From the NCBI RefSeq assembly GCF_024138715.1, contig NZ_CP092074.1, forward strand, positions 2,790,001 through 2,854,000: a stretch of DNA of 64,000 nt. Reading direction: 5' to 3'. The translations under genes were made by a program, and so were the position numbers. Position 1 is the first letter of the stretch; each line of letters opens with the position of its first letter. Origin of the DNA: Emticicia sp. 21SJ11W-3 (lineage in GTDB: Bacteria > Bacteroidota > Bacteroidia > Cytophagales > Spirosomataceae). Under the pieces are notes generated by a model that made no database searches, was not told where the DNA came from, and saw only the letters and a program-made list of their open reading frames with translations. Below are positions 1 through 64,000 of this stretch, piece after piece.

Positions 1-148
1 TGATTATATCTATTTTCCGTATGGGCTAAAAACATAACTTTTTCATTATCAGATAGTTAAATATTATGCTTCCTGCCATATAACTAAAACTTTCGTTCTC
101 GATTTTTTTTCACAGAAAAATACTATTTTTTTAAAAAAAACTGGCCGG

Positions 149-1765
149 TCAGGGCTTATTACTGTCAACTTTCAGTCTTTCGTCACGATTCGCCACACCC
201 CATGCTGTATGAAATACCAGTTCTGTAATCTGCCTGTATTTAGGAAAAAGGATTTTTTCTACGTCGTCACCCGGGCGATGATAGTCTGCATGCACCCCTG
301 TAAAGTAGAAAGCAACGGGTATCTTATGCTTGGCGAAGTTGTAATGATCTGAACGATAATAAAATCTGTTTGGGTCTTTGGGATCGTTGTATGTATAATC
401 TAACTGAAATTTAACCGAATTATTGTTGGCCTCTTCACTTATTTGATGTAATTCTGATGATAATTTATCAGAGCCGATGATATACACATAGTCTTCACGC
501 GGGGCGTGTTCTTTGTCTATCCGGCCAATCATGTCAATGTTCAGGTCACACACGGTATTAGCCAGCGGAATTACCGGGTCTTTGTCGGCATAGTACTGCG
601 ACCCCAACAGGCCCTTTTCTTCGCCGGTTACTGTCATAAACAAAATACTGCGGCGAGGCCCGAAGCCGTCTTTTTTTGCCTGGCTGAATGCCCTGGCCAG
701 TTCAAGAACTGCACAGGTGCCTGAGCCGTCGTCATCGGCGCCGTTATGTATCTGCCCGCCCTGAATACCCACGTGGTCGTAATGTGCGGTTACCAGCACC
801 ACTTCATCTTTTTTGTCGGTTCCTTCCAGAAAGCCCATTACGTTCATGGTTTCAACGGGTACTTCTCCCCTTTCGGCTTTTACCGATACCTTCGATTCCT
901 TCACTGAACCCGCACTGCTAACGCCACTGGTTACTATTTTATTAACCAGTTTATCAAATTTTTTAGGCTTGATATCAAGCATTTCGGCAGCCATGGCTTT
1001 TGAAATATAAAAAACCGGGTTTGTGGTCGGCTGTTCGGGCGTTGTAGCCTGGCTGATGCTCATGCGGTTGAAACGCGACAACACCACACGTCTTTCGGCT
1101 GCCAGACTTTTGAATCCGGTCTCGTCTGAGGCTGACACCACAAAAAGCATTCTGGCACCTTTGCCGGCCGCCAGTGAGGTTTTTCTGGTGAAGCCGGCTT
1201 TGTCATCCCACTCCGACTTCTCTCCGTCTTTTGTTACATAGCTTTTGCCGGCGGCATCTTTGGGTTCGCCTTCCAGAATTACGACAGCTTTATTTTTTAC
1301 GTCTATATTTTTGTAGTCGCTGTAATTACCGGCCTCTACACCATAGCCTGCAAAAACCACCTGCACCGATTCTTCCTGCGGTATGCTGGTAAGGCCATTG
1401 GGGTAATAATCTTTAAAAAATTCTTTCTTTTTGTTGCCTATTTTGATGTAGGCGTCTTTCCAGCCCTTTTTGTATAGATTAAAATGCTGAAAATAGCCTT
1501 TGCCGCCTTTGCCGTCAGATGCTACAGGTTGCAGGCCGAGGTCTGCAAAGCGTTTGGCAATGTAATCGGCGGCTTTTTTTTGTCCTTCCGAGCCGGTATC
1601 GCGGCCTTCCAGTTCATCAGAAGCAATGTAGGTCAGGTCTTTTTTCAGGTTGTCGGCAGAAATAGTAGCTGCGTAGATTTTTGCTTTGTCGAGGGTGTTT
1701 GGGTTTTGTGCATATAAAAATGAGCACGAACTAAAGAGAAAAACTGCTAAGATGTTTTTTTTCAT
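149..1765 (-). CDS. Secreted M28-family zinc aminopeptidase
   Basis: A 538-residue exported peptidase. An N-terminal signal peptide ends near the AQN at about residue 20. A PA-type insert fills roughly residues 130-290, and the M28 catalytic domain follows. The zinc ligands and catalytic residues of the family are visible: H328 in AHYDH, D344 in GADDDGSG, E382/E383 in TGEEKG, D411 in NIDMIG, and the C-terminal HADYH (H492/H496). It should remove N-terminal amino acids from peptides in the periplasm or outside the cell. I chose ATG at 1765; an in-frame TTG lies four codons upstream but has no obvious advantage. It is monocistronic and convergent with nothing inside the window. Confidence 0.9.
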   Translation of the reverse strand: MKKNILAVFLFSSCSFLYAQNPNTLDKAKIYAATISADNLKKDLTYIASDELEGRDTGSEGQKKAADYIAKRFADLGLQPVASDGKGGKGYFQHFNLYKKGWKDAYIKIGNKKKEFFKDYYPNGLTSIPQEESVQVVFAGYGVEAGNYSDYKNIDVKNKAVVILEGEPKDAAGKSYVTKDGEKSEWDDKAGFTRKTSLAAGKGARMLFVVSASDETGFKSLAAERRVVLSRFNRMSISQATTPEQPTTNPVFYISKAMAAEMLDIKPKKFDKLVNKIVTSGVSSAGSVKESKVSVKAERGEVPVETMNVMGFLEGTDKKDEVVLVTAHYDHVGIQGGQIHNGADDDGSGTCAVLELARAFSQAKKDGFGPRRSILFMTVTGEEKGLLGSQYYADKDPVIPLANTVCDLNIDMIGRIDKEHAPREDYVYIIGSDKLSSELHQISEEANNNSVKFQLDYTYNDPKDPNRFYYRSDHYNFAKHKIPVAFYFTGVHADYHRPGDDVEKILFPKYRQITELVFHTAWGVANRDERLKVDSNKP

Positions 1766-1910
1766 ACGGTAATACAAGTTTGTTGTTTATTCTTTTGTAA
1801 AAATACGAGATATTTGCGGAGATAGCAGAATTATGAATTATTTTGTTGCAAAAACACCACCCGTTAGGGATAACATACCTGTAGTTGCTTATGTTAGTTA
1901 AATTGTTTTC

Positions 1911-2012
1911 TAAGTCCTGTAGGGACGATATATTTAAATATACCGTCTCTATAAGACTCAAAAAGCATCAACATGGTTAAAGTTTCTACTGATATTTCGT
2001 CCCGAAAGGGAC
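1911..2012. repeat. REP-like palindrome cluster
   Basis: Between the divergent peptidase and recQ genes there are three short palindromes: GTCC-TGTA-GGAC type at 1914-1926, a near-perfect 24-base palindrome centred on TATTTAAATA at 1924-1947, and GTCCC-GAAA-GGGAC with a GNRA loop at 1999-2012. They resemble the short REP elements scattered in Bacteroidota genomes. A 76-codon reading frame across part of this stretch looks non-coding. Confidence 0.55.
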
Positions 2013-2058
2013 TCTTACCGCAACCACTTAAAGTTTAATAGAAGATTTAAATGTGCTC

Positions 2059-4203
2059 ATGACTAAAGAACAGGTTCTTAAGAAATATTTTGGCTACGAT
2101 TCCTTCCGACCGTTTCAGTCTGAAATCATTGATACCATACTGGCCGGGCAGGATTGCCTGGTGCTGATGCCCACCGGAGGTGGCAAGTCGGTTTGTTTTC
2201 AGGTACCTGCTATGGTTTTTGAAGGATTAACCCTGGTGATATCTCCGCTTATTGCACTCATGAAAGACCAGGTGCAGGCATTGCTGGCCAATGGTATTCC
2301 GGCTGCGTTTATTAATAGTTCTTTATCGCCCACCGAACAAAGGGAAATTGAAATACAGTGTCGCTCGGGTGCATTGAAATTACTGTATATTTCGCCGGAG
2401 AAACTGCTAAGCAATAATTATCTGGAATACATAAAGACCCTGAAAGTTTCGCTGATTGCCGTTGATGAATCTCATTGTGTTTCAACCTGGGGGCATGATT
2501 TCAGGCCCGAATATACCCAATTGCATATATTGAAAAGTGTCTTTGCCAATACCCCAATGGTTGCCCTTACTGCTACGGCCGACAGGGTAACGCGCAAGGA
2601 TATTCTGAAACAACTGGGCATTGCCGATGCCACTACTTTTATTGCCTCTTTTGACCGCCCCAACCTGAGCCTCGCGGTGTCGCCGGGAAGAAACCGCCTG
2701 AAAGTGATACATCAGTTTATTGCCAGCCGGCCGGGGGAACCGGGCATTATTTATTGCCTGAGCCGCAAGAATACGGAAGAGGTGGCCGAAGGACTGCGCA
2801 AACTGGGAATTAAAGCCATGCACTACCATGCCGGTGTTGATGCGCAAACGCGCTCGGAGGTGCAGGATGCTTTCATTAAAGATGAGATACAGGTAATGGT
2901 AGCAACAATAGCCTTTGGAATGGGCATTGATAAGTCGAACGTGCGGTTTGTGATACATTATAGCCTGCCATCTAACGTGGAGAGTTTTTATCAGGAGATT
3001 GGCCGTGCCGGGCGAGACGGGATGCCATCTGATACGCTGTTGTTTTACAGTTTTGCAGATATTGTAACGCGGAAGGAAATGATTGAGAAGTCGGAGCTGC
3101 CGCCAGACATGAAAGAGGTGCAACTGGCAAAGCTGGACCGCATGAAGCAATATGCCGAAACAGAAATTTGCCGCAGGCGCGTACTGCTCAGCTACTTTAA
3201 TGAAGAAGTGCATCAGGACTGCGGTAATTGTGACGTTTGCCGGAACCCACCCGTAAGGTTTGACGCCACCGTTTTTGCTCAGAAGGCCTTATCGGCCATT
3301 GCACGTGCGCAAGAGAAAGTAGCGATGGGACTGCTGATTGAGATTCTACGCGGGGCACAGACCCGCCAGATATTTGAGCATAACTACCAGACCCTGAAAA
3401 CCTTTGGTGTAGGCAAAGAACTGAAATATGAAGAATGGGCCGATTACATTACGCAGCTGCTGAACTCGGGCATTATAGATATTGCCTACGACGAAAGGCA
3501 CGCCCTGAAACTGAATGCGCGGTCGTGGCAGGTGCTGAAAGGCGAAAGAAAAGTAGAACTGGTAAGATTTGAGCCTTTTGAAGTAAAAAAAGCCCGACTG
3601 GAGGCCGAGGCTCCGAAAGACAAACCGAAGAAAGAAATTATACGCGATGCGCTGTTTAACAAACTGAAGCTCTTACGCAAAAAACTGGCCGATGAGCAGA
3701 ATCTGCCACCGTTTGTGGTGTTTTCTGATGCTACGCTGTCTGATATGGCGCAAAAAAGACCTATTAACCGCATACAGATGCTGACGGTGTCGGGCGTGGG
3801 AGAACAGAAGTTCAGGCAGTATGGTGAGGCGTTTATTAATGAAATACTCGATTTTGCCAGAGAACATTCCGAACAAGGTAAAACCATACTTGTAAAGGGT
3901 TTTACGTTTGCTGCAACACTGGATATGTATCAGAAAGGGATGTCGGTTGAGGAAATTGCTCAGGAACGTAAGCTAAATCAGGCAACCATTTTGAGCCATT
4001 TGGTAAAGCTGCACGAAGAAGGAAATGATATTAACCTGCACGATTTATTACCTGCCTACGAATACAACCAGATAATTGCCGCCGCCATGCGACTGAACAT
4101 CAAAAAAACCGACCCTCTGAAACCACTCTTTGAGGACTTGGAAGGGTTGTATGACTACGGCAAACTGAGGATTGCTTTTGCGTTGTGGGATGAGGAAAAA
4201 TAG
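2059..4203 (+). CDS. recQ: ATP-dependent DNA helicase RecQ
   Basis: A 714-residue 3'-5' DNA helicase for recombination and fork repair. Order of domains: helicase core with Walker A TGGGKS (about 39-44), DESH box (136-139) followed by the aromatic-rich loop, and motif VI QEIGRAGRDG. Next come the zinc-binding subdomain with four cysteines (CRRR...CGNCDVC, about 375-400), a winged helix, an HRDC domain (about 515-600) and a C-terminal helix-turn-helix region (about 620-690). Length and order match RecQ of Bacteroidota, which often carries this extra C-terminal HTH domain. ATG at 2059 is preferred over the GTG two codons earlier. Confidence 0.95.
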   Translation: MTKEQVLKKYFGYDSFRPFQSEIIDTILAGQDCLVLMPTGGGKSVCFQVPAMVFEGLTLVISPLIALMKDQVQALLANGIPAAFINSSLSPTEQREIEIQCRSGALKLLYISPEKLLSNNYLEYIKTLKVSLIAVDESHCVSTWGHDFRPEYTQLHILKSVFANTPMVALTATADRVTRKDILKQLGIADATTFIASFDRPNLSLAVSPGRNRLKVIHQFIASRPGEPGIIYCLSRKNTEEVAEGLRKLGIKAMHYHAGVDAQTRSEVQDAFIKDEIQVMVATIAFGMGIDKSNVRFVIHYSLPSNVESFYQEIGRAGRDGMPSDTLLFYSFADIVTRKEMIEKSELPPDMKEVQLAKLDRMKQYAETEICRRRVLLSYFNEEVHQDCGNCDVCRNPPVRFDATVFAQKALSAIARAQEKVAMGLLIEILRGAQTRQIFEHNYQTLKTFGVGKELKYEEWADYITQLLNSGIIDIAYDERHALKLNARSWQVLKGERKVELVRFEPFEVKKARLEAEAPKDKPKKEIIRDALFNKLKLLRKKLADEQNLPPFVVFSDATLSDMAQKRPINRIQMLTVSGVGEQKFRQYGEAFINEILDFAREHSEQGKTILVKGFTFAATLDMYQKGMSVEEIAQERKLNQATILSHLVKLHEEGNDINLHDLLPAYEYNQIIAAAMRLNIKKTDPLKPLFEDLEGLYDYGKLRIAFALWDEEK

Positions 4204-4224
4204 GCCTTATTATCAAAAAATTGT

Positions 4225-4881
4225 TTAAAGATTTTCTAAAGTAGTAATCCATGCATTAAATCTTGGGGATTTTCGCCTTAAATTTTCAAGCCCAATATAT
4301 TCAGCTAACATACTCCCGTATAAAGTCTTATCATATCCTTTAATGATTCTTTTCAAACGATTTGATGGAGCCGTTTCAAAATGATTATTTATCATTTCTG
4401 GGTTTTCATACTTGGTAAACACATTTTTCAATTCTTCTTTTCCAACTATTTCTTCATCGTTAAAAAAATTGGAAAAGACATTAATATCATTAAACAAAAG
4501 CCCTTCAAATTCATGCAATTGAATGTAAGGGATAAATCTTCTACTGGATGATTCTTCAATATCCTCTTTCATTCCATTCTCTAACTCAAGTATTCTCTTA
4601 CTCACATCAGTTTTAGCCTGAGCAATTTGCCAATTTGGAAAACTATGTCTGGCCTCCAATCCATAATAATCAATTAATGTTGTAATTAAAGATGTTGGGT
4701 CAGATTTTAAAAGGTTTTCGATATCCTTTTTAAGAAACTTCCAACTAACAATTCCCCCATTTGACTGCTTGATTTTTGGGGCGGAAATAATTTTCCCCTT
4801 TGAATAAAAATGCGTATAAAGAAGTGTTTGACAAAATTGTTGTTCTGTTTCGCCTTCGCAAATAATAATTAGTCTTTTCAT
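4225..4881 (-). CDS. DUF4276 family (TOPRIM-like) protein, putative defence effector
   Basis: A 218-residue protein that starts with the ICEGETE motif typical of DUF4276. An aspartate in IDYYG (about 66-69) and the IQLHEFEGLLF block (about 119-129) also fit. DUF4276 is regarded as TOPRIM-like, so the first glutamate and the later acidic residues could bind metal in a nuclease. The gene begins 5 bases after the stop of the ATPase gene upstream, so the two are co-transcribed, the usual pairing of this family. Base composition is clearly more AT-rich than the flanking recQ and ABC genes, consistent with recent acquisition. The nuclease activity is inferred. Confidence 0.75.
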   Translation of the reverse strand: MKRLIIICEGETEQQFCQTLLYTHFYSKGKIISAPKIKQSNGGIVSWKFLKKDIENLLKSDPTSLITTLIDYYGLEARHSFPNWQIAQAKTDVSKRILELENGMKEDIEESSSRRFIPYIQLHEFEGLLFNDINVFSNFFNDEEIVGKEELKNVFTKYENPEMINNHFETAPSNRLKRIIKGYDKTLYGSMLAEYIGLENLRRKSPRFNAWITTLENL

Positions 4882-4886
4882 AAGAT

Positions 4887-5969
4887 TTAACTAAAATTAG
4901 GTTGGCCTGTTTCAATTATATTCCTTTTCCACAAATCATCAATGGTGTAATCTTCTAACCATAAGTGCAATGTTTCAGAATCTAGTCTCTTGAAAATACT
5001 TTCACCATTTATTTGGTCTACTGTAATAATATCTTCCGGCTCAAAATGACTTATTAAATCAGTAGATTGAGTTGCCAATATTACCTGACAGTCTTTAGAA
5101 GCAGCAGATTTCACAAGCCCTGCCAATTTTGCAATGGCAGTTGGATGTAATCCCAACTCTGGTTCATCAATTATGATTGTCTGCGGCAAATTGGGCTGCA
5201 TGAAAAGTACCGTTAAAGCAATAAACCTTATTGTTCCATCTGACAAATCATTAGTGCCAAAAATTGTTGAAGTAAATTTACTTTGCCATCTCAATTTTAG
5301 ATTTCCATTGGAATCAGGTCTAAAAAAGAAATCAAGAAAATAAGGAGCAATTGACTGTATAATTTTTATAATCCTATTATAGACTATCTTATTCTCACTA
5401 TAGATGTCGTATAAAAAAGATGCAAGATTATCACCCTTCTCATATAGATAGAATTTATCATTATCAATATTAGATTCTTTGTTAAAAGGTGAACTTTCAC
5501 CAGTATCATGAAAGTGATATTTGAAAAGTTGATCTAAATACTTCTTTAAATAAGTTGCCCTTGGTTTTGTTTGAAACCTTAACTTTGAATCACCAGTTAA
5601 TGAAGCAATATCTATAGGATTATCTGAAAAAGGATTATTGTCATACCACATTCCCTCTTTGGTAAAAACAAAACCAGCCTCTCCTTTTTTTATTGTAAAA
5701 GAATAACCATTGGTATATTTAGCACCCTTAAATTCTAAATGACTTGATATTTCACTTGTCACCTTATCCCCTTTATGCAAAAAAGTGTCAATACCTTTAA
5801 GCGCTACATACTCTCTCAGGCTTCCCCTATATATATGCTTCAAGAAATCAAAAAAAGAAAGAAAATTACTTTTACCGCTTCCATTTGCGCCAATTAAGAT
5901 ATTAATTGGGCGAAGCGGGAGAGATAATTCTTTTATTGATTTGTATCCTTTTATTTCTATTTTTTCCAT
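4887..5969 (-). CDS. AAA/SMC-like ATPase, partner of DUF4276 protein
   Basis: A 360-residue P-loop ATPase of the AAA_21/OLD-like type. Walker A is GANGSGKS near residue 27, after the FKxI-like opening IEIKGYKSIKELSL. The ABC-type signature LSDGTIR, Walker B IIIDEPELGLHP and an ATQS switch sit in the last third, with a long low-complexity insert between, as in RecF/SMC-like proteins. It lacks its own nuclease domain; the adjacent DUF4276 protein would supply that. I use ATG at 5969; the open frame extends to a TTG at 6008 without support. Together the pair resembles ATPase-TOPRIM anti-phage modules (OLD, PARIS), but is not identical to them. Confidence 0.8.
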   Translation of the reverse strand: MEKIEIKGYKSIKELSLPLRPINILIGANGSGKSNFLSFFDFLKHIYRGSLREYVALKGIDTFLHKGDKVTSEISSHLEFKGAKYTNGYSFTIKKGEAGFVFTKEGMWYDNNPFSDNPIDIASLTGDSKLRFQTKPRATYLKKYLDQLFKYHFHDTGESSPFNKESNIDNDKFYLYEKGDNLASFLYDIYSENKIVYNRIIKIIQSIAPYFLDFFFRPDSNGNLKLRWQSKFTSTIFGTNDLSDGTIRFIALTVLFMQPNLPQTIIIDEPELGLHPTAIAKLAGLVKSAASKDCQVILATQSTDLISHFEPEDIITVDQINGESIFKRLDSETLHLWLEDYTIDDLWKRNIIETGQPNFS

Positions 5970-6088
5970 CTTGATTCTTTTTACTTGAAATTTGCAAGCA
6001 AGTTTCAAATCTTAACAAAGATATAAATTGAGATACATTCTACTACTATCTTCATTCTAAAATTGATAGATATAGATAGTGCAATATC

Positions 6089-7915
6089 CTACCTATACCC
6101 CTCAGCTTGCAGATAAAACAGCTCGGCATATCTGCCATTTTTAGCTAGTAGTTCTTCATGGCTGCCTATTTCAAGCATCTGGCCTTTTTCTAGCACCAGA
6201 ATGCGGTCGGCCATGCGGACGGTTGAGAAGCGGTGCGAGATAAGCACGGCCGTTTTGCCCTTGGTGAGTTCTGCAAAACGTTTAAATACCTCAAATTCAG
6301 AACGGGCATCCAGGGCTGCTGTGGGTTCATCCAGTATCACCACGTTGGCTTCTCGCAAGTAGGCACGGGCCAGTGCAACTTTTTGCCATTCGCCTCCCGA
6401 CAATTCAATACCTTTGGCAAACCTGCGCCCCAGTGGCTGGTCATATTGTAAAGGTAGTTTTTCAATTACTGCATCGGCCAGGCTTTGTCCGGCGGCACGT
6501 TGCAGTTCGGGCTTGTTTTCTAAAGATTCAATATCACCTACGGCTATGTTTTCACCGGCCGTAAACTGAAACTTCTGGAAGTCCTGAAATATTACTCCTA
6601 TCTGCCGGCGAAGGTCTTCCAGATCATATTCTCTTAAATCATATCCATCCAGTAAAATCCTACCCTCGTCAGGGTCATACAGGCGGGTTAACAGTTTTAC
6701 CAGGGTAGTTTTACCAGAGCCGTTCTCCCCTACCAACGCCAATTTCTCTCCGGCTTTTAAATTAAAATGAAGATGTCGGTTTGCCCATTTGTCAGACCTC
6801 GGATACTTAAACCCTACATTCTCAAAAACAAAACCTTCTTTGATAGGATTCGGAACGGGCCTCGGATTGGCCGGCGACACAATGTGCGGCTCCATGCGGT
6901 AGAAATCAAACAAATCATTCAGATATAGCGCTCCCTGCGAAATAGTATTAAACCGGCTCAGAAAGTTTTCAAGAAAAGACTGCAACTGCCTGAACGAGCC
7001 TGTAAGAAAAGTAAGTGTACCTACCGAAATGGCACCTTTAATGGTATCTAAAACAATAATACCATAAGCAGAAAAATACCCCACTGTGCCTATGGTTACC
7101 AACAGCGCACCCCACACAGCCCGGCTGACAGCCAGTTTTTTAGATTCATTAAAATACTGTGTCGACAAGCTGCGGTATCTGTCGACCAGAAAGCCAGACA
7201 AACTAAAGAGTTTTATTTCTTTGGCGGTGTCGTCGCTGGCGCCAATGTATCTGAAATAATCGAGCGTTCGTCGCTGGGGTGTCCAGCCTCTTTGTAAAAA
7301 ATAGCTTTTGGCGTTAAAATACAGCTCACCCATAAAAGCCGGAATAACTGCTACCAATAAAAGCAGAATGAGCCACGGATTAAAAGCTGCCAGCCCCACC
7401 ATTAAGCTGCCCATCGTTACCAGATCCTGCGCCTGCGTGAAAGTCTGCGATAGTAGCGCCGTTCGTCCGTTTACCTGTTGGCGGGCTCTTTCCAGTTTAT
7501 CATAAAAGGTGGCGTCTTCAAACTGGGCCAGGTCTAGCGAAGCGGCGTGCTCCATTAGCTTTATTGAAGTTTTGTTGGCAAACATATCACCCAGCAGGCC
7601 ATCGGTAAGAGTAATGCCTCTTGCCAGTATATCACTAATAATTACAAGGCCGAATTCTGATAATATAATTAGAATGAGGTGTTGATAATTAGTAGCGTGC
7701 GTGTTTATTAGTACTATTACCTCGTCAATAATTAATTTGCCCAAGTACAGCACCAGCAAAGGAATAACAGACCGCATGGCCCGTAGTACAATATTTCCGA
7801 CCGTTAATGCAGGTGAGGTTTGGTAAACTTCTTTTATAAACACAGGCAGGTTGCGAAGCGATTGTAGTCTTTGCCGAAAATTAATTTTCTCTTCTTCTTT
7901 CCGTACTTTTGGCAT
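6089..7915 (-). CDS. ABC transporter, fused permease-ATPase (exporter type)
   Basis: A 608-residue half-transporter: a six-helix type I exporter membrane domain (about 30-330) followed by a nucleotide-binding domain. Walker A GENGSGKT, signature LSGGEWQK, Walker B VVILDEPTAALD and the H-loop ISHR are present. The substrate cannot be told from sequence; such half-transporters act as dimers and export lipids, peptides or drugs. It is transcribed alone. The leader just upstream of the ATG consists of short TGATTTAG/TGAATGAG repeats (see the repeat at 7931-8108). Confidence 0.88.
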   Translation of the reverse strand: MPKVRKEEEKINFRQRLQSLRNLPVFIKEVYQTSPALTVGNIVLRAMRSVIPLLVLYLGKLIIDEVIVLINTHATNYQHLILIILSEFGLVIISDILARGITLTDGLLGDMFANKTSIKLMEHAASLDLAQFEDATFYDKLERARQQVNGRTALLSQTFTQAQDLVTMGSLMVGLAAFNPWLILLLLVAVIPAFMGELYFNAKSYFLQRGWTPQRRTLDYFRYIGASDDTAKEIKLFSLSGFLVDRYRSLSTQYFNESKKLAVSRAVWGALLVTIGTVGYFSAYGIIVLDTIKGAISVGTLTFLTGSFRQLQSFLENFLSRFNTISQGALYLNDLFDFYRMEPHIVSPANPRPVPNPIKEGFVFENVGFKYPRSDKWANRHLHFNLKAGEKLALVGENGSGKTTLVKLLTRLYDPDEGRILLDGYDLREYDLEDLRRQIGVIFQDFQKFQFTAGENIAVGDIESLENKPELQRAAGQSLADAVIEKLPLQYDQPLGRRFAKGIELSGGEWQKVALARAYLREANVVILDEPTAALDARSEFEVFKRFAELTKGKTAVLISHRFSTVRMADRILVLEKGQMLEIGSHEELLAKNGRYAELFYLQAEGYR

Positions 7916-7930
7916 ATATACTTTAGCTAT

Positions 7931-8108
7931 TTAGTGATTTAGTGAATGAGTGATTTAGCGGGCGGCGTTCCGCTGATTTAGCGGGCAACGTTTGCTGATT
8001 TAGTGATTTTAATTTAACGATATGAGTGATAAAAAACTACAAAATGTATTTTTTGAGTATTTTAAAATTTATCAGCTTGCAATCACTCAATCCTTCATTC
8101 ACTAAATC
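7931..8108. repeat. Short tandem repeats with a 14-bp inverted match
   Basis: The intergenic stretch starts with degenerate 8-base units (TGATTTAG, TGAATGAG, CTGATTTAGCGGGC) right next to the ABC transporter start codon. GATTTAGTGAATGA at 7936-7949 recurs as its exact reverse complement at 8095-8108, so the whole region could fold into a large stem. Similar units lie before the genes starting at 32613 and 51219. Confidence 0.7.
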
Positions 8109-8168
8109 AAATAAAAATGCTTACATTTGTTTTATAACCTGATTTGCAAATAACTTTCATCAAAATTC

Positions 8169-8660
8169 ATGAAAATCCTGGTCAGTTGTATACTGATGTG
8201 CTGTTTTTCTTCGGCTAAAGCCCAAAGCAACGCTACCGAAACCGAAATCAACAAGCAGGTGTGGTTTCCTTTTATTCAAGCGTATCAGGATATGAATGCC
8301 GACAACCTGATGCGTTTGCACGCAAAAGACCTGGTGCGCGTACCGGTTGATGCCGGCAAAATTCTTACCTATCAGGAATACGCCCTTGGGAATCAGCAAA
8401 GCAATGCTTATCAACAGCAGCAAAAAAGAAAACAAAGTATTGCATTTAGCTTTGAAAACCGCATCCATAACGCAACCACAGCCTACGAAACCGGATTCTA
8501 CCACATAACGTCTACGGAAGCCGACGGCAAAATAAATCATTATTACGGCAAATTTACAGTGGTACTAAGAAAAACCGAAGGGCAGTGGAAAATTATACTG
8601 GATAGCGACACAGGAAAAAACATAACAGAAACCATGTTTCTAAGCGGAAAACAACTCTAA
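8169..8660 (+). CDS. Exported SnoaL/NTF2-like protein (DUF4440 type)
   Basis: A 163-residue protein with an 18-residue signal peptide ending at AKAQ. The rest has the length and pattern of the NTF2-like cone fold: an amphipathic first helix (EINKQVWFPFIQAYQDMNADNLMRLHAKDLV) and a C-terminal strand set ending GKFTVVLRKTEGQWKIILDSD, as in DUF4440/SnoaL-like proteins. The molecular role is unknown; members are ligand-binding or stress-associated periplasmic proteins. Its stop codon overlaps the start of the symporter gene by one base (TAATG), so the two are translationally coupled. Confidence 0.65.
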   Translation: MKILVSCILMCCFSSAKAQSNATETEINKQVWFPFIQAYQDMNADNLMRLHAKDLVRVPVDAGKILTYQEYALGNQQSNAYQQQQKRKQSIAFSFENRIHNATTAYETGFYHITSTEADGKINHYYGKFTVVLRKTEGQWKIILDSDTGKNITETMFLSGKQL

Positions 8661-9973
8661 TGAAAAAACTCTTTACCAACCTTACTTTCTGGGTTTTAAC
8701 TGCCATTATCTGTGGTGTTTTACTGGGCCATTATAACCCCGGCTTTGCCCTGAAACCCATTCTTGAAAAAGGCATAAAAATTAACCTCTTTGTTTCTGAA
8801 TTTGAAATAAAAACCACATTCAGTGAGATGATGAGCAGTGTTTTTATCAGCACCGTGAAACTCTTCATTAATCCTATTATATTTCTTACCATTACATTGG
8901 GTATTATATCAATGGGCGACCTGAAGAAAGTAGGCAAGGTTGGCGCCAAAGCATTGATATACTTTGAGGTGGTAACCACCATAGCGCTGATAGTAGGTAT
9001 TTTTGTTGCCAACATTTTGCGCCCCGGCGACGGCGTGGTAACTGATAACATTAAGGGTGGCGATATCTCTAAATACACCCAAAGCGCGGAGCATTTCAGC
9101 TGGATAAAATTTTTCTGGGACAACGTAACCTTGCAGGTACTGGTAGTTGCCATTGCGCTGGGTGTGTTGCTGAGCAATTACTCCGGCAGGCAGGCAGTGG
9201 TTAATTTTTTGTCGCCCATTTCAAAAAAAGTTTTCTGGGCGTTGCATAAGGTAATGCTCTTTGCGCCCATCGGGGCATTTGGGGGCATGGCCTTTACCAT
9301 TGCCAGGTATGGTATTAAAACGCTGCTTCCGCTGGCCAAGCTGATGGCCACAGTTTATACCACCATGGCCATCTTTGTATTTGTGGTGCTGTATTTTATA
9401 CTAAACCATTACAAAATAAGCCTGTTGAAGTTTCTGAAGTATATCAGAGAAGAACTGCTGATTGTGCTGGGTACGTCTTCATCAGAAGCGGCCTTGCCCT
9501 CATTAATGGAGAAGCTCGAAAAAATGGGGTGTTCAAAATCGGTGGTGGGGCTGGTGGTTCCGGCAGGGTATTCGTTTAACCTTGACGGCACAACTATTTA
9601 TTTATCAATGGCCGTAATCTTCCTAGCGCAAGTATTTAATGTGCATCTGGATATTCAGCAGATATTGACCATCATTGGCATCCTGATGGTAACCTCCAAA
9701 GGAGCGGCGGGTGTAACGGGCAGCGGCTTTATTGTGCTGGCCTCTACCCTGACGGCCATTAAGGTGATACCCGTAGAAGGGCTGGCTCTGCTGCTGGGTG
9801 TAGACAGGTTCATGTCAGAAGCCCGCGCCATTACCAACTTTATTGGCAATGGTGTGGCAACGGTTTGGATATCGAACAATGAAAATGAGTTCGACCGCAA
9901 CAAAATGAATCTGGCGTTTAGCAACATCGATAAATTTGAAGACATATTAACCGATAACATCAACAATAAATGA
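8660..9973 (+). CDS. Dicarboxylate/amino acid:cation symporter (DAACS family)
   Basis: A 437-residue inner-membrane symporter of the GltP/DctA family. The family hallmarks are visible: the re-entrant loop serine-rich TSSSEAALP (about 272-280), the PAGYSFNLDGT segment in TM7 (about 300) and a second hairpin SKGAAGVTGSGF (about 347-358). It should take up C4-dicarboxylates, glutamate or aspartate with protons or sodium. The malic enzyme gene follows about 130 bases downstream on the same strand, which suggests, without proving, that malate or a related dicarboxylate is the substrate. It overlaps the preceding gene by one base. Confidence 0.9.
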   Translation: MKKLFTNLTFWVLTAIICGVLLGHYNPGFALKPILEKGIKINLFVSEFEIKTTFSEMMSSVFISTVKLFINPIIFLTITLGIISMGDLKKVGKVGAKALIYFEVVTTIALIVGIFVANILRPGDGVVTDNIKGGDISKYTQSAEHFSWIKFFWDNVTLQVLVVAIALGVLLSNYSGRQAVVNFLSPISKKVFWALHKVMLFAPIGAFGGMAFTIARYGIKTLLPLAKLMATVYTTMAIFVFVVLYFILNHYKISLLKFLKYIREELLIVLGTSSSEAALPSLMEKLEKMGCSKSVVGLVVPAGYSFNLDGTTIYLSMAVIFLAQVFNVHLDIQQILTIIGILMVTSKGAAGVTGSGFIVLASTLTAIKVIPVEGLALLLGVDRFMSEARAITNFIGNGVATVWISNNENEFDRNKMNLAFSNIDKFEDILTDNINNK

Positions 9974-10068
9974 GTAGAAACCACTATGTCCGCCACAAAA
10001 TGAAAAACGGCAGCCTGGCATCAGGCCTAAAAACCCGATTTTCTTTCCATCAAACAATTAACATTGCT

Positions 10069-10076
10069 TACCTTTG
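10069..10076 (+). promoter_or_regulatory. Promoter -7 element of maeB
   Basis: TACCTTTG matches the Bacteroidota sigma consensus TAnnTTTG exactly. It lies about 28 bases before the chosen ATG and would place transcription start downstream of the alternative TTG at 10074, which argues against that start. No good TTTG is seen at -33. Confidence 0.5.
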
Positions 10077-10103
10077 CCGCCAGAATCAAAATTTATTCGA
10101 AAT

Positions 10104-12377
10104 ATGAGTTCTAATAAAACACTGAAAGAAGAAGCCTTGCATTACCACGCCAAGGGGCGTCCGGGCAAAATAGAGGTGATTCCATCGAAAGAAACTGCCA
10201 CACAAAGAGACCTTACCCTGGCGTATTCGCCGGGTGTGGCCGAACCATGTATGGCTATTTATGAGAATCCGGAAGATGTTTACAAATATACCGCCAAGGG
10301 AAACCTGGTAGCCGTAATATCTAACGGAACAGCCGTTTTAGGGCTGGGTGATATTGGGCCGGAAGCCGGAAAACCCGTAATGGAAGGCAAAGGCCTTTTG
10401 TTTAAAATATATGCCGATATTGATGTATTTGACATAGAACTGAACACCAAAAATGTTGACGAGTTTGTAAGAACCGTGAAGATTCTTGAACCCACTTTTG
10501 GTGGTGTGAACCTGGAAGACATTTCGGCCCCTGAGTGTTTTGAAATTGAAGAACGGCTGAAAGCCGAGCTGAATATTCCGGTAATGCACGATGACCAGCA
10601 CGGAACGGCCATTATTTCGGCCGCTGCGTTAAAAAATGCACTGGAACTGGTAAACAAAAAATTTGAGGACGTAAAGATTGTGATCAATGGTGCGGGGGCT
10701 TCGGCCATTTCATGCACGCGTTTGTATAATAGCCTTGGGGCGCAGAAGAAAAACATTTTCATGTTCGACAGCAAGGGGCTTATTCACCCCAGCCGTACGA
10801 ATCTGGATGGCAAAAAGATTGAATTTGCCAACGATAACCTGCCTGCTGAAACCACACTGGCTGACGCCCTGAACGGCGCAGATGTTTTTATTGGTTTGTC
10901 TAAAGGTAATACCCTGAAACAAGAAATGGTGAAGGTAATGGCTAAAGACTGTATTGTGTTTGCTATGGCCAATCCAACGCCTGAGATTTCTTATGAAGAA
11001 GCCATGGCTGCCCGCGAAGACATTATTTTTGCCACCGGCCGGTCAGACTACCCCAATCAGGTAAATAACGTGCTGGGGTTCCCATATATATTCAGAGGTG
11101 CGCTGGACGTACGCTCAAAAATCATTAATGAAGAAATGAAGCTGGCGGCCGTAAATGCCCTGGCAGACCTGGCCAAAAAGCCTGTGCCAGATATTGTAAA
11201 TATGGCTTATGGCGAAAACAACCTGATTTTTGGCAAAAAGTATATCATTCCAAAACCGGTTGACCCCCGCCTGCTTACTACGGTTGCACCGGCAGTTGCC
11301 AAAGCGGCTATGGATACAGGCGTGGCCAAGTTTCCGATTATTGACTGGGAGGCCTATGATACCCAACTATCGAAACGTTTAGGGCAGGATAACACACTTA
11401 CCAAGGTGATTATCACAAAGGCCAAACAGAATCCGAAAAAACGTGTGGTTTTTGCTGATGCAGAAAACCTAACGGTATTGAAAGCAGCGCAACAGGTAAT
11501 AGATGAAAACATTGCCATACCTATTTTGCTGGGTAACGAAAACCGCATTAATCAGCTGGTATTAGAAAACCACATTGATATTGCCGGGGTAGAAATCATA
11601 GACCCGCGCTCTGCCAAGCAGGAGCCAAACCTCAAGAAATTCGGTGAGTTGTTCTACGAAAAACGCAAACGTAAAGGCTTTAATAAGTTTGAAGCCACAA
11701 TGGTAATGCTGAACCGCAATTACTACGGCGCCATGATGGTTGAAACCGGCGAAGCCGAAGCCATGATTGGCGGTATGACCCGTAATTATCCGGAAACGAT
11801 TCGTCCGGCATTGCAGATTGTGGGTCGTCAGGAAGGCTTAAAGAAAGTATCAGGTATGTATATTCTGATGAGCCGTTTTGGTCCGTTGTTCCTGGCTGAT
11901 ACCACTGTCAACTTCAACCCGACTACTGATGAGATTGTAGAAATTACCGAACTGGCCGCTAAAGAGGTAGAGAAGTTTAATATTAAACCGCGTATTGCTT
12001 TGCTTACGTACTCTAACTTTGGCAGTGCCGACGGCGAAGATGCAGCCAAAATGCAGAAGGCAGTGTCTATTCTGAAAGAAAAGCACCCGACCATGATAGT
12101 AGACGGCGAAATGCAGGCTCACTTACCGTTTGACCTGGACTTACTGAGAGAGAATCATCCTTTCTGCGACCTGGTAGAGGGTGGTGCTAATACGCTTATT
12201 TTCCCGAATCTTTCGGCTTCCAACATTGCTTATAACCTGGTAAAAGAAATTGCGAACATCGAGAAAATCGGGCCGATTCTTTTAGGTATGAAAAAACCGG
12301 TTCACGTGTTGCAATTGGGTAGCTCTGTACGAGAGATTGTGAATATGGTGGCTATTGCCGTTGTTGATGCGAAGTAG
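10104..12377 (+). CDS. maeB: NADP-dependent malic enzyme, MaeB type
   Basis: A 757-residue enzyme that decarboxylates malate to pyruvate with reduction of NADP. The N-terminal malic domain (about 10-160) contains the AYSPGVAEPC motif and NGTAVLGLGDIG; the NAD-binding domain (about 160-410) contains MHDDQHGTA and a Rossmann INGAGASA. The C-terminal third (about 420-757) is a phosphotransacetylase-like domain that is regulatory in MaeB and binds acetyl-CoA. The length fits the MaeB fusion class. It lies downstream of a dicarboxylate symporter and has its own promoter-like element and a strong terminator. Confidence 0.93.
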   Translation: MSSNKTLKEEALHYHAKGRPGKIEVIPSKETATQRDLTLAYSPGVAEPCMAIYENPEDVYKYTAKGNLVAVISNGTAVLGLGDIGPEAGKPVMEGKGLLFKIYADIDVFDIELNTKNVDEFVRTVKILEPTFGGVNLEDISAPECFEIEERLKAELNIPVMHDDQHGTAIISAAALKNALELVNKKFEDVKIVINGAGASAISCTRLYNSLGAQKKNIFMFDSKGLIHPSRTNLDGKKIEFANDNLPAETTLADALNGADVFIGLSKGNTLKQEMVKVMAKDCIVFAMANPTPEISYEEAMAAREDIIFATGRSDYPNQVNNVLGFPYIFRGALDVRSKIINEEMKLAAVNALADLAKKPVPDIVNMAYGENNLIFGKKYIIPKPVDPRLLTTVAPAVAKAAMDTGVAKFPIIDWEAYDTQLSKRLGQDNTLTKVIITKAKQNPKKRVVFADAENLTVLKAAQQVIDENIAIPILLGNENRINQLVLENHIDIAGVEIIDPRSAKQEPNLKKFGELFYEKRKRKGFNKFEATMVMLNRNYYGAMMVETGEAEAMIGGMTRNYPETIRPALQIVGRQEGLKKVSGMYILMSRFGPLFLADTTVNFNPTTDEIVEITELAAKEVEKFNIKPRIALLTYSNFGSADGEDAAKMQKAVSILKEKHPTMIVDGEMQAHLPFDLDLLRENHPFCDLVEGGANTLIFPNLSASNIAYNLVKEIANIEKIGPILLGMKKPVHVLQLGSSVREIVNMVAIAVVDAK

Positions 12378-12396
12378 TAAGTTATTTTTGATACGA

Positions 12397-12431
12397 AAAG
12401 TTGTTATCTTTACTGGTAACAACTTTTTTTT
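12397..12431 (+). terminator. Intrinsic terminator of maeB
   Basis: Perfect 10-bp stem AAAGTTGTTA / TAACAACTTT around a 10-base loop, followed by a run of T, 20 bases after the maeB stop. Confidence 0.9.
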
Positions 12432-12465
12432 ATTGATGGTCCTCATCAATTATACTCTATTGAAT

Positions 12466-12720
12466 TTTTTATTCCTCTGTTGTTACTTTTTGCGGAAAAA
12501 GTAACCAAAAACCCTCATCATTTAAACTCGCAGACTAGCCGTCCGCCAATAAAAATCTAAAGTTTTTTTGCTTCTTCCATAAATATATTTCCCGATTTTT
12601 AATCTTGCTCAGACAGAAAATGATGTTTTAAGGTTGGTAATTTTAGTCGTTATCTCTTTTTCTGCGATTCACTTACTCAGTGAAACTCCGTGCCTTAACT
12701 CAGTGCAACTCAGCGGTAAA
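12466..12720 (+). repeat. Dispersed non-coding repeat, copy 1
   Basis: This gene-free stretch resembles 62121-62352 block by block: a T-rich start, a hairpin GTTACTTTTT/AAAAAGTAAC (12482-12505), CATCATTTAAACTCGCA, a central variable part with CGATTTTTAA, and an end block of the form GTGAAACTCCGTGC...TTAACTC...GTGCAACTC. Both copies have the same orientation. No reading frame is conserved. It fills the gap between maeB and the DUF2752 gene. Confidence 0.75.
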
Positions 12721-12727
12721 AAGAAAA

Positions 12728-13123
12728 TTACTCAGCAGGAGCCAGATAATGAAATGGGGGGCCGGGGATATTTCTGAGAACTGTAAAAACTATTACAAAC
12801 ACCACTAAAGGCAATAAAAACCGGCGTGAGTAGAAAAACTCCGGAAAGGTTTTTCTGCCGGTTATTTCTTCCAGAAATTTGAGGCCAACCAATGGCACTA
12901 CTAAAAAAACAAGCAGGTTATTTTGGGCGGCTACAGCAAAATGGCCGTGCAACAAGGCATGAAATGCCCGTTGCCCGCCACAACCCAGGCAATATAAGCC
13001 CGTTGCCCGGTGAAAAAGGCACTGTAAGTCTGGCAGAAAATTTATGGAAGGATAGAAAAAATAATAGGTGGTAACGGCCACGGCCAATACCACCAACAAT
13101 ATTTTAACTGATGAAGAACCCAT
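12728..13123 (-). CDS. DUF2752 membrane protein
   Basis: A 131-residue membrane protein with about three hydrophobic helices. It carries the DUF2752 signature C-x-FHRATGLYCLGCGGQRA (about 34-52); the consensus CPGCGG reads CLGCGG here. Function is unknown for the family; the conserved cysteines could bind metal. ATG at 13123 leaves 4 bases after the stop of the RDD gene upstream, so they form an operon. The longer open frame begins at a TTG inside that gene and is not preferred. Confidence 0.85.
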   Translation of the reverse strand: MGSSSVKILLVVLAVAVTTYYFFYPSINFLPDLQCLFHRATGLYCLGCGGQRAFHALLHGHFAVAAQNNLLVFLVVPLVGLKFLEEITGRKTFPEFFYSRRFLLPLVVFVIVFTVLRNIPGPPFHYLAPAE

Positions 13124-13127
13124 AGTT

Positions 13128-13610
13128 TTAACTTTCAACTACAAAAGTACGGGCGGCCAGGTCGTGCAGGTTTTGTTCTTCTTTATTAAATAAACAAATC
13201 AGAAACAGCAAACCGCAAAACTGCCCCGTTACAAATTTCACCAGGGCCCTGATAAAGGCGTCGCCCATGGTAAGCGGCTGGCCATTCTCTTTTACTACTT
13301 TTATACGCATTATCTGCATGCCTAGTGTGCCTTGTTTAGAAGAAGCAGTAAAGAGGGTATCATAAATTATAGGCGCAATTAAGGCCAGCAAAATAATACC
13401 AAATATGCTGATACCGGCAACTGCCAGAGAAGCAATATCGTCGGGCGATATATCCTCGCCGCTGTTATAAAAACTGTCGTTAAAGCCTAAAAAGGCAAAG
13501 ATTCCACCAAAGGGAATGAGCAGCAAAAACAGACCCATACCGAGTATGAAGCCATCAAGCAAATAAGCTACCAGACGTTTGCCAAAGCCTGCAAACTGTA
13601 CGTTTTTCAT
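13128..13610 (-). CDS. RDD-family membrane protein (1)
   Basis: A 160-residue RDD protein: an amphipathic start FGKRLVAYLLDGFILG with the R and D of the family, three predicted membrane helices, and the GTLGMQIMRIKVVKENGQPLTMGDAFIRALVK block before the last helix. The role is uncertain; RDD proteins are linked to ion or small-molecule transport, some as Na+(Li+)/H+ antiporters. It is a paralogue of the next gene upstream and heads a two-gene unit with the DUF2752 gene. Confidence 0.88.
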   Translation of the reverse strand: MKNVQFAGFGKRLVAYLLDGFILGMGLFLLLIPFGGIFAFLGFNDSFYNSGEDISPDDIASLAVAGISIFGIILLALIAPIIYDTLFTASSKQGTLGMQIMRIKVVKENGQPLTMGDAFIRALVKFVTGQFCGLLFLICLFNKEEQNLHDLAARTFVVES

Positions 13611-13784
13611 AGTAAAAAAGATTTATAGTTCAGATAAGTACTATTTAAAGCCGGAATCCGGGTTACCCCGGTTTCATTGAGGTAACTGTCGGCTACAACC
13701 AAATCTAAATATATTATCTTATATTTTACGTATTTGCTGCAAAATTCTATTTTCAGGTAGCTGAGAATCGGGTCTTGCTTATGA

Positions 13785-14261
13785 TTAATCCTCTACAACC
13801 AGTGTTTTAACTGCCCTGTCGTGCAGGTTTTGCTGGTTTTTGTCGAACATACAAACCATCATCAGTAAATAACACATGGTTGCGGTAATATACTTTACAA
13901 TAGCCCTTAAAAACGAGTCGCCGAAGTTAATTCTGCCGCCGTCTTCTCTGATTACTTTGATGCGCATGATACGCTTGCCAAAGGTAGCCTGATAAGAGGA
14001 AGCCGTAAGAACGGCGTCATAAATAAACGGAAGCAATAAAATAACACCAACCACACCTAAAATACCAAAAGCAAAAAGGATATCTAATGGCGAGTTGATG
14101 CTTTCTGAGTAGTTGTCATAGTCTTTTTTTAATGGAGCCAGCATACCAAAGAACATAATGCCGGAGAAAACCAGCAAAATGAAAAAAACAAACATGATGA
14201 GGCGGTCAATAAGATGGGCAACCAAACGCTTGCCCAAACTGGCTAATTTAGCATTTTGCAT
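13785..14261 (-). CDS. RDD-family membrane protein (2)
   Basis: A 158-residue paralogue of the RDD protein at 13128-13610, with the same start (LGKRLVAHLIDRLIMF), three hydrophobic segments and the ATFGKRIMRIKVIREDG block. The C-terminal ends are nearly alike (QQNLHDRAVKTLVVED versus EQNLHDLAARTFVVES), so the pair arose by tandem duplication. The 174-base gap between them has no recognisable terminator, so they may be transcribed together. Confidence 0.87.
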   Translation of the reverse strand: MQNAKLASLGKRLVAHLIDRLIMFVFFILLVFSGIMFFGMLAPLKKDYDNYSESINSPLDILFAFGILGVVGVILLLPFIYDAVLTASSYQATFGKRIMRIKVIREDGGRINFGDSFLRAIVKYITATMCYLLMMVCMFDKNQQNLHDRAVKTLVVED

Positions 14262-14364
14262 TGAAACGGCAGGTTAGTGTTTAGATTCAATAATCTGTGA
14301 CAGATTCTCATAAAAGATGCCTGAGCATGGGGTAGCCACAGTTTTTCAATGCTTCAAAAATAAA

Positions 14365-14395
14365 CAAAAAACCCGGAAATCAAATTTCCGGGGCT
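14365..14395 (-). terminator. Intrinsic terminator of the DUF115-like gene
   Basis: On the minus strand, stem CCCGGAAA/TTTCCGGG with a short loop is followed by a run of T, just downstream of the stop at 14414. Confidence 0.85.
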
Positions 14396-14413
14396 TAAAA
14401 TCTTTCGGTTTTA

Positions 14414-15268
14414 TCAGGCTATATCTTTTACCTTTATTATTCTGAAAACATCAACGTAGCTTCTGGCGCTGGCATTGAAAACTTTTACGCCCAATGCGTT
14501 GGCATAGCGTGCCAGTACCTCATAACCGTAAAAGGCTTTATGAAGCGAAAAAAACTGCTGGCTCATGTAAGATGTTTCACGGGCGCCAATGGCATAATCT
14601 TCATTACCGTAAAAGTGGGTGTCGCTTACCAACAGGTTATTGTTTTCGTCGAGCCTGATGGCCTCATGCCAGGAGTGGTCGGCACCAAAGAGGTAAATCT
14701 CCTGATACCCTTTATTAAGTGCATAATATAGCGCTGCTACCAGCACGTTCTGGCATTGGGGCATGGCCAGGCCACGCTTAAATAAACCATGCACCAGCCA
14801 CTTATAGCCTGTGGCAATAGTATAATTATAAGGTATGGGTTTGATATTCGGGTTTTCGGCCACCTGACTTCTGAAATAGGCCGACTTCCACATTCTTTTG
14901 GGTATGTACAAATTAAGCGGCCAGGTGGTGTTGTCTACAATACCTCTTAAACCGGTGCGGCCATGCCAGTGGTCGGGGTTCATAAACGCCCAGTCGAGCA
15001 ACAGATAATTGGCTGGCTTCAGTTGTTTATACTGTTCTGTTACCGAAAACAGATTAACGGCAAAGAGGTCTAGCTGCTGCAAAAACCGGGTGTCTTGCTC
15101 AAGCGTTGTTGTAAGCGACGGCCCATTGCCCAGTATACCGCAGCGGGTGGCTGTGGTTTTATCTGTTTTCAGGGTGAAATCAGACATAAACAGCACTTTA
15201 AAAACAGATACTACACTGCTAAAAAACAAACCGGCTTTTTGCTGAACCGACAATAGGAATTGAATCAT
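14414..15268 (-). CDS. DUF115/MptE-like or sialyltransferase-like protein
   Basis: A 284-residue protein with a hydrophobic N-terminal segment and then GILGNGPSL (about 45-53), the nucleotide-binding opening shared by DUF115/MptE-like proteins and GT42-like transferases. A second block, GYQEIYLFGADHSW (about 187-200), fits the same fold. It may modify a surface glycan, but no other glycan gene adjoins it, so the substrate is open. I prefer ATG at 15268 over the GTG two codons upstream. A near-consensus -7 element (TACTTTCG) lies about 20 bases upstream. Confidence 0.65.
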   Translation of the reverse strand: MIQFLLSVQQKAGLFFSSVVSVFKVLFMSDFTLKTDKTTATRCGILGNGPSLTTTLEQDTRFLQQLDLFAVNLFSVTEQYKQLKPANYLLLDWAFMNPDHWHGRTGLRGIVDNTTWPLNLYIPKRMWKSAYFRSQVAENPNIKPIPYNYTIATGYKWLVHGLFKRGLAMPQCQNVLVAALYYALNKGYQEIYLFGADHSWHEAIRLDENNNLLVSDTHFYGNEDYAIGARETSYMSQQFFSLHKAFYGYEVLARYANALGVKVFNASARSYVDVFRIIKVKDIA

Positions 15269-15301
15269 AAACACAAATTTGCCACGAAAGTAGGGCTATT
15301 A

Positions 15302-16021
15302 TCAGATTAAATCAAATAAATCCTTCACGCCCAGCATTCTGGTTCTGGTAAAACCCTCGCCGAACCTGGCACCGATAGGATGCCCCATTTCCTGCGAACG
15401 CGCCTTCAGAAACTCAAAAAACTCTGGGCTGGTGAGGTATGATTCCGGCTCAGTGCTGTTGGGGTCATAAAACTGGCTTTTATACGCACGGATTGACGCC
15501 TCTTTGATATCCCAGTAATCAGAAATATCAACCACAAAATCGGGCTTTATGTGGCGGTCCTGAATATAGTTATACAAGTGCTTGGGCCGCCAGGCAGCCT
15601 GTAGATTGCCGGTGGCATCGGTTGTTTGTATCATACGCAGGCCCGACAAAAAGCAGGCATCTAATGCCAGGGCCGCGCCTTTGCCGTGGTCGGGGTGGCG
15701 GTCTTCAACGGCGTTGGCCAGCACAATATCAGGTTGGTATTTACGGATAACCGATATCAGCTTCATCTGGTGTTCTTCGTCATTTTTAAAGAAACCGTCT
15801 CTGAAACCCAGGTTTTCACGTGCTGATATTTTCAATATTGCAGATGCTGCTGCCGATTCTGCCGCCCGTATTTCAGGTGTGCCACGGGTGCCCAGTTCGC
15901 CACGGGTAAAATCTACGATACCCACTTTTTTGCCTTTGGCAATTGCTGCTGCCATTGTGCCACCGCATGACATCTCTGCGTCATCAGGGTGCGCAGCCAT
16001 TACAAGTATATCTAATTTCAT
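15302..16021 (-). CDS. bshB1: Bacillithiol biosynthesis deacetylase BshB1
   Basis: A 239-residue LmbE/PIG-L-family zinc deacetylase that removes the acetyl group from GlcNAc-malate in bacillithiol synthesis. The zinc motif AHPDDAE (about 10-16) and the second motif DRHPDH (about 109-114) are intact, and TRGELGTRGT is characteristic of BshB1. Bacillithiol is the low-molecular-weight thiol of many Bacteroidota. bshA and bshC are not in the window. The gene ends 33 bases before the DUF115-like gene on the same strand. Confidence 0.92.
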   Translation of the reverse strand: MKLDILVMAAHPDDAEMSCGGTMAAAIAKGKKVGIVDFTRGELGTRGTPEIRAAESAAASAILKISARENLGFRDGFFKNDEEHQMKLISVIRKYQPDIVLANAVEDRHPDHGKGAALALDACFLSGLRMIQTTDATGNLQAAWRPKHLYNYIQDRHIKPDFVVDISDYWDIKEASIRAYKSQFYDPNSTEPESYLTSPEFFEFLKARSQEMGHPIGARFGEGFTRTRMLGVKDLFDLI

Positions 16022-16217
16022 CAGGTAGTATTTTTATCATTTAGGGGTTTAATCCTGAACTTTGACTGGCTAATTTGCCACAGTGGCTGACTGAATGATT
16101 GATTTGATGCTGGTAAATTAAGAATCCGGTAATATAAAAAACAGAAAATTATTGAAATCAATCTGGTACACCATCAGCGCAAGCAGGGTAATGTCAGTTC
16201 AGGATACCCATAGATAT

Positions 16218-16251
16218 AAAAAAAAAGCGGCGCAAATAGTTTCACGCCGCT
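16218..16251 (-). terminator. Intrinsic terminator of the M23 peptidase gene
   Basis: Minus-strand stem AGCGGCG/CGCCGCT followed by nine or more T residues, 23 bases after the stop of the M23 gene. Confidence 0.92.
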
Positions 16252-16273
16252 GCAAATTCTATGTTTTGATGCC

Positions 16274-17392
16274 TTATCTTATTCTTAGTCTGTAACCTAC
16301 CCTTAGTTTGGTTCGGGTTGTGATGCGGTTCAGGCGTGTCAGGTTGCTGATGCTAGTATGGTTACGGCTAGCTATCTCAGACAGCGTATCGCCGGGGCGC
16401 ACCCGTACCCATGCTTTGCGTGTTACCTCTTGCGGCTCTTCAAATTCAAAGTCGCCTTTGCTGGCTCCGCCTCTCAGGTAGTCGTACACACGAGAGGTTA
16501 AAACAAACTCTGCCGAGTTAATATCAATTTTTTCCGGGTTGAATGTAAAGATATTCTTGGGGTCGAAAGGATTGCCCTCATATCGTGTTTCGAAATGCAA
16601 ATGCGGCCCTGAACTACGGCCAGTGCTTCCACCCTTGCCAATTTCGTCGCCTGCTTTTACAACTGTATTGGGTTCAAAATTAATTTTAGACAAGTGTCCG
16701 TAGAGGGTTTCAAGGCCATTATAGTGGCGCACAACCACACACCTGCCATAACCACTATGGTAACCAGCCACCCGAATAATGCCATCAAATGCCGCATAAA
16801 TAGGCTCGCCTGTATCCAGGTCAAGATCTATACCGGTGTGCCAACGGCGCCAGCGCCAGCCAAATTGCGAATTGGTAATACCCTTGCTCATGGGCCCGGC
16901 CCAGTATCTGCCCTGTGCAATATCATATAGTTGGATAGGCACTACTTCTTCGTAGTCTTTGGCATCAATGCCATAAGGGTCTATTACGTTGGTGTTCCAG
17001 ACAGAAAAATAGCTGGCAATACTTACCATGTCGTCGCTGCCGGCAAATTTGGCTACCTCTTCAATTTCAACAATCTGCACTTCGCCTTCATCAATGCTTG
17101 ATGTATCTTCATGCACGGCGGTGTTCAGCTCTTTGATAGGCTCAATTTTCAGGTTTGAGGCCTTCTCGTTTTTTGAGGCCTGAAACTCATTAATAAAGCG
17201 CAGCTTAGGTTCTTCCTCAAAGCTAAACTCGTCGTCCTGTTTCTGATTTTTACTCTGATTTTTGCTTTTGGCATCCTTCTGAGATGAAGGAATATTGGGT
17301 TTGTTGATTTTAACGCCCCGCTCACGCGACTGGCCGAAGCTAGCAACAGCAAATAACAGTAAAGTGGGTAGGGTAAAAAATGCCTTCTTCAT
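16274..17392 (-). CDS. M23-family peptidase with C-terminal LysM
   Basis: A 372-residue exported cell-wall endopeptidase or peptidase-like regulator. A signal peptide (MKKAFFTLPTLLLFAVASFGQ) is followed by a charged linker (about 20-100). The M23/LytM domain has its zinc residues in GWRWRRWHTGIDLDLD (H and D) and SGPHLHFETRY (HxH). A LysM module closes the protein (WVRVRPGDTLSEIASRN to the end). It probably trims peptidoglycan cross-links. I use ATG at 17392; the longer frame begins inside the hairpin after trxB. Confidence 0.9.
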   Translation of the reverse strand: MKKAFFTLPTLLLFAVASFGQSRERGVKINKPNIPSSQKDAKSKNQSKNQKQDDEFSFEEEPKLRFINEFQASKNEKASNLKIEPIKELNTAVHEDTSSIDEGEVQIVEIEEVAKFAGSDDMVSIASYFSVWNTNVIDPYGIDAKDYEEVVPIQLYDIAQGRYWAGPMSKGITNSQFGWRWRRWHTGIDLDLDTGEPIYAAFDGIIRVAGYHSGYGRCVVVRHYNGLETLYGHLSKINFEPNTVVKAGDEIGKGGSTGRSSGPHLHFETRYEGNPFDPKNIFTFNPEKIDINSAEFVLTSRVYDYLRGGASKGDFEFEEPQEVTRKAWVRVRPGDTLSEIASRNHTSISNLTRLNRITTRTKLRVGYRLRIR

Positions 17393-17420
17393 TTGGGAGT
17401 AAATTTTAGGTAGCCCTATC

Positions 17421-17452
17421 ATACAGGCCGGGCTTTGAAACCCGGCCTGTAT
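17421..17452 (-). terminator. Strong hairpin after trxB
   Basis: A perfect 12-bp stem (ATACAGGCCGGG and its complement) with an 8-base loop lies 30 bases after the trxB stop and before the M23 gene. It lacks a good T-run on either strand, so it may be a processing or attenuation structure rather than a full terminator. Confidence 0.6.
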
Positions 17453-17481
17453 GCAAGAACAATATTAGGCATTTCTGATTT

Positions 17482-18423
17482 TTAATGCAAATCTTTCTCG
17501 GCCAAATATCGCTCGGCATCAAGGGCTGCCATACATCCTGAACCGGCTGCCGTTACCGCCTGACGGTAGATTTTGTCTTGCGCATCGCCACAGGCAAAAA
17601 CACCCTCAATGTTGGTTCTGGCACTGCCTTTAATTGTTTCAATATATCCGGCTTCATCCATATTCAGAAAACCGTCAAAAATTTGCGTATTAGGCTGATG
17701 GCCGATAGCCACGAAGAAACCGGTTACATCCAGTACTGATTCTACCTGTGTCTGGGCATTTTTGATTCTTACCCCGGTTACGCCGTCAGTTCCTAAAACT
17801 TCAAGGGTTTCTGTATGATACAGAATTTCAATGTTTGCTGTATTTTCAACACGCTTCTGCATAATTACCGAGGCTCTGAACTCGCCCTTACGGACCAGCA
17901 TATACACTTTTTTACAAAGTTTTGATAAGTAGTGTGCCTCTTCGCAGGCGGTGTCTCCGCCCCCTACTATGGCTACTTCCTGGCCTCTGAAAAAGAAACC
18001 GTCGCACACAGCACAGGCCGAAACCCCGTAGCCGTTCAGGCGTTGTTCCGACTCCAACCCCAGCCATTTGGCTGAAGCGCCCGTTGCAATAATAACGGTT
18101 TTAGCCACAATTTCGTGTGTGTCGTCAATAATAACTTTATGTGCCAGTGGCGTTGAGAAATCTACTTTGGTAGCCATTCCCCAGCGGTTGTCGGTTCCGA
18201 AGCGCTCTGCCTGTTTTTTAAAATCTTCCATCATTTCAGGGCCCATAATGCCATCAGGATACCCGGGGAAATTCTCAACATCGGTGGTAATGGTTAGTTG
18301 ACCTCCCGGCTGACCACCCTGATACATAATCGGTTTCAGACCTGCTCTGGCTGCATAAATTGCGGCTGTATAACCAGCAGGCCCCGAACCTAAAATCAAC
18401 ACTTCTACTTGTTCTTGTGCCAT
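17482..18423 (-). CDS. trxB: Thioredoxin reductase
   Basis: A 313-residue flavoprotein that reduces thioredoxin with NADPH. The FAD motif GSGPAGYTAAIYAARAG is at about 12-28, the redox pair CAVC at about 137-140, the NADPH motif GGGDTACEEA at about 155-164, and the second FAD motif GVFACGDAQD near 280. Length and order are those of low-molecular-weight TrxB. In an organism that makes bacillithiol it could also serve bacilliredoxins, but nothing here shows that. Confidence 0.96.
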   Translation of the reverse strand: MAQEQVEVLILGSGPAGYTAAIYAARAGLKPIMYQGGQPGGQLTITTDVENFPGYPDGIMGPEMMEDFKKQAERFGTDNRWGMATKVDFSTPLAHKVIIDDTHEIVAKTVIIATGASAKWLGLESEQRLNGYGVSACAVCDGFFFRGQEVAIVGGGDTACEEAHYLSKLCKKVYMLVRKGEFRASVIMQKRVENTANIEILYHTETLEVLGTDGVTGVRIKNAQTQVESVLDVTGFFVAIGHQPNTQIFDGFLNMDEAGYIETIKGSARTNIEGVFACGDAQDKIYRQAVTAAGSGCMAALDAERYLAEKDLH

Positions 18424-18541
18424 TCTATTGTTAATCGTGAATTGTAAAACTTAGTATTTTTTCAGTAGCCATTTCAGCCGCTGATACATGAACATTGATT
18501 GAAAGGCACAAAGTTCATCAAATTTGGTGTGATAGGCAAGT

Positions 18542-20416
18542 TTAGAGAATTTTCATTTCAATACGGCGGTTCTGGCGGCGGTTTTCATCGGTATCATTGG
18601 GCATCAGCGGCTGTGCTTCGCCATAGCCTACTGCTTTCAGCCTGGTGGCGGCTACTCCTTGTGCCGTAAGATATGCCACCACTGCCATAGCCCTTTTTTC
18701 TGAAAGCGCCTGGTTGTCTGTGTCTTTTCCTATGTTATCGGTATGCCCTGAAATCTCAACCATCAGACCGGCGTTCTGTTGAAGCAGCTGCAGCAATTTA
18801 TTCAGTTCGGCAAAAGATTCGGGCTTTAATGTGGCCTTGCCCGAATCAAAAAACAGGTTGTTCAGCACTATATTTACTTCTTTCCTGACAGGCACAAGCA
18901 TTACTGTAATTTGTTTGCCGTCTGCCTCTGTTTTCTCCGAGAAATCGAACGACAGGCTTTTGCTGAAATAGCCTTGCCTGCTTACAAACAAACCAAAATG
19001 GCTGCCGTTGGGTAGCACGGCCGTAAAATCGCCCGTTTGTTTGTCAGCTTTTAAGCGTGTTACAAGGCTGTTGGTTTTTAAATCTATCAGTTCAATATCG
19101 GCATCAAGCGTTTTCCCGGTGGTGGCATCCTGTACTAAACCTTTTACATAATTTACCCTGCTGAATTTACGGCTTAGTTCGTCGGGTATTTCAAATTCAA
19201 TCAAACGCGTAGATCGCTGGTTGTCGGTAGAATAGTAGCCTTTTTTGCCGTCGGAGGCAATAAATAGAGCGGCCTGGTCAAGATGATTATTGAGCGGATA
19301 CCCCAGGTTTTCGGGAATGGTGAAACCATTGGCTTTTCGTTCGGTAAGGTACAGGTCAAAACCTCCCATGCCTATGTGGCCATCTGAAGCAAAAAACAAG
19401 GTATGCCCGTTGGCATGAATAAACGGCGACACCTCGTCTCTGGCTGTATTAACCAAACCTCCCAGATTGACAGCGGGTGTCCACTGATTATTCTGAAATT
19501 CGCTCATCCAGATATCTTTTTCGCCAAAGCCACCGTGCCTGCGCGACGAGAAAAACAAAACGGTGCCGTCATTTGACAGGCTGGGCTGAGACTCCCACTC
19601 GCGGGTGTTAATGCTCATGCCCATGTTTTCAGGGGTGCTCCAGTCGTTACCGGTTTTTCTTGATATGTATAAATCGCAGCTTCCGAAACTGTCCCGGGCG
19701 TCGCAGCTGGTAAAAACCAGCGTGCGGCCGTCGGCAGATATACTGCACGTACCCTCATTGGCAGCGGTGTTGATACGGGCCGATATACTTTGCGGATTGC
19801 TCCATTGGTTGTTGGCCAGCGTAGAAAAATACAGGTTTTCGTCGCCGGATTCTGACCTGGCCGTAAAAATGAGGGTTTCGTTATCGGCCGTCAGTACAGG
19901 AAAATACTGATTACTGCTGAAATTGACTACATTGCCCATATCTGCAGTTTTTATATTGATTTTTTTGCTTTTGGCGGCCAATGCAAACTGGCAGGTTTCA
20001 AGCTGGCGGCTTAGCTGCTTTATTATCAGGCTGCCGGGTGGTGTATTTTTAAGGGCAAATTCAAACAAAGGGCGTGCTTTTTCGTAGTCTCCGGTGCGCA
20101 AGGCACGCGTGCCTATGTAGGTATGTGCCTGCCTGAAGGCTGGGTCGTCAGGTTTAAAATGAATGGCTTTTGTATAATATTGCAGTGCAAGTGCCTCTTT
20201 TCTGGCTACTTCATTGATTTGCCCCAGCTTAAACCAGGCATCGGCATAGGTGGAGTCTTTTTCTGTGGCTTTCAGAAAGGCCGTTGCGGCCTCGTCAGTT
20301 TTTCTGGCTGTGTAGCTCTTAAGTCCTTTGTCGAACCATTCTTTTGCCTCCTGACTTTGTGCCGACAGCGTTTCAGTGAAGCCACAAAAAAACAACAGTA
20401 AAATCCACCGATTCAT
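18542..20416 (-). CDS. TPR-PD40-OmpA family protein
   Basis: A 624-residue exported protein. After a signal peptide (ends SAQ, about 20) come TPR repeats (about 25-120). A PD40/WD40-like beta-propeller follows (about 165-400) with repeated SxDGRTLVFTS / SNDGTVLFFSS motifs. Next is a carboxypeptidase-regulatory-like domain (about 420-500) and a C-terminal OmpA domain (about 510-624) with ISGHTDNIGKDTDNQALSEKRA and the peptidoglycan-binding pattern. This architecture is common in Bacteroidota. It links the outer membrane to the cell wall, and some relatives (PorE-like) serve type IX secretion or gliding. Confidence 0.88.
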   Translation of the reverse strand: MNRWILLLFFCGFTETLSAQSQEAKEWFDKGLKSYTARKTDEAATAFLKATEKDSTYADAWFKLGQINEVARKEALALQYYTKAIHFKPDDPAFRQAHTYIGTRALRTGDYEKARPLFEFALKNTPPGSLIIKQLSRQLETCQFALAAKSKKINIKTADMGNVVNFSSNQYFPVLTADNETLIFTARSESGDENLYFSTLANNQWSNPQSISARINTAANEGTCSISADGRTLVFTSCDARDSFGSCDLYISRKTGNDWSTPENMGMSINTREWESQPSLSNDGTVLFFSSRRHGGFGEKDIWMSEFQNNQWTPAVNLGGLVNTARDEVSPFIHANGHTLFFASDGHIGMGGFDLYLTERKANGFTIPENLGYPLNNHLDQAALFIASDGKKGYYSTDNQRSTRLIEFEIPDELSRKFSRVNYVKGLVQDATTGKTLDADIELIDLKTNSLVTRLKADKQTGDFTAVLPNGSHFGLFVSRQGYFSKSLSFDFSEKTEADGKQITVMLVPVRKEVNIVLNNLFFDSGKATLKPESFAELNKLLQLLQQNAGLMVEISGHTDNIGKDTDNQALSEKRAMAVVAYLTAQGVAATRLKAVGYGEAQPLMPNDTDENRRQNRRIEMKIL

Positions 20417-20456
20417 TTTAAAACAGTTTTATACATAAACGTATGGTTTTGTTGCT

Positions 20457-20464
20457 TATTTTTG
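20457..20464 (+). promoter_or_regulatory. Promoter -7 element of hemJ
   Basis: TATTTTTG matches TAnnTTTG, 43 bases before the hemJ ATG. No convincing -33 element is seen. Confidence 0.35.
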
Positions 20465-20507
20465 AGGGCTAAAAATTACCTGACTATTTACGGCTAAATT
20501 TAAAAGA

Positions 20508-21053
20508 ATGCTCCATTTATATCTTAAATCAATACATATTATAGGTTTTGTGTCGTGGTTTGCCGGGCTGTTTTATCTGGTGCGTATGTTTGTTTATTAC
20601 GCAGAGGCCGACCAGAAACCCGAACACCTGCGCGAGGCTTTCAAGCAGGAATACATACAGTTACAAAAAAGAGCCTATAAAATTATTTGCAACCCGGCCA
20701 TGATGCTCACCTGGACCTTCGGTATCCTGATGCTCATCAATTCGCCGTATTTTTTACAACAAAGCTGGTTGCACGTAAAACTTACACTGCTGGTATTGCT
20801 GACCGGCTACCACATTTTTTGTAAAAAAACCATTGAGCGCTTAGAAAAGGGCGAAAAATATATGGTTTTCAACTCTTTTCAATATCGCTTGTTAAATGAG
20901 CTGCCTACGCTGTTTCTGGTAGCTATTGTATTGCTGGCCGTAGTAAAAAACCTGCTTAATTTTTTATATCTGTTTGGCGGGGTGATGGCCTTTGGGGTTT
21001 TGCTGTTTGTGGCGGTAAAGGCCTATAAGAAGCACCGCGAAGGGAAAGTTTGA
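20508..21053 (+). CDS. hemJ: Protoporphyrinogen IX oxidase HemJ
   Basis: A 181-residue membrane protein of the HemJ (UPF0093) family, which oxidises protoporphyrinogen IX to protoporphyrin IX in haem synthesis. The opening KSIHIIGFVSWFAGLFYLVRMFVYYAEA contains the conserved histidine and the GLFYLPRLFVYH-like motif. Four hydrophobic helices are evident. The R-A-Y-K-IICNPAMMLTW segment with its conserved pattern is also family-typical. It stands alone between two minus-strand genes. Confidence 0.92.
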   Translation: MLHLYLKSIHIIGFVSWFAGLFYLVRMFVYYAEADQKPEHLREAFKQEYIQLQKRAYKIICNPAMMLTWTFGILMLINSPYFLQQSWLHVKLTLLVLLTGYHIFCKKTIERLEKGEKYMVFNSFQYRLLNELPTLFLVAIVLLAVVKNLLNFLYLFGGVMAFGVLLFVAVKAYKKHREGKV

Positions 21054-21071
21054 AATTTATTGAAAATATGA

Positions 21072-21122
21072 AAAAAACAAAGGCCTCTCAACCCTGTAAA
21101 AGACTGAGAGGCCTCTGTTTAT
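21072..21122. terminator. Bidirectional terminator between hemJ and the PorT-type gene
   Basis: Stem AGGCCTCTCA/TGAGAGGCCT (21081-21114) flanked by A-rich and T-rich sequence, between two convergent genes. Confidence 0.75.
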
Positions 21123-21135
21123 TAGACAATATCTT

Positions 21136-21732
21136 TTATTTAATCGGGAAACTGACACCCACATTAATGGCCACGCCAGTATTACGAAAAGTGGTAGACG
21201 GCTCTTTGGTTACGTCTGTAAAACCATGCATATAGCGTACGTCTGAATTAAGCCATACCTGGTTTTTAATGCGGAAATTGATACCTGCACCTACCTGACC
21301 GCCGAAATCTACATCATTGCGAACGTCCATGCCGTTTGAAAGTTTTTTGCCGTTGTTATCGGTAGCAGAGGCAAGGAAGCCCAGATACGGCCCGATAAAC
21401 AACTTGGGGCGAACGGCGTCGCCGTATTCACCAAAATAATATACCCCAGATACCGGCACCTGAATGTAGTGCAGGCGCTCAAGATTTGAGCCGTTGTTTA
21501 CTTTTGTACCCATTTGCGAGTAAGCGGCCTCGGCCATTACCCCCCAATGGTTTTTGGCATAATTCAGAAACAGGCCGGCGTTAACCCCGGTTAACATATC
21601 AAAAGTTTCAACTTTAGGGTTATAAGTTGTAAAGTTTACACCCACCTTTGGCCCCCATGATAAAGTTGTTTGGGCAAAGCCGGTAAAAGACATGGTAAGC
21701 AAAGCACCTAATAAAAACAGTCTGGTTTTCAT
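21136..21732 (-). CDS. PorT-family outer-membrane beta-barrel protein
   Basis: A 198-residue protein with a clear signal peptide (ends GFAQ, about 20). The remainder is alternating beta strands typical of the PorT/outer-membrane beta-barrel domain: LSWGPKVGVNFTTYNP at the start, a central PVSGVYYFGEYGDAVRPKLFIGPYLGF block, and a final strand VAINVGVSFPIK ending near an aromatic/hydrophobic terminus. The true PorT function in type IX secretion cannot be claimed from this; many small barrels share the fold. Confidence 0.82.
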   Translation of the reverse strand: MKTRLFLLGALLTMSFTGFAQTTLSWGPKVGVNFTTYNPKVETFDMLTGVNAGLFLNYAKNHWGVMAEAAYSQMGTKVNNGSNLERLHYIQVPVSGVYYFGEYGDAVRPKLFIGPYLGFLASATDNNGKKLSNGMDVRNDVDFGGQVGAGINFRIKNQVWLNSDVRYMHGFTDVTKEPSTTFRNTGVAINVGVSFPIK

Positions 21733-21893
21733 GACAAGTAAATTTTAATGGTTTATTGAAATTTGTGTTAACCATTAAAAAGGGTATTCCACCAGTGGAG
21801 GAATTTACACTATCTGTTCATTTATAAGCTATTAACCCCGCACAGACCGCAAGAGACAAGTAAAAAACGTAGAAATATTTCTACAAAATGTGC

Positions 21894-23831
21894 TTAATCT
21901 GTAAACAGCCAGCTGTTTTCAATAAGGCCGTTACGATAAAACTGTATAAAAGCCTTTAGTTTTTCGGCATAAACATGGCCGTTCTTGATTTTAACTTCCT
22001 GTTGGTTGCGGGCATCAAATGCCTTGATTTTGTCGTCGGCAGACATCTCAAAATAAACCAGATTTTTATTATCAATTTTTGTAACCAGACGAGCCACCTG
22101 CGAATTATAATGAAGCGCCATGCCTTGTGTGGGCGCAAAAACAGATTCGCCAAAAGGTAACACACCTGCCTGCTCCAGGTGCAGGTAGTCTAATATGGTA
22201 GGCATAATGTCTGTATGCTGGCATACCTTGCCCGGCCTGGCCACCCTGCGCAAACCGTTTAACTGTTGCTGGTCGGGATGAAAAAGAATTAAAGGAACAC
22301 GGTATTCGCCAAGTGCCGACGCATAAGCAGGTTCGGTGTTCATCTGGGTGTGGTCGGCGGTAATAATAAATAAGGTGTTCTTATACCAGGGCTGCTTAGC
22401 GGCGGTTTCAAAAAAACGGCGAAGTGCGTAATCGGTGTATCCGATGCTTTCGTGTACGTCGGCAGTTCCTTTCGGAAACCTGCCCGTATATTGTGCCGGA
22501 ATGGTATAAGGGTGATGCGAACTGATAGTGAACACGCAGCTCACAAATGGTTTGGTTTCTTTAGATAACTCACCGGCAAAGTATTGCAGGTAGGGTTCAT
22601 CAAAAATTCCCCAGTTATTATCAAAGTCACGTTTAACCAATTGCGCCGGGTACTGGTCCATACCACAGTATCTGCCAAACCCCGCCTGCTGAGAGAAACC
22701 CTCAAAACCCATTGACCCGTTTCGGGCTGCATGAAAAAAAGAAGAGCTGTAACCGGTTTTTTCAAGAATATTGCCTAATCCATAAAAATTGTTCGACTGA
22801 TAAGACGTGGTAATGAAGGGCTCGTCAATAAGCTGCGGAATGGCAGATGTAATGGCAGGCATGGCAATGATTGACTCGCGCCCGTTGGCAAAGCAGTTTT
22901 CATAAAAAACACCCCTGGCAGCCAGTGAGTCAAGAAACGGCGTGTAACCTTTATACCCGTTTTTGTAGCCCATGTATTCACGGGCGAAACTCTCAAGAAT
23001 AATCACCACCACATTCTGCTGAGGCTGGGCGTTTCTATTGGCGGCATCGATATTAAACCCTCTGGCGCGTTGTATTCTGCCCGCAAGCTGTTTTTCGGTT
23101 TCGTTAAAAAAGTTCACCTTTTCGGTTCCTTTGGCGTCAATGGTGGTCAGAAACGTAAAAGTGGTATTTAGTGCCAGGTTGCCCAGGTGATTATTATGCT
23201 GGCTGAAAGCCTGGTTAATCCGCAGGGGTTTCTCCTGAAACCCACCTCTGAACACAATAATGCTGATACCCAGCGTAAGCACCCAGACAGCCACTTTTAC
23301 GTACTTGTTTCTGAATATGACGTCATTTTCGGCATATACCCTTACCATATTGATGCGGGCGGTTGTTGGGGTACCCTTTATAAACAGATAGCTGATAACC
23401 CCCCAGATAATCAACAGATACCAGTAAGCGCCCATGAGGTTAAACGCCTGCTGGCCGATGTCGCGGATGATTCCAAAAACATCAAAAATAGTGCGGCGGC
23501 CAATGAATTTGTAATATTCAAAGTCGGCAATGTTTATCCAGAAAAAAACGATGTTGGGTATCCAGTAAAGGTATTTCAGAAAAACCTGATACCTGGGCGT
23601 GTCTACAAACCTGAAAGGCAACAGCGAACACAGGGTAAGTAACGAATTGCTGATAAAAATAGCCGACAAGTCGAATGGCAAACCAACCAGAAAAGATTCT
23701 CCGATGGCGCCAAAGCCGAGATTCTGAAAAGAATACAGATTAAAAATTACAAATAATACTCTTAAAATAGTGTAAATAACCAGCAGCCAGGCCAATCGCT
23801 TGAACCAGACAATTAAATGTAAAAAATTCAT
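21894..23831 (-). CDS. LTA-synthase-like sulfatase-superfamily membrane protein
   Basis: A 645-residue inner-membrane protein with five N-terminal transmembrane helices (within about 1-190) and a large periplasmic alkaline-phosphatase-superfamily domain. The metal-binding opening VVVIILESFAREYMG (about 277), the nucleophile region FANGRESIIAMPAITS, and the ITADHTQM motif (D and H ligands) are all visible. In Gram-negative bacteria such proteins transfer phosphoglycerol or phosphoethanolamine to glycans or lipids rather than building lipoteichoic acid. No partner gene is adjacent. Confidence 0.88.
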   Translation of the reverse strand: MNFLHLIVWFKRLAWLLVIYTILRVLFVIFNLYSFQNLGFGAIGESFLVGLPFDLSAIFISNSLLTLCSLLPFRFVDTPRYQVFLKYLYWIPNIVFFWINIADFEYYKFIGRRTIFDVFGIIRDIGQQAFNLMGAYWYLLIIWGVISYLFIKGTPTTARINMVRVYAENDVIFRNKYVKVAVWVLTLGISIIVFRGGFQEKPLRINQAFSQHNNHLGNLALNTTFTFLTTIDAKGTEKVNFFNETEKQLAGRIQRARGFNIDAANRNAQPQQNVVVIILESFAREYMGYKNGYKGYTPFLDSLAARGVFYENCFANGRESIIAMPAITSAIPQLIDEPFITTSYQSNNFYGLGNILEKTGYSSSFFHAARNGSMGFEGFSQQAGFGRYCGMDQYPAQLVKRDFDNNWGIFDEPYLQYFAGELSKETKPFVSCVFTISSHHPYTIPAQYTGRFPKGTADVHESIGYTDYALRRFFETAAKQPWYKNTLFIITADHTQMNTEPAYASALGEYRVPLILFHPDQQQLNGLRRVARPGKVCQHTDIMPTILDYLHLEQAGVLPFGESVFAPTQGMALHYNSQVARLVTKIDNKNLVYFEMSADDKIKAFDARNQQEVKIKNGHVYAEKLKAFIQFYRNGLIENSWLFTD

Positions 23832-23851
23832 AGTGGTTTTGTAAATTTGAG

Positions 23852-23859
23852 CAAAAATA
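23852..23859 (-). promoter_or_regulatory. Promoter -7 element of the LTA-synthase-like gene
   Basis: TATTTTTG on the minus strand, about 20 bases before the ATG, with a TTG about 23 bases farther upstream; fits TTG-N-TAnnTTTG loosely. Confidence 0.45.
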
Positions 23860-23914
23860 CCGGTTTTTTATTTCTGAATTACCAACCAAACCAAAACCGG
23901 CTAAAGAAACCTTT

Positions 23915-24208
23915 ATGGACCTTCAGACATTTAAAAGCACACTTTCGGCAACAAAAGTTCCGGAAGGTATATCTCCGTTGTTAAAAGCGCTCTGGTACGA
24001 CTATAACGGCAACTGGGAGGCCGCCCATAATGTGGCCCAAAGCAAAGAAGGCACCCGCGATTACGACCGCCTGCACGCTTATCTGCACCGCAAGGAAGGC
24101 GACCAGTGGAACGCCAATTACTGGTATCGGCGGGCTGGCGAAAGTATGCCTATCGTGTCGCTGGATGCTGAATGGGAATTACTGGCAGAGAGATTAACCA
24201 AAAAATAA
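23915..24208 (+). CDS. Small conserved hypothetical protein
   Basis: A 97-residue acidic, probably helical cytoplasmic protein without signal peptide or membrane segment. I recognise the sequence type (HAYLHRKEGDxxNAxYWYRRAGE near residues 63-85) as widely conserved in Bacteroidota and Proteobacteria but know no function for it. The conserved D-R-x-HAYLHR and YWYRRA residues look like a binding surface. It precedes the ABC-F gene by 46 bases and the -7 element of that gene starts just after its stop, so read-through is possible. Confidence 0.75.
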   Translation: MDLQTFKSTLSATKVPEGISPLLKALWYDYNGNWEAAHNVAQSKEGTRDYDRLHAYLHRKEGDQWNANYWYRRAGESMPIVSLDAEWELLAERLTKK

Positions 24209-24211
24209 ATG

Positions 24212-24219
24212 TACTTTTG
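24212..24219 (+). promoter_or_regulatory. Promoter -7 element of the ABC-F gene
   Basis: TACTTTTG matches TAnnTTTG exactly, 36 bases before the ATG at 24255 and three bases after the preceding stop codon. Confidence 0.5.
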
Positions 24220-24254
24220 CCATCACAACCGAAAACGAGGGGATTTAAAAGATT

Positions 24255-26123
24255 ATGAATTATTTATCGGCTGAAAACATCGGCAGAAATTTAGGAGAAC
24301 GCTGGCTGTTCAGGAATCTTACATTTGGTATTCTGCAAGGCGAAAGAGTGGCTTTGATTGGAGCCAATGGCTCGGGGAAATCGTCTCTGCTGGATATGAT
24401 TGTAGGCAAAACCGACATAGATGCCGGGCAAATAAGCGTTAGAAAAGATATAAGAACCGGGTATCTTGACCAAAGCCCCGACTTACCCGCAGGCAAAACA
24501 GTGCTTGAAACCATTTTTGCTTCTCAAAACGCCCTAACGGCGGCCATTAAAGAATATGAGCTGGCGCTCAACCTGCATGATGATAAACGGCTGGCCGATG
24601 CCATAGAAAGGGTAGATACCCTGAAAGCCTGGGACTACGAGGTAAAAGTAAAACAGATTCTGGCCAAGCTGGGTATTACTGATTTTGACAAGCTGATTGG
24701 CAATTTGTCTGGCGGGCAGCAAAAACGCGTGGCGCTGGCACGTGTGCTGATTGAAGAACCTGATTTTCTGATTCTGGATGAGCCTACCAACCACCTTGAC
24801 CTGGACACCATTGAATGGCTTGAGGGCTATCTGTCGTCATCAAATATTACTTTGTTGCTGGTAACACACGACCGTTATTTTCTGGACAAGGTTAGTAACC
24901 GGATACTTGAGCTTGCCGACAACCAGATTTATAAATATACGGGTAATTACAATTATTACCTTGAAAAAAAAGAAGCACAGGAAGCCGTTAATGCAGCGAC
25001 CCAGAAAAATTACCGGAATTTGCTGCGCAAAGAACTGGAATGGATGCGCCGCCAGCCCAAGGCAAGGGGTACGAAGTCGCAGAGCCGTATTGATGCTTTC
25101 TATGACCTGAAAGACAAGACTGTTAAGAAAGGGCCGGAAGAAAAACTGGAACTGAGCATGAAAATGGAACGCATGGGTAGCAAGATTATTGAGATTAACC
25201 ATGTGAGCAAAGCATTTGATACACATAAGGTAATTGAGGAATTTTCTTACACCTTTAAAAGAGGCGACAGAATAGGCATTGTAGGCAAAAACGGTATGGG
25301 CAAAACTACCCTGCTGGAAATAATTACCGAGAAAGTAAAGCCCGATATGGGGCGGGTTGTAAAGGGTGAAACCATAAAAATTGGTTATTACTCGCAGGAA
25401 GGGCTTGATTTTAAAGACGACCAGCGCGTTATTGACGTAGTGCGTGAGATTGCCGAATATGTAAAAATGGCCGATGGCACCGAGCTTTCAATCTCTAATT
25501 TTCTTACCTTGTTTCTGTTTCCGCCCGCTATGCAGTACAGCTTTGTACATAAGCTGAGCGGCGGCGAAAAAAGACGCCTGCAATTGCTGAAAATACTGGT
25601 GCAGAACCCGAATTTTCTGATTCTGGATGAGCCAACGAACGACCTGGACATATCGACACTGAATGTGCTGGAAGATTTTCTTATGAATTTCGGGGGTTGT
25701 TTGCTGGTGGTATCGCACGACCGCTACTTTATGGATAAAATCGTAGAACACCTTTTTGTTTTTGAAGGAAAGGGGTACATTCGCGATTTCCCGGGTAATT
25801 ATACCGACTACCGCAACTGGAAAGACGAACAACCAGAGCCAGAAACCGAAGGCGCAGCGGCAACTAAAACACAGGCCAGCCCTACTGCCGCACCCAAACC
25901 TGAAGTAAAGCGCAAACTGAGCTACAAAGAACAGAAAGAATATGAAGGGCTTGAAAAAGAACTGGAAAAACTGGAGCAAACCAAAGCTCAATTGCTTGAA
26001 AACATGAATTCGGGTGGTGGGTCTCATGAGCAACTGGCACAATGGGCCAAAGAATTTGAGAACATAAACGAAACCATTGCCGAAAAAGAAATGCGCTGGC
26101 TCGAACTATCAGAACTAGCCTGA
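24255..26123 (+). CDS. ABC-F family ATPase (Uup-like)
   Basis: A 622-residue soluble protein with two ABC ATPase domains and no membrane segment, the ABC-F layout. First domain: GANGSGKS (about 36), LSGGQQKR, LILDEPTNHLDLDT. Second domain: GKNGMGKT (about 345), LSGGEKRR, LILDEPTNDLDIST. A charged arm-type linker joins them (about 240-300). The C-terminus (about 540-622) is a coiled coil (KLSYKEQKEYEGLEKELEKLE) as in Uup. ABC-F proteins act on the ribosome or, for Uup, on DNA and ribosome rescue. Linked resistance is not suggested by the context. Confidence 0.9.
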   Translation: MNYLSAENIGRNLGERWLFRNLTFGILQGERVALIGANGSGKSSLLDMIVGKTDIDAGQISVRKDIRTGYLDQSPDLPAGKTVLETIFASQNALTAAIKEYELALNLHDDKRLADAIERVDTLKAWDYEVKVKQILAKLGITDFDKLIGNLSGGQQKRVALARVLIEEPDFLILDEPTNHLDLDTIEWLEGYLSSSNITLLLVTHDRYFLDKVSNRILELADNQIYKYTGNYNYYLEKKEAQEAVNAATQKNYRNLLRKELEWMRRQPKARGTKSQSRIDAFYDLKDKTVKKGPEEKLELSMKMERMGSKIIEINHVSKAFDTHKVIEEFSYTFKRGDRIGIVGKNGMGKTTLLEIITEKVKPDMGRVVKGETIKIGYYSQEGLDFKDDQRVIDVVREIAEYVKMADGTELSISNFLTLFLFPPAMQYSFVHKLSGGEKRRLQLLKILVQNPNFLILDEPTNDLDISTLNVLEDFLMNFGGCLLVVSHDRYFMDKIVEHLFVFEGKGYIRDFPGNYTDYRNWKDEQPEPETEGAAATKTQASPTAAPKPEVKRKLSYKEQKEYEGLEKELEKLEQTKAQLLENMNSGGGSHEQLAQWAKEFENINETIAEKEMRWLELSELA

Positions 26124-26159
26124 AAGAAGCATTATTCAACCATTATATAATTATTACCT

Positions 26160-26612
26160 ATGAATTTTTCCAAATTTATTCTTGTTCTTTGCTTAGGCGT
26201 TTCGTTCGGCAGTTTCGGGCAGCAAAAGGGTATACCGGTACAACAATACAACCACGTGGGTTTGTATGTAAAAGACCTGCAGGCCAGCGCTAAATTTTAC
26301 CGCGAAATAATAGGTCTGCAACCTTTGGGCGTGCCTGACAACCTGGTGGCTATCCGCCGTTGGTTTCAGATTGCACCCGGGCAAGAGCTACACTTATTAT
26401 TAGGCAGAAACGAACCTGTTACCAATAACGATAAAAACGGCGGGCATTTTTCGTGGACTATTCCGGCCAAATCTGCCGACAGCATTGAGGCATACCTGAA
26501 AGAAAAAGGGGTGCCGTATCACCGTCAGCAACGATTTGACGGCGCTTTTCAGATTTATATTACCGACCCCGACGGCTACGTTATTGAACTGAACGAGCCA
26601 AAGGCACAGTAA
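26160..26612 (+). CDS. Exported VOC/glyoxalase-fold protein
   Basis: A 150-residue protein with a signal peptide (ends GSFGQ, about 20) and a single vicinal-oxygen-chelate unit pair. The opening YNHVGLYVKDLQASAKFYREIIGLQPLG and the ending YITDPDGYVIELNEP supply the H and E metal ligands of the fold. The reaction is unknown; export to the periplasm is uncommon for glyoxalase I and suggests a different substrate. It follows the ABC-F gene by 36 bases and precedes the DedA gene by 40, so the three may be one operon. Confidence 0.82.
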   Translation: MNFSKFILVLCLGVSFGSFGQQKGIPVQQYNHVGLYVKDLQASAKFYREIIGLQPLGVPDNLVAIRRWFQIAPGQELHLLLGRNEPVTNNDKNGGHFSWTIPAKSADSIEAYLKEKGVPYHRQQRFDGAFQIYITDPDGYVIELNEPKAQ

Positions 26613-26652
26613 ATATCCACTAACGATTTAGTACAACCAAAAAGAATTTCTG

Positions 26653-27294
26653 ATGGAGCAGATAAATGAATGGTTTAAGTATTTGTTGGATTCGGAAGAG
26701 TTAATCCGAACGGGCGGCCTGGTAGCAATAACCATGATAATTTTTATTGAAAACGGTTTTTTCTTCGGATTCTTTTTACCGGGCGACTACCTGTTGTTTC
26801 TTTCAGGCGTCTTTTGCGGTACCCGTACACTTGAAGTGCCGCTTCCGTTGTTACTTACCTGCATTTTTCTGGCGGCAGTTTTAGGCTCTTTTGTGGGGTA
26901 TTTCTCGGGCTGGTATTTCGGAGACCGTATTCAGGCCCGGCCAGACTCGCTGTTTTTCAAGAAAAAACATATTGAAAGCACCCGTAAGTACTTTACTAAA
27001 TATGGCAGCCAGACACTCATCATTGCGCGTTTTTTGCCTGTGGTACGCACCTTCTCGCCGATTCTGGCAGGTATTGTAAAAATGAAGTTTTACAAGTTTA
27101 CCATTTTTAACATTATAGGTGGGGCTATCTGGACTCTTACGCTGGTAGGCGGAGGCTTTTATTTTGGAGAGAAATTTCCGGGTATTATCAACTACGTAGA
27201 ATACATAATTATTTTCTTTCTGGCCATTACCACTTTTACTGTTGTGCGTGGCTACTTAAACGCCAGAAAAGAAATGACAGAGACAAAAGAATAA
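26653..27294 (+). CDS. DedA-family membrane protein
   Basis: A 213-residue integral membrane protein of the DedA/SNARE-associated (VTT) superfamily. Family motifs are plain: IENGFFFGFFLPGDYLLFLSG (about 34-54), GSFVGYFSGWYFGDRIQ (about 76-92), and the arginine-containing FLPVVRTFSPILAGIVKM (about 128-145). DedA proteins act in envelope lipid recycling (undecaprenyl-phosphate or phosphatidylethanolamine transport) and in proton-dependent homeostasis. Last gene of the possible three-gene unit that starts with the ABC-F protein. Confidence 0.93.
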   Translation: MEQINEWFKYLLDSEELIRTGGLVAITMIIFIENGFFFGFFLPGDYLLFLSGVFCGTRTLEVPLPLLLTCIFLAAVLGSFVGYFSGWYFGDRIQARPDSLFFKKKHIESTRKYFTKYGSQTLIIARFLPVVRTFSPILAGIVKMKFYKFTIFNIIGGAIWTLTLVGGGFYFGEKFPGIINYVEYIIIFFLAITTFTVVRGYLNARKEMTETKE

Positions 27295-27297
27295 AAA

Positions 27298-27324
27298 AAC
27301 TGTTGCCCCGGCCAGGCAACAGTT
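27298..27324. terminator. Terminator hairpin, T-run on the minus strand
   Basis: Perfect 10-bp stem AACTGTTGCC/GGCAACAGTT just after the DedA stop. The run of seven T lies on the minus strand, so it best ends the LytTR transcript, though it may act both ways. Confidence 0.75.
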
Positions 27325-27396
27325 CATAAAATTGTGGCAACATTTTGCCGGTTTATTCACAGCTAGTCGTTTTGAGGGACTTTTTGATTTTTAATT

Positions 27397-27433
27397 GTGC
27401 GGACATTCTATTTAAGTTGCCCGCACTTTTTTG
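27397..27433 (+). terminator. Terminator-like hairpin after dedA
   Basis: Stem GTGCGG/CCGCAC with an 18-base loop, followed on the plus strand by six T. A second, weaker plus-strand terminator candidate. Confidence 0.5.
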
Positions 27434-27451
27434 TGTTCATTCTAAGGCGCT

Positions 27452-27778
27452 TCAAGCCCCAAAATTAACACGGGGTACATTCTGGAGTATTCTTTTTATG
27501 GCTACACTCCTACGCCGGGCTACTTTTATTTCGTAGCCATTAGTAAGATATATTCTCACATCTTTATGGTGCGCCCTGTACTGACCAATGTACAGTTTGT
27601 TAACCAGATATGATTTACTTACACGTAGAAAATCTTTCAAACGCTCGTCAGCTTCATGGTGTTTCAGCGTAGACGTTGATATTATTTTTTTGCCGTCTAC
27701 CATATAAAATTCGGTGTAATTAATATCCGCTTTCAGATATACAATATCCTGCGAATAGCTTTTAAAATCTTTCAGCAT
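27452..27778 (-). CDS. Stand-alone LytTR DNA-binding regulator
   Basis: A 108-residue protein that is almost entirely one LytTR DNA-binding domain: DIVYLKADINYTEFYMVDGK at the start, ISTSTLKHHEADERLKDFLRVSKSYLVN in the middle, and IYLTNGYEIKVARRRSVAIKRIL at the end. There is no receiver or membrane domain, so any signal must act through expression or a partner. LytTR proteins bind direct repeats upstream of target promoters. The long non-coding region upstream, with a perfect palindrome at 27947-27970, is a plausible site of control. Confidence 0.88.
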   Translation of the reverse strand: MLKDFKSYSQDIVYLKADINYTEFYMVDGKKIISTSTLKHHEADERLKDFLRVSKSYLVNKLYIGQYRAHHKDVRIYLTNGYEIKVARRRSVAIKRILQNVPRVNFGA

Positions 27779-27946
27779 GTTTTACGGTCTTTTGGGTTCA
27801 TTTAGGTATTTTTAAAGTCACCGCATGCCAGCTTCAGCAAAAGAAACAGGTTTAAAATATGGCCTTAACCACCCCGTTTAATTACCTCAAATTTCCAGTG
27901 TTTTCTTCCCTTTAAAAATACCATTTTTACAGTATTTTTAATGATT

Positions 27947-27970
27947 CATCTACTGTCTGGACAGTAGATG
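27947..27970. promoter_or_regulatory. Perfect 24-bp palindrome, possible operator
   Basis: CATCTACTGTC and its exact reverse complement separated by two bases (TG), about 170 bases upstream of the LytTR start. There is no T-run, so an operator or REP-type element is more likely than a terminator. Confidence 0.5.
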
Positions 27971-28225
27971 TGCGGCAGATTCTTCACATGCCAGGCAAAC
28001 CGTAAACAATTTTTTTATTAATACCTATAGCACATTAAAATCAGGGCATTTAAGCTACCAATGCCTGCAAAAAGGAAATTGGGCATCCGGTAGGGATTCA
28101 GTTTCAAAGGAAGGTTATCTATTCAAATACAATTATCTTGAATTGGTGCTAATTTGAAGATTATGACTGTATTTATCATACATCTACTAGTGGTTATGAA
28201 TAGAAAGGTTTCTGCCAAACAAAAT

Positions 28226-28268
28226 GCCCTGCCCGTTATAGTTTTTAATTTACTATACCAGACAGGGC
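28226..28268 (-). terminator. Terminator-like hairpin at the end of PUL-1
   Basis: Two-part stem, GCCCTG/CAGGGC outside and TATAGT/ACTATA inside, about 110 bases after the GH gene stop, with a T-rich stretch on the minus strand. Confidence 0.55.
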
Positions 28269-28375
28269 TGCTTGCCTTAACTTTTATTTTTTATTGGCTA
28301 TGAGGTTTCAAAGTATAAAAAACCTGACTTTCTTGGCAAATAATTGACTTAACTGCCAATCGAGGCCAATTACAA

Positions 28376-29443
28376 TTATTGAACTTTTTTTATTGCTTTG
28401 GATGCCTTTTGGGTAGTTGCTTTAATGGCCTCTACTTCGCTTTGCTTATACACAGAGCCATCAGGCCTGAAAATATCATGAAACCACAAGGCTGGTTCGC
28501 CACCCTGCGGCATTGGCTCGTCCCACGCATAAATGGTGTTAGATTTACCCATTACCAGCCCCCAGTTAATAGCCCCAACTTTGTATTTCTCAAATACAGG
28601 CAGGCAGGTTTCAAAAGTGCTTTTGTGTTTGCGGGCCATGTATTCTGTACAAATAACCGGCCTTTTGTATTTGGCCTGCAATTCTTTTATCTGGTCTTCC
28701 AGGTTTTTCGGGTCTTTGTAGTTATGAAAAGTAATGATGTCTGAATTACCCAACATAAAATCATTGCTCATGGGGTGGTCTGTCCACCAGCCTGCCGTTA
28801 TGGGCTGAGATGGCTTAGCAGCTCTTGCCCATTCGAACGATTTACGCAACAAAGGCATAACGGCGTCATTATAGCCGGAGTTACTGGGTTCGTTGAACAT
28901 ATCCCAAACTATCACGCGTTTATCATTAGCAAAAGTGCCAATAATACCTTTGGTGTAAGCCTCAAGGCTACCCCAGGTTCTTGAATCAAACAGCATTTTT
29001 GTGCCGGGTATTCTTACCCAGCCAGAGTTATGCTTGCCCACCACTGGTTCCATTTGTTTGCCCGCTTTGGGGTTATCGTTCCAGCAGGAGTCAAACAAAA
29101 CAAACATAATTTTGATGTGGTGCTTGTCTGCAATGGCTAAAAACTGATTGATACGGCTGATAAACCCTTCTTTATCGGTTTCATAAGGAATATTGTGCAA
29201 AAAAACGCGCATGATATTCATACCCAGGCCTTCGGCCCAGCCCAGTTCTTTGTCTATAGTGGCGGGGTCAAACGTATCGGCCTGCCACATTTCCAGTTCA
29301 TTAATAGCTGTGGCCGGAATATAATTGGCACCCACAAAAAGGGGCTGTTTGCTGTACCAGGCATTGGCTTTTTCAACCGACCATCGCTGGGCGGAAGCCA
29401 TAAAAGAGATTAAAAATAATAGCGGTAATAAGCCTTTTTTCAT
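28376..29443 (-). CDS. Exported GH5-like glycoside hydrolase
   Basis: A 355-residue exported TIM-barrel hydrolase. After a signal peptide (ends ASAQ, about 18) the chain shows the clan GH-A pattern: GANYIPATAIN, MRVFLHN, the acid-base glutamate in VWDMFNEPSNSG (about 178-189), and a likely nucleophile glutamate in VICTEYMA (about 263-270). Related proteins are often labelled cellulase or 1,4-beta-xylanase, but substrate cannot be assigned. It is the last gene of PUL-1, 39 bases after the GMC oxidoreductase gene. Confidence 0.82.
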   Translation of the reverse strand: MKKGLLPLLFLISFMASAQRWSVEKANAWYSKQPLFVGANYIPATAINELEMWQADTFDPATIDKELGWAEGLGMNIMRVFLHNIPYETDKEGFISRINQFLAIADKHHIKIMFVLFDSCWNDNPKAGKQMEPVVGKHNSGWVRIPGTKMLFDSRTWGSLEAYTKGIIGTFANDKRVIVWDMFNEPSNSGYNDAVMPLLRKSFEWARAAKPSQPITAGWWTDHPMSNDFMLGNSDIITFHNYKDPKNLEDQIKELQAKYKRPVICTEYMARKHKSTFETCLPVFEKYKVGAINWGLVMGKSNTIYAWDEPMPQGGEPALWFHDIFRPDGSVYKQSEVEAIKATTQKASKAIKKVQ

Positions 29444-29481
29444 GCAATAGTTAATTTATGGAAGAATAGATTGTTTACAGA

Positions 29482-31194
29482 TTATAACCGTTGGGCTTTC
29501 ATTTCTTTAACAGCGTAGTCTACCGCGCGGGCAGTAAGCGCCATGTAGGTAAGCGACGGGTTCTGAGTAGACGTTGACGGCATACAGGCGCCATCAGTAA
29601 CAAACACATTTTTGCAGTTATGCATTTGGTTCCACTTGTTCAGCATAGACGTTTTCGGGTCTTTGCCCATGCGCACGCCGCCCATTTCGTGGTTTTCGCT
29701 GCCGGGGTTACGTTTGGTGTCATGCAGCTGGATATTACTGAAGCCGGCCTTGCTGTACATTTCAGAATACTGTTCCCAGAAATCTTTCAGCATCTTGTCG
29801 TCGTTGTTATCATATTCAACAGATACATGCAGTTGCGGAATCCCGTACTTGTCTTTCAGGTCTTTATCCAGCCAAACGCGGCTGGCTTCTTTAGGTATGG
29901 TTTCGCCCATCATGTGCGAGTTTACCTGCCATAGCCCCCATTGAGGCTTCATCAGGCTGTTTTTTAAGTCTTCACCTACCCCGCTGGTATTCGGCGAATA
30001 CCCTCTTGAAGTGCTGAAACCCGCTGAATAACCGCGTATGAAGTCAGTTTCCTGCTTATATACGTTTCTGAAACGTGGTACATAGCTGCTGTTGGGGCGC
30101 TTGCCGTCGGTGGTTGAATCAAGAAGGCCGTCATATTCGGCTGTGATACGGCCTCTGAAACTATGAAACGCCATGTATTTACCCAACAGGCCGTTGTCAT
30201 TACCCAGCCCGTTCGGGAACCGGTCTGATACCGAGTTGAGCAATATCAGGTTTGAATTAACTGTTGAGGCATTTACAAAAATAATTTTTGCATAGTATTC
30301 AATCATTTCGCGCGTGTTGGCATCAATGATTCTTACCCCGGTGGCTTTTTGCTTTTTGTTGTCGTAGATAATTGAATGTACAACCGAATGCGGGCGAAGT
30401 GTGAGTTTACCCGTACGCATTGCCCACGGAATAGTAGCAGACACACTGCTGAAATAGCCACCATAAGGGCAGCCGCGCTCACATATTACGCGGTTCTGGC
30501 ATTGCGCCCTACCCTGTTGATAATGTATGGCTTTGGGCTGGGTAAGATGCGCCGCACGACCAATGATAACGTATCGGTCTTTATAATGCTTTGCCATTTG
30601 CTGTTTAAAGTGTTTTTCAACACAGCTCATTTCGTGCGGTGCCAGAAACTCCCCGTCGGGCAGTGTGGGTACGCCGTCACGATTACCGGTTATACCGGCA
30701 AATTTTTCAACCTTACTATACCAGGGTGCAATGTCGGCATATCTGATGGGCCAGTCTACGGCGTACCCGTCACGGGCGGGGCCTTCAAAATCAAAGTCGC
30801 TCCAGCGTTGGGTTTGCCTTGCCCATAATAATGAGCGCCCTCCTACCTGGTAGGCGCGCATCCAGTCGAAGGGTTGGTCCTGAATATACTCCTGCTCTTT
30901 GTCTTTTACCAGAAAATGCAGTGTGCTTTCACCAAAAATATAATGTCTGCTAGGTATTTTGTATTCTTCCTTTATATGATTGGGCACCTGACCCAGATGC
31001 TCAAATTCCCAGGGATTTTTAAGTGTGGTGGGATAATCTTTGATGTGCTCAATATTACGCCCGCGCTCAAGCACCAGTGTTTTCAGACCTTTCTCAGTAA
31101 GGTCTTTGGCGGCCCAGCCGCCACTCATACCAGAGCCAATCACGATGGCATCAAATGTGCGTTCTTTTATACTGTCAATTATCAGATTAGACAT
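29482..31194 (-). CDS. GMC-family FAD oxidoreductase
   Basis: A 570-residue flavoprotein of the glucose-methanol-choline family. The FAD-binding motif is VIGSGMSGGWAAKDL (about 17-31); the catalytic histidine is likely in ENHEMGGVRMG (about 503-513) and the paired asparagine in STQNPSLTYMAL (about 546-557). A cysteine cluster RVICERGCPYGG (about 233-244) is typical of the bacterial sugar-oxidising branch. No signal peptide is visible, and the small gluconate-2-dehydrogenase-like subunit that often accompanies such enzymes is absent here. It likely oxidises a sugar or alcohol derived from the PUL-1 substrate. Confidence 0.88.
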   Translation of the reverse strand: MSNLIIDSIKERTFDAIVIGSGMSGGWAAKDLTEKGLKTLVLERGRNIEHIKDYPTTLKNPWEFEHLGQVPNHIKEEYKIPSRHYIFGESTLHFLVKDKEQEYIQDQPFDWMRAYQVGGRSLLWARQTQRWSDFDFEGPARDGYAVDWPIRYADIAPWYSKVEKFAGITGNRDGVPTLPDGEFLAPHEMSCVEKHFKQQMAKHYKDRYVIIGRAAHLTQPKAIHYQQGRAQCQNRVICERGCPYGGYFSSVSATIPWAMRTGKLTLRPHSVVHSIIYDNKKQKATGVRIIDANTREMIEYYAKIIFVNASTVNSNLILLNSVSDRFPNGLGNDNGLLGKYMAFHSFRGRITAEYDGLLDSTTDGKRPNSSYVPRFRNVYKQETDFIRGYSAGFSTSRGYSPNTSGVGEDLKNSLMKPQWGLWQVNSHMMGETIPKEASRVWLDKDLKDKYGIPQLHVSVEYDNNDDKMLKDFWEQYSEMYSKAGFSNIQLHDTKRNPGSENHEMGGVRMGKDPKTSMLNKWNQMHNCKNVFVTDGACMPSTSTQNPSLTYMALTARAVDYAVKEMKAQRL

Positions 31195-31305
31195 CCGGAA
31201 TTTTCGGTTAGGGTTATATGAAAGTACAGGCGTTTTTTAAACGCCAAATACATTGTAAATATTCTAAAATTCCGGTAAAAGGTCAATACTTTTTCTTGAA
31301 AAGAT

Positions 31306-32613
31306 TCAATTCCTTTCCAGGCGTTTTAAAACCTGTTTGCCAATGGCCGTGCCCTGCTGCTGGCCACGCTCAATGGCATCCATAAAATGTATGCCCCCGT
31401 AAAAACGCGAGATGGCAGCCTCGCTGGCAGCTTCATTGAATGATTTAAAAGCGCGCGGCGGAAGCCCGAAACGAACCTCAACGGTGTCGGTATAGCTGAA
31501 GTTGTCGCCAAAATAACTGGTGAGTATAACCGCCGAAGCCGACGAAATGGTTGAATGCCCGCTGAGGTACTCGGGGAATGGTGGTGTCTGCAACATGGGT
31601 TTCCACTTAGGGTCTATGTGCCTGCGGATAGCCGTTTCAGGGCGCACACGGTTGCTTCGGTATTTTTCTCCCCAACAGCCAATGAATCCGTCCATCAGGC
31701 CTATTGCTACGGCCGTATGTATCTGTAAGGTTTTTGCGAGGCTCAGCTTTTTTTGCTGGCATACAATACCCGTAATGCCCATCCAGTGCGCACCTGGCGA
31801 TATCTTTTTCATGCCTACCATCAGGTGGCCGTTGTCTTGCAGGGCAAAGGGGTTGCAATCCCAGAAGGCGGCCATTTCTCTGTGCTCGGGTGTTAGTTTT
31901 TCGTCATACAAATTGCGCATGAGTTTGAAAAACTCAGAGTTTTTGTCGGTTGAAAACGACACCGGAGGCGCAGGGTTAAACTGATTGGCAGAGTCTAATG
32001 TGAATGATCTTACGGTATGAAAATAAGGCTCAACCGGCGGAAAATACGCGGGGGGTGTGGGTATCCAGGTGCTGTCTTTACCACCGGGCGTGTACCGTTG
32101 ATAATTACTTATTTTATTATACTGGTCTGCTTTAGCGTAGGCCAAAATCTGCTTGCTGATGTCTTGTGCATAAGACACTGAGTTTTCAAGTACTTCGGCA
32201 GAGAAGCCCAATGTGCTGCATGAGTCTAGCCATTTTTGTTTGTAGTCGGCCATTAGTTTGCCCGAGGGCTGCATCTTTGCCGACACCTCCATCATGGCCA
32301 CAATGGCTGCCACATCAGCTGAAAAAGCGCCATCTACTTTTGGTTTACTGATTTCGGGGTAGTTATTCAGCTTGCCCTTCATTGATGGCAGGGAGTCGTT
32401 GTTCTGCGCCATTACTTCGTATCCGGCCAGGCAGGCATAAGAAAAAAAACGGCTGGCCAATGGTGGGTTAGAAACATCATGTATCATGATGTCGGTCATA
32501 CGGGTAATAACATTGCTCACTTCTTTGTTATCAAGCCGGGGTAGTTTTTCTGTTTCGTTTTTGCAACCCAGCATGATAAAGACACAGGCCAGTAGGATTA
32601 CTATTACTCTCAT
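31306..32613 (-). CDS. Vanadium-dependent haloperoxidase-family lipoprotein
   Basis: A 435-residue lipoprotein (lipobox ending LGC, cysteine 17) of the PAP2/vanadium haloperoxidase superfamily. All three vanadate/phosphate-binding motifs are intact: K-x6-RP in EKYRSNRVRPE, SGH in EYLSGHSTISSA, and S-R-x5-H in SRFYGGIHFMDAI. It could be a haloperoxidase or an acid phosphatase; the sequence alone does not decide. It sits between the FG-GAP lipoprotein and the GMC gene in PUL-1. A 16-bp tandem repeat abuts its start codon. Confidence 0.86.
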   Translation of the reverse strand: MRVIVILLACVFIMLGCKNETEKLPRLDNKEVSNVITRMTDIMIHDVSNPPLASRFFSYACLAGYEVMAQNNDSLPSMKGKLNNYPEISKPKVDGAFSADVAAIVAMMEVSAKMQPSGKLMADYKQKWLDSCSTLGFSAEVLENSVSYAQDISKQILAYAKADQYNKISNYQRYTPGGKDSTWIPTPPAYFPPVEPYFHTVRSFTLDSANQFNPAPPVSFSTDKNSEFFKLMRNLYDEKLTPEHREMAAFWDCNPFALQDNGHLMVGMKKISPGAHWMGITGIVCQQKKLSLAKTLQIHTAVAIGLMDGFIGCWGEKYRSNRVRPETAIRRHIDPKWKPMLQTPPFPEYLSGHSTISSASAVILTSYFGDNFSYTDTVEVRFGLPPRAFKSFNEAASEAAISRFYGGIHFMDAIERGQQQGTAIGKQVLKRLERN

Positions 32614-32614
32614 A

Positions 32615-32650
32615 ATTGAGTGAATGAGTGATTGAGTGAATGAGTGATTG
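32615..32650. repeat. 16-bp tandem repeat at the haloperoxidase start
   Basis: ATTGAGTGAATGAGTG occurs twice in perfect tandem (32615-32630, 32631-32646) plus four more bases, one base upstream of the ATG at 32613. Related to the repeats at 7931 and 51234. Confidence 0.85.
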
Positions 32651-32840
32651 TGTTAGCTGAAAGGCTGCTATTTACTACCAATTTATAAAACTTTGAAACA
32701 TTAGGGTACTTTGTTGCCATATTAGTTAGCCACAAAGTACACAATGATACACCATGTTTCACAATTTTGAAATAACGATTACTTAATAGGTAAATGATTT
32801 CATTCAAATACGGTTTTCTTAATTACCAGCCTTTTATTCA

Positions 32841-35800
32841 TTATTTACCAATTCGATACGCTTTGATGCCTTTTTGATTAATACCAAACAACAACTGATT
32901 GTTGACAACTGTAATGCTACGTACATCGCCTTTCAGGTTCAGGCCTGATGTGGTTTGAGGCAATGCCACGAACTGTCCGTCTCCGTTCCCTTTCAATACC
33001 AAGCCCAGATTCGCATCATATTTACCGAATCTTAAACGGCCACGGTTAATGTTTCCGGCCAGTACCAGATCTTTTTTGCCGTCGGCGTCTGCATCAACTG
33101 CTGCCAGCGCAAAAATTGGTGCAAACTGTGCTTCAACCGGCAGTTCTTTTGGCTGAAACCTGCCTTGTTTGCTGCCCATAAACAAGGTTGTTTTCAGGGT
33201 GTTTATTTCCAGTTTTCCGGCGTTTTCTAACTCCTCTTTTGTAAAAATTTCAGCCATAGTGGCATCGGCGTAGCTGGCATAATCGGGGAAACGCGTACGC
33301 ATGATACTTATCTGGTCAAGCAGTTCATCGCGGGTTACATAAGGATAACTTTTACCCTGGATATAAAAGCAAAGTATAGGGTCAAGCGAACCGTTATCGT
33401 CAAAATCTTTATAAAACAGCTCTGCGGGTTCTTTTTCGGTAGCTTTTAGCTGCGAGTTAGTACCCAAATTGCCCACCAGTAAATCAATAGCGCCGTCGCT
33501 GTTCACATCTTCCAGCAATAATTTATTCCAGAGCCCTGCATAATTTTTGTCGAAATAGGTGGTGGTGGCATTAACCAACTTACCGCCTTCAGGGCTGAAA
33601 ACCTGAATCGGCATCCAGTCGCCTACAATAATTAATTCAGGTTTTTTATCATTATTCAGGTCATGCCAGGCCGCATCGGTTACCATGCCTATATGCTTCA
33701 GCTCAGGGGCAATTTTATCGGTCTGGTCTACAAATTTGGGTGATGCCCCGCCGCCCTGATTAATTAATATAAAACTCTGTGGAGTTTGAGGGTATAAACC
33801 CGGAATCACCCGCCCGCCTACAAACAAATCCGGTTTGCCGTCCTGATTAATATCTGCCACACGTACACAACCTTTGCTTGCCTGCATAGCCGGAAGCGCA
33901 GCGGCGGCCTTTGTGAAGTTACCTTTGCCATCGTTCAGATACAGTCTATCCTGCAAAAGTGGTGAGTCAGGCATCAGATTGCCATACCCACCCGATGCCA
34001 CATATAAATCAGGGTAGGTGTCGCCGTTGGCATCAAAAAACACCGCATCGGCATCTTCGTTCTGCTTGTCGGCCTCCAGTGTCGATTGCTTTTTGGAACT
34101 GAAAGTACCACCTTTGTTTTGGGTGTACAATACACCTGCCTGCCCGGTGCCACCACCTACGAATACATCCTCCAGCCCGTCGCCGTTTACGTCAGCCTTA
34201 GCCATGCAGGGCCCGGCAAATGACAGCGGGTTTATCAGTAAAGTTTGTCTCTTAAAGTCGTTAATGGTATTGGTAGCCAGTGTTAACGAAATACCAGTGT
34301 TGGTTTCCTTTAACAAAGGTGCCACTAAAGGCGTTGAGCTAAGGCCGGGTCTGGCATCTTTCTCGTTCAGTTCAATCATTTTGTCGGCGGCAACCTGGCT
34401 AAGTATTTGCTGTTTGCCACTCAGCCAAACCACTTTCAGCGAGTCGGCATTGGTAAAGCTGCCTAAACCAAAATGTAAGACCGGAGAAACACTTGATTGA
34501 TACCCACGGGTGGGCATTTGTTCAAGAAACTGCATCTTGCCATTTTTATAGAGTGTCAGTTTGGCGCCCAGTCCGTTTTTATTAAGCCCGTCGCCATTCA
34601 GTTTTACTTTCAGGAAATGGTTGCTGGTTTGTTTTTCTGCGTCGTTTCGGTACACAAACGCCGGTACATTAATATTGTTTACAACCAGGTCGAGGTCGCC
34701 ATCATTATCAAGGTCGGCATATGCTGCGCCATTGCTGTTGGCATTCTGGCTAAGCCCCCAGTTTTTAACTACATTTTTAAACTGAAGGTTCTGCCCGTTT
34801 TTATAGATATAATTGGTAAGATTGGAAGACGGCATTTTCATGACCATATCCAGCACGTTTTGCCGCTGGATATCTGCCTGATTGTTCTGCACGTAATCGC
34901 TCATATATTTCAGGAAGTCCATATTGGTGTAGTCGCGCAGGTAACCGTTGGTAATGAACAGGTCTTTCCAGCCGTCGTTATCATAATCGGCAAAGAGTGC
35001 GCTCCAGCTCCAGTCGGTATTTGAGATACCTGCCAACTGGCCGATTTCAGAAAACTGAGGCGTTTGAATGGCCGAACCATTGTGAAGCACCCCCTGGTTT
35101 AGCTGCAACATATTGCGCATATACTGATGCCCGAAGCCTACTTTGAGGTTGAAATCAAATTTCTCGTAGTTATCGGGTGCCATCAGCAATTTTTGCCGGC
35201 GGTTGTCTTCCGGCAGCATATCTAAGGTAAAAATATCTGTAAGGGCATCGTTATTGATATCGGCGGCATCGCTACCCATTGAAAAGTGCGAAAAATGGCC
35301 AATGCCCTGCTCTATCTGATTGATAAACCCGCCTTTTTTATTATTAAGGTAGAGAAAATCCGGAATGGTGTAGTCATTAGATACGTACATATCCTGCCAG
35401 CCGTCATTATTGTAATCGGCAATGGCAATGCCCAGGCCGTAAGACAGGGCCGAGCTAAGCAGACCTGCCTGTTTGGTAATATCTTTAAAAACGGGTTCGC
35501 CGTTTTTTCCTTTATCGTGTCTATAAAAACGCATTCCGTTGGAAGCGTCATCAGTTTTTAAAATATCTGCAGTGGTGGATTCGTCAAGTACTGGTAATGA
35601 TTTAGGGTTGTGGTTCAGCAGAAACATGTCCAGGTCGCCGTCTTTGTCGTAATCAAAAAAGGCAGCCTGCGTACTGGTGGCTGGGCTGTCAAGGCCGTAT
35701 TCATGTGCTTTTTCGGCAAATACAGGCACCCCGGCAGCATTTTTACCCTGATTGATAAACAACTGATTGGTGCGTTTTTCTGGCAGCAAATTGCCCGAAT

Positions 35801-36233
35801 AACATACGTAAATATCAAGCAGACCGTCGCCATTTACATCAGCCATGGTGGTTCCGGTTTTCCAGGGGCCTTCGCGGCCTGCTACTCCGGCGGCTGTGGT
35901 TATGTCTTCAAAAACCATATTGCCTTTATTTAAATAAAGGCGGTTTTGCTGCATATTGCTTGTAAAATAAATATCATCCAGCCCGTCGTTGTTCACATCA
36001 CCTACGGCCACGCCACCGCCATTATAGAAGTACTCATACATTAAAACGTTGGTATTAAGCCCCTCGTTTATTACGTTCTGGAAATCTATATGGGTCTTTT
36101 CAGGCTCTAGCAGGGTAAACAATTGTGGTTCGTCTGAGGCTTCATCGGGTAGTGTGCCTCCTGCCTGGTCTTTTTTGCTGCAGGCTTGTAATACTAATAA
36201 TAAGGTTAGCGAAACTAGGGTCTGGAATTTCAT
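32841..36233 (-). CDS. FG-GAP/VCBS-repeat lipoprotein (CRTAC1-like)
   Basis: A 1130-residue lipoprotein (lipobox LVLQAC near residue 18). It is built of FG-GAP/VCBS beta-propeller repeats with calcium-binding DxDxDG loops, such as DVNGDGLLDIYVC, DYDKDGDLDMFLL, DLDNDGDLDLVVN and DINQDGKPDLFVG. An ASPIC/UnbV-like region (GAKLTLYKNGKMQFLEQMPTRGYQSS, VLHFGLG) sits mid-protein at about 560-620. It is probably surface-exposed and may bind glycan or protein. ATG at 36233 gives a proper lipoprotein signal; the frame extends 24 codons upstream through the hairpin after susD. It directly follows SusD in PUL-1. Confidence 0.88.
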   Translation of the reverse strand: MKFQTLVSLTLLLVLQACSKKDQAGGTLPDEASDEPQLFTLLEPEKTHIDFQNVINEGLNTNVLMYEYFYNGGGVAVGDVNNDGLDDIYFTSNMQQNRLYLNKGNMVFEDITTAAGVAGREGPWKTGTTMADVNGDGLLDIYVCYSGNLLPEKRTNQLFINQGKNAAGVPVFAEKAHEYGLDSPATSTQAAFFDYDKDGDLDMFLLNHNPKSLPVLDESTTADILKTDDASNGMRFYRHDKGKNGEPVFKDITKQAGLLSSALSYGLGIAIADYNNDGWQDMYVSNDYTIPDFLYLNNKKGGFINQIEQGIGHFSHFSMGSDAADINNDALTDIFTLDMLPEDNRRQKLLMAPDNYEKFDFNLKVGFGHQYMRNMLQLNQGVLHNGSAIQTPQFSEIGQLAGISNTDWSWSALFADYDNDGWKDLFITNGYLRDYTNMDFLKYMSDYVQNNQADIQRQNVLDMVMKMPSSNLTNYIYKNGQNLQFKNVVKNWGLSQNANSNGAAYADLDNDGDLDLVVNNINVPAFVYRNDAEKQTSNHFLKVKLNGDGLNKNGLGAKLTLYKNGKMQFLEQMPTRGYQSSVSPVLHFGLGSFTNADSLKVVWLSGKQQILSQVAADKMIELNEKDARPGLSSTPLVAPLLKETNTGISLTLATNTINDFKRQTLLINPLSFAGPCMAKADVNGDGLEDVFVGGGTGQAGVLYTQNKGGTFSSKKQSTLEADKQNEDADAVFFDANGDTYPDLYVASGGYGNLMPDSPLLQDRLYLNDGKGNFTKAAAALPAMQASKGCVRVADINQDGKPDLFVGGRVIPGLYPQTPQSFILINQGGGASPKFVDQTDKIAPELKHIGMVTDAAWHDLNNDKKPELIIVGDWMPIQVFSPEGGKLVNATTTYFDKNYAGLWNKLLLEDVNSDGAIDLLVGNLGTNSQLKATEKEPAELFYKDFDDNGSLDPILCFYIQGKSYPYVTRDELLDQISIMRTRFPDYASYADATMAEIFTKEELENAGKLEINTLKTTLFMGSKQGRFQPKELPVEAQFAPIFALAAVDADADGKKDLVLAGNINRGRLRFGKYDANLGLVLKGNGDGQFVALPQTTSGLNLKGDVRSITVVNNQLLFGINQKGIKAYRIGK

Positions 36234-36263
36234 TGGTAAGTGATTAGGCTTCAAAACAAAAAT

Positions 36264-36305
36264 TTGGGTAGCTGTGCGCTTCTTGAAAAACGCGCAACTA
36301 CCCAA
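36264..36305 (-). terminator. Hairpin after susD of PUL-1
   Basis: Stem TTGGGTAG/CTACCCAA with an inner TGCGC/GCGCA stem, 17 bases after the susD stop, followed on the minus strand by ATTTTTG. Probably a partial terminator or mRNA-end stabiliser. Confidence 0.65.
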
Positions 36306-36321
36306 TTTATAAAGAGGTTAA

Positions 36322-38205
36322 TTAATACCCCGGATTCTGAACCAGATTTTTGTTACGGTTAATTTCGTCGCGGTGAATAGGAAGGAAATACATCTTATCC
36401 AACCATGTACGGTTTTCTTTACCTGGGTCAAGCTCATTTACAATGTATTCGTAATTGTAGTTATCACGGTCATACTTATACAATGAAACGGTTTTGCCAG
36501 GTTTAAGTGTACCTAAAATGGTAATAATGTTTGCTTTTCTGCCTAAGGTAGAAGGCGCAATCATCCAACGACGGGCATCAAAATAACGGTGTTCTTCAAA
36601 AGCCAACTCAACGCGGCGTTCGTTGCGGTAACGTTGACGAAGCGCATCGCCCGACTCAGTAACGGCAGGCATACCTGAACGGAAACGGATTTTGTTTAAC
36701 CATGTGCGTGCTTCTGCATCTTCACCCAATTCAATACAAGCCTCAACATAGTTTAATACGGCTTCGGTGAAGCGCAAGTGAGGCCAAGGTACTTGTTGCC
36801 AGGTGTTCTGGTCAACAATTGCCGGGCTAGGGTCAATAAATTTACGCATATAGTAACCAGTGTAGCTACCGTTCCAGTCTTCAACTGTACTCTTACGAGT
36901 ATCTAAACCAAAGTAAGCAGTTTTGGTACCTGAACCGCTACCTAGTTCATACTGACCAGTTTGAATCTGATTAGCAGGGTCTTTAGCGGCAACGTCAGCC
37001 GTACGTGGTTTCCAAGGCGCTCCGTCATAAAGAATAGAAGCATAGAAACGTGGGTCACGGTTGGCGTAAGGGTTGCTTTTCTGGTCAGCATTGCTCCAGC
37101 TGAACTTCGTTCCATCCATCATCTCATAGTCATCAACAAAGTGTTGGATAGGTGCATTACCAGCCCAGTTGTGATATCCGTTAGGACCATTGAACAGACC
37201 CTGACGACCACCGTCTTCTTGCTTGGCATTGATAAAGTAGCGGCCAAAAAGCAAATCTTTTTCTCCACCATTTCTTGAAAGCGATAGATTGTTATAGTTC
37301 TGCGTACCTTCTGCTGCACTTACAGGTGCAGAAAGGTTAAGCGCATAGCCATAACCAGACAGGTCTAATACTGCTTTGGCAGCAGCTTTTGCTTTTGTCC
37401 AACGTTCAGCACGGCTACCAGAAGATACAGTAAGTACTTCAGGTTTACCAAAAGCACCCATTACAGATGATTTGGCTTTGGCAGTGTTTACATCATACAG
37501 GTCGCTGGCAGCATACGTAAGCATACGTGCTTTAAGCGCCAGCGCAGCAGCCTGAGAAGCGCGGCCAGCCGCCATTGATTTACCCGCAAGCAAAGCAGCT
37601 GCATCGTCGCAATCTTTTGTAATAAAGTCAATACACTCCTGCATGGTGTTACGCGGAGCAAGGTAATCTGCTTCACCTAGTGCATAAGGGCGGTTAACCA
37701 AAGGTACACCACCATAAACACGCACTAACTGATGGTAAAAATAAGCACGCATAAAAAGCGCTTCACCTTTCAGGCGATCGGCAATTTTGCTGGTGTTATC
37801 AAACTTAGGGCTTGCAAGGTTGGCAAGAGCCAGGTTACAGGCTCTGATACGCACATACAGGTTACCCCAGCTAAAGCTACGGTTGTTACCGGTAGCGCTG
37901 GTACCTTGTCCCCAACCGATATCAGCAGGGTTTGAACGGGCTTCTGTAATAGTTGTGATACCACGGCCAGGGTGAGTAAATGAGGTTTCATCAGTTAATG
38001 ATGCCTGCATTTCTTCACTAAAACCACCCATTTGCAAACCACCGTAAATTTCGGTTACGAAAGCCTCTGCCAAAGCGGCGTCAGTCCAAACGGCTGTTTC
38101 AGACACCTGGTCAAGCGGACTGGTGTTCACAAAATCATCATTACAACTTGCTACAACTAAACCAGCTATAACAGTTGAAGCGAATATTTTCTTAAATTTA
38201 TTCAT
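36322..38205 (-). CDS. SusD/RagB-family nutrient-binding lipoprotein (PUL-1)
   Basis: A 627-residue outer-membrane lipoprotein that caps the adjacent SusC channel. The lipobox ends VASC (cysteine 21). The N-terminal SusD-like domain begins with LDQVSETAVWTDAALAEAFVTEIY, TPR-like helices follow (RLKGEALFMRAYFYHQLVRVYGGVPLV), and the C-terminal RagB/SusD block LRFTEAVLNYVEACIELGEDAEARTWLNKIRFRSGMP ends with ERRVELAFEEHRYFDARRW. It lies 19 bases after susC. The ligand is unknown. Confidence 0.95.
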   Translation of the reverse strand: MNKFKKIFASTVIAGLVVASCNDDFVNTSPLDQVSETAVWTDAALAEAFVTEIYGGLQMGGFSEEMQASLTDETSFTHPGRGITTITEARSNPADIGWGQGTSATGNNRSFSWGNLYVRIRACNLALANLASPKFDNTSKIADRLKGEALFMRAYFYHQLVRVYGGVPLVNRPYALGEADYLAPRNTMQECIDFITKDCDDAAALLAGKSMAAGRASQAAALALKARMLTYAASDLYDVNTAKAKSSVMGAFGKPEVLTVSSGSRAERWTKAKAAAKAVLDLSGYGYALNLSAPVSAAEGTQNYNNLSLSRNGGEKDLLFGRYFINAKQEDGGRQGLFNGPNGYHNWAGNAPIQHFVDDYEMMDGTKFSWSNADQKSNPYANRDPRFYASILYDGAPWKPRTADVAAKDPANQIQTGQYELGSGSGTKTAYFGLDTRKSTVEDWNGSYTGYYMRKFIDPSPAIVDQNTWQQVPWPHLRFTEAVLNYVEACIELGEDAEARTWLNKIRFRSGMPAVTESGDALRQRYRNERRVELAFEEHRYFDARRWMIAPSTLGRKANIITILGTLKPGKTVSLYKYDRDNYNYEYIVNELDPGKENRTWLDKMYFLPIHRDEINRNKNLVQNPGY

Positions 38206-38224
38206 TGCTGTTCGATTTAATTTT

Positions 38225-41200
38225 TTAGAATGTTGCTGTTAGACCTACGTTAATAATTTTCGACTGAGGATAGTACTGTCCTGTTGAGTTATCAGTCTCT
38301 GGGTCATATACTTTCAGTTTGTCCCAAGTCAACATGTTTAGTCCGTTTACATAAACTCTAAAATTACTAAAGCCAACTTTTGAACCAATTGCTTCAGGAA
38401 TGGTATAACCAATCTCGAAGTTTTTCAGACGGATATAGTCTGTGCTTCTCAACCAATAAGTATTACCATTTGAATAATACTGGTCGCTACGGTTAGCAAT
38501 ACGTGGGTGTACGCTGCTAGGGTTGTCGATTGTCCAACGGTTTTCGTAGATATCTAACAAGAAGTTACCAATGTTACCAGACTCACCTGCACTTACGTAT
38601 TGTTTAGCGCCAGCGGCACCCTGGAACAACACGGTAAGGTCGAAGTTTTTGTACTGGGCTGTCAGGTTAGCACCACCCTGGAACAACGGAAGGTTGGTGT
38701 TATCTGTACGTACCTGGTCATCAGGTGTAATTTTACCGTCGCCGTTGTAATCTTTGTATTTCATATCACCAGGACGTAACTGGTTTACGATAGCCTTGTA
38801 ATCAATCTTGTTTTCGTTGATTTCAGCCTGATCTTTGAACACACCGTCATAGAGATAAGCCATGTAGGTATTCATAGGGCGGCCGGTTGTACGTTGCCAG
38901 TCTGGTGCACCCGGAGCTTCGTCCCAGAACACAACTTTGTTTTTAGCGTATCCACCGTTAACGCTGGCGCTGAATTTCACATCGCCCACTTGTCCGCGGT
39001 AACCTACGTTAAATTCCCAACCTTTGTTTGATACCTTACCGATGTTTTCAGCAGGCAATGTTAAACCGGTTGATTGCGGAACCGATGCATTTCTGAACCA
39101 AAGAATGCTGGTACGTTTGTTAGAGAACACATCAAATTCGAACGATAATTTACCGTTGAACAACTGACCTTCCAAACCTAAGTTTGAGTTATTGGCAACC
39201 TCCCAGGTAATGTTGTTGTTAGGGATACGAGTTTCGTACAAGGTTTTTGTTTCAGTGTTATTGATTATATAACTACGGAAACCATAAGTAGACAGGTACT
39301 GATAAGTAGCAGGTGTAGTTGTATTAGGCAGGTAAACGTTATCGTTACCCATTTGCCCCCACGATCCGCGTAGTTTCAGGTAATTAACCACAGGTAGTGC
39401 ATTTTTGATGAAGCTCTCTTCAGAAAGCACCCAACCCATCATTACACCCGGGAAGAAACCGTAACGGGTTGCTTTCGGGAAGATATCTGAACCATCATAA
39501 CGCCACAAGAACTCAGCAAGGTATTTTTCTTTATAGTTATACGCAACACGACCGAAGTAGTTTAGACGAGCACTGTTATAAGCGCCACCACCGTTGTTTT
39601 TCTCAAGGTCACCACCGGCAAAAATCTGGTCGATAGAAGTTGAGATGAAGTAACGACGGAAAGCATTGAAGTTATCACCCTGGATAGTCTCACGGTTAGT
39701 ACCAGCCAATACAGTAAGGCCATGCACACCAAATTTACGTTCGTAAGTACCAATGGCACCCAATAGAATGTTCAACTGGTTTTCGTTACCCAAAGTAAGA
39801 CGTGGCTCGGCAGGGCCGCGTTTGCTTGGAACCAATACGGGTGTTCCGTCCGGGTTTGTACCAGAACCTTTTTCATAAAGTGTCCAAGGTGTCTCCCAAC
39901 GTTTAGTGCTACGGATACGTTTGTCAATAGACGCTGTACCGGTAAATTTCAAACCTTCAATACCAGGGATTTTGATATCCAACTGTCCGTTGGTCTGGAA
40001 ATAGTCTTGTTTGTCGCGGTCATAACCTGTCTGGTTAGTTGTAATAACCACCGGGTTTTCACCGTTTTCGATGTCAGGACCTGGTAAGCCGTTTGGCCAG
40101 AAAGCAGGTTGATGTGGTTTACCACGCATCTGCATACGGAAAATAGCACCGGCAGATTTGGTAGGGAACTTACGAGCCTCTTCACGTGCCAATAAACCAA
40201 TTTGCAGGTTCATGTACTTGTTGATTTTGGCATCAAGGTTTACTCTGATGTCATATTGTTCATAACCTGTTGCAGAGTTTTTGTAGAAGGCATCCTGTTT
40301 CTGATAACCTAAAGTTGACAAATAACGGAAGTTTTCTGTACCACCTGTTACCTGAAGGCTATGACGAGACTGAGGAGACCAGTCTTTCAGAGTAGCTTTG
40401 TACCAGTCGGTGTTTGGATATAACCAAGGGTCTGAGCCATCGGTGTATTTCTGAATATCAGTTGGCGAGAACGGCGCTTTTCTGATGTCGCCGTTTGGTC
40501 TTGTATAAACACCATTGGTTTTATATGCCTGGTTGGCAGCAGCCCACTCGCTGGTTGGCAAGCCGTAGATGTCAAGATCGTTCAACATACCAACATACTG
40601 AGCAGCGTTAGCCAGTTTAGGCACTACGGTTGGTCTTGCAAAACCCTGGTTGAAAGAGTAAGAAAGCTCTGGTTTACCTGTTTTACCTCTTTTGGTGGTA
40701 ATCAGGATAACACCGTTAGCCGCACGAGAACCATAAATAGCGGCAGAGGCATCTTTAAGAACCGAGATGGTTTCGATATCGGCCGGATTCAAACGAGACA
40801 AACCACCGGCACGGTTAGGGATACCATCAATTACAATCAGGGCTTCGCTATTGTTAAGGGTATTGGCACCACGAATACGAATGGCTGAGTTATCATAACC
40901 TGGCTCTCCACTTCTGTTGACGGCAACAACACCGGGAAGACGACCAGCCAATGAGTTAGAAAGGTTAACAGCAGGTGATTTTACCAGCTCTGCGCCTTTT
41001 ACACTAACAACCGAACCTGTTACGGTTTCTTTTTTCTGCACACCGTAACCTACAACTACCACTTCGCCCAACGTTTTTACGTCTGACTTCATGGCGATAT
41101 CAATTACAGAGCGGTTACCTACAATTACTTCCTGTGGTTCAAAGCCTACAATGCTAAAAACCAATACCGCCTGGTTGTCTGGCACTACAAGGGTGTAGTT

Positions 41201-41728
41201 ACCGTCGCCGTCGGTGGTGGTACCTTTGGTTGTACCTTTAATTGTAACGCTTACGCCCGGCAAACCTTCGTTCTTATCGGCTTCGGTTACCTTTCCTTTT
41301 ACTGTTTGTTCTATCACCTCACCATCCTTCATCCGAAGCTCATCGATATGAGACATTTTTTGTAGTTGAGATTTCTTTCTAAGTAAAATCCGGTCACCGA
41401 TAACCTCATAAGAAATTTGCAATGGCGTAAACAAATCGTCTAGCACTTCAGAGAGCTTGTTGCTCATCATGATAGATACTTTCTGATTCAGCCGTATAGT
41501 ATTTGAACTATACACAAACTTCACATCAGCCTGTTTTTCTATCTGGCTAAGAATTTTCTTGACTTCCAGTGACTCTATCCTTAAAGATACGTTAGTGTTG
41601 AGGACTTCCTGGCCGTTTACATCGTAGGCGTAGGAGAGTCCGCTAAAAAGAGAGACCATCAAGAGTTGAATAAACGTAATTTTCATTGCTTTAAGCAAAA
41701 AATGTTTGCTACGTACGTCTTTTTTCAT
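38225..41728 (-). CDS. SusC/RagA-family TonB-dependent transporter with STN domain (PUL-1)
   Basis: A 1167-residue outer-membrane transporter. After the signal region comes an STN signalling domain (about 45-120: NVSLRIESLEVKKILSQIEK...DRILLRKK). A carboxypeptidase-regulatory-like domain (about 143-215) follows, then a TonB plug starting GYGVQKKETVTGSV and a 22-strand barrel ending VGLTATF. The STN domain should relay ligand occupancy to FecR, encoded just upstream, which controls the ECF sigma factor. The 198-base gap upstream holds an antisense element on the plus strand whose promoter overlaps codons 1-8. Confidence 0.95.
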   Translation of the reverse strand: MKKDVRSKHFLLKAMKITFIQLLMVSLFSGLSYAYDVNGQEVLNTNVSLRIESLEVKKILSQIEKQADVKFVYSSNTIRLNQKVSIMMSNKLSEVLDDLFTPLQISYEVIGDRILLRKKSQLQKMSHIDELRMKDGEVIEQTVKGKVTEADKNEGLPGVSVTIKGTTKGTTTDGDGNYTLVVPDNQAVLVFSIVGFEPQEVIVGNRSVIDIAMKSDVKTLGEVVVVGYGVQKKETVTGSVVSVKGAELVKSPAVNLSNSLAGRLPGVVAVNRSGEPGYDNSAIRIRGANTLNNSEALIVIDGIPNRAGGLSRLNPADIETISVLKDASAAIYGSRAANGVILITTKRGKTGKPELSYSFNQGFARPTVVPKLANAAQYVGMLNDLDIYGLPTSEWAAANQAYKTNGVYTRPNGDIRKAPFSPTDIQKYTDGSDPWLYPNTDWYKATLKDWSPQSRHSLQVTGGTENFRYLSTLGYQKQDAFYKNSATGYEQYDIRVNLDAKINKYMNLQIGLLAREEARKFPTKSAGAIFRMQMRGKPHQPAFWPNGLPGPDIENGENPVVITTNQTGYDRDKQDYFQTNGQLDIKIPGIEGLKFTGTASIDKRIRSTKRWETPWTLYEKGSGTNPDGTPVLVPSKRGPAEPRLTLGNENQLNILLGAIGTYERKFGVHGLTVLAGTNRETIQGDNFNAFRRYFISTSIDQIFAGGDLEKNNGGGAYNSARLNYFGRVAYNYKEKYLAEFLWRYDGSDIFPKATRYGFFPGVMMGWVLSEESFIKNALPVVNYLKLRGSWGQMGNDNVYLPNTTTPATYQYLSTYGFRSYIINNTETKTLYETRIPNNNITWEVANNSNLGLEGQLFNGKLSFEFDVFSNKRTSILWFRNASVPQSTGLTLPAENIGKVSNKGWEFNVGYRGQVGDVKFSASVNGGYAKNKVVFWDEAPGAPDWQRTTGRPMNTYMAYLYDGVFKDQAEINENKIDYKAIVNQLRPGDMKYKDYNGDGKITPDDQVRTDNTNLPLFQGGANLTAQYKNFDLTVLFQGAAGAKQYVSAGESGNIGNFLLDIYENRWTIDNPSSVHPRIANRSDQYYSNGNTYWLRSTDYIRLKNFEIGYTIPEAIGSKVGFSNFRVYVNGLNMLTWDKLKVYDPETDNSTGQYYPQSKIINVGLTATF

Positions 41729-41735
41729 ACATTTA
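41705..41735 (+). promoter_or_regulatory. Promoter-like element for antisense RNA 1
   Basis: On the plus strand, TTTG at 41705-41708, a 19-base spacer and TACATTTA at 41728-41735 (seven of eight matches to TAnnTTTG). It overlaps the susC start codon on the other strand. Confidence 0.5.
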
Positions 41736-41741
41736 GGTTGT

Positions 41742-41847
41742 TTTTATACTTAAGATAGGTAAAAACTCTGCTTCCTTTCAACCGAATTGCCGTTCGGCAG
41801 GAAGCGCTCCGGAGCCGATAATGTTACAGCATTGTCGGCTTTTTTTG
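41742..41847 (+). ncRNA. Predicted cis-antisense sRNA of PUL-1
   Basis: Predicted transcript of about 105 nt running opposite to susC, into the susC leader. It contains a stem-loop with outer stem GCTTCCT/AGGAAGC and inner stem CCGAA/TTCGG (41770-41805). The terminator follows: AGCCGATAATG/CATTGTCGGCT (41813-41840, one G-U pair) and a run of T. PUL-2 has the same arrangement at the same place. Position and orientation match the PUL-associated antisense RNAs (DonS type) known from Bacteroides. The transcription start is estimated from the promoter. Confidence 0.55.
41813..41847 (+). terminator. Plus-strand terminator between fecR and susC (PUL-1)
   Basis: An 11-bp stem with a 6-base loop and seven T on the plus strand, although both flanking genes run on the minus strand. 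It therefore ends an antisense transcript. Confidence 0.85.
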
Positions 41848-41926
41848 TTCATGTTTTCATTGTGATTACTGAAGTTTTGTTTTTAGTGATTATTATAATT
41901 TGTAGGTTAAAATAGAATTCAAAATT

Positions 41927-42949
41927 TTACCTGCAACCTTCGCCGCTCACAAAGTAGCTGGTTCCGCGCTGCTCAAACCGGGCATTAATGGTTTTGCATA
42001 TTAATTCAAGTTGTGTGGCTAGCGGCAGGTCGTTTAAATCGGCCGTAATAACGCAATGTTCCAACTCCTGATTTTCCAGAATAATTTCAATACCATACAC
42101 GTTTTTCAGTTTTTGTAACACCTGCGGTAACACAGTATCTTCAAAAGTAAAATCATGTTGGGTTATCTCCGGCACCAGCATAATTGGTTTCTCAACTATG
42201 CCTGTCATGATTTTTCTGGATGCCTTGTCGAAAGTTACCTTCTGATTTGGCGTTAATATCACTCCATTCTTTTTTCTGCCGGCGTTTTCTGAGACTTCAT
42301 AAACCGAAACGCGGCCGGAGGTAACCGAAACCTCGATGTCGCTCACGTTGTCGTATGACTTAATGTTGAAGCTCGTACCTAGTACCTCGGTTACCAGGTC
42401 TCCGGTATGTACCATAAATGGCGCATTCGGGTTTCTTTTTACGTTAAAAAAGGCCTCGCCTTTCAGATACACATGGCGGAAACGGGTTCCAAAATGCTTG
42501 GGGTAACTAATACTGCTGTTGCTTTTCAGTTTTACAACGGTGCCGTCTTCCAGTTTAATGTCGCTGTCGGTGGCTGAGGTATTCCTGATTTCAATGTCTG
42601 TTGATTCTTCGGTTTTGGCAGCCCGGGCTACCGGCTTCAACTCTTTTTTGTTGAAATACAGCACACCGTTTACCAGACCAATTACCAACATGGCGGCTAC
42701 CCCCCATTTTAACAATTTGAGCATCCGCCCTTTTGTCGAATGGTATTCTTCTTCTACCACACCAATGGTGTTGTTGTAGATGCGGTTCCAGAGGCGCTTT
42801 CTGATAGCCTCTTTTTCTTCAGGGTTAAGTGTTACCCTGGTGTTTTTCAACATATTTTCCTGCCATTCCCAAATCAGCCTTTCTTCTTCAGAATTACACT
42901 CGCCGGCCAGGTATCTTTCTAGTAGTTTGTCGAATTCATGCTGGTTCAT
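41927..42949 (-). CDS. FecR-family anti-sigma factor (PUL-1)
   Basis: A 340-residue inner-membrane anti-sigma factor. The cytoplasmic N-terminal part (about 1-85: FDKLLERYLAGECNSEEERLIWEWQE) would bind the sigma factor; one transmembrane helix lies at about 88-107 (LLKWGVAAMLVIGLVNGVLYF). The periplasmic FecR domain (about 125-230: DIKLEDGTVVKLKSNSSISYPKHFG...GTSFNIKSY) and a C-terminal STN-like DUF4974 domain (about 265-338) would contact the SusC STN domain. It follows the sigma gene by 39 bases. Confidence 0.93.
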   Translation of the reverse strand: MNQHEFDKLLERYLAGECNSEEERLIWEWQENMLKNTRVTLNPEEKEAIRKRLWNRIYNNTIGVVEEEYHSTKGRMLKLLKWGVAAMLVIGLVNGVLYFNKKELKPVARAAKTEESTDIEIRNTSATDSDIKLEDGTVVKLKSNSSISYPKHFGTRFRHVYLKGEAFFNVKRNPNAPFMVHTGDLVTEVLGTSFNIKSYDNVSDIEVSVTSGRVSVYEVSENAGRKKNGVILTPNQKVTFDKASRKIMTGIVEKPIMLVPEITQHDFTFEDTVLPQVLQKLKNVYGIEIILENQELEHCVITADLNDLPLATQLELICKTINARFEQRGTSYFVSGEGCR

Positions 42950-42988
42950 AAACCCTGCACCGTAGCTAACGGCATTTTTAATTGCTAA

Positions 42989-43546
42989 TTAATTATCTGT
43001 ATGATAAGCCTTCAACTGTTGTTTTAAAACCTTGAGGGTTTTGGTAAGGTGGTATTCAACGGCTTTTTCAGACAGGTTCATCTGATTGGCTATGTCTTTT
43101 ACCGACCTGTTTTCGAAACGGCTCATCTTGAAAATCTCTGAGCTTCGTTCGGGCAACGACTTCATGGCTTCTTCTACTGCCTTGGCCAGGTCAGTAAAGT
43201 TGACGATTTCGTCGGTTGAGTAAGATTGTTGTATCTGATTAAATATCAGGTACTCCTGATATTTTCTCTGTGTAATCTGCGACTTAATATAATTAGTTGA
43301 CAAATGCTTGATAGACACAACCAGATAAGAGCTGAGGTGGCGGATAACACTTACCTGCCGGCGGTTCCAGAGGCTCTCAAACAAATCATGCACCAGCTCT
43401 TCTGCTTCTTCTCTGGTTCCGGTTTCGTTAAAGGCAACGCCATACAACTTCAACCAATAACGGTTATAAATTTCTTCAAAAGCGGTCTGGTTATCGCTTT
43501 TCAAGAAAGAAACCAACTCTTCATCACTAAGTTTCTGGTACTGCAT
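42989..43546 (-). CDS. ECF RNA polymerase sigma factor (PUL-1)
   Basis: A 185-residue sigma-70-family ECF factor. Region 2 is DNQTAFEEIYNRYWLKLYGVAFNETGTREEAEELVHDLFESLWNRR (about 19-64). Region 4 is EAMKSLPERSSEIFKMSRFENRSVKDIANQMNLSEKAVEYHLTKTLKVLK (about 126-176) with a clear helix-turn-helix. It should transcribe its PUL when FecR is inactivated by SusC. It has a good vegetative-type promoter (TTG-N21-TACGTTTG) and is divergent from an MFS transporter gene across a 550-base gap. Confidence 0.94.
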   Translation of the reverse strand: MQYQKLSDEELVSFLKSDNQTAFEEIYNRYWLKLYGVAFNETGTREEAEELVHDLFESLWNRRQVSVIRHLSSYLVVSIKHLSTNYIKSQITQRKYQEYLIFNQIQQSYSTDEIVNFTDLAKAVEEAMKSLPERSSEIFKMSRFENRSVKDIANQMNLSEKAVEYHLTKTLKVLKQQLKAYHTDN

Positions 43547-44096
43547 TTTTTAGGATAGGTCTGAATTCAAACGTATTTGTTCCTGAAATATATAGTCAAC
43601 TTACGCACTAAAATCCCTAAATCATTTTACATATTCTTTGAAAAATACAACTTAAAACGGTTTAGCGGATTCCCTGTATTTTAATTCTCTCAAAAAATCG
43701 AGAACTAAAAAGTTGGGCTCAAACAATCAGATAATTCTACAAATCAAACAGTTAGCTTTTGCAAAAATGAACGCTAGCGGGGTACTTAGTAATTTTTAAA
43801 AACTTTTAAAAATTCTTGGTATAATACTATTCTTCGTGGTTAGGTTAAATTATCTTTCAGATTGGTGTGAATTATTTCTTTAGATGGTTAACCTTTTCTT
43901 TTTTGTAAATAAAAACCGAATAAATACTGAAACAGTGCTGGCCGGTTTCAGAGGGTTGAAAGGATTATCATTGTAAAATTGTAAATATTATTAAAGAATT
44001 AAAAAGTAATTAATAATTTTTTTTAAAAAATGCTGCCATTTGAACAATTGTTTATTTCTTTAATGTTACGTTTAGTTTTATCTTTTTTAATAGTTT
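43547..44096. other. AT-rich divergent intergenic region
   Basis: About 550 AT-rich bases between the PUL-1 sigma gene and the MFS gene. Seen: the sigma promoter near its left end, a small hairpin CTGAAAC/GTTTCAG (43927-43951), and a TATCTTTT element about 20 bases before the MFS start. No reading frame is credible. Confidence 0.5.
43568..43599 (-). promoter_or_regulatory. Promoter of the PUL-1 sigma factor gene
   Basis: Minus-strand TTG, a 21-base spacer and TACGTTTG, ending about 22 bases before the ATG at 43546. It matches the Bacteroidota consensus at both elements. Confidence 0.6.
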
Positions 44097-45251
44097 ATGC
44101 CCACCTCTTTTTCTGAATCAAAGCCCGGTAACTACCGGATTGGCCCGGCTCGCCTGGCAACCTCATTGTATTTTCTTGTTTGCGGTATTGGCCTGGCCAG
44201 TTGGGTACCTATGGTGCCGCTGGCAAAAATAAGGTTGCAACTGAACGATGCCGGCCTGGGCCTTATTTTGCTTTGCCTGGGCGCCGGAGCCATGACCATT
44301 ATGCCTTTTACGGGTGGTTTGATCAATAAATATGGCAGCAGGTTAATAATGCTGGTGTCTGGCTTGCTTACCGCGGCCGTGCTGCCGCTTCTGTTATTTG
44401 CCAACAGCAGCCTGGCGCTGGCCGGTGCATTGTACCTGTTTGGCATAGGTATAGGTGCGATAGATGTTTCTATGAACGCGCAGTCGGTTGTGATACAAGA
44501 CAAAGTAGGTAAGTACATTTTATCGTCTTTTCATGGCTTGTTTAGTGTAGGCGGGCTGATTGGCTCGATGGGTCTGGGCTTTTTGCTTGAACTGGGGCTG
44601 TCTCCTACCCTTGCCATTTTTACCATATCGGGTTTGCTGGTGCTTATTTGTGTTAGCCAGTATGGCTCTTTGCTGCCTAGGGCTGCCGAAAACAAGATGG
44701 ACGTAGCCACACTGATAATACCCAAAGGGCCGGTGCTGGTACTGGGGCTGATGTGCTTTGTGGCTTTTCTGGCCGAAGGAGCTATTCTTGACTGGAGCGC
44801 GGTGTTTCTGAAGTTTCACCGGAATTTTGATGAGTCGATGTCCGGTCTGGGTTTTGCAGCTTTTTCGGTGGCTATGGCCGTTATGCGGTTGTCGGGTAAT
44901 ACTATTATTAACAGGTTCAGCCAGCAAAAAGTAGTGATGGGTGGTGGCATAATAGCAGCCGCCGGTATTCTGCTGGCTGTAAGTGTGCCTATCGGGGCGG
45001 TAACGGTTTTTGGTTTTGTGCTGGTAGGCATAGGTTGCGCCAATATTGTGCCGGTGTTTTTTAGCACCGCCGGCAGTATGCCTGGTGTACCTGCCAGCGC
45101 AGCCATTGCCGGTGTTACTACCTTAGGTTATATAGGCCAGTTGGCTGGCCCTGCCATGCTGGGTTTTGTGGCCGAAATAACTAGCTTATCTTTTGCACTG
45201 GGGCTGGTAAGTATATTGTTGCTGATGGTGGCGTTCAGGTTTAAGTCATGA
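44097..45251 (+). CDS. MFS transporter (sugar-transporter-like)
   Basis: A 384-residue inner-membrane transporter with twelve predicted helices and the MFS opening FLVCGIGLASWVPMVPLAKIRLQLNDAGLGLILLCLGAGA. The DxSMNAQSV motif (about 125) and the FHGLFSVGGLIGS segment are typical of the small MFS branch related to YbjJ/fucose-permease-like proteins. A substrate cannot be assigned. Placed between two PULs and divergent from PUL-1, it may import a released mono- or disaccharide, which is inference from position. Confidence 0.88.
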   Translation: MPTSFSESKPGNYRIGPARLATSLYFLVCGIGLASWVPMVPLAKIRLQLNDAGLGLILLCLGAGAMTIMPFTGGLINKYGSRLIMLVSGLLTAAVLPLLLFANSSLALAGALYLFGIGIGAIDVSMNAQSVVIQDKVGKYILSSFHGLFSVGGLIGSMGLGFLLELGLSPTLAIFTISGLLVLICVSQYGSLLPRAAENKMDVATLIIPKGPVLVLGLMCFVAFLAEGAILDWSAVFLKFHRNFDESMSGLGFAAFSVAMAVMRLSGNTIINRFSQQKVVMGGGIIAAAGILLAVSVPIGAVTVFGFVLVGIGCANIVPVFFSTAGSMPGVPASAAIAGVTTLGYIGQLAGPAMLGFVAEITSLSFALGLVSILLLMVAFRFKS

Positions 45252-45260
45252 ACTGTGATT

Positions 45261-45386
45261 TAACGGATTAAATGATTTCACTATTTTCTGTTTCACCTAC
45301 TGAAGCCGGTGAATCTGGCAGAAAAAAACCTTTCAAATTTGTTCAATTTCATTCTCATCATTCAGAGAAATCATTTAATCCGGTTA
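45261..45386. repeat. Terminal-inverted-repeat element between MFS and PUL-2
   Basis: A 19-20-base inverted repeat (left arm 45261-45279, right arm 45367-45386, differing by one inserted C) encloses 87 bases. It lies between convergent genes and could end transcription from both sides, but its size and ends are those of a MITE- or REP-like element. Confidence 0.6.
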
Positions 45387-45409
45387 TTCAACGCATAAGA
45401 CGAAAACCC

Positions 45410-47341
45410 TCATTTCACCACTGTAAATATATGCTTCCCTTTATCAGATAATGTCTTACTGGTCAGGATAATCCGCCGAACGGGGCGGCTATCCCATTTG
45501 GTTTTGAAGCTGTTATATTCCATGCCTTCGGTTGAGGGAAGGTCGGTCGATACGGCCCAGTTTTTAGCTGCATAGTTAACCGATAGCTGCTTACCTTTAG
45601 GTGTAGTAAGCACAATTTTACCCGGTGTTGCGATATCAATATCGCAGATGGTCATAAATACCTGTTCTATTGAGGCAGGTTTTTCTGTCAGCACATAATC
45701 ATCGGTAATCTCTACCACATTTTTGGCCTTGTTTAGTTTTACGATACGGTTCCAGTTTTTTATACCTGCTGTTTTGTCGTAAGCGGGGGCGATATCCATG
45801 CTGAGCGACGCCTCCTTATCGGTAACAGAACTTTTTACGTTGATGCCTTCAAATGCTTTTCCGGCCAACTGGCCTTTGCCGTTAACAATGGGCAGGTTAT
45901 GGTATTGCGACTGCGTGAACCATAATTCGTAGCGTTTTGATGAAAAAGTGCGAGCCGTGTAATTACCCCGACCGGCATCAATGATAACGGGTTCACCGTC
46001 TGAATAAATCAGGAAGTCGCCTACATCGTTATGATTATGGCTTTCGGCATTGTGCCCGGCGTGGGTAGCCAGATAAAGACCATTGGCCGACCGCGTGGTG
46101 AGCACCTGAATATCTGCAAACCAGGCATCGCCGCCCGGCTGATAGGTAACAGGCGTTGCCGGTATTTTGGCAACTGTTAATAAATTGGCAATGCGGCGCA
46201 TCCGATGGAAACTATTGTTGGATGACACCGTGGATGGGAAACGCTGATTTGCCCACAAACCAAACTGCACAAGTGTGTTATCGTTAATTGCCCTGCCAAA
46301 ACGGTAGAGCATCAACCCGTCCGGCCGAAGTTTAGGGTCGGCATCGGCAAAGTTCACAAAGTAATCGTGTGCAATGTGTGTTTTGTAAACATAAGACGCC
46401 ATGTTTTTTATGAGCGGCTCGTTATAAATATCAATTTTACCGTTAGAGGCGCTTTGAAGGGTTTCAAGGGCATCAAAAACACAGGCACCCGCCGCAAACC
46501 AGTAGCTGGGGCCTTCGTCGCAGCCGCCGTCATCGCCCAGGCTGTTCAGGTAGGCATCCATCAGTACCGAGTAAGTATGGGCGTTTGTGGCGCGTTTGGT
46601 TTCGTCAGTTTCAAGCAGTAAATCAGCCACCAGAAGGTTAGAGACTATCCAGGGGTTCCAGTTGTTAACGGGGTTGGTTCTGCTCAGGTATCCGTAGCGG
46701 CTAACTTCTCTTATCGGCTCAAAAATCTTTTTGCTGGTTTCAGAATAGATTCTTTTACGCAACAAAGGAGAGATTTTGTCCAGCTTGTCGCCCACAAAAT
46801 AATCGGTAAGCGCCAGTACAGCGGCGGTTTCGGCTCCGAATAAATCAACTGTCGGGTCTTCAGCGTCTGGCAGGCCGCTTTTGGCCTTCTGAACACCCAA
46901 ATGTGCAGGCACACCCCAGTAGGTTTCTTCACAAATGGCCCATACGTAATTCATGATGGCTTCGGTGAATCGCCCTTTATTTTCTACCGACTCTGCCAGT
47001 ACCAGGTCTATCAGGTTAACCCGGCGTGCATAAGAGATTTTAGAATGCTTTTCCCTGTCGCCGGAGCGGACGTATTCCATCAGCAAACTGGCTGACAGTT
47101 GCGGCATTTCTTTTTTTTCGGCGGCTTCGCCTGCTTTTATCAGCCCTTGTATCAATGAATCAGGCAAAGCGGCCTTCCATTCATCCGGTGTTCTGGGGTA
47201 GGGTCTCCATTGGTTTTTAGGTACAAGCGCCTGTTTATAAGCATTGGCCGTGTACTTATTAGCCAGAATATTACGCTGGGTAACCTGTGCATTTGCTGTA
47301 AACAGGCATATTAACAGCGCAATGGTGAGTATATTTTTCAT
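45410..47341 (-). CDS. Heparinase II/III-family protein, putative polysaccharide lyase (a)
   Basis: A 643-residue exported protein with a signal peptide (ends ANAQ, about 19). An alpha/alpha-toroid domain (about 90-400) is followed by the heparinase II/III beta-sandwich with THAGHNAESHNHNDVGDFLIYSDGEPVIIDAGRGNYT (about 430-465), which contains the conserved histidines and the metal-binding pattern. It should cleave uronic-acid-containing chains by beta-elimination; whether the substrate is a glycosaminoglycan, alginate or another polymer is not decided. It is the last gene of PUL-2, 19 bases after its homologue. Confidence 0.85.
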   Translation of the reverse strand: MKNILTIALLICLFTANAQVTQRNILANKYTANAYKQALVPKNQWRPYPRTPDEWKAALPDSLIQGLIKAGEAAEKKEMPQLSASLLMEYVRSGDREKHSKISYARRVNLIDLVLAESVENKGRFTEAIMNYVWAICEETYWGVPAHLGVQKAKSGLPDAEDPTVDLFGAETAAVLALTDYFVGDKLDKISPLLRKRIYSETSKKIFEPIREVSRYGYLSRTNPVNNWNPWIVSNLLVADLLLETDETKRATNAHTYSVLMDAYLNSLGDDGGCDEGPSYWFAAGACVFDALETLQSASNGKIDIYNEPLIKNMASYVYKTHIAHDYFVNFADADPKLRPDGLMLYRFGRAINDNTLVQFGLWANQRFPSTVSSNNSFHRMRRIANLLTVAKIPATPVTYQPGGDAWFADIQVLTTRSANGLYLATHAGHNAESHNHNDVGDFLIYSDGEPVIIDAGRGNYTARTFSSKRYELWFTQSQYHNLPIVNGKGQLAGKAFEGINVKSSVTDKEASLSMDIAPAYDKTAGIKNWNRIVKLNKAKNVVEITDDYVLTEKPASIEQVFMTICDIDIATPGKIVLTTPKGKQLSVNYAAKNWAVSTDLPSTEGMEYNSFKTKWDSRPVRRIILTSKTLSDKGKHIFTVVK

Positions 47342-47360
47342 AGAGGTTAAGGTTGAATAG

Positions 47361-49235
47361 CTATTGTTTGTTCCAGTCTTTCAGCGGGCGTACAGATTTA
47401 TCTGCTTTGGCGCCTTCGGGTATCAGTAAAACGGTTAGGGCTTTGGTGGTATTGGCTGGCAGGGCCACTTCAAAACCTACCAGCGTAGTACCGGGGTTAG
47501 GCGCGTCGTAATCATGAGGCGGCACGGTAGACCATGTTTTAATACTGGCACCGGCGGGCTCAAGAACTTTCAGTTGCATTTTTTTACCTTTTTGTATCAG
47601 GGTAGCGGTGCCGTCTTTTTCAAGAGTTACTTCGGCAGGGGTAAGCATGGCCCAGCGAACCGTAGTTGCCTGTGTGGCAGATGTAATTTCATCTCTTACG
47701 GCTACGTATTGCCCTTTAATAATGGCTACACCTCTTAAAGCCTGCTGAACCTTGTTTTTGTAAACAACAGAGATGTCGCTGTTGGCGCTTAAAAACCCCG
47801 GCTTATCTGTCCAGTGGTCAATAGCGGCGTAACCTTCAACCCGCTGAAACTCCCCATCAAAACTTAAGGTACTATGGGCCAGGTTATTGTATCTGTACAC
47901 CTGCCAACGCTCAGCGTCTTGCTCTCTACCCCAGATTTTTACACCTTTTGATTCAAGGGACTCATACTCCTGCATTCCGAAGTCCATCGACCATCGTTCG
48001 CCGTTGGCATCCATCACAAATGAGCCAACATCCATGTGTCCATGATTAACCGAAGGCGAACCGGCTTTAAAACCTACATAAATGGCATTGGGGTTGGTCC
48101 ATGACGTGCGCATCAAGGCAACAGGGTTTTTGCCCTGCCCTACCCATATCAGTTGTTTGGGGGCAGTGGCATTGTCAAGGCTCATGTTTTTGCCCCATAT
48201 CATGGCTGCCGGTAAAAGCCTGTCGCGGCCTAAACTACGGGTATCGCCCTGCAGATAGTTTTTTTCGTTAAACAAAAGGCTGTTGTCTTTGTTGCGGTCG
48301 GCAAACCAGAACATAGCCGGGCTAAGGTCGGCACCATTACCGGCGTCAGAATAATTGAAGTTTTTGCCCGACGAACCCACCATCTGCTGAAAATAACCTG
48401 CCGTTTTCAAAAATCCAGGGGCAGCAGATAAGTCGAAGTCAAACTTGAACACCTGTTGAACAGCGCTCAGAAACATAACATTGAAACTGGTGCCATAGCC
48501 CCAGTAGCTGTAACCTTCGGGGTAGGCTCCTTCGGGTTTGTAGTCTTGCATGGGCAGCCTGATGGAGCCAATGGAACGGTCAATTATTTGCGTGGCTAAC
48601 GCGGTATTGTCTTCAAAAATGGCCAGTGCGCCGTAGGTAATGCCTGCGTTGCATACCTGGTTCCAGTTATGGGAGGCTTTCAGCCAACTGTTATACCGAC
48701 TGTCTAAAGACGGTTCGATGCCCTTTTTAAGAATGGCATCTTTGATGATATCTTTTGATGAAGCCTGTAAATCATAATACAGCCAGTCGTAGCCGATGGC
48801 TACGCCCATGGTCATTTCGGCCACGTCTAAAAAGTGGCTGGGGTTCCAGTCGCTGAACTGCGATACTTTCAGCAATTCCTGCTCGGCTCTTGCGAGGTAT
48901 TTTTTATCGCTGGTGGTTCGGTAGGCATAAGACAGGTAAAATACCCGGCGAATACACTCACGCGATGTGGCCAGCAACCTTCGGCCTATTTGAATGCGTT
49001 CAAGGGTGGGTTCGGCAAGCAGGCGGTTGCTTTCATCTATTATCACCTGGTGTATTCTGGCCCAGTTTTTATCGGCAGCTATGTTGTCAAGTATTTTTTT
49101 CTCTTCACCTTTTGCCCATAAAATACGCGGATGCGCAGGCATGGAAACGTCTGGTTTCAGATAGGTTAACTGCTGGCCTGATACCCCGAAAATGCAAAAC
49201 AGTGAAATAAGAAAAATGAAAGATGTTTTTATCAT
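47361..49235 (-). CDS. Heparinase II/III-family protein, putative polysaccharide lyase (b)
   Basis: A 624-residue exported protein (signal peptide ends VSGQ, about 20). The helical toroid contains ASHNWNQVCNAGITYGALA (about 205-223) and YPEGYSYWGYG (about 256-266), with a likely tyrosine/histidine active site. The C-terminal heparinase domain carries VNHGHMDVGSFVMDANGERWSMDFG (about 400-424). It differs from protein (a), so the two probably act in sequence, for instance an endo- and an exo-lyase. The start at 49235 gives a normal signal peptide; the frame runs 44 codons farther without support. Confidence 0.86.
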   Translation of the reverse strand: MIKTSFIFLISLFCIFGVSGQQLTYLKPDVSMPAHPRILWAKGEEKKILDNIAADKNWARIHQVIIDESNRLLAEPTLERIQIGRRLLATSRECIRRVFYLSYAYRTTSDKKYLARAEQELLKVSQFSDWNPSHFLDVAEMTMGVAIGYDWLYYDLQASSKDIIKDAILKKGIEPSLDSRYNSWLKASHNWNQVCNAGITYGALAIFEDNTALATQIIDRSIGSIRLPMQDYKPEGAYPEGYSYWGYGTSFNVMFLSAVQQVFKFDFDLSAAPGFLKTAGYFQQMVGSSGKNFNYSDAGNGADLSPAMFWFADRNKDNSLLFNEKNYLQGDTRSLGRDRLLPAAMIWGKNMSLDNATAPKQLIWVGQGKNPVALMRTSWTNPNAIYVGFKAGSPSVNHGHMDVGSFVMDANGERWSMDFGMQEYESLESKGVKIWGREQDAERWQVYRYNNLAHSTLSFDGEFQRVEGYAAIDHWTDKPGFLSANSDISVVYKNKVQQALRGVAIIKGQYVAVRDEITSATQATTVRWAMLTPAEVTLEKDGTATLIQKGKKMQLKVLEPAGASIKTWSTVPPHDYDAPNPGTTLVGFEVALPANTTKALTVLLIPEGAKADKSVRPLKDWNKQ

Positions 49236-49602
49236 AGGTATTTCCGTTGAGGTTGAATGGTAAATTTTTTTAGGTGTGAATTGTCTCTTATAGAACCCTA
49301 TTGAATTGTAGTGCGTATGGTTTATAAATGTCAGAATATATGTTTTATTTTTGGTATTATCAATCAAAACGGGTTAGCAGGATGGCATTGGTATTATACC
49401 CGTTTGGATAAATTTATCGCATTTGTAGAGACGCATTGCATGCGTCTTCAGAGGCCAATCCTTGTATTAAAACCATTTCAGCTATTTGGTCTGGCAAAAT
49501 CAATTTTCGAAGAACCCTATTCTACGATTAGCCGCAAGCATTGCGGCTCTACAGGGATAATGAATAATCCCGAAATTAATCGGGATTATTCGTTGCTTTA
49601 CA
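49236..49602. other. susD-to-lyase spacer rich in palindromes
   Basis: A 367-base gap inside PUL-2 with several palindromes: AGACGCA/TGCGTCT (49429-49447), GCCGCAA/TTGCGGC (49531-49547) and AATAATCCCG/CGGGATTATT (49563-49590). The first two resemble short repeats common in Bacteroidota spacers. There is no gene. Confidence 0.6.
49563..49590 (-). terminator. Hairpin after susD of PUL-2
   Basis: A perfect 10-bp stem with an 8-base loop, 13 bases after the susD stop. It lacks a long T-run, so it is best read as an mRNA-end or attenuation structure, parallel to 36264-36305 in PUL-1. Confidence 0.55.
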
Positions 49603-51219
49603 TCACCACTTAGGGTTTTGTTTCAGATTTGAATTAAGCGATATTTCGTTGATAGGCAATGGCCACAGGTAATCTTTGGTGGGGTCAAACTTACGGAAAC
49701 TCGCTGCCTGCACCAATATAAAGTTGTCTGCCGTTACGTTTACCGTAGTGGTAGTGCCGAACTCAGTCTTGAAGAAATAATTACCCAAAATAGGTTTAGG
49801 CAATTCGGTTTCGGCGGTTTTCCAACGGATAATATCCCAGTAACGCAGGCTTTCCTGTGCCAGCTCAACGCGGCGTTCGCGGCGTATTTCGTCGCGCATA
49901 TTCAGGCCATTGGCCGCTACAAAAGCATTGCTGAGGCGGGCTACCTTACCGCGGTCGCGCAAGCGGTTTACCGACAGGTCAAGGTCTGCATCGCTTATCT
50001 GGCCTTCCAGTTCATATTTGGCTTCGGCATAAGTAACCAAAACCTCTGCATAGCGTAAAACCACACGGTCTATTAGCGATGCCTGCGTTACCCAGTCGTC
50101 AATATTTGAATACTTACGGAAGGTGAAACCCGTTTTGTTAAATACCAGCGGTGCAATATCAAACACAGGCTTGGTACCCATGTAGGCATCGCCCTTTTTC
50201 ATAACCGTAGCGCTCAGGCGTTCGTCGCGATTGGTAAATACATCGGTAGATACTGCAGGCTTAGTATAAAGCGGAGACTTATCGATGGGCAGGCCGTCTT
50301 TCATCAGGTAGGCATCAACCAGGCTTTTGGTTGGGCTCAGGTTTCCGTTTTCCAGGGTACCTCTGTAATAAGCATGCGTGCTAACGCGGTCAGTAACGGC
50401 AACCCCATATTGGCGAACAATGATGTTTTCACGGTTCTGGCGGCCTTCTCCTTCATACTGAAAAAGGTTAAAATAGTTAGCAAACAAATCATGCTGCTTG
50501 CTATCCATTACGGCTTTGGCGGCTGCCACTGCCAATGTAAGATGCTGGTTGGCATCGCCATAATTATGGAATTTCGAGCGGGTGCCCTCAAATAATGCAA
50601 CTCTGGCTTTAAACGCATAAGCGGCCGTGTTTGATATACGCCCGTAGTCGGCGGTACCAAGGGTAGTTGGTGTGGGTAGTTTAGCCGCTGCAAAGTCAAG
50701 GTCGTCATAAATCTGTTTGTAAATATCTGCTCTCGGGCTGGCCGCTGCGGTAAGTTCAGGCGAAGCGTCGGTTAGGGTTTTCAGAATCAGCGGTACATCG
50801 CCATACTTCTGAACCAGAGAGAAATAAGCCCATGCTCTGAAAAAACGTGCCTCGGCCGAGTAACGGTCTATGGCTGCCTGGCCGGCTGCGGTAGCTTTAG
50901 GGGCTTTTTCAAGTATATTGTTAGCGGCCCTGATAAGCTGGTAGGGTGTGCTATAGTTGCCGTCGGTTGCCGGAGCGAGACGAGAACCGTCGCTGATGCT
51001 GTTGGAAGCAAGGCCCACGGCGTCGTCAGACCAAACGTCTTCTGCATTGAAAGCAGGCAGAAATGTGTACAGGTAATTGGCTGCGGCTTTCAGGTCAGAC
51101 TCTGACCGCCAGAAGGTTTCATCGCTGATGCTGGTTTCCGGAAGGCGGTTAACGTCGCAGGCGCTTAAGCCTAGCGAAACCGCCACAACAAATGATATAT
51201 GTTTGATGAATGCTTTCAT
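49603..51219 (-). CDS. SusD/RagB-family nutrient-binding lipoprotein (PUL-2)
   Basis: A 538-residue lipoprotein (lipobox LSAC, cysteine 21) that pairs with SusC of PUL-2. The N-terminal block LPETSISDETFWRSESDLKAAANYLYTFLPAF is SusD-like, and helices AEARFFRAWAYFSLVQKYGDVPLILK form the TPR core. The C-terminal RagB/SusD block LIDRVVLRYAEVLVTYAEAKYELEG...RRERRVELAQESLRYWDIIRW ends with the usual YLWPLPINEISLNSNLKQNPKW. It follows susC by about 140 bases, longer than in PUL-1, and the spacer carries short tandem repeats. Confidence 0.95.
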   Translation of the reverse strand: MKAFIKHISFVVAVSLGLSACDVNRLPETSISDETFWRSESDLKAAANYLYTFLPAFNAEDVWSDDAVGLASNSISDGSRLAPATDGNYSTPYQLIRAANNILEKAPKATAAGQAAIDRYSAEARFFRAWAYFSLVQKYGDVPLILKTLTDASPELTAAASPRADIYKQIYDDLDFAAAKLPTPTTLGTADYGRISNTAAYAFKARVALFEGTRSKFHNYGDANQHLTLAVAAAKAVMDSKQHDLFANYFNLFQYEGEGRQNRENIIVRQYGVAVTDRVSTHAYYRGTLENGNLSPTKSLVDAYLMKDGLPIDKSPLYTKPAVSTDVFTNRDERLSATVMKKGDAYMGTKPVFDIAPLVFNKTGFTFRKYSNIDDWVTQASLIDRVVLRYAEVLVTYAEAKYELEGQISDADLDLSVNRLRDRGKVARLSNAFVAANGLNMRDEIRRERRVELAQESLRYWDIIRWKTAETELPKPILGNYFFKTEFGTTTTVNVTADNFILVQAASFRKFDPTKDYLWPLPINEISLNSNLKQNPKW

Positions 51220-51233
51220 GAGTTTTTAAATAA

Positions 51234-51286
51234 ATGGTGAATGAGTGAATGGTAAATGAGTGATTGAGTGATTAAATGAATAATGC
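51234..51286. repeat. Short tandem repeats before susD of PUL-2
   Basis: Degenerate 8-base units (TGAATGAG, TGATTGAG, TGGTAAATGAG) begin 15 bases upstream of the susD ATG at 51219. Same family as 7931 and 32615. Confidence 0.7.
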
Positions 51287-51360
51287 TTTCTTTCAATCTA
51301 ATTCATGTTACGTCAATGTTCAATAATTTACAATCCACTATACATCTTCCTTATTGCTGA

Positions 51361-54300
51361 TTAAAACGAAAGGTTCAGACCTACTGATGCGGTGGCAAAG
51401 AACGGATAATCGTTATCTACGTTATCACGGTTTTCAGGGTCAAACAATCCCTTAAATTTACCCAATGCCGAAACCGTGAGGAGGTCCTGACCTGAGAAGA
51501 ACAATCTTGCTCTTGAAATATTAATCTTTGAGGTCCATTTTACAGGCAAGGTATAACCCACCTGAATGTTTTTCAGACGTGCATAGCTGGCATTGAGCAC
51601 CCATTTGTCAGACGGCAAAAAGTTGTGCGTGGCACCCACATAAGGTCTTGGGTAAAGCGCATTCTGGTTTTCAGGTGTCCAGTAGTCGCGGTGCACGGCA
51701 AGTGCCTGTTTCCAGGTTACCAGCAATGGGGCTATGTTTTCGGCATTCGGGCGGTAGCTGCGTTTACCTACACCCTGCACAAAGGCGCTGAAATCAATGT
51801 TTTTCCATTGAAAGCCCAACGTAACCCCAAAAAGGTAACGTGGTTGCGTAGTACCCAGCAGCACAAGGTCGCCGTGGTTGTCAATATTACCGTTACCGAT
51901 GGTCAGCCTGCCGTCGCCATTCTGGTCTATGTATTTTACGTCTCCGGGGCCGGTGCGGTTATCCTGAAACGCCCAGGTTTTTACCTGATCAACATCAGTA
52001 AAATATCCGGCTGTCTGGTAACCCCAGATAGTATTGAGCGGATACCCCTCTATGATGCTGTTGGTACCTGCACTGATGACCCTGCGACCCGAGAAGTTCA
52101 ATAGTTTATTCTGGTTGTCGGATAAATTGGCGGCTACGTTATAAGAAAAGTTTGAACCGATGGTGCCACGGTAGCGGGCTTCCAGCTCCCAGCCCCACGA
52201 TTTCAGCTCACCGTTGTTTTTACGGGGCGTACCGATACCTATTACGGCCGGTAATTGCTGAGGCGTAAGCATATTACGGTTGTATTTTACGTAATAGTCG
52301 CCGCTGATTTGTAGTTTATTCTGAAAGAAACCCAGGTCGGCACCAATGTTAGAGGTCTCGATGGTTTCCCATGATAACTGTGCCGATGGAATAGAACTCT
52401 GATATATGTAAGAGGTGCGCGAGTCGCCCAGAACAAGCGAAGCGCTGCGGCTAAGCTGATTGAGGTAGTCGTAGTAGCCGAGTGTATTACCCAAAGCGCC
52501 ACCCAGGCGGCCCCATGAAGCACGGAGTTTGAGTTCGGAAACGAATTTGAGCTGATTGGCGAACCATTCTTCGCGGTGGATGTTCCATCCTGCCGAGGCC
52601 GAAGGGAATACCTTTACACGGAAGCCCGGCGCCAGTCTTGAGCTTTCGTCTGAACGAAGTGTACCTTCAATCAGGTATTTGTCGGCATAGTTATAATTGA
52701 CACGGCCAAATACCGACTGGTAAGCATACGCATAAATATTCTGGCTGTTTACTTTGGTTTTGTCGTCGCCCAGGTTCAAAGTCGGTAAGTCATTGCTCAC
52801 CAGGTTAGAAGCTGCCGAATAATTAGAAGAGAACCGGAATGATTCCCACTGATACCCAGCAAACAAGCCCAGGTTGTGCTTACCGCCAAATTTTTTATCG
52901 TAGTTTGCCAACAACTGTATATTGTTGTTGGTGGTTAGCTCATTTGTTACATTGAATGAGTTAACCTGATTGAGATAACTTAATATTCTTGATTTACCCC
53001 ATAATGGCACAGTGCGGTTAAATACTTCTCTGTCGCCACGGCGGTACTGGGTACCTACCACTGCTCTCAGGTTCAGTCCCTTAATGATTTCTGATGCTTT
53101 AAGGGTAAACACGCCATCAAAATAGTTACGGCGGTATTCGTTATAGCCTCCTGCTTCCATAGATGCATAAGCAGTGGCGGCCGAACCGGCTCCATTATAA
53201 CGGCCCTCTGGCGTAAAAAACGGCGTGCGGGTACGCAGCCGGTAAATCTGGTACAGCAGCCCCTGCCCGTTTATACCGGCAGACGAGCTCTCGGTTTTAT
53301 CGTTTGTATAAGAAAGACGAGAATCTAAAGATAAAATACGGGTTAGCTGTGCGCCCAGATTCATGCGCAGGTTGTAGCGGTCGTAGCTGTCTGGCCCTAC
53401 TTTAAAAACACCGTCTTTGCCATAATAACCACCTGAAATCAGGAAGTTCAGTTTGTCTGTGCCGCCTCTCATAGACAGGTTGTGCGTACGCATAGACGAG
53501 TATTTTCTAAGAATCTGGTCGGTAAGGGGTTTCTGATTATAGTACAGATAGGTGCTGGTATCAACCGGGTTTACCACGTACGGAATACCATCTTTTATAC
53601 GCTGAAGGTCATCGGCGTTGTATTCAGGGCCACTGCCCGAGTTGGCACGGGCAAGATTGGCATATTCAGCTTCTTCAAGCAAAGACATTCTGCCGGGTAC
53701 GTTAATGGCCCAGTCGGTTCCTTGCTGAGCCAGGTAATCGAAAGAAATTTTCCCCGATTTACCCTTTTTGGTAGTTACCAATATTACACCACCCGCAGCC
53801 TGTGCGCCATAGATAGCAGCCGCAGCGGCGTCTTTCAGCACGCTGATGCTCTCAACGTCGTTGGGGTTCATGGTTTGCAGGGTATTGCTAGGCACGGCTA
53901 CACCGTCTAGTACTACCAGAGGGCTTACGCTACCATTGGCCGTGGTAGCACCACGTACCTGAATGCCGATGTCTTCGCTACCGGGCTGGCCACTGGTGCG
54001 GGTAATGATAAGCCCGGGGCTCATACCCTGCATGGCTGTGGCCAGGTTACTGGCCGGGCGGTTTTCAATAGCGGCGGCGTCAATGCTTGATACGGCGCCT
54101 GTCAGGTTTGCTTTTTTCTGGGTACCGTAGCCTACTACCACTACTTCGTCGAGCGATTTCATGTCTGACCCCAGCACGATATTAATAGCCGTGCGGTTGC
54201 CAACGGTTACTTCCTGTTTTTCGTAGCCCAGAAAACTAAACACCAGCACCGAGCGCTCGTTAGGTACATTAATGCTGAAATTACCCTCGGCATCGGTAGT

Positions 54301-54825
54301 TACGCCACGGGTGGTGCCTTTAACGGTTACGTTTACGCCCGGCAGGCCGCCACCTCCGTCTTTATCGGTTACTTTTCCTTTTAAGGGCTGGTCGGCCACG
54401 GCTGCTTCGTTGGTGCTTTCTTCCATTTTAGCAGCCTCAATATTTTCAAGAATGGTTTGTTTTTCTTCCCAGTTCAGAATAATCTGCCCGCCTATAATGC
54501 GGTAATTAACCTGCATAGGTTTTAATAATGTTTCCAGTACGTCTGATAGTTTTCGACCAGATACCGCAAAATTTACCTTGCGGTTGGCATGGATTAATTT
54601 TGAGCTATAGACAAATTTCACGTCGGTCTGCTCTTCAATCGACTCCAGCACCATACGCAAGCTTTGGTTTTCGGCATTCAGAGACACCGACTTATTGAGG
54701 AACTCCTGTGCTCTGGAGTCATAAGCGTATGTAACCGAAACGAAAACCATTGCCAATACAAGCTGAACAGCAGATATTTTCATAGCAAGTAGCAAGAGTT
54801 TACTTGTTTGTAATCTTTTTTTCAT
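51361..54825 (-). CDS. SusC/RagA-family TonB-dependent transporter with STN domain (PUL-2)
   Basis: A 1154-residue outer-membrane transporter with the same plan as the PUL-1 protein. An STN domain (about 50-120: VSLNAENQSLRMVLESIEEQTDVKFVYSSK) is followed by a carboxypeptidase-regulatory-like domain (LKGKVTDKDGGGGLPGVNVTVKGTTRG), a plug (GYGTQKKANLTGAVSSID) and a barrel ending FATASVGLNLSF. It imports an oligosaccharide, presumably from the lyases of this locus, and signals to FecR. I chose ATG at 54825 (MKKRLQTS), which shares its flanking sequence with the PUL-1 susC start; the frame extends 19 codons upstream. Confidence 0.95.
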   Translation of the reverse strand: MKKRLQTSKLLLLAMKISAVQLVLAMVFVSVTYAYDSRAQEFLNKSVSLNAENQSLRMVLESIEEQTDVKFVYSSKLIHANRKVNFAVSGRKLSDVLETLLKPMQVNYRIIGGQIILNWEEKQTILENIEAAKMEESTNEAAVADQPLKGKVTDKDGGGGLPGVNVTVKGTTRGVTTDAEGNFSINVPNERSVLVFSFLGYEKQEVTVGNRTAINIVLGSDMKSLDEVVVVGYGTQKKANLTGAVSSIDAAAIENRPASNLATAMQGMSPGLIITRTSGQPGSEDIGIQVRGATTANGSVSPLVVLDGVAVPSNTLQTMNPNDVESISVLKDAAAAAIYGAQAAGGVILVTTKKGKSGKISFDYLAQQGTDWAINVPGRMSLLEEAEYANLARANSGSGPEYNADDLQRIKDGIPYVVNPVDTSTYLYYNQKPLTDQILRKYSSMRTHNLSMRGGTDKLNFLISGGYYGKDGVFKVGPDSYDRYNLRMNLGAQLTRILSLDSRLSYTNDKTESSSAGINGQGLLYQIYRLRTRTPFFTPEGRYNGAGSAATAYASMEAGGYNEYRRNYFDGVFTLKASEIIKGLNLRAVVGTQYRRGDREVFNRTVPLWGKSRILSYLNQVNSFNVTNELTTNNNIQLLANYDKKFGGKHNLGLFAGYQWESFRFSSNYSAASNLVSNDLPTLNLGDDKTKVNSQNIYAYAYQSVFGRVNYNYADKYLIEGTLRSDESSRLAPGFRVKVFPSASAGWNIHREEWFANQLKFVSELKLRASWGRLGGALGNTLGYYDYLNQLSRSASLVLGDSRTSYIYQSSIPSAQLSWETIETSNIGADLGFFQNKLQISGDYYVKYNRNMLTPQQLPAVIGIGTPRKNNGELKSWGWELEARYRGTIGSNFSYNVAANLSDNQNKLLNFSGRRVISAGTNSIIEGYPLNTIWGYQTAGYFTDVDQVKTWAFQDNRTGPGDVKYIDQNGDGRLTIGNGNIDNHGDLVLLGTTQPRYLFGVTLGFQWKNIDFSAFVQGVGKRSYRPNAENIAPLLVTWKQALAVHRDYWTPENQNALYPRPYVGATHNFLPSDKWVLNASYARLKNIQVGYTLPVKWTSKINISRARLFFSGQDLLTVSALGKFKGLFDPENRDNVDNDYPFFATASVGLNLSF

Positions 54826-54832
54826 ACATTTG
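54804..54832 (+). promoter_or_regulatory. Promoter-like element for antisense RNA 2
   Basis: Plus-strand TTG at 54804-54806, an 18-base spacer and TACATTTG at 54825-54832, a perfect match to TAnnTTTG. It straddles the susC start codon on the other strand, as in PUL-1. Confidence 0.55.
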
Positions 54833-54838
54833 AACAAT

Positions 54839-54945
54839 TTTGTTAGAGGTAAGAATTTGGCAAAAGGAACCCTGGTTTTCACGCACAGCGAAAACTATCC
54901 AGGGCTTTAGGGCTGACAATGCTGGTACCATTGTCAGCTTTTTTT
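54839..54945 (+). ncRNA. Predicted cis-antisense sRNA of PUL-2
   Basis: Predicted transcript of about 107 nt opposite to susC. The first stem-loop is CCCTGG/CCAGGG with an inner GTTTTC/GAAAAC (54870-54904). The terminator is a perfect 10-bp stem GCTGACAATG/CATTGTCAGC with a 7-base loop and seven T. Size, order of structures, place and orientation repeat those of PUL-1, and the terminator arms are similar (CATTGTCrGC). It should pair with the 5' leader of the susC mRNA. The transcription start is estimated. Confidence 0.58.
54912..54945 (+). terminator. Plus-strand terminator between fecR and susC (PUL-2)
   Basis: A perfect 10-bp GC-containing stem and seven T on the plus strand while fecR and susC are on the minus strand. 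Confidence 0.88.
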
Positions 54946-55041
54946 GTGGTCGGGAGGTTAAAATTTAATCATAATTAGGTACGTATAGTTTGAGTTAAAT
55001 AGATTGTAATATATTAGGTTGAATAGATAGCCCGGTTAGTT

Positions 55042-55086
55042 CAGGAGTACACCTCCGGTTGCTGGGCAACAATTGGCATACTCCTG
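55042..55086. repeat. Composite stem-loop downstream of fecR (PUL-2)
   Basis: Outer arms CAGGAGTA/TACTCCTG and inner arms GTTGC/GCAAC form a two-part hairpin in the fecR-susC gap. There is no T-run, and no counterpart is seen in PUL-1. Confidence 0.55.
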
Positions 55087-55149
55087 TGTCGATAGATGGT
55101 ATAGTTTATATTAAGTTTGAATAGATACGTTTTAAAATACGACGGCAAC

Positions 55150-56169
55150 TTACTCACAACCTTTCCCGCTGATCAGAATCGTGGTTCCTTTCACTTCATA
55201 TTTGCCATTAATGGTTGCACAAATGATATCCAGCTTTGTATATAGCGGCTGGGCCGTTATATCTGCTGTAATCGGGCAATCATTCAGTTTTTCGTTTTCT
55301 AATACAATTTCAATTCCGTACACTTTTTTCAGCTTGTCAAGTACCTGGCTGATGGGTGTGTCGTCAAATTCAAATTTTTCAGGCTTGTTGTTGATGGGCT
55401 TTATCTGAGGTAAAGGCTTGGCAACCAGACCGGTTATAAAATGCTTTTCAACAGCAAAAAATGTAACCTTGTGGTTGGGTGTAAGTACTACACCCCTGTT
55501 CTGATTGTCTGCTCTTTCTTTTTCGTACACCGAAACCTTGCCCGAAATCACTTCTACTTCGGTTTTTTGCTTGGCCTCTACGGTGCGTACATAGAAACTT
55601 GTACCCAAAACTTTGGTAACAAGTTTATCGGTAATTACATAAAATGGTTTGTCGGGATTTTTACTTACCTCAAACAGAGCTTCTCCCCTGAGGTTCACTT
55701 CCCGTTTAGTCGCAGCAAATTGTTTTGGATACTGTAGCTGGCTGTGTGGGCTTAGCGTTACGGTGCTTCCATCTTCCAGCTTAATTTTTACGGGCTTGGA
55801 AGAGGTGTTGTCCATTAATTGCATTTCATGGACAGAACTTTGTAAAGTTGATTTAGTAGCGGGATCGGAATGTGTGCTAACGTACCACCACGCGCCTGCA
55901 CCCAATAAAATGGTAACAGAGGCGGCTATACTGAGGCGATAATTACGCCAGAAACTGATTGACGGCCGGGCTTCTGTTTCAAAAAGACCAGCTTCTATTT
56001 TTTGCCATAATTTATATTCAAGTGCCTGCCACTCCTGCCCGGTGTAATTCTGTCTGGGCTCTTCGTCAATGAGTTCATACCACTGCTCAACGAGTTGTGA
56101 TTCTGATTCACTGCATTTCCCATCTAAGTACTTCTGGAGGAGCTGACTAAACGCTTTACGGCTTTTCAT
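55150..56169 (-). CDS. FecR-family anti-sigma factor (PUL-2)
   Basis: A 339-residue anti-sigma factor with the same layout as its PUL-1 counterpart. The sigma-binding N-terminal part is FSQLLQKYLDGKCSESESQLVEQWYELID; a transmembrane helix lies near 76-92 (LSIAASVTILLGAGAWW). The FecR domain has KIKLEDGSTVTLSPHSQLQYPKQF and GTSFYVRTVEAKQKTEVEVISGKVSVYE. The C-terminal DUF4974/STN-like domain ends with GTTILISGKGCE, close to the PUL-1 end GTSYFVSGEGCR. ATG at 56169 is preferred over the longer frame to 56229. Confidence 0.93.
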   Translation of the reverse strand: MKSRKAFSQLLQKYLDGKCSESESQLVEQWYELIDEEPRQNYTGQEWQALEYKLWQKIEAGLFETEARPSISFWRNYRLSIAASVTILLGAGAWWYVSTHSDPATKSTLQSSVHEMQLMDNTSSKPVKIKLEDGSTVTLSPHSQLQYPKQFAATKREVNLRGEALFEVSKNPDKPFYVITDKLVTKVLGTSFYVRTVEAKQKTEVEVISGKVSVYEKERADNQNRGVVLTPNHKVTFFAVEKHFITGLVAKPLPQIKPINNKPEKFEFDDTPISQVLDKLKKVYGIEIVLENEKLNDCPITADITAQPLYTKLDIICATINGKYEVKGTTILISGKGCE

Positions 56170-56379
56170 CTGAGCGTAATAGATTCTTTGTTTAATTACT
56201 ATGTCGTATAAGTGCCCGATTAACCGCAAATAGTTTTGTAATTTCTATGAATAATACAACAAAAAAGGGGTTTTTATAAAAAGTTCTTTGATAAATTATA
56301 TAAAATTTATTATAAAACGGTGGAGTAAAATTCGGAAAAATGGCAATTGAAGAGGCAAATGAAAATGAAGGCAGGCATT

Positions 56380-56955
56380 TTATTTCAGAAAAAACAGCAG
56401 GCACCAGGTAAGAAACTCTTTCAGGTGTTCGCGCATGAATCGGAGCGACTGGGAAATGTGGTATTCAACAGTACGCTCAGGGATATTCAGCATTTCAACA
56501 ATTTCGCGGGTACTTTTGCCTTCCAGGCGGTTCAGGCGGAAAATATGCCGGGTTTTCTCGGGCATTTGTTCCATTGCCTGTTGGATAGATTCCGACAGGT
56601 CATGATACGCAATGGTTTCTTCAAGGCTGTTTATTTCTTCGTTTCTTTCGGTGGCGGCATACGCGGCAAACTTTTCTTCCTGCAGTTGTTTTCTGATATG
56701 GCTGATAATCTGGTACTTAAGGGCAGTAAAAAGATATGGCTCAAGGGTTTGAATCTGCACGGTGGCGCGTTTCTCCCACAGGTTAATGAAGATGTCCTGC
56801 ACCAGCTCTTCCACAATTTCTCTGGCATACACTTTTCTTTGGGCTTTCTGAAATAACTTACGCCAGTAACGACGATAAATCTCTTCAAAAGCTTCCTTAT
56901 CACCCAAAGTCAACAATTTTACCAGTATGTCGTCACCAATGCTTGCGTACTCCAC
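56380..56955 (-). CDS. ECF RNA polymerase sigma factor (PUL-2)
   Basis: A 191-residue ECF sigma factor. Region 2 (DKEAFEEIYRRYWRKLFQKAQRKVYAREIVEELVQDIFINLWEKR) and region 4 (QAMEQMPEKTRHIFRLNRLEGKSTREIVEMLNIPERTVEYHISQSLRFMREHL) are complete. The first codon is GTG, with no in-frame ATG nearby. A TATATTTG element lies about 22 bases upstream. It should direct transcription of PUL-2 under FecR control. Unusually, the chain ends in a hydrophobic tail WCLLFFLK. Confidence 0.93.
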   Translation of the reverse strand: MEYASIGDDILVKLLTLGDKEAFEEIYRRYWRKLFQKAQRKVYAREIVEELVQDIFINLWEKRATVQIQTLEPYLFTALKYQIISHIRKQLQEEKFAAYAATERNEEINSLEETIAYHDLSESIQQAMEQMPEKTRHIFRLNRLEGKSTREIVEMLNIPERTVEYHISQSLRFMREHLKEFLTWCLLFFLK

Positions 56956-56976
56956 CCTATGAGACTTTTAAAAGAA

Positions 56977-56984
56977 CAAATATA
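56977..56984 (-). promoter_or_regulatory. Promoter -7 element of the PUL-2 sigma gene
   Basis: Minus-strand TATATTTG matches TAnnTTTG, 22 bases before the GTG start. The nearest upstream TTG is about 25 bases away, somewhat too far. Confidence 0.45.
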
Positions 56985-57076
56985 GATTTATTAAGAAAAA
57001 TAATAACTGCAACCATGCAATTTTAAGACACATCAACAAATATGTATCGGTTTGTGTCAAAATATGAGCAATTATA

Positions 57077-57601
57077 TTATTGAGTGGCTGAATCCTGAAA
57101 CCATCCGGCATACATTACGTAGTTGTTGGCTGTACGCATAAAGACCTCTTCTAGCTCAGGTGATACTGCTTTCAGGAATCTGGCCGGATTACCTGCATAA
57201 ACAGAGTTGGGTGGTACGATGGTATTCTGGGTGATAATGGCCCCGGCTGCAATGATAGACCCTGTACCTATAACGGCGCCGTCCATGATAATGGCTCCCA
57301 TGCCAACCAGCACTTTGTCTTCAATGGTGCAGCCATGCACAATGGCATTGTGGGCAATACTTACGTTATTGCCGATAATTGTTTTGGTTTTCTGGTAGGT
57401 GCAGTGTATAACGGCGCCGTCCTGGATATTCACCCTGTCGCCCATTACAATGGCGTTCACGTCGCCGCGCACAACGGCGTTAAACCATACGGTGCAGTCT
57501 TTGCCCATGGTAACATCGCCAACGATGGTGGCATTGGGCGAAAACCAGCAATTATCGCCCCAGGTGGGGCTTACGCCTTTAACAGGTAAAATAGTAGCCA
57601 T
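57077..57601 (-). CDS. Gamma-carbonic anhydrase-family hexapeptide protein
   Basis: A 174-residue left-handed beta-helix protein of the gamma-carbonic anhydrase/PaaY-YrdA family. Hexapeptide repeats run through the chain (SPNATIVGDVTMGKDCTVWFNAVVRGDVNAIVMGDRVNIQDGAVIH). The three histidine zinc ligands are in VIHC and AHNAIVHGC (about 68, 85-90). Catalysis is likely but not proven; many relatives show little activity. ATG at 57601 lies only 10 bases after the T-run of the terminator of the upstream YitT gene, so expression may depend on read-through. Confidence 0.88.
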   Translation of the reverse strand: MATILPVKGVSPTWGDNCWFSPNATIVGDVTMGKDCTVWFNAVVRGDVNAIVMGDRVNIQDGAVIHCTYQKTKTIIGNNVSIAHNAIVHGCTIEDKVLVGMGAIIMDGAVIGTGSIIAAGAIITQNTIVPPNSVYAGNPARFLKAVSPELEEVFMRTANNYVMYAGWFQDSATQ

Positions 57602-57610
57602 TATGATATA

Positions 57611-57638
57611 AAAAAGTGCCTGATTGAATGTCAGGCAC
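57611..57638 (-). terminator. Terminator of the YitT gene in the leader of the next gene
   Basis: Minus-strand stem GTGCCTGA/TCAGGCAC with a 7-base loop and a run of six T. It ends about 10 bases before the ATG of the carbonic anhydrase-like gene. Confidence 0.88.
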
Positions 57639-57676
57639 AAAATTATACAAACGCTTCAATATTTAATGGATAAATT

Positions 57677-58678
57677 CTAATGTGGCACCGAACGTTTTTT
57701 TATCATGCCGCCTTTGGTGTCTTTGATGCTGGTCATGATAACAAATGCGTTGGGGTCTATCTTTTCAATTTCGAGGTTGAGTTTACTGACCTCCAGACGG
57801 GTAATAACGGTATAAACTATCTTCATATCGCCCTCGGTGTAGCCGGTTTTACCAAAGCCTCTTTCACCTTTGTAAACGGTAACCCCACGACCCATTTCTT
57901 CAATAATCATTTTTTTCATTTCCATGGGTTTCAGCGATATGATGGTTACACCGGTGTATTCTTCAATACCCTCAATTACAAAATCGACAGTTTTTGAAGC
58001 CGCCAGATAAGTAAGCATTGAGTAAAGCGCGGTTTCAATAGACAAAACATAGGCCGCCACCGAGAAAATAACCACGTTGATAAGCAGGATTACGTCTCCG
58101 ATTGTAAGGCTGGTACGGCGGCTAAGGGTAATGGCCATTACCTCGGTGCCGTCAATAACGCCGCCACCCCGCATGGCCATACCGATACCAAGACCAAGGA
58201 AGAAGCCGCCAAAAACGGATGTAAGCAGTTTGTCGTGTGTGATTTCAGGATAAGGTATCAGGGCTACGGCCAAGGCAAGCGCAACAATGCCGAAAGCTGT
58301 TTTAATGGCAAATTCTTTACTGACAACCCGTAAGCCCAGAATAATAAACGGAATGTTGACAAGAACCAGAATGAGCGAAAGCGGGTAGTCGGTAACGGCA
58401 CGGATAAGGAGCGAAATACCTACTGCGCCACCATCAATGAAATCATTGGGCAACAGGAAGCCGTCGAGGCCGAAACCAGCCGACAAAACCCCCAGAATGA
58501 TGAGAAAAGAATCTTTAAATAAGCGGCGGATAGTAACTTTTACTTCGCGAATTTCTTTGGCTTGCTGGTATTTAGAGCGGTCGTTGTTTTTGCTGCCGTC
58601 GTCAATAAAAAATGACAAGAACAGATTAAGTAAGATTTTTGGAAGTCGGAGTAGAACATTTTCTTTTTCTTTGCGCAT
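57677..58678 (-). CDS. YitT/DUF2179-family membrane protein
   Basis: A 333-residue inner-membrane protein. A charged N-terminal tail (about 1-50) precedes five or six hydrophobic helices (ILGVLSAGFGLDGFLLPNDFIDGGAVGISLLIRA is the family opening), and the C-terminal DUF2179 domain is soluble (about 250-325: VTIISLKPMEMKKMIIEEMGRGVTVYKGERGFG...AFVIMTSIKDTKGG). The function of YitT proteins is not established. It is divergent from the ThuA-domain gene and is followed by a strong terminator. Confidence 0.9.
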   Translation of the reverse strand: MRKEKENVLLRLPKILLNLFLSFFIDDGSKNNDRSKYQQAKEIREVKVTIRRLFKDSFLIILGVLSAGFGLDGFLLPNDFIDGGAVGISLLIRAVTDYPLSLILVLVNIPFIILGLRVVSKEFAIKTAFGIVALALAVALIPYPEITHDKLLTSVFGGFFLGLGIGMAMRGGGVIDGTEVMAITLSRRTSLTIGDVILLINVVIFSVAAYVLSIETALYSMLTYLAASKTVDFVIEGIEEYTGVTIISLKPMEMKKMIIEEMGRGVTVYKGERGFGKTGYTEGDMKIVYTVITRLEVSKLNLEIEKIDPNAFVIMTSIKDTKGGMIKKRSVPH

Positions 58679-58902
58679 ATATTATATATTTGGTGGTAAA
58701 AGCGAAGATACTCAATTGAGGGCGCTTAAGCAATTGAAGCAAATTAATAAATCCTTAAAAATCAGGCAGTTTACTATAAAAAACACCTATAAAATAGGTA
58801 AATTGAGCCATAAAGTCAATGCCCGATTTGTTAAAATTATGTTGTTTTAGTGCCACTGGCAATGGTTTTTCGTCTTTATATCATAAGCCCAAATTAAAAA
58901 GT

Positions 58903-59682
58903 ATGGCTATTAAAAATTCAGGCAGGTTAATCTGTACAAAACTAATGTTGGTTTTGTTGATGTCTTTAATTGCACAGCAGATTTATGGCCAGAGCCGTTT
59001 CAGAGTGCTGGCCCTGGCCGAAAGCACCGGGCATCATATATACTATTCAGCCCGTGCCAAAGTCTGGCTGAACCAACTGGCAGCCGACAGCAGCTTTACC
59101 ATTGACTACCTACAAAATACCGACACCATAGACGAGGATTTGCTGAGCCATTACCAGCTTTTTATTCAGTTAGACTACCCACCTTATGGCTGGAAAGAAA
59201 AAGCAGCCGCGGCATTTGTAAAATATATTGAACAAGGCAAAGGCGGCTGGATTGGTTTCCATCATGCTACTTTACTGGGTGAATTTGACGGCTACCCAAT
59301 GTGGCAATGGTTTTCTGATTTTATGGGGGGCATCAGATACCAAAACTACATTGCTACATTTGTGGCCGGCGAGGTAAACATTGAAGACAAACAGCATCCC
59401 GTTATGAAGGGTGTGCCGGGTAATTTCAGAATCAGTAAAGAAGAATGGTACACCTACCATAAAAGCCCGAGAGCCAATGTACATGTAATAGCCAGTGTAG
59501 ACGAAAACACATACACCCCCAACACCCCAATAAAAATGGGCGACCACCCGGTGATATGGACAAACCCAAACATGAAAGCCCGTAATGTGTACGTCTTCAT
59601 GGGCCATTCACCCGAGTTGTTTGATAATGAGGCATATAAGACTTTATTTAAGAATGCTGTTTTTTGGGGGGTGGGGAGGTGA
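58903..59682 (+). CDS. Exported ThuA-like domain protein
   Basis: A 259-residue exported protein with a signal sequence ending at IYGQ (about 30). It is one ThuA-like (glutamine-amidotransferase-like, PF06283) domain: FRVLALAESTGHHIYYSARAKVWLNQLA, the GGWIGFHHA motif (about 133-141), and IKMGDHPVIWTNPNMKARNVYVFMGHSPEL near the end. ThuA proteins are tied to disaccharide metabolism, including 3-keto-sugar routes. No partner gene is adjacent. ATG at 58903 is preferred; the upstream 28 codons do not look like part of the protein. Confidence 0.87.
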   Translation: MAIKNSGRLICTKLMLVLLMSLIAQQIYGQSRFRVLALAESTGHHIYYSARAKVWLNQLAADSSFTIDYLQNTDTIDEDLLSHYQLFIQLDYPPYGWKEKAAAAFVKYIEQGKGGWIGFHHATLLGEFDGYPMWQWFSDFMGGIRYQNYIATFVAGEVNIEDKQHPVMKGVPGNFRISKEEWYTYHKSPRANVHVIASVDENTYTPNTPIKMGDHPVIWTNPNMKARNVYVFMGHSPELFDNEAYKTLFKNAVFWGVGR

Positions 59683-59832
59683 GGTGGTTTGATTCTGCCT
59701 CTTATGGTTAATATTATAATTTGCAGAATTGATAATGGCCAATAAGAAATTGTAGAATTTGATTAATTTTATAAAAGAACCTAAGTGGCACTAAAATAGT
59801 TAAGTATTGAAAGATATAAATTTTGCAAAACT

Positions 59833-60039
59833 ATGACAACAGCAGAAAGAATAAGCACGCTGAATGCATTAGTAATACAAATGCCTATAAATGAGCAAGA
59901 AGCGCTTATAAAGGCATTGAAGAGAGAGGTTTTGATAGCTAAAGCAAAAAAATTGGATAACTCTGTAAATGCTAATACTTTAAGCATTGATGAAATTGTT
60001 GATGAAGTGAGAAAAGCAAGACAACAAAGAAATGCTTAA
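59833..60039 (+). CDS. Antitoxin-like protein of a PIN toxin-antitoxin pair
   Basis: A 68-residue charged, helical protein. The C-terminal SIDEIVDEVRKARQQR resembles the short toxin-binding tails of antitoxins that pair with COG1569 PIN toxins. It overlaps the PIN gene by 8 bases, the expected gene order. The DNA-binding class of its N-terminal half is not clear. A TAAATTTTG run shortly upstream may be a promoter with one extra spacer base. Confidence 0.75.
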   Translation: MTTAERISTLNALVIQMPINEQEALIKALKREVLIAKAKKLDNSVNANTLSIDEIVDEVRKARQQRNA

Positions 60040-60451
60040 AGTTATTTTTGATACAAATATTTGGGTCAGCTATTTCATAGGGAAAAAGACTACTGAATTA
60101 ACAGAATTAATACTAGACTTTGACCTTGAAGTGATTACTTCCAATACATTGATTCTCGAATTATCAGATGTTTTACAAAGACCCAAAATAAAAAAATATC
60201 TTCATCGGTCTAAAGAAGAATATTTGCAAATTCACATTCAGTTAAGTTTACTAAAAGATGTTCAGCCGATTTATAATAATAGTCCTGACCCGAAAGATAA
60301 CTTCCTATTTGATTTAGCTATTCAAGAAAAAGCAAACTATTTAGTGACAGGCGATAAAAAACTTTTTGAAGTACCCCCAATAAAAGAACTTATAATTATT
60401 ACCCTTTCAGATTTCAAAAATCTCCTAAATTTGCGTTTGCCTGAAAACTGA
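60032..60451 (+). CDS. PIN-domain toxin (COG1569 type)
   Basis: A 139-residue PIN-domain ribonuclease. Acidic metal-binding residues are in VIFDTNIWVSYF (D7), a central glutamate in TLILELSDVLQRPKI (about 44), and DPKDNFLFDLAIQEKANYLVTGDKKL (about 88-113), which is the COG1569 signature. It should cleave RNA when freed from its antitoxin. It is AT-rich relative to the flanking ThuA and response-regulator genes, so the pair was probably acquired by transfer. Confidence 0.87.
   Translation: MLKVIFDTNIWVSYFIGKKTTELTELILDFDLEVITSNTLILELSDVLQRPKIKKYLHRSKEEYLQIHIQLSLLKDVQPIYNNSPDPKDNFLFDLAIQEKANYLVTGDKKLFEVPPIKELIIITLSDFKNLLNLRLPEN
60426..60433 (+). promoter_or_regulatory. Promoter -7 element of the response-regulator gene
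   Basis: TAAATTTG matches TAnnTTTG inside the last codons of the PIN gene, about 50 bases before the ATG at 60484. Confidence 0.4.
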
Positions 60452-60483
60452 TTAAAAGACAAATAGTAACGCAAATTACCTAA

Positions 60484-61821
60484 ATGAAAACAATCCTGAT
60501 AATAGATGATGAAGAAAAACTGAGAACCTTGCTGGCGCGTGTATTGCAGTCGGAAGGGTTTGAGGTGGTGGAGGCCGGTGATTGCCGGGGTGGATTGAAA
60601 AAACTGGAACAACAGGCGATTGACGTGGTGTTGTCGGACGTGAAGCTGCCCGATGGAAACGGGGTTGATTTACTGACCAGAATAAAAGCCTTGCATCCGA
60701 TGGTTGAGGTAATTTTGTTAACGGCATACGGCAACATCAGCGATGGCGTGCAGGCCATGAAAAACGGGGCTTTTGACTATATAGTAAAGGGCGACGACAA
60801 CGAGAAGATTATCCCGCTGCTGCACCGGGCTATTGAGAAAGTACAACTGCAAAAGAAAGTAAAAGACCTGGAAAAACGGGTGGGTGAAAAGTTTTCGTTT
60901 GATGCCATCATCGGAAAGTCGAAAGCCATTCAGCAGGCAATTGATTTAGCCAGAAAAGTAGCGCCAATAGATACCACCGTTTTACTGACAGGCGAAACCG
61001 GCACCGGTAAGGAAGTATTTGCACAGGGAATACACCAGGCCAGCCAGCGGGCGGGTAAAGCGTTTGTGATGCTCAATTGCAGCACTTTCAGCAAAGATAT
61101 TATGGAAAGTGAGCTGTTCGGGCATAAGCAGGGGGCATTTACGGGGGCTATAAAAGATAAAAAAGGACTGATTGAGGAAGCCAACGGAGGGACGCTCCTG
61201 CTGGATGAAATTGGTGAAATGCCGCTGGAGCTACAGGCCAAATTGCTGAGGGTATTGGAAACCAGTGAGTTTATTAAACTGGGCGACACCAAACCCACGA
61301 AATCAAATTTCAGGCTGATAGCAGCTACCAACCGCGACCTAAAGAAGGAATACGAAGCAAACCACTTCCGGTCAGACCTCTACTTCAGGCTCAATGTATT
61401 TGAAATTCACCTGCCACCCCTGCGCGAAAGGGTTAAAGACATTGATTTGCTGGCCATGTATTTTATGCGCCAGTTTTCTGAAAAAACCAATAAACGTGTG
61501 CAGAAAATAGATGAGGAATGCCTGGAAAAACTGGAAAGTTACCAATGGGTGGGTAATATCCGTGAGCTGAAAAATATCATTGAACGTGCCGTAATTCTGG
61601 CAGATACCGACACCCTAACTGCCGATTTGTTACCTTTTGATGTTCAACAAGCCCGCCAAACCCATAAAGGCACGTTATCGGCGTTTTCAATGGCCAGTGT
61701 AGAAAAACTACATATTCAGAAGGTATTAAACTACACCAAAGGCAATAAGGCCGAAACCGCCCGCCTGCTTGAAATCGGTATTGCAACACTGTATAGGAAA
61801 ATTGAAGAGTATGGGCTGTAA
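60484..61821 (+). CDS. Sigma-54-dependent response regulator (NtrC family)
   Basis: A 445-residue three-domain regulator. The receiver domain has IIDDEEKLR and the phosphoacceptor D52 in VLSDVKLPDG. The AAA+ domain has Walker A TGETGTGKE (about 167), the sigma-54 contact loop GAFTGA (about 219) and Walker B GGTLLLDEIGEMP. A C-terminal Fis-type helix-turn-helix (NKAETARLLEIGIATLYRKIEE) ends the protein. It would activate sigma-54 promoters. Its position before kdpFA suggests it replaces KdpE in potassium control; the cognate kinase is not in the window. Confidence 0.94.
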   Translation: MKTILIIDDEEKLRTLLARVLQSEGFEVVEAGDCRGGLKKLEQQAIDVVLSDVKLPDGNGVDLLTRIKALHPMVEVILLTAYGNISDGVQAMKNGAFDYIVKGDDNEKIIPLLHRAIEKVQLQKKVKDLEKRVGEKFSFDAIIGKSKAIQQAIDLARKVAPIDTTVLLTGETGTGKEVFAQGIHQASQRAGKAFVMLNCSTFSKDIMESELFGHKQGAFTGAIKDKKGLIEEANGGTLLLDEIGEMPLELQAKLLRVLETSEFIKLGDTKPTKSNFRLIAATNRDLKKEYEANHFRSDLYFRLNVFEIHLPPLRERVKDIDLLAMYFMRQFSEKTNKRVQKIDEECLEKLESYQWVGNIRELKNIIERAVILADTDTLTADLLPFDVQQARQTHKGTLSAFSMASVEKLHIQKVLNYTKGNKAETARLLEIGIATLYRKIEEYGL

Positions 61822-62120
61822 GCCTATTTCTTATTCCAGCGCCTTGTTCGAGGAACCAACCCTCGTAAATAAAAACAACCGCCAATAATACATAAAAGCT
61901 ATGCAGCCAATGTACTGACTTGAAGATATACATCCGGCGAGATTTTCAATACCCATCCTCTGCCTATGGCATCTAAGCCTAAGCATATCATTAAGATATA
62001 TAAAGAAGTTTTTGGTTGTGGTTGGTTTCATAATTAAGAATTTTCAATTCAAAAATATACTACCAACGAATTGAATAAATTGATTTAAATCATGCTAAGA
62101 TTAAAATCAATTCACTAGAG

Positions 62121-62352
62121 TTTTTTATTCTTCTGTTGTTACTTTTCGGGCTGCAAAAAGTAACCCAAAAGCAGCCCATCATTCAAACTCGCACATTTAA
62201 AAATCTGATGTATCATCTCTCTTTATCAAGTTTTTTCACTCGATTTTTAACTGTGCTCGAACAGGAATGACGTAATAAGGTATCTAATTTTTAGTTGATA
62301 TTCTTGACTCTGTGAAACTTCGTGCAATAACTCCGGGCAACTCCGTGGTTAA
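62121..62352 (+). repeat. Dispersed non-coding repeat, copy 2
   Basis: It matches 12466-12720 in order: T-rich start, hairpin GTTACTTTT/AAAAGTAAC (62138-62164, loop differing), CATCATTCAAACTCGCA, a variable middle with CGATTTTTAAC, and an end block GTGAAACTTCGTGC...CTCCG...CAACTCCGTGGTTAA. Confidence 0.75.
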
Positions 62353-62385
62353 TTAGCCATAATTAATTATATACCTCCATTTTGA

Positions 62386-62417
62386 GAAAAGCTTATCATT
62401 TTGATAGGCTTTTTTTG
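62386..62417 (+). terminator. Intrinsic terminator upstream of kdp
   Basis: Stem AAGCTTATC/GATAGGCTT (one G-U pair) followed by seven T. It separates the kdp genes from transcripts entering from the response-regulator side. Confidence 0.75.
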
Positions 62418-62496
62418 TTGGCACCGCCCCTTTACATAACAATAAACAGCTCATTATCAATTACTTGCAAAATTCATTTACAATCAGGCACAAAGA

Positions 62497-62513
62497 TTGG
62501 CATAAGGGTATCA
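62497..62513 (+). promoter_or_regulatory. Candidate sigma-54 promoter of kdp
   Basis: TTGGCA at -24 and TATCA at the right distance for -12 (the GG and the C keep the required spacing). The -24 half is perfect; the -12 half has two mismatches to TTGCA. Transcription would start about 10 bases before the first small gene. Confidence 0.35.
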
Positions 62514-62532
62514 GAACTAAATTAATAATACA

Positions 62533-62616
62533 ATGGTAACGCTCATTTTAATCGTAGTTGGTGCAGCCCTGTTTGGGGTTTGCTATAAGTCTATCCACTT
62601 CTTTGAAAAAATCTAA
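62533..62616 (+). CDS. 27-residue membrane peptide upstream of kdpF
   Basis: A 27-codon gene, MVTLILIVVGAALFGVCYKS then six more residues, with one hydrophobic helix and a short basic/aromatic C-terminus. It lies 4 bases before kdpF. It is not KdpF, as it lacks the GYLVY...PEKF pattern. Its place suggests a second small subunit or a leader peptide of the Kdp operon. Coding status is inferred from the start, spacing and hydrophobic pattern. Confidence 0.55.
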   Translation: MVTLILIVVGAALFGVCYKSIHFFEKI

Positions 62617-62620
62617 AACC

Positions 62621-62698
62621 ATGACAGCACTATTCATTTTATCGATGTTGGTTTTCGGATACCTAGTGTATGTATTGCTTAAACCTGAAAAATTCTGA
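62621..62698 (+). CDS. kdpF: KdpF, small subunit of the K+-transporting ATPase
   Basis: A 25-residue peptide with one transmembrane helix. The pattern GYLVYVLLKPEKF matches the KdpF consensus (GYLVYALINAEAF in E. coli). KdpF stabilises the KdpFABC potassium pump in the inner membrane. It lies 5 bases before kdpA. Confidence 0.88.
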   Translation: MTALFILSMLVFGYLVYVLLKPEKF

Positions 62699-62703
62699 AT
62701 CTT

Positions 62704-64000
62704 ATGAACACTGAAATATCAGGCATCATTGCCCTCTTTGTGGTTACGCTATTGCTGGCCATCCCCTTCGGAAAATACATTGCGCGGGTTTATTCGGGCG
62801 AAAAAACACTGCTAGACCCCGTTTTTAACCCCATAGAGAAACTTTTCTATCGTTTCAGCGGCATAGACGCTAACCGGGAAATGAACTGGAAAGAACACCT
62901 GACAGCCCTGTTGGGCATCAACTTTGTCTGGTTTTTTCTAAGCATGTTTTTATTGATGAACCAGGGCTGGTTGCCGCTCAATCCGGACGGTAACCCGTCT
63001 ATGTCGCCCGATTTGGCTTTTAATACGGCCATTTCTTTTATTGTCAACTGTAACCTGCAACACTATTCAGGCGAAACCGGGGTTTCTTATCTTACCCAAT
63101 TAATAGGGCTAATGTACCTGCACTTTGTATCGGCTGCTACGGGTATGGCAGCGGGCGCGGTTCTTTTCAACGCCATGCGCGAACGCCAGGCCGATAAGCT
63201 GGGCAACTTTTATAACTATTTTCTGAAAAGCTGCACACGCATTTTGTTGCCGTTATCAATTGTTGTAGCCATCATTCTTACTTTCAATGGCACACCCATG
63301 ACCTTTGAAGGAAAAGACACCATAACCACCTTACAGGGCGACTTGGTGCAGGTTTCAAGAGGCCCGGCGGCGGCTTTTGTGGCTATTAAGCACCTGGGCA
63401 CCAATGGCGGGGGTTTCTTTGGGGCTAACTCGGCGCATCCTTTAGAAAACCCCAATTATTTTACCAACGCCGTTGAGATGGTATCGCAGATGATTATCCC
63501 TTTCGCATTCATTTTTGCATTGGGTTATTACCTGAAACGTAAAAAACTGGCCTGGAGCATCTTCGGTGTTATGACCGTCGGCTTTCTGCTACTTACCATA
63601 CCCACCGTTATAGCCGAAATAAATGGCAGCCCGGCTATTCAGCACCTGGGCGTAGCACAACCAACCGGAAGCATGGAAGGTAAAGAGGTCAGGTTTGGCA
63701 CGGCTGCATCGGGCTACTGGAGCATCGCCACCACGGTTATTTCAACCGGGTCGGTCAATAGCATGCACGACAGCAGTATGCCGCTTTCAGGCGCTATGCA
63801 GTTGCTGGCCATGATGGTAAACGCCTTTTATGGCGGTTGCGGGGTTGGCCTGCTTAACTACTACGTATTTATTATTCTGGGTGTGTTTATTTCCGGTCTG
63901 ATGGTCGGCCGTACACCTGAGTTTTTGGGTAAAAAAGTAGAAGCCAGAGAAGTAAAAATTGCGGCAGTTATTGCCATTCTGCACCCATTGCTTATACTGG
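62704..64000 (+). CDS. kdpA: KdpA, potassium-binding subunit of the Kdp ATPase (partial)
   Basis: The first 432 residues are present; the gene runs off the right edge. KdpA forms the selectivity filter and channel part of the high-affinity K+ pump. Filter loops typical of the family are visible: NCNLQHYSGETG (about 116), KHLGTNGGGFFGANSAHPLENP (about 229-250) and STGSVNSMHDSSMPLSGAM (about 345-363), each supplying a filter glycine or serine. It directly follows kdpF; kdpB and kdpC should lie just beyond the window. Confidence 0.96.
   Translation, partial: MNTEISGIIALFVVTLLLAIPFGKYIARVYSGEKTLLDPVFNPIEKLFYRFSGIDANREMNWKEHLTALLGINFVWFFLSMFLLMNQGWLPLNPDGNPSMSPDLAFNTAISFIVNCNLQHYSGETGVSYLTQLIGLMYLHFVSAATGMAAGAVLFNAMRERQADKLGNFYNYFLKSCTRILLPLSIVVAIILTFNGTPMTFEGKDTITTLQGDLVQVSRGPAAAFVAIKHLGTNGGGFFGANSAHPLENPNYFTNAVEMVSQMIIPFAFIFALGYYLKRKKLAWSIFGVMTVGFLLLTIPTVIAEINGSPAIQHLGVAQPTGSMEGKEVRFGTAASGYWSIATTVISTGSVNSMHDSSMPLSGAMQLLAMMVNAFYGGCGVGLLNYYVFIILGVFISGLMVGRTPEFLGKKVEAREVKIAAVIAILHPLLIL

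Follow-up and report, generated by a model that had tools for sequence, protein, structure and literature searches.

A covarying RNA family predicted antisense to the starts of FecR-type susC genes in Emticicia and its relatives

Layout of the element in PUL-2 and PUL-1

The window analyzed in this work is a 64,000-nucleotide stretch of the Emticicia sp. 21SJ11W-3 genome (NZ_CP092074.1, positions 2,790,001 to 2,854,000) and includes two loci, PUL-1 and PUL-2, that share the gene order ECF sigma factor, FecR, the element described here, SusC with an STN domain, and SusD. In PUL-2 the genes for the ECF sigma factor (56380-56955), the FecR anti-sigma factor (55150-56229), an STN-type SusC (51361-54825) and SusD (49603-51219) all lie on the minus strand. 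The true start of this susC, the target of the predicted RNA, is the ATG at 54825-54823 (minus strand), and the encoded protein begins MKKRLQTSK. Two heparinase II/III-type proteins are also encoded in PUL-2 (45410-49367), so that its substrate may be a uronic-acid polysaccharide. The corresponding PUL-1 genes are those for the ECF sigma factor (42989-43546), FecR (41927-42949, minus strand) and an STN-type SusC (38225-41728, minus strand).

On the plus strand, the putative -7 promoter box of an antisense RNA, TACATTTG (54825-54832), overlaps the PUL-2 susC start codon; its first T (54825) is the last base of CAT 54823-54825, the start codon in reverse. A TTG at 54804-54806, proposed as a weak -33 element, stands before it across an 18-base spacer, and this arrangement was read in the sequence just as the preliminary description had it. 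With +1 set 5 bases past the box, the predicted antisense RNA is about 109 nt long (54837-54945, plus strand, both ends predicted), and the match to the R1 covariance model described below spans 54835-54945 on the same strand. The RNA is predicted to fold into a 5' hairpin (stem I, 54838-54865) that is also supported by covariation and holds a conserved U-G pair, a variable middle hairpin (stem II, 54870-54904), and an intrinsic terminator with a covarying stem (54909-54945), whose perfectly matched arms GCTGACAATG and CATTGTCAGC (54912-54921 and 54929-54938) are followed by seven T (54939-54945). The earlier account of a two-hairpin design was correct about the hairpin at 54870-54904 and about the terminator with its T run, but miscounted the hairpins, having overlooked the one at the 5' end.

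The same layout recurs in PUL-1, where the box on the susC start (41728-41735, plus strand) reads TACATTTA; the two loci therefore do repeat one design, as had been claimed, but not with the identical box TACATTTG. The predicted PUL-1 RNA (41740-41846, plus strand), placed by folding and an R1 match, ends in a terminator at 41811-41846 with arms at 41814-41823 and 41830-41839 and then seven T. Between 38000 and 57800, 36 terminator-like sites were found on both strands (mean of shuffles, 23.5), among which the terminators of these two loci had the most pairs (14 and 13). The fold of the antisense strand was better than that of 200 of 200 shuffles at both loci (z -3.38 and -3.48 in two runs for PUL-2, -4.49 for PUL-1). 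At the 28 other SusC-type loci of the host genome, R1 gave no match better than E 1.4; these loci include one of the three fecR-susC loci of this genome, which is thus without the element. Beyond this third locus (L038), a fourth FecR gene (L037) is followed by a gene whose product, judged by eye, is STN-like and which is absent from the results of the SusC search.

Distribution and covariation of the element family

A search of 222 genomes of the host's family for relatives of the SusC N-terminus gave matches in 194, and 30 loci were read. In most of these, the end of an antisense terminator falls about 105-145 bases from the start, and the arms are related but changing. The R1 covariance model was built from 25 elements and begins 12 bases inside, so that neither the start codon nor the promoter box can drive its matches. 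R1 matched at least 158 of the 222 family genomes and at least 29 of the 36 genera, and, in a sample drawn evenly from the phylum, at least 6 of 392 genomes (three of the host's family and three of the same class); since strict filters were applied and no more than 15 (family search) or 8 (phylum search) candidates per genome were scored, these counts are lower bounds. At least 15 matches were present in a single genome.

Gene context was checked for 57 matches at E <= 0.001, 13 of which are training places of the model (7 of 22 in the genus, 6 of 35 in the family and phylum searches). All 57 were antisense at a susC start, and fecR adjoined in 56. Within the genus (11 genomes), 24 matches had E <= 3.3e-4, and the 22 examined were all antisense to susC at its start, with FecR upstream in 21; near the 8 examined genus matches at E >= 0.0023, neither a SusC nor a FecR gene was found. 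The genus matches at E <= 0.001 outside the context check were two at E <= 2.1e-5, one at 5.1e-4 and one at 8.7e-4. All 35 loci examined from the family and phylum searches, including three outside the family, had a SusC start with FecR; L119 and L120, which nearly duplicate training rows, were kept among these 35 and among the 46 rows of the strand test below. Each of the 12 phylum-sample matches at E <= 0.001 opposed a SusC start next to FecR. The checked matches at E <= 0.001 thus sit, with one exception, in fecR-susC gaps, antisense to susC, where the preliminary description had predicted them.

Prevalence was assessed on the first 40 rows of the SusC search that had no prior locus, taken regardless of the RNA and with the PUL-1 row skipped; three of them (L134, L135 and L137) coincide with L081, L080 and L123. 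All 40 loci had FecR, and 34 carried the element at E <= 4.4e-5. The six without a match at this threshold were L141, L146, L155, L159, L160 and L168, of which L155 and L160 had weak matches at the right place. In the sequence contexts read here, the element is confined almost entirely to the starts of FecR-type susC genes.

From an alignment of 27 elements the terminator helix emerged de novo, with compensatory changes in 11 of its 12 pairs. For the 25 training rows, the numbers of paired cells and of cells with both sides changed, and the covariation score, were reached by none of 500 shuffles; 13 pairs had changes on both sides, which 2 of 500 shuffles reached, the number of pair types was reached by 49 of 500, and slid controls were all lower. 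For 72 distinct rows, in an alignment fitted to the R1 model, 17 of 21 pairs covaried (200 cells); here 0 of 500 shuffles reached the first four measures, and the pair types were reached by 2 of 500. Two rows were omitted (L047, at a contig end, and L063, in which no element was seen); the near copies L060 and L066 are in neither A1 nor A2, and L048 and L068, which have long inserts, are in A1 but not in A2. The cells of stem II in the automatic alignment (38 Watson-Crick, 13 G-U and 14 C-A of 80) indicate that this stem is out of register there, and it was therefore excluded from R1 and from its covariation counts. The proposal that the two window copies belong to an RNA family is hence borne out by R1 and by the covariation of stem I and the terminator helix, although the two copies by themselves are insufficient as proof.

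G-U pairs are permitted in RNA, and on the opposite strand they read as C-A mismatches. Among the 46 non-training rows, the terminator had 52 G-U against 3 C-A combinations on the antisense strand (outer two pairs excluded) and stem I had 73 against 7; the training rows gave 34 against 0 for the terminator (outer pairs included) and 34 against 4 for stem I. The U-G pair of stem I, which on the susC strand would be A-C, was kept in 54 of 70 rows. The large excess of G-U over C-A identifies the strand antisense to susC as the structured RNA, even though both strands of the window copies fold well.

TAnnTTTG is the -7 consensus of the primary sigma factor of Bacteroidota. On the start codon of 71 distinct elements, TAnnTTTG was present in 42 and TAnnTTT[GA] in 60, where the start codon was taken as the open-frame CAT closest to the expected position, a choice that favors a constant distance of the box. 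A TTG 17-23 bases upstream was found in just 20 of the 60 box-bearing relatives, and a -33 element was rejected as a conserved feature. The promoter as first proposed is thus widely kept in its -7 half, whereas its upstream half is weak, as the TTG lies within susC codons and recurs in only that minority. Four orthologues were identical at 97 of 123 columns of the element and at 91 of 250 in the remaining gap. In susC codons 1-35 of these orthologues, synonymous variation was found in 2 of 30 amino-acid-invariant codons, against 36 of 59 in codons 36-117 (Fisher 3.5e-7); the constraint extends to codon 35, beyond the need of an overlapping promoter.

Named genome contigs were also scanned with an exact pattern of promoter plus stem I, which returned 91 stretches, 80 of which were examined. 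By similarity, 56 of the 80 lie at a SusC start, 55 of these with FecR and 52 with a terminator in a strict scan. The groups at SusC starts were Dyadobacter, Emticicia, Runella, Pseudarcicella, Arcicella and Arundinibacter, and further Mariniphaga (Marinilabiliales), a Prolixibacteraceae and a Cyclobacteriaceae genome, in which the terminator sequence differs; these nine assignments rest on the exact pattern, not on R1. One stretch had FecR only (L251). In Siphonobacter aquaeclarae (L194, 2997-3043), the pattern, with a terminator, marks the start of a protein judged by eye to be SusC-like and to lack the STN domain, and no FecR was found there by similarity. The remaining 22 of the 80 stretches, with neither SusC nor FecR and some in unrelated phyla, were set aside as chance matches of an AT-rich pattern.

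Of 29 FecR loci examined across the phylum, 23 leave 70 or more bases ahead of the next long frame. In a loose scan based on folding, 14 of these 23 had a terminator-like site on the antisense strand at 60-130 bases from the start (10 of 14 loci of families f4, f5 and f7, and 4 of 9 loci of f24). On the sense strand, where any position within the 200 bases counted, 6 of the 23 had such a site (6 of 14 and 0 of 9, respectively). The cut-offs were lax and the sites nested, and L273 was scored as a miss though a stricter scan lists a terminator there. The box TAnnTTT[GA] was at the start in 8 of 14 loci of f4, f5 and f7 and in 0 of 9 of f24. Breadth beyond the host's family is only a lead. In f24, an antisense hairpin with the loop GCGC[GC]AACTTCGAG is common to the fecR-susC gaps L280 and L282; the loop pattern (L280, L282, L294-L297) was found in 4 of 92 genomes.

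Function of the predicted RNA and alternative readings

On the susC strand outside the terminator, CTATG was present in 22 of 61 regions (200 shuffles: mean 4.0, maximum 9) and AACC/T followed by TATG in 17 of 61 (mean 1.2, maximum 6). This enriched motif is a candidate ECF promoter, with most regions being without it. In PUL-2 the weak candidate susC promoter is TTAAC...TTATG (54969-54999, minus strand), which has TATG rather than CTATG.

The -7 box on the start codon, the conserved 5' stem, the variable middle hairpin and the covarying terminator are all features of the sequence. They are well accounted for by a small cis-encoded antisense RNA of about 100-145 nt that opposes most FecR-controlled susC leaders of the family and represses by pairing, a reading that is considered probable as a whole. 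The housekeeping sigma factor would transcribe the RNA constitutively; if the candidate ECF promoter is the true one, the RNA would end just short of it and could pair with almost all of the susC leader. Without inducer, the RNA would bind the few susC mRNAs made, and the pairing would block susC translation or bring about mRNA decay, setting a threshold for ECF-sigma induction to exceed; polymerase collision may add to the repression. The direction of the effect, by which the RNA probably turns down its susC, is made uncertain by some PUL antisense RNAs of B. thetaiotaomicron, which correlate positively with susC according to the accessible part of that literature. In a bolder version, a built-in antisense RNA would be a standard third layer of sigma/FecR/SusC signaling across much of Bacteroidota, with its promoter in the susC start codon and first codons, its end abutting the ECF promoter, and a shared RNA-binding partner of the 5' stem and terminator that ranks PULs; this is regarded as unlikely.

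A different emphasis would have antisense transcription itself matter, through collision with the polymerase on susC, and the RNA be a by-product. The -7 box and susC face each other, which suits such an effect, but the RNA stems covary and the 5' stem is conserved, and collision needs neither, leaving this reading with a rather low probability. Only a little lower is that of an RNA acting in trans or bound by a protein, either through a shared partner or by cross-regulation of paralogues, which would be compatible with the cis-acting antisense RNA. The likeness of the terminator arms and the 5' stem between loci and genomes, together with the 15 or more matches in one genome, would fit it; the middle hairpin, however, varies by locus, and each copy has its complement in the leader of its own locus. 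The loop motif YUNR is a feature of some antisense RNAs; it was found in only 15 of 66 terminator loops, which also counts against this alternative, and it was rejected as a feature of the family.

The structure could instead belong to the leader of the susC mRNA, as an attenuator or riboswitch-like element. The susC strand folds about equally well (z -4.05 against -3.38 for the antisense strand in PUL-2; -3.09 in PUL-1), and the synonymous constraint reaches into susC. Against this stand the 52:3 and 73:7 ratios of G-U to C-A on the antisense strand, since each such G-U leaves the sense helix broken at that place, the T run, which in both window copies comes after the hairpin only when the antisense strand is read, and the direction of the -7 box, which points into the element; a leader structure is accordingly judged improbable. 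That the inverted repeats upstream of a regulated gene are a DNA palindrome bound by a regulator has close to no chance, as their arms change jointly and pass through G-U intermediates on one strand.

Two further readings were rejected. A coding role was discarded on finding an ATG frame of at least 15 codons in just 9 of 71 predicted RNAs, so that no reading frame is conserved, and a terminator of fecR was discarded on the window copies, whose hairpins have no T run on the side facing susC.

Comparison with known antisense RNAs

In the window, no match to Rfam 15 reached the gathering score; the highest-scoring of the weak hits between 54700 and 55100, Ocean-V with 17 bits against a cut-off of 75 and WsnRNA46 with 16.5 bits against 65.3, are at chance level. 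No account of such a structured RNA family in Cytophagales was among the results listed by the literature searches.

Cao et al. (2016) reportedly described DonS and PUL-associated cis-antisense RNAs of Bacteroides. Like these, the element lies antisense at a susC start, has a small predicted size and occurs several times per genome, as far as the accessible descriptions go. DonS-type RNAs are given there as 78-128 nt long; here the predicted ends give 109 nt in PUL-2 and 98-146 nt in relatives, of which 54 of 71 fall within 78-128 nt and the rest extend up to 146 nt. The available text of four papers (PMC7366714, PMC10994844, PMC11697453, PMC9723704) covers these RNAs; in B. fragilis, DonS is described there as repressing its PUL, by a mechanism stated to be unknown (PMC11697453). 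With DonS and other susC-antisense RNAs described in Bacteroides, the kind, on these partial accounts, is already known.

Antisense transcription in non-gut Bacteroidota is shared with Flavobacterium psychrophilum, but the 287 regions there are antisense to coding genes, mostly arising from imperfect termination and non-canonical initiation, and the accessible part of that report names no susC family (PMC9723704). HMP2_1032, a computed human-microbiome candidate, resembles the element in being 106 bp long, restricted to Bacteroidetes, mostly near TonB and with a predicted intrinsic terminator; in the accessible text it is described, differently, as palindromic on both strands, and the TonB concerned as periplasmic (PMC8040213).

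The presence of the element in at least 158 of 222 genomes and at least 29 of 36 genera gives evolutionary evidence for selection of such RNAs as RNAs. The family shows which parts of the RNA matter, ties such RNAs to sigma/FecR signaling, and supplies numerous natural variants on which tests can be made; submission to Rfam would be possible. PUL antisense RNAs are described from gut Bacteroides, and here environmental relatives carry a structured family. By the Rfam search at gathering score and the literature listings, the element is a new, structurally defined family of the DonS-type PUL antisense RNA kind, distinguished from DonS, as far as the accessible descriptions of it go, by a structure defined through covariation, by its tie to FecR-type susC genes and by its occurrence in Cytophagales.
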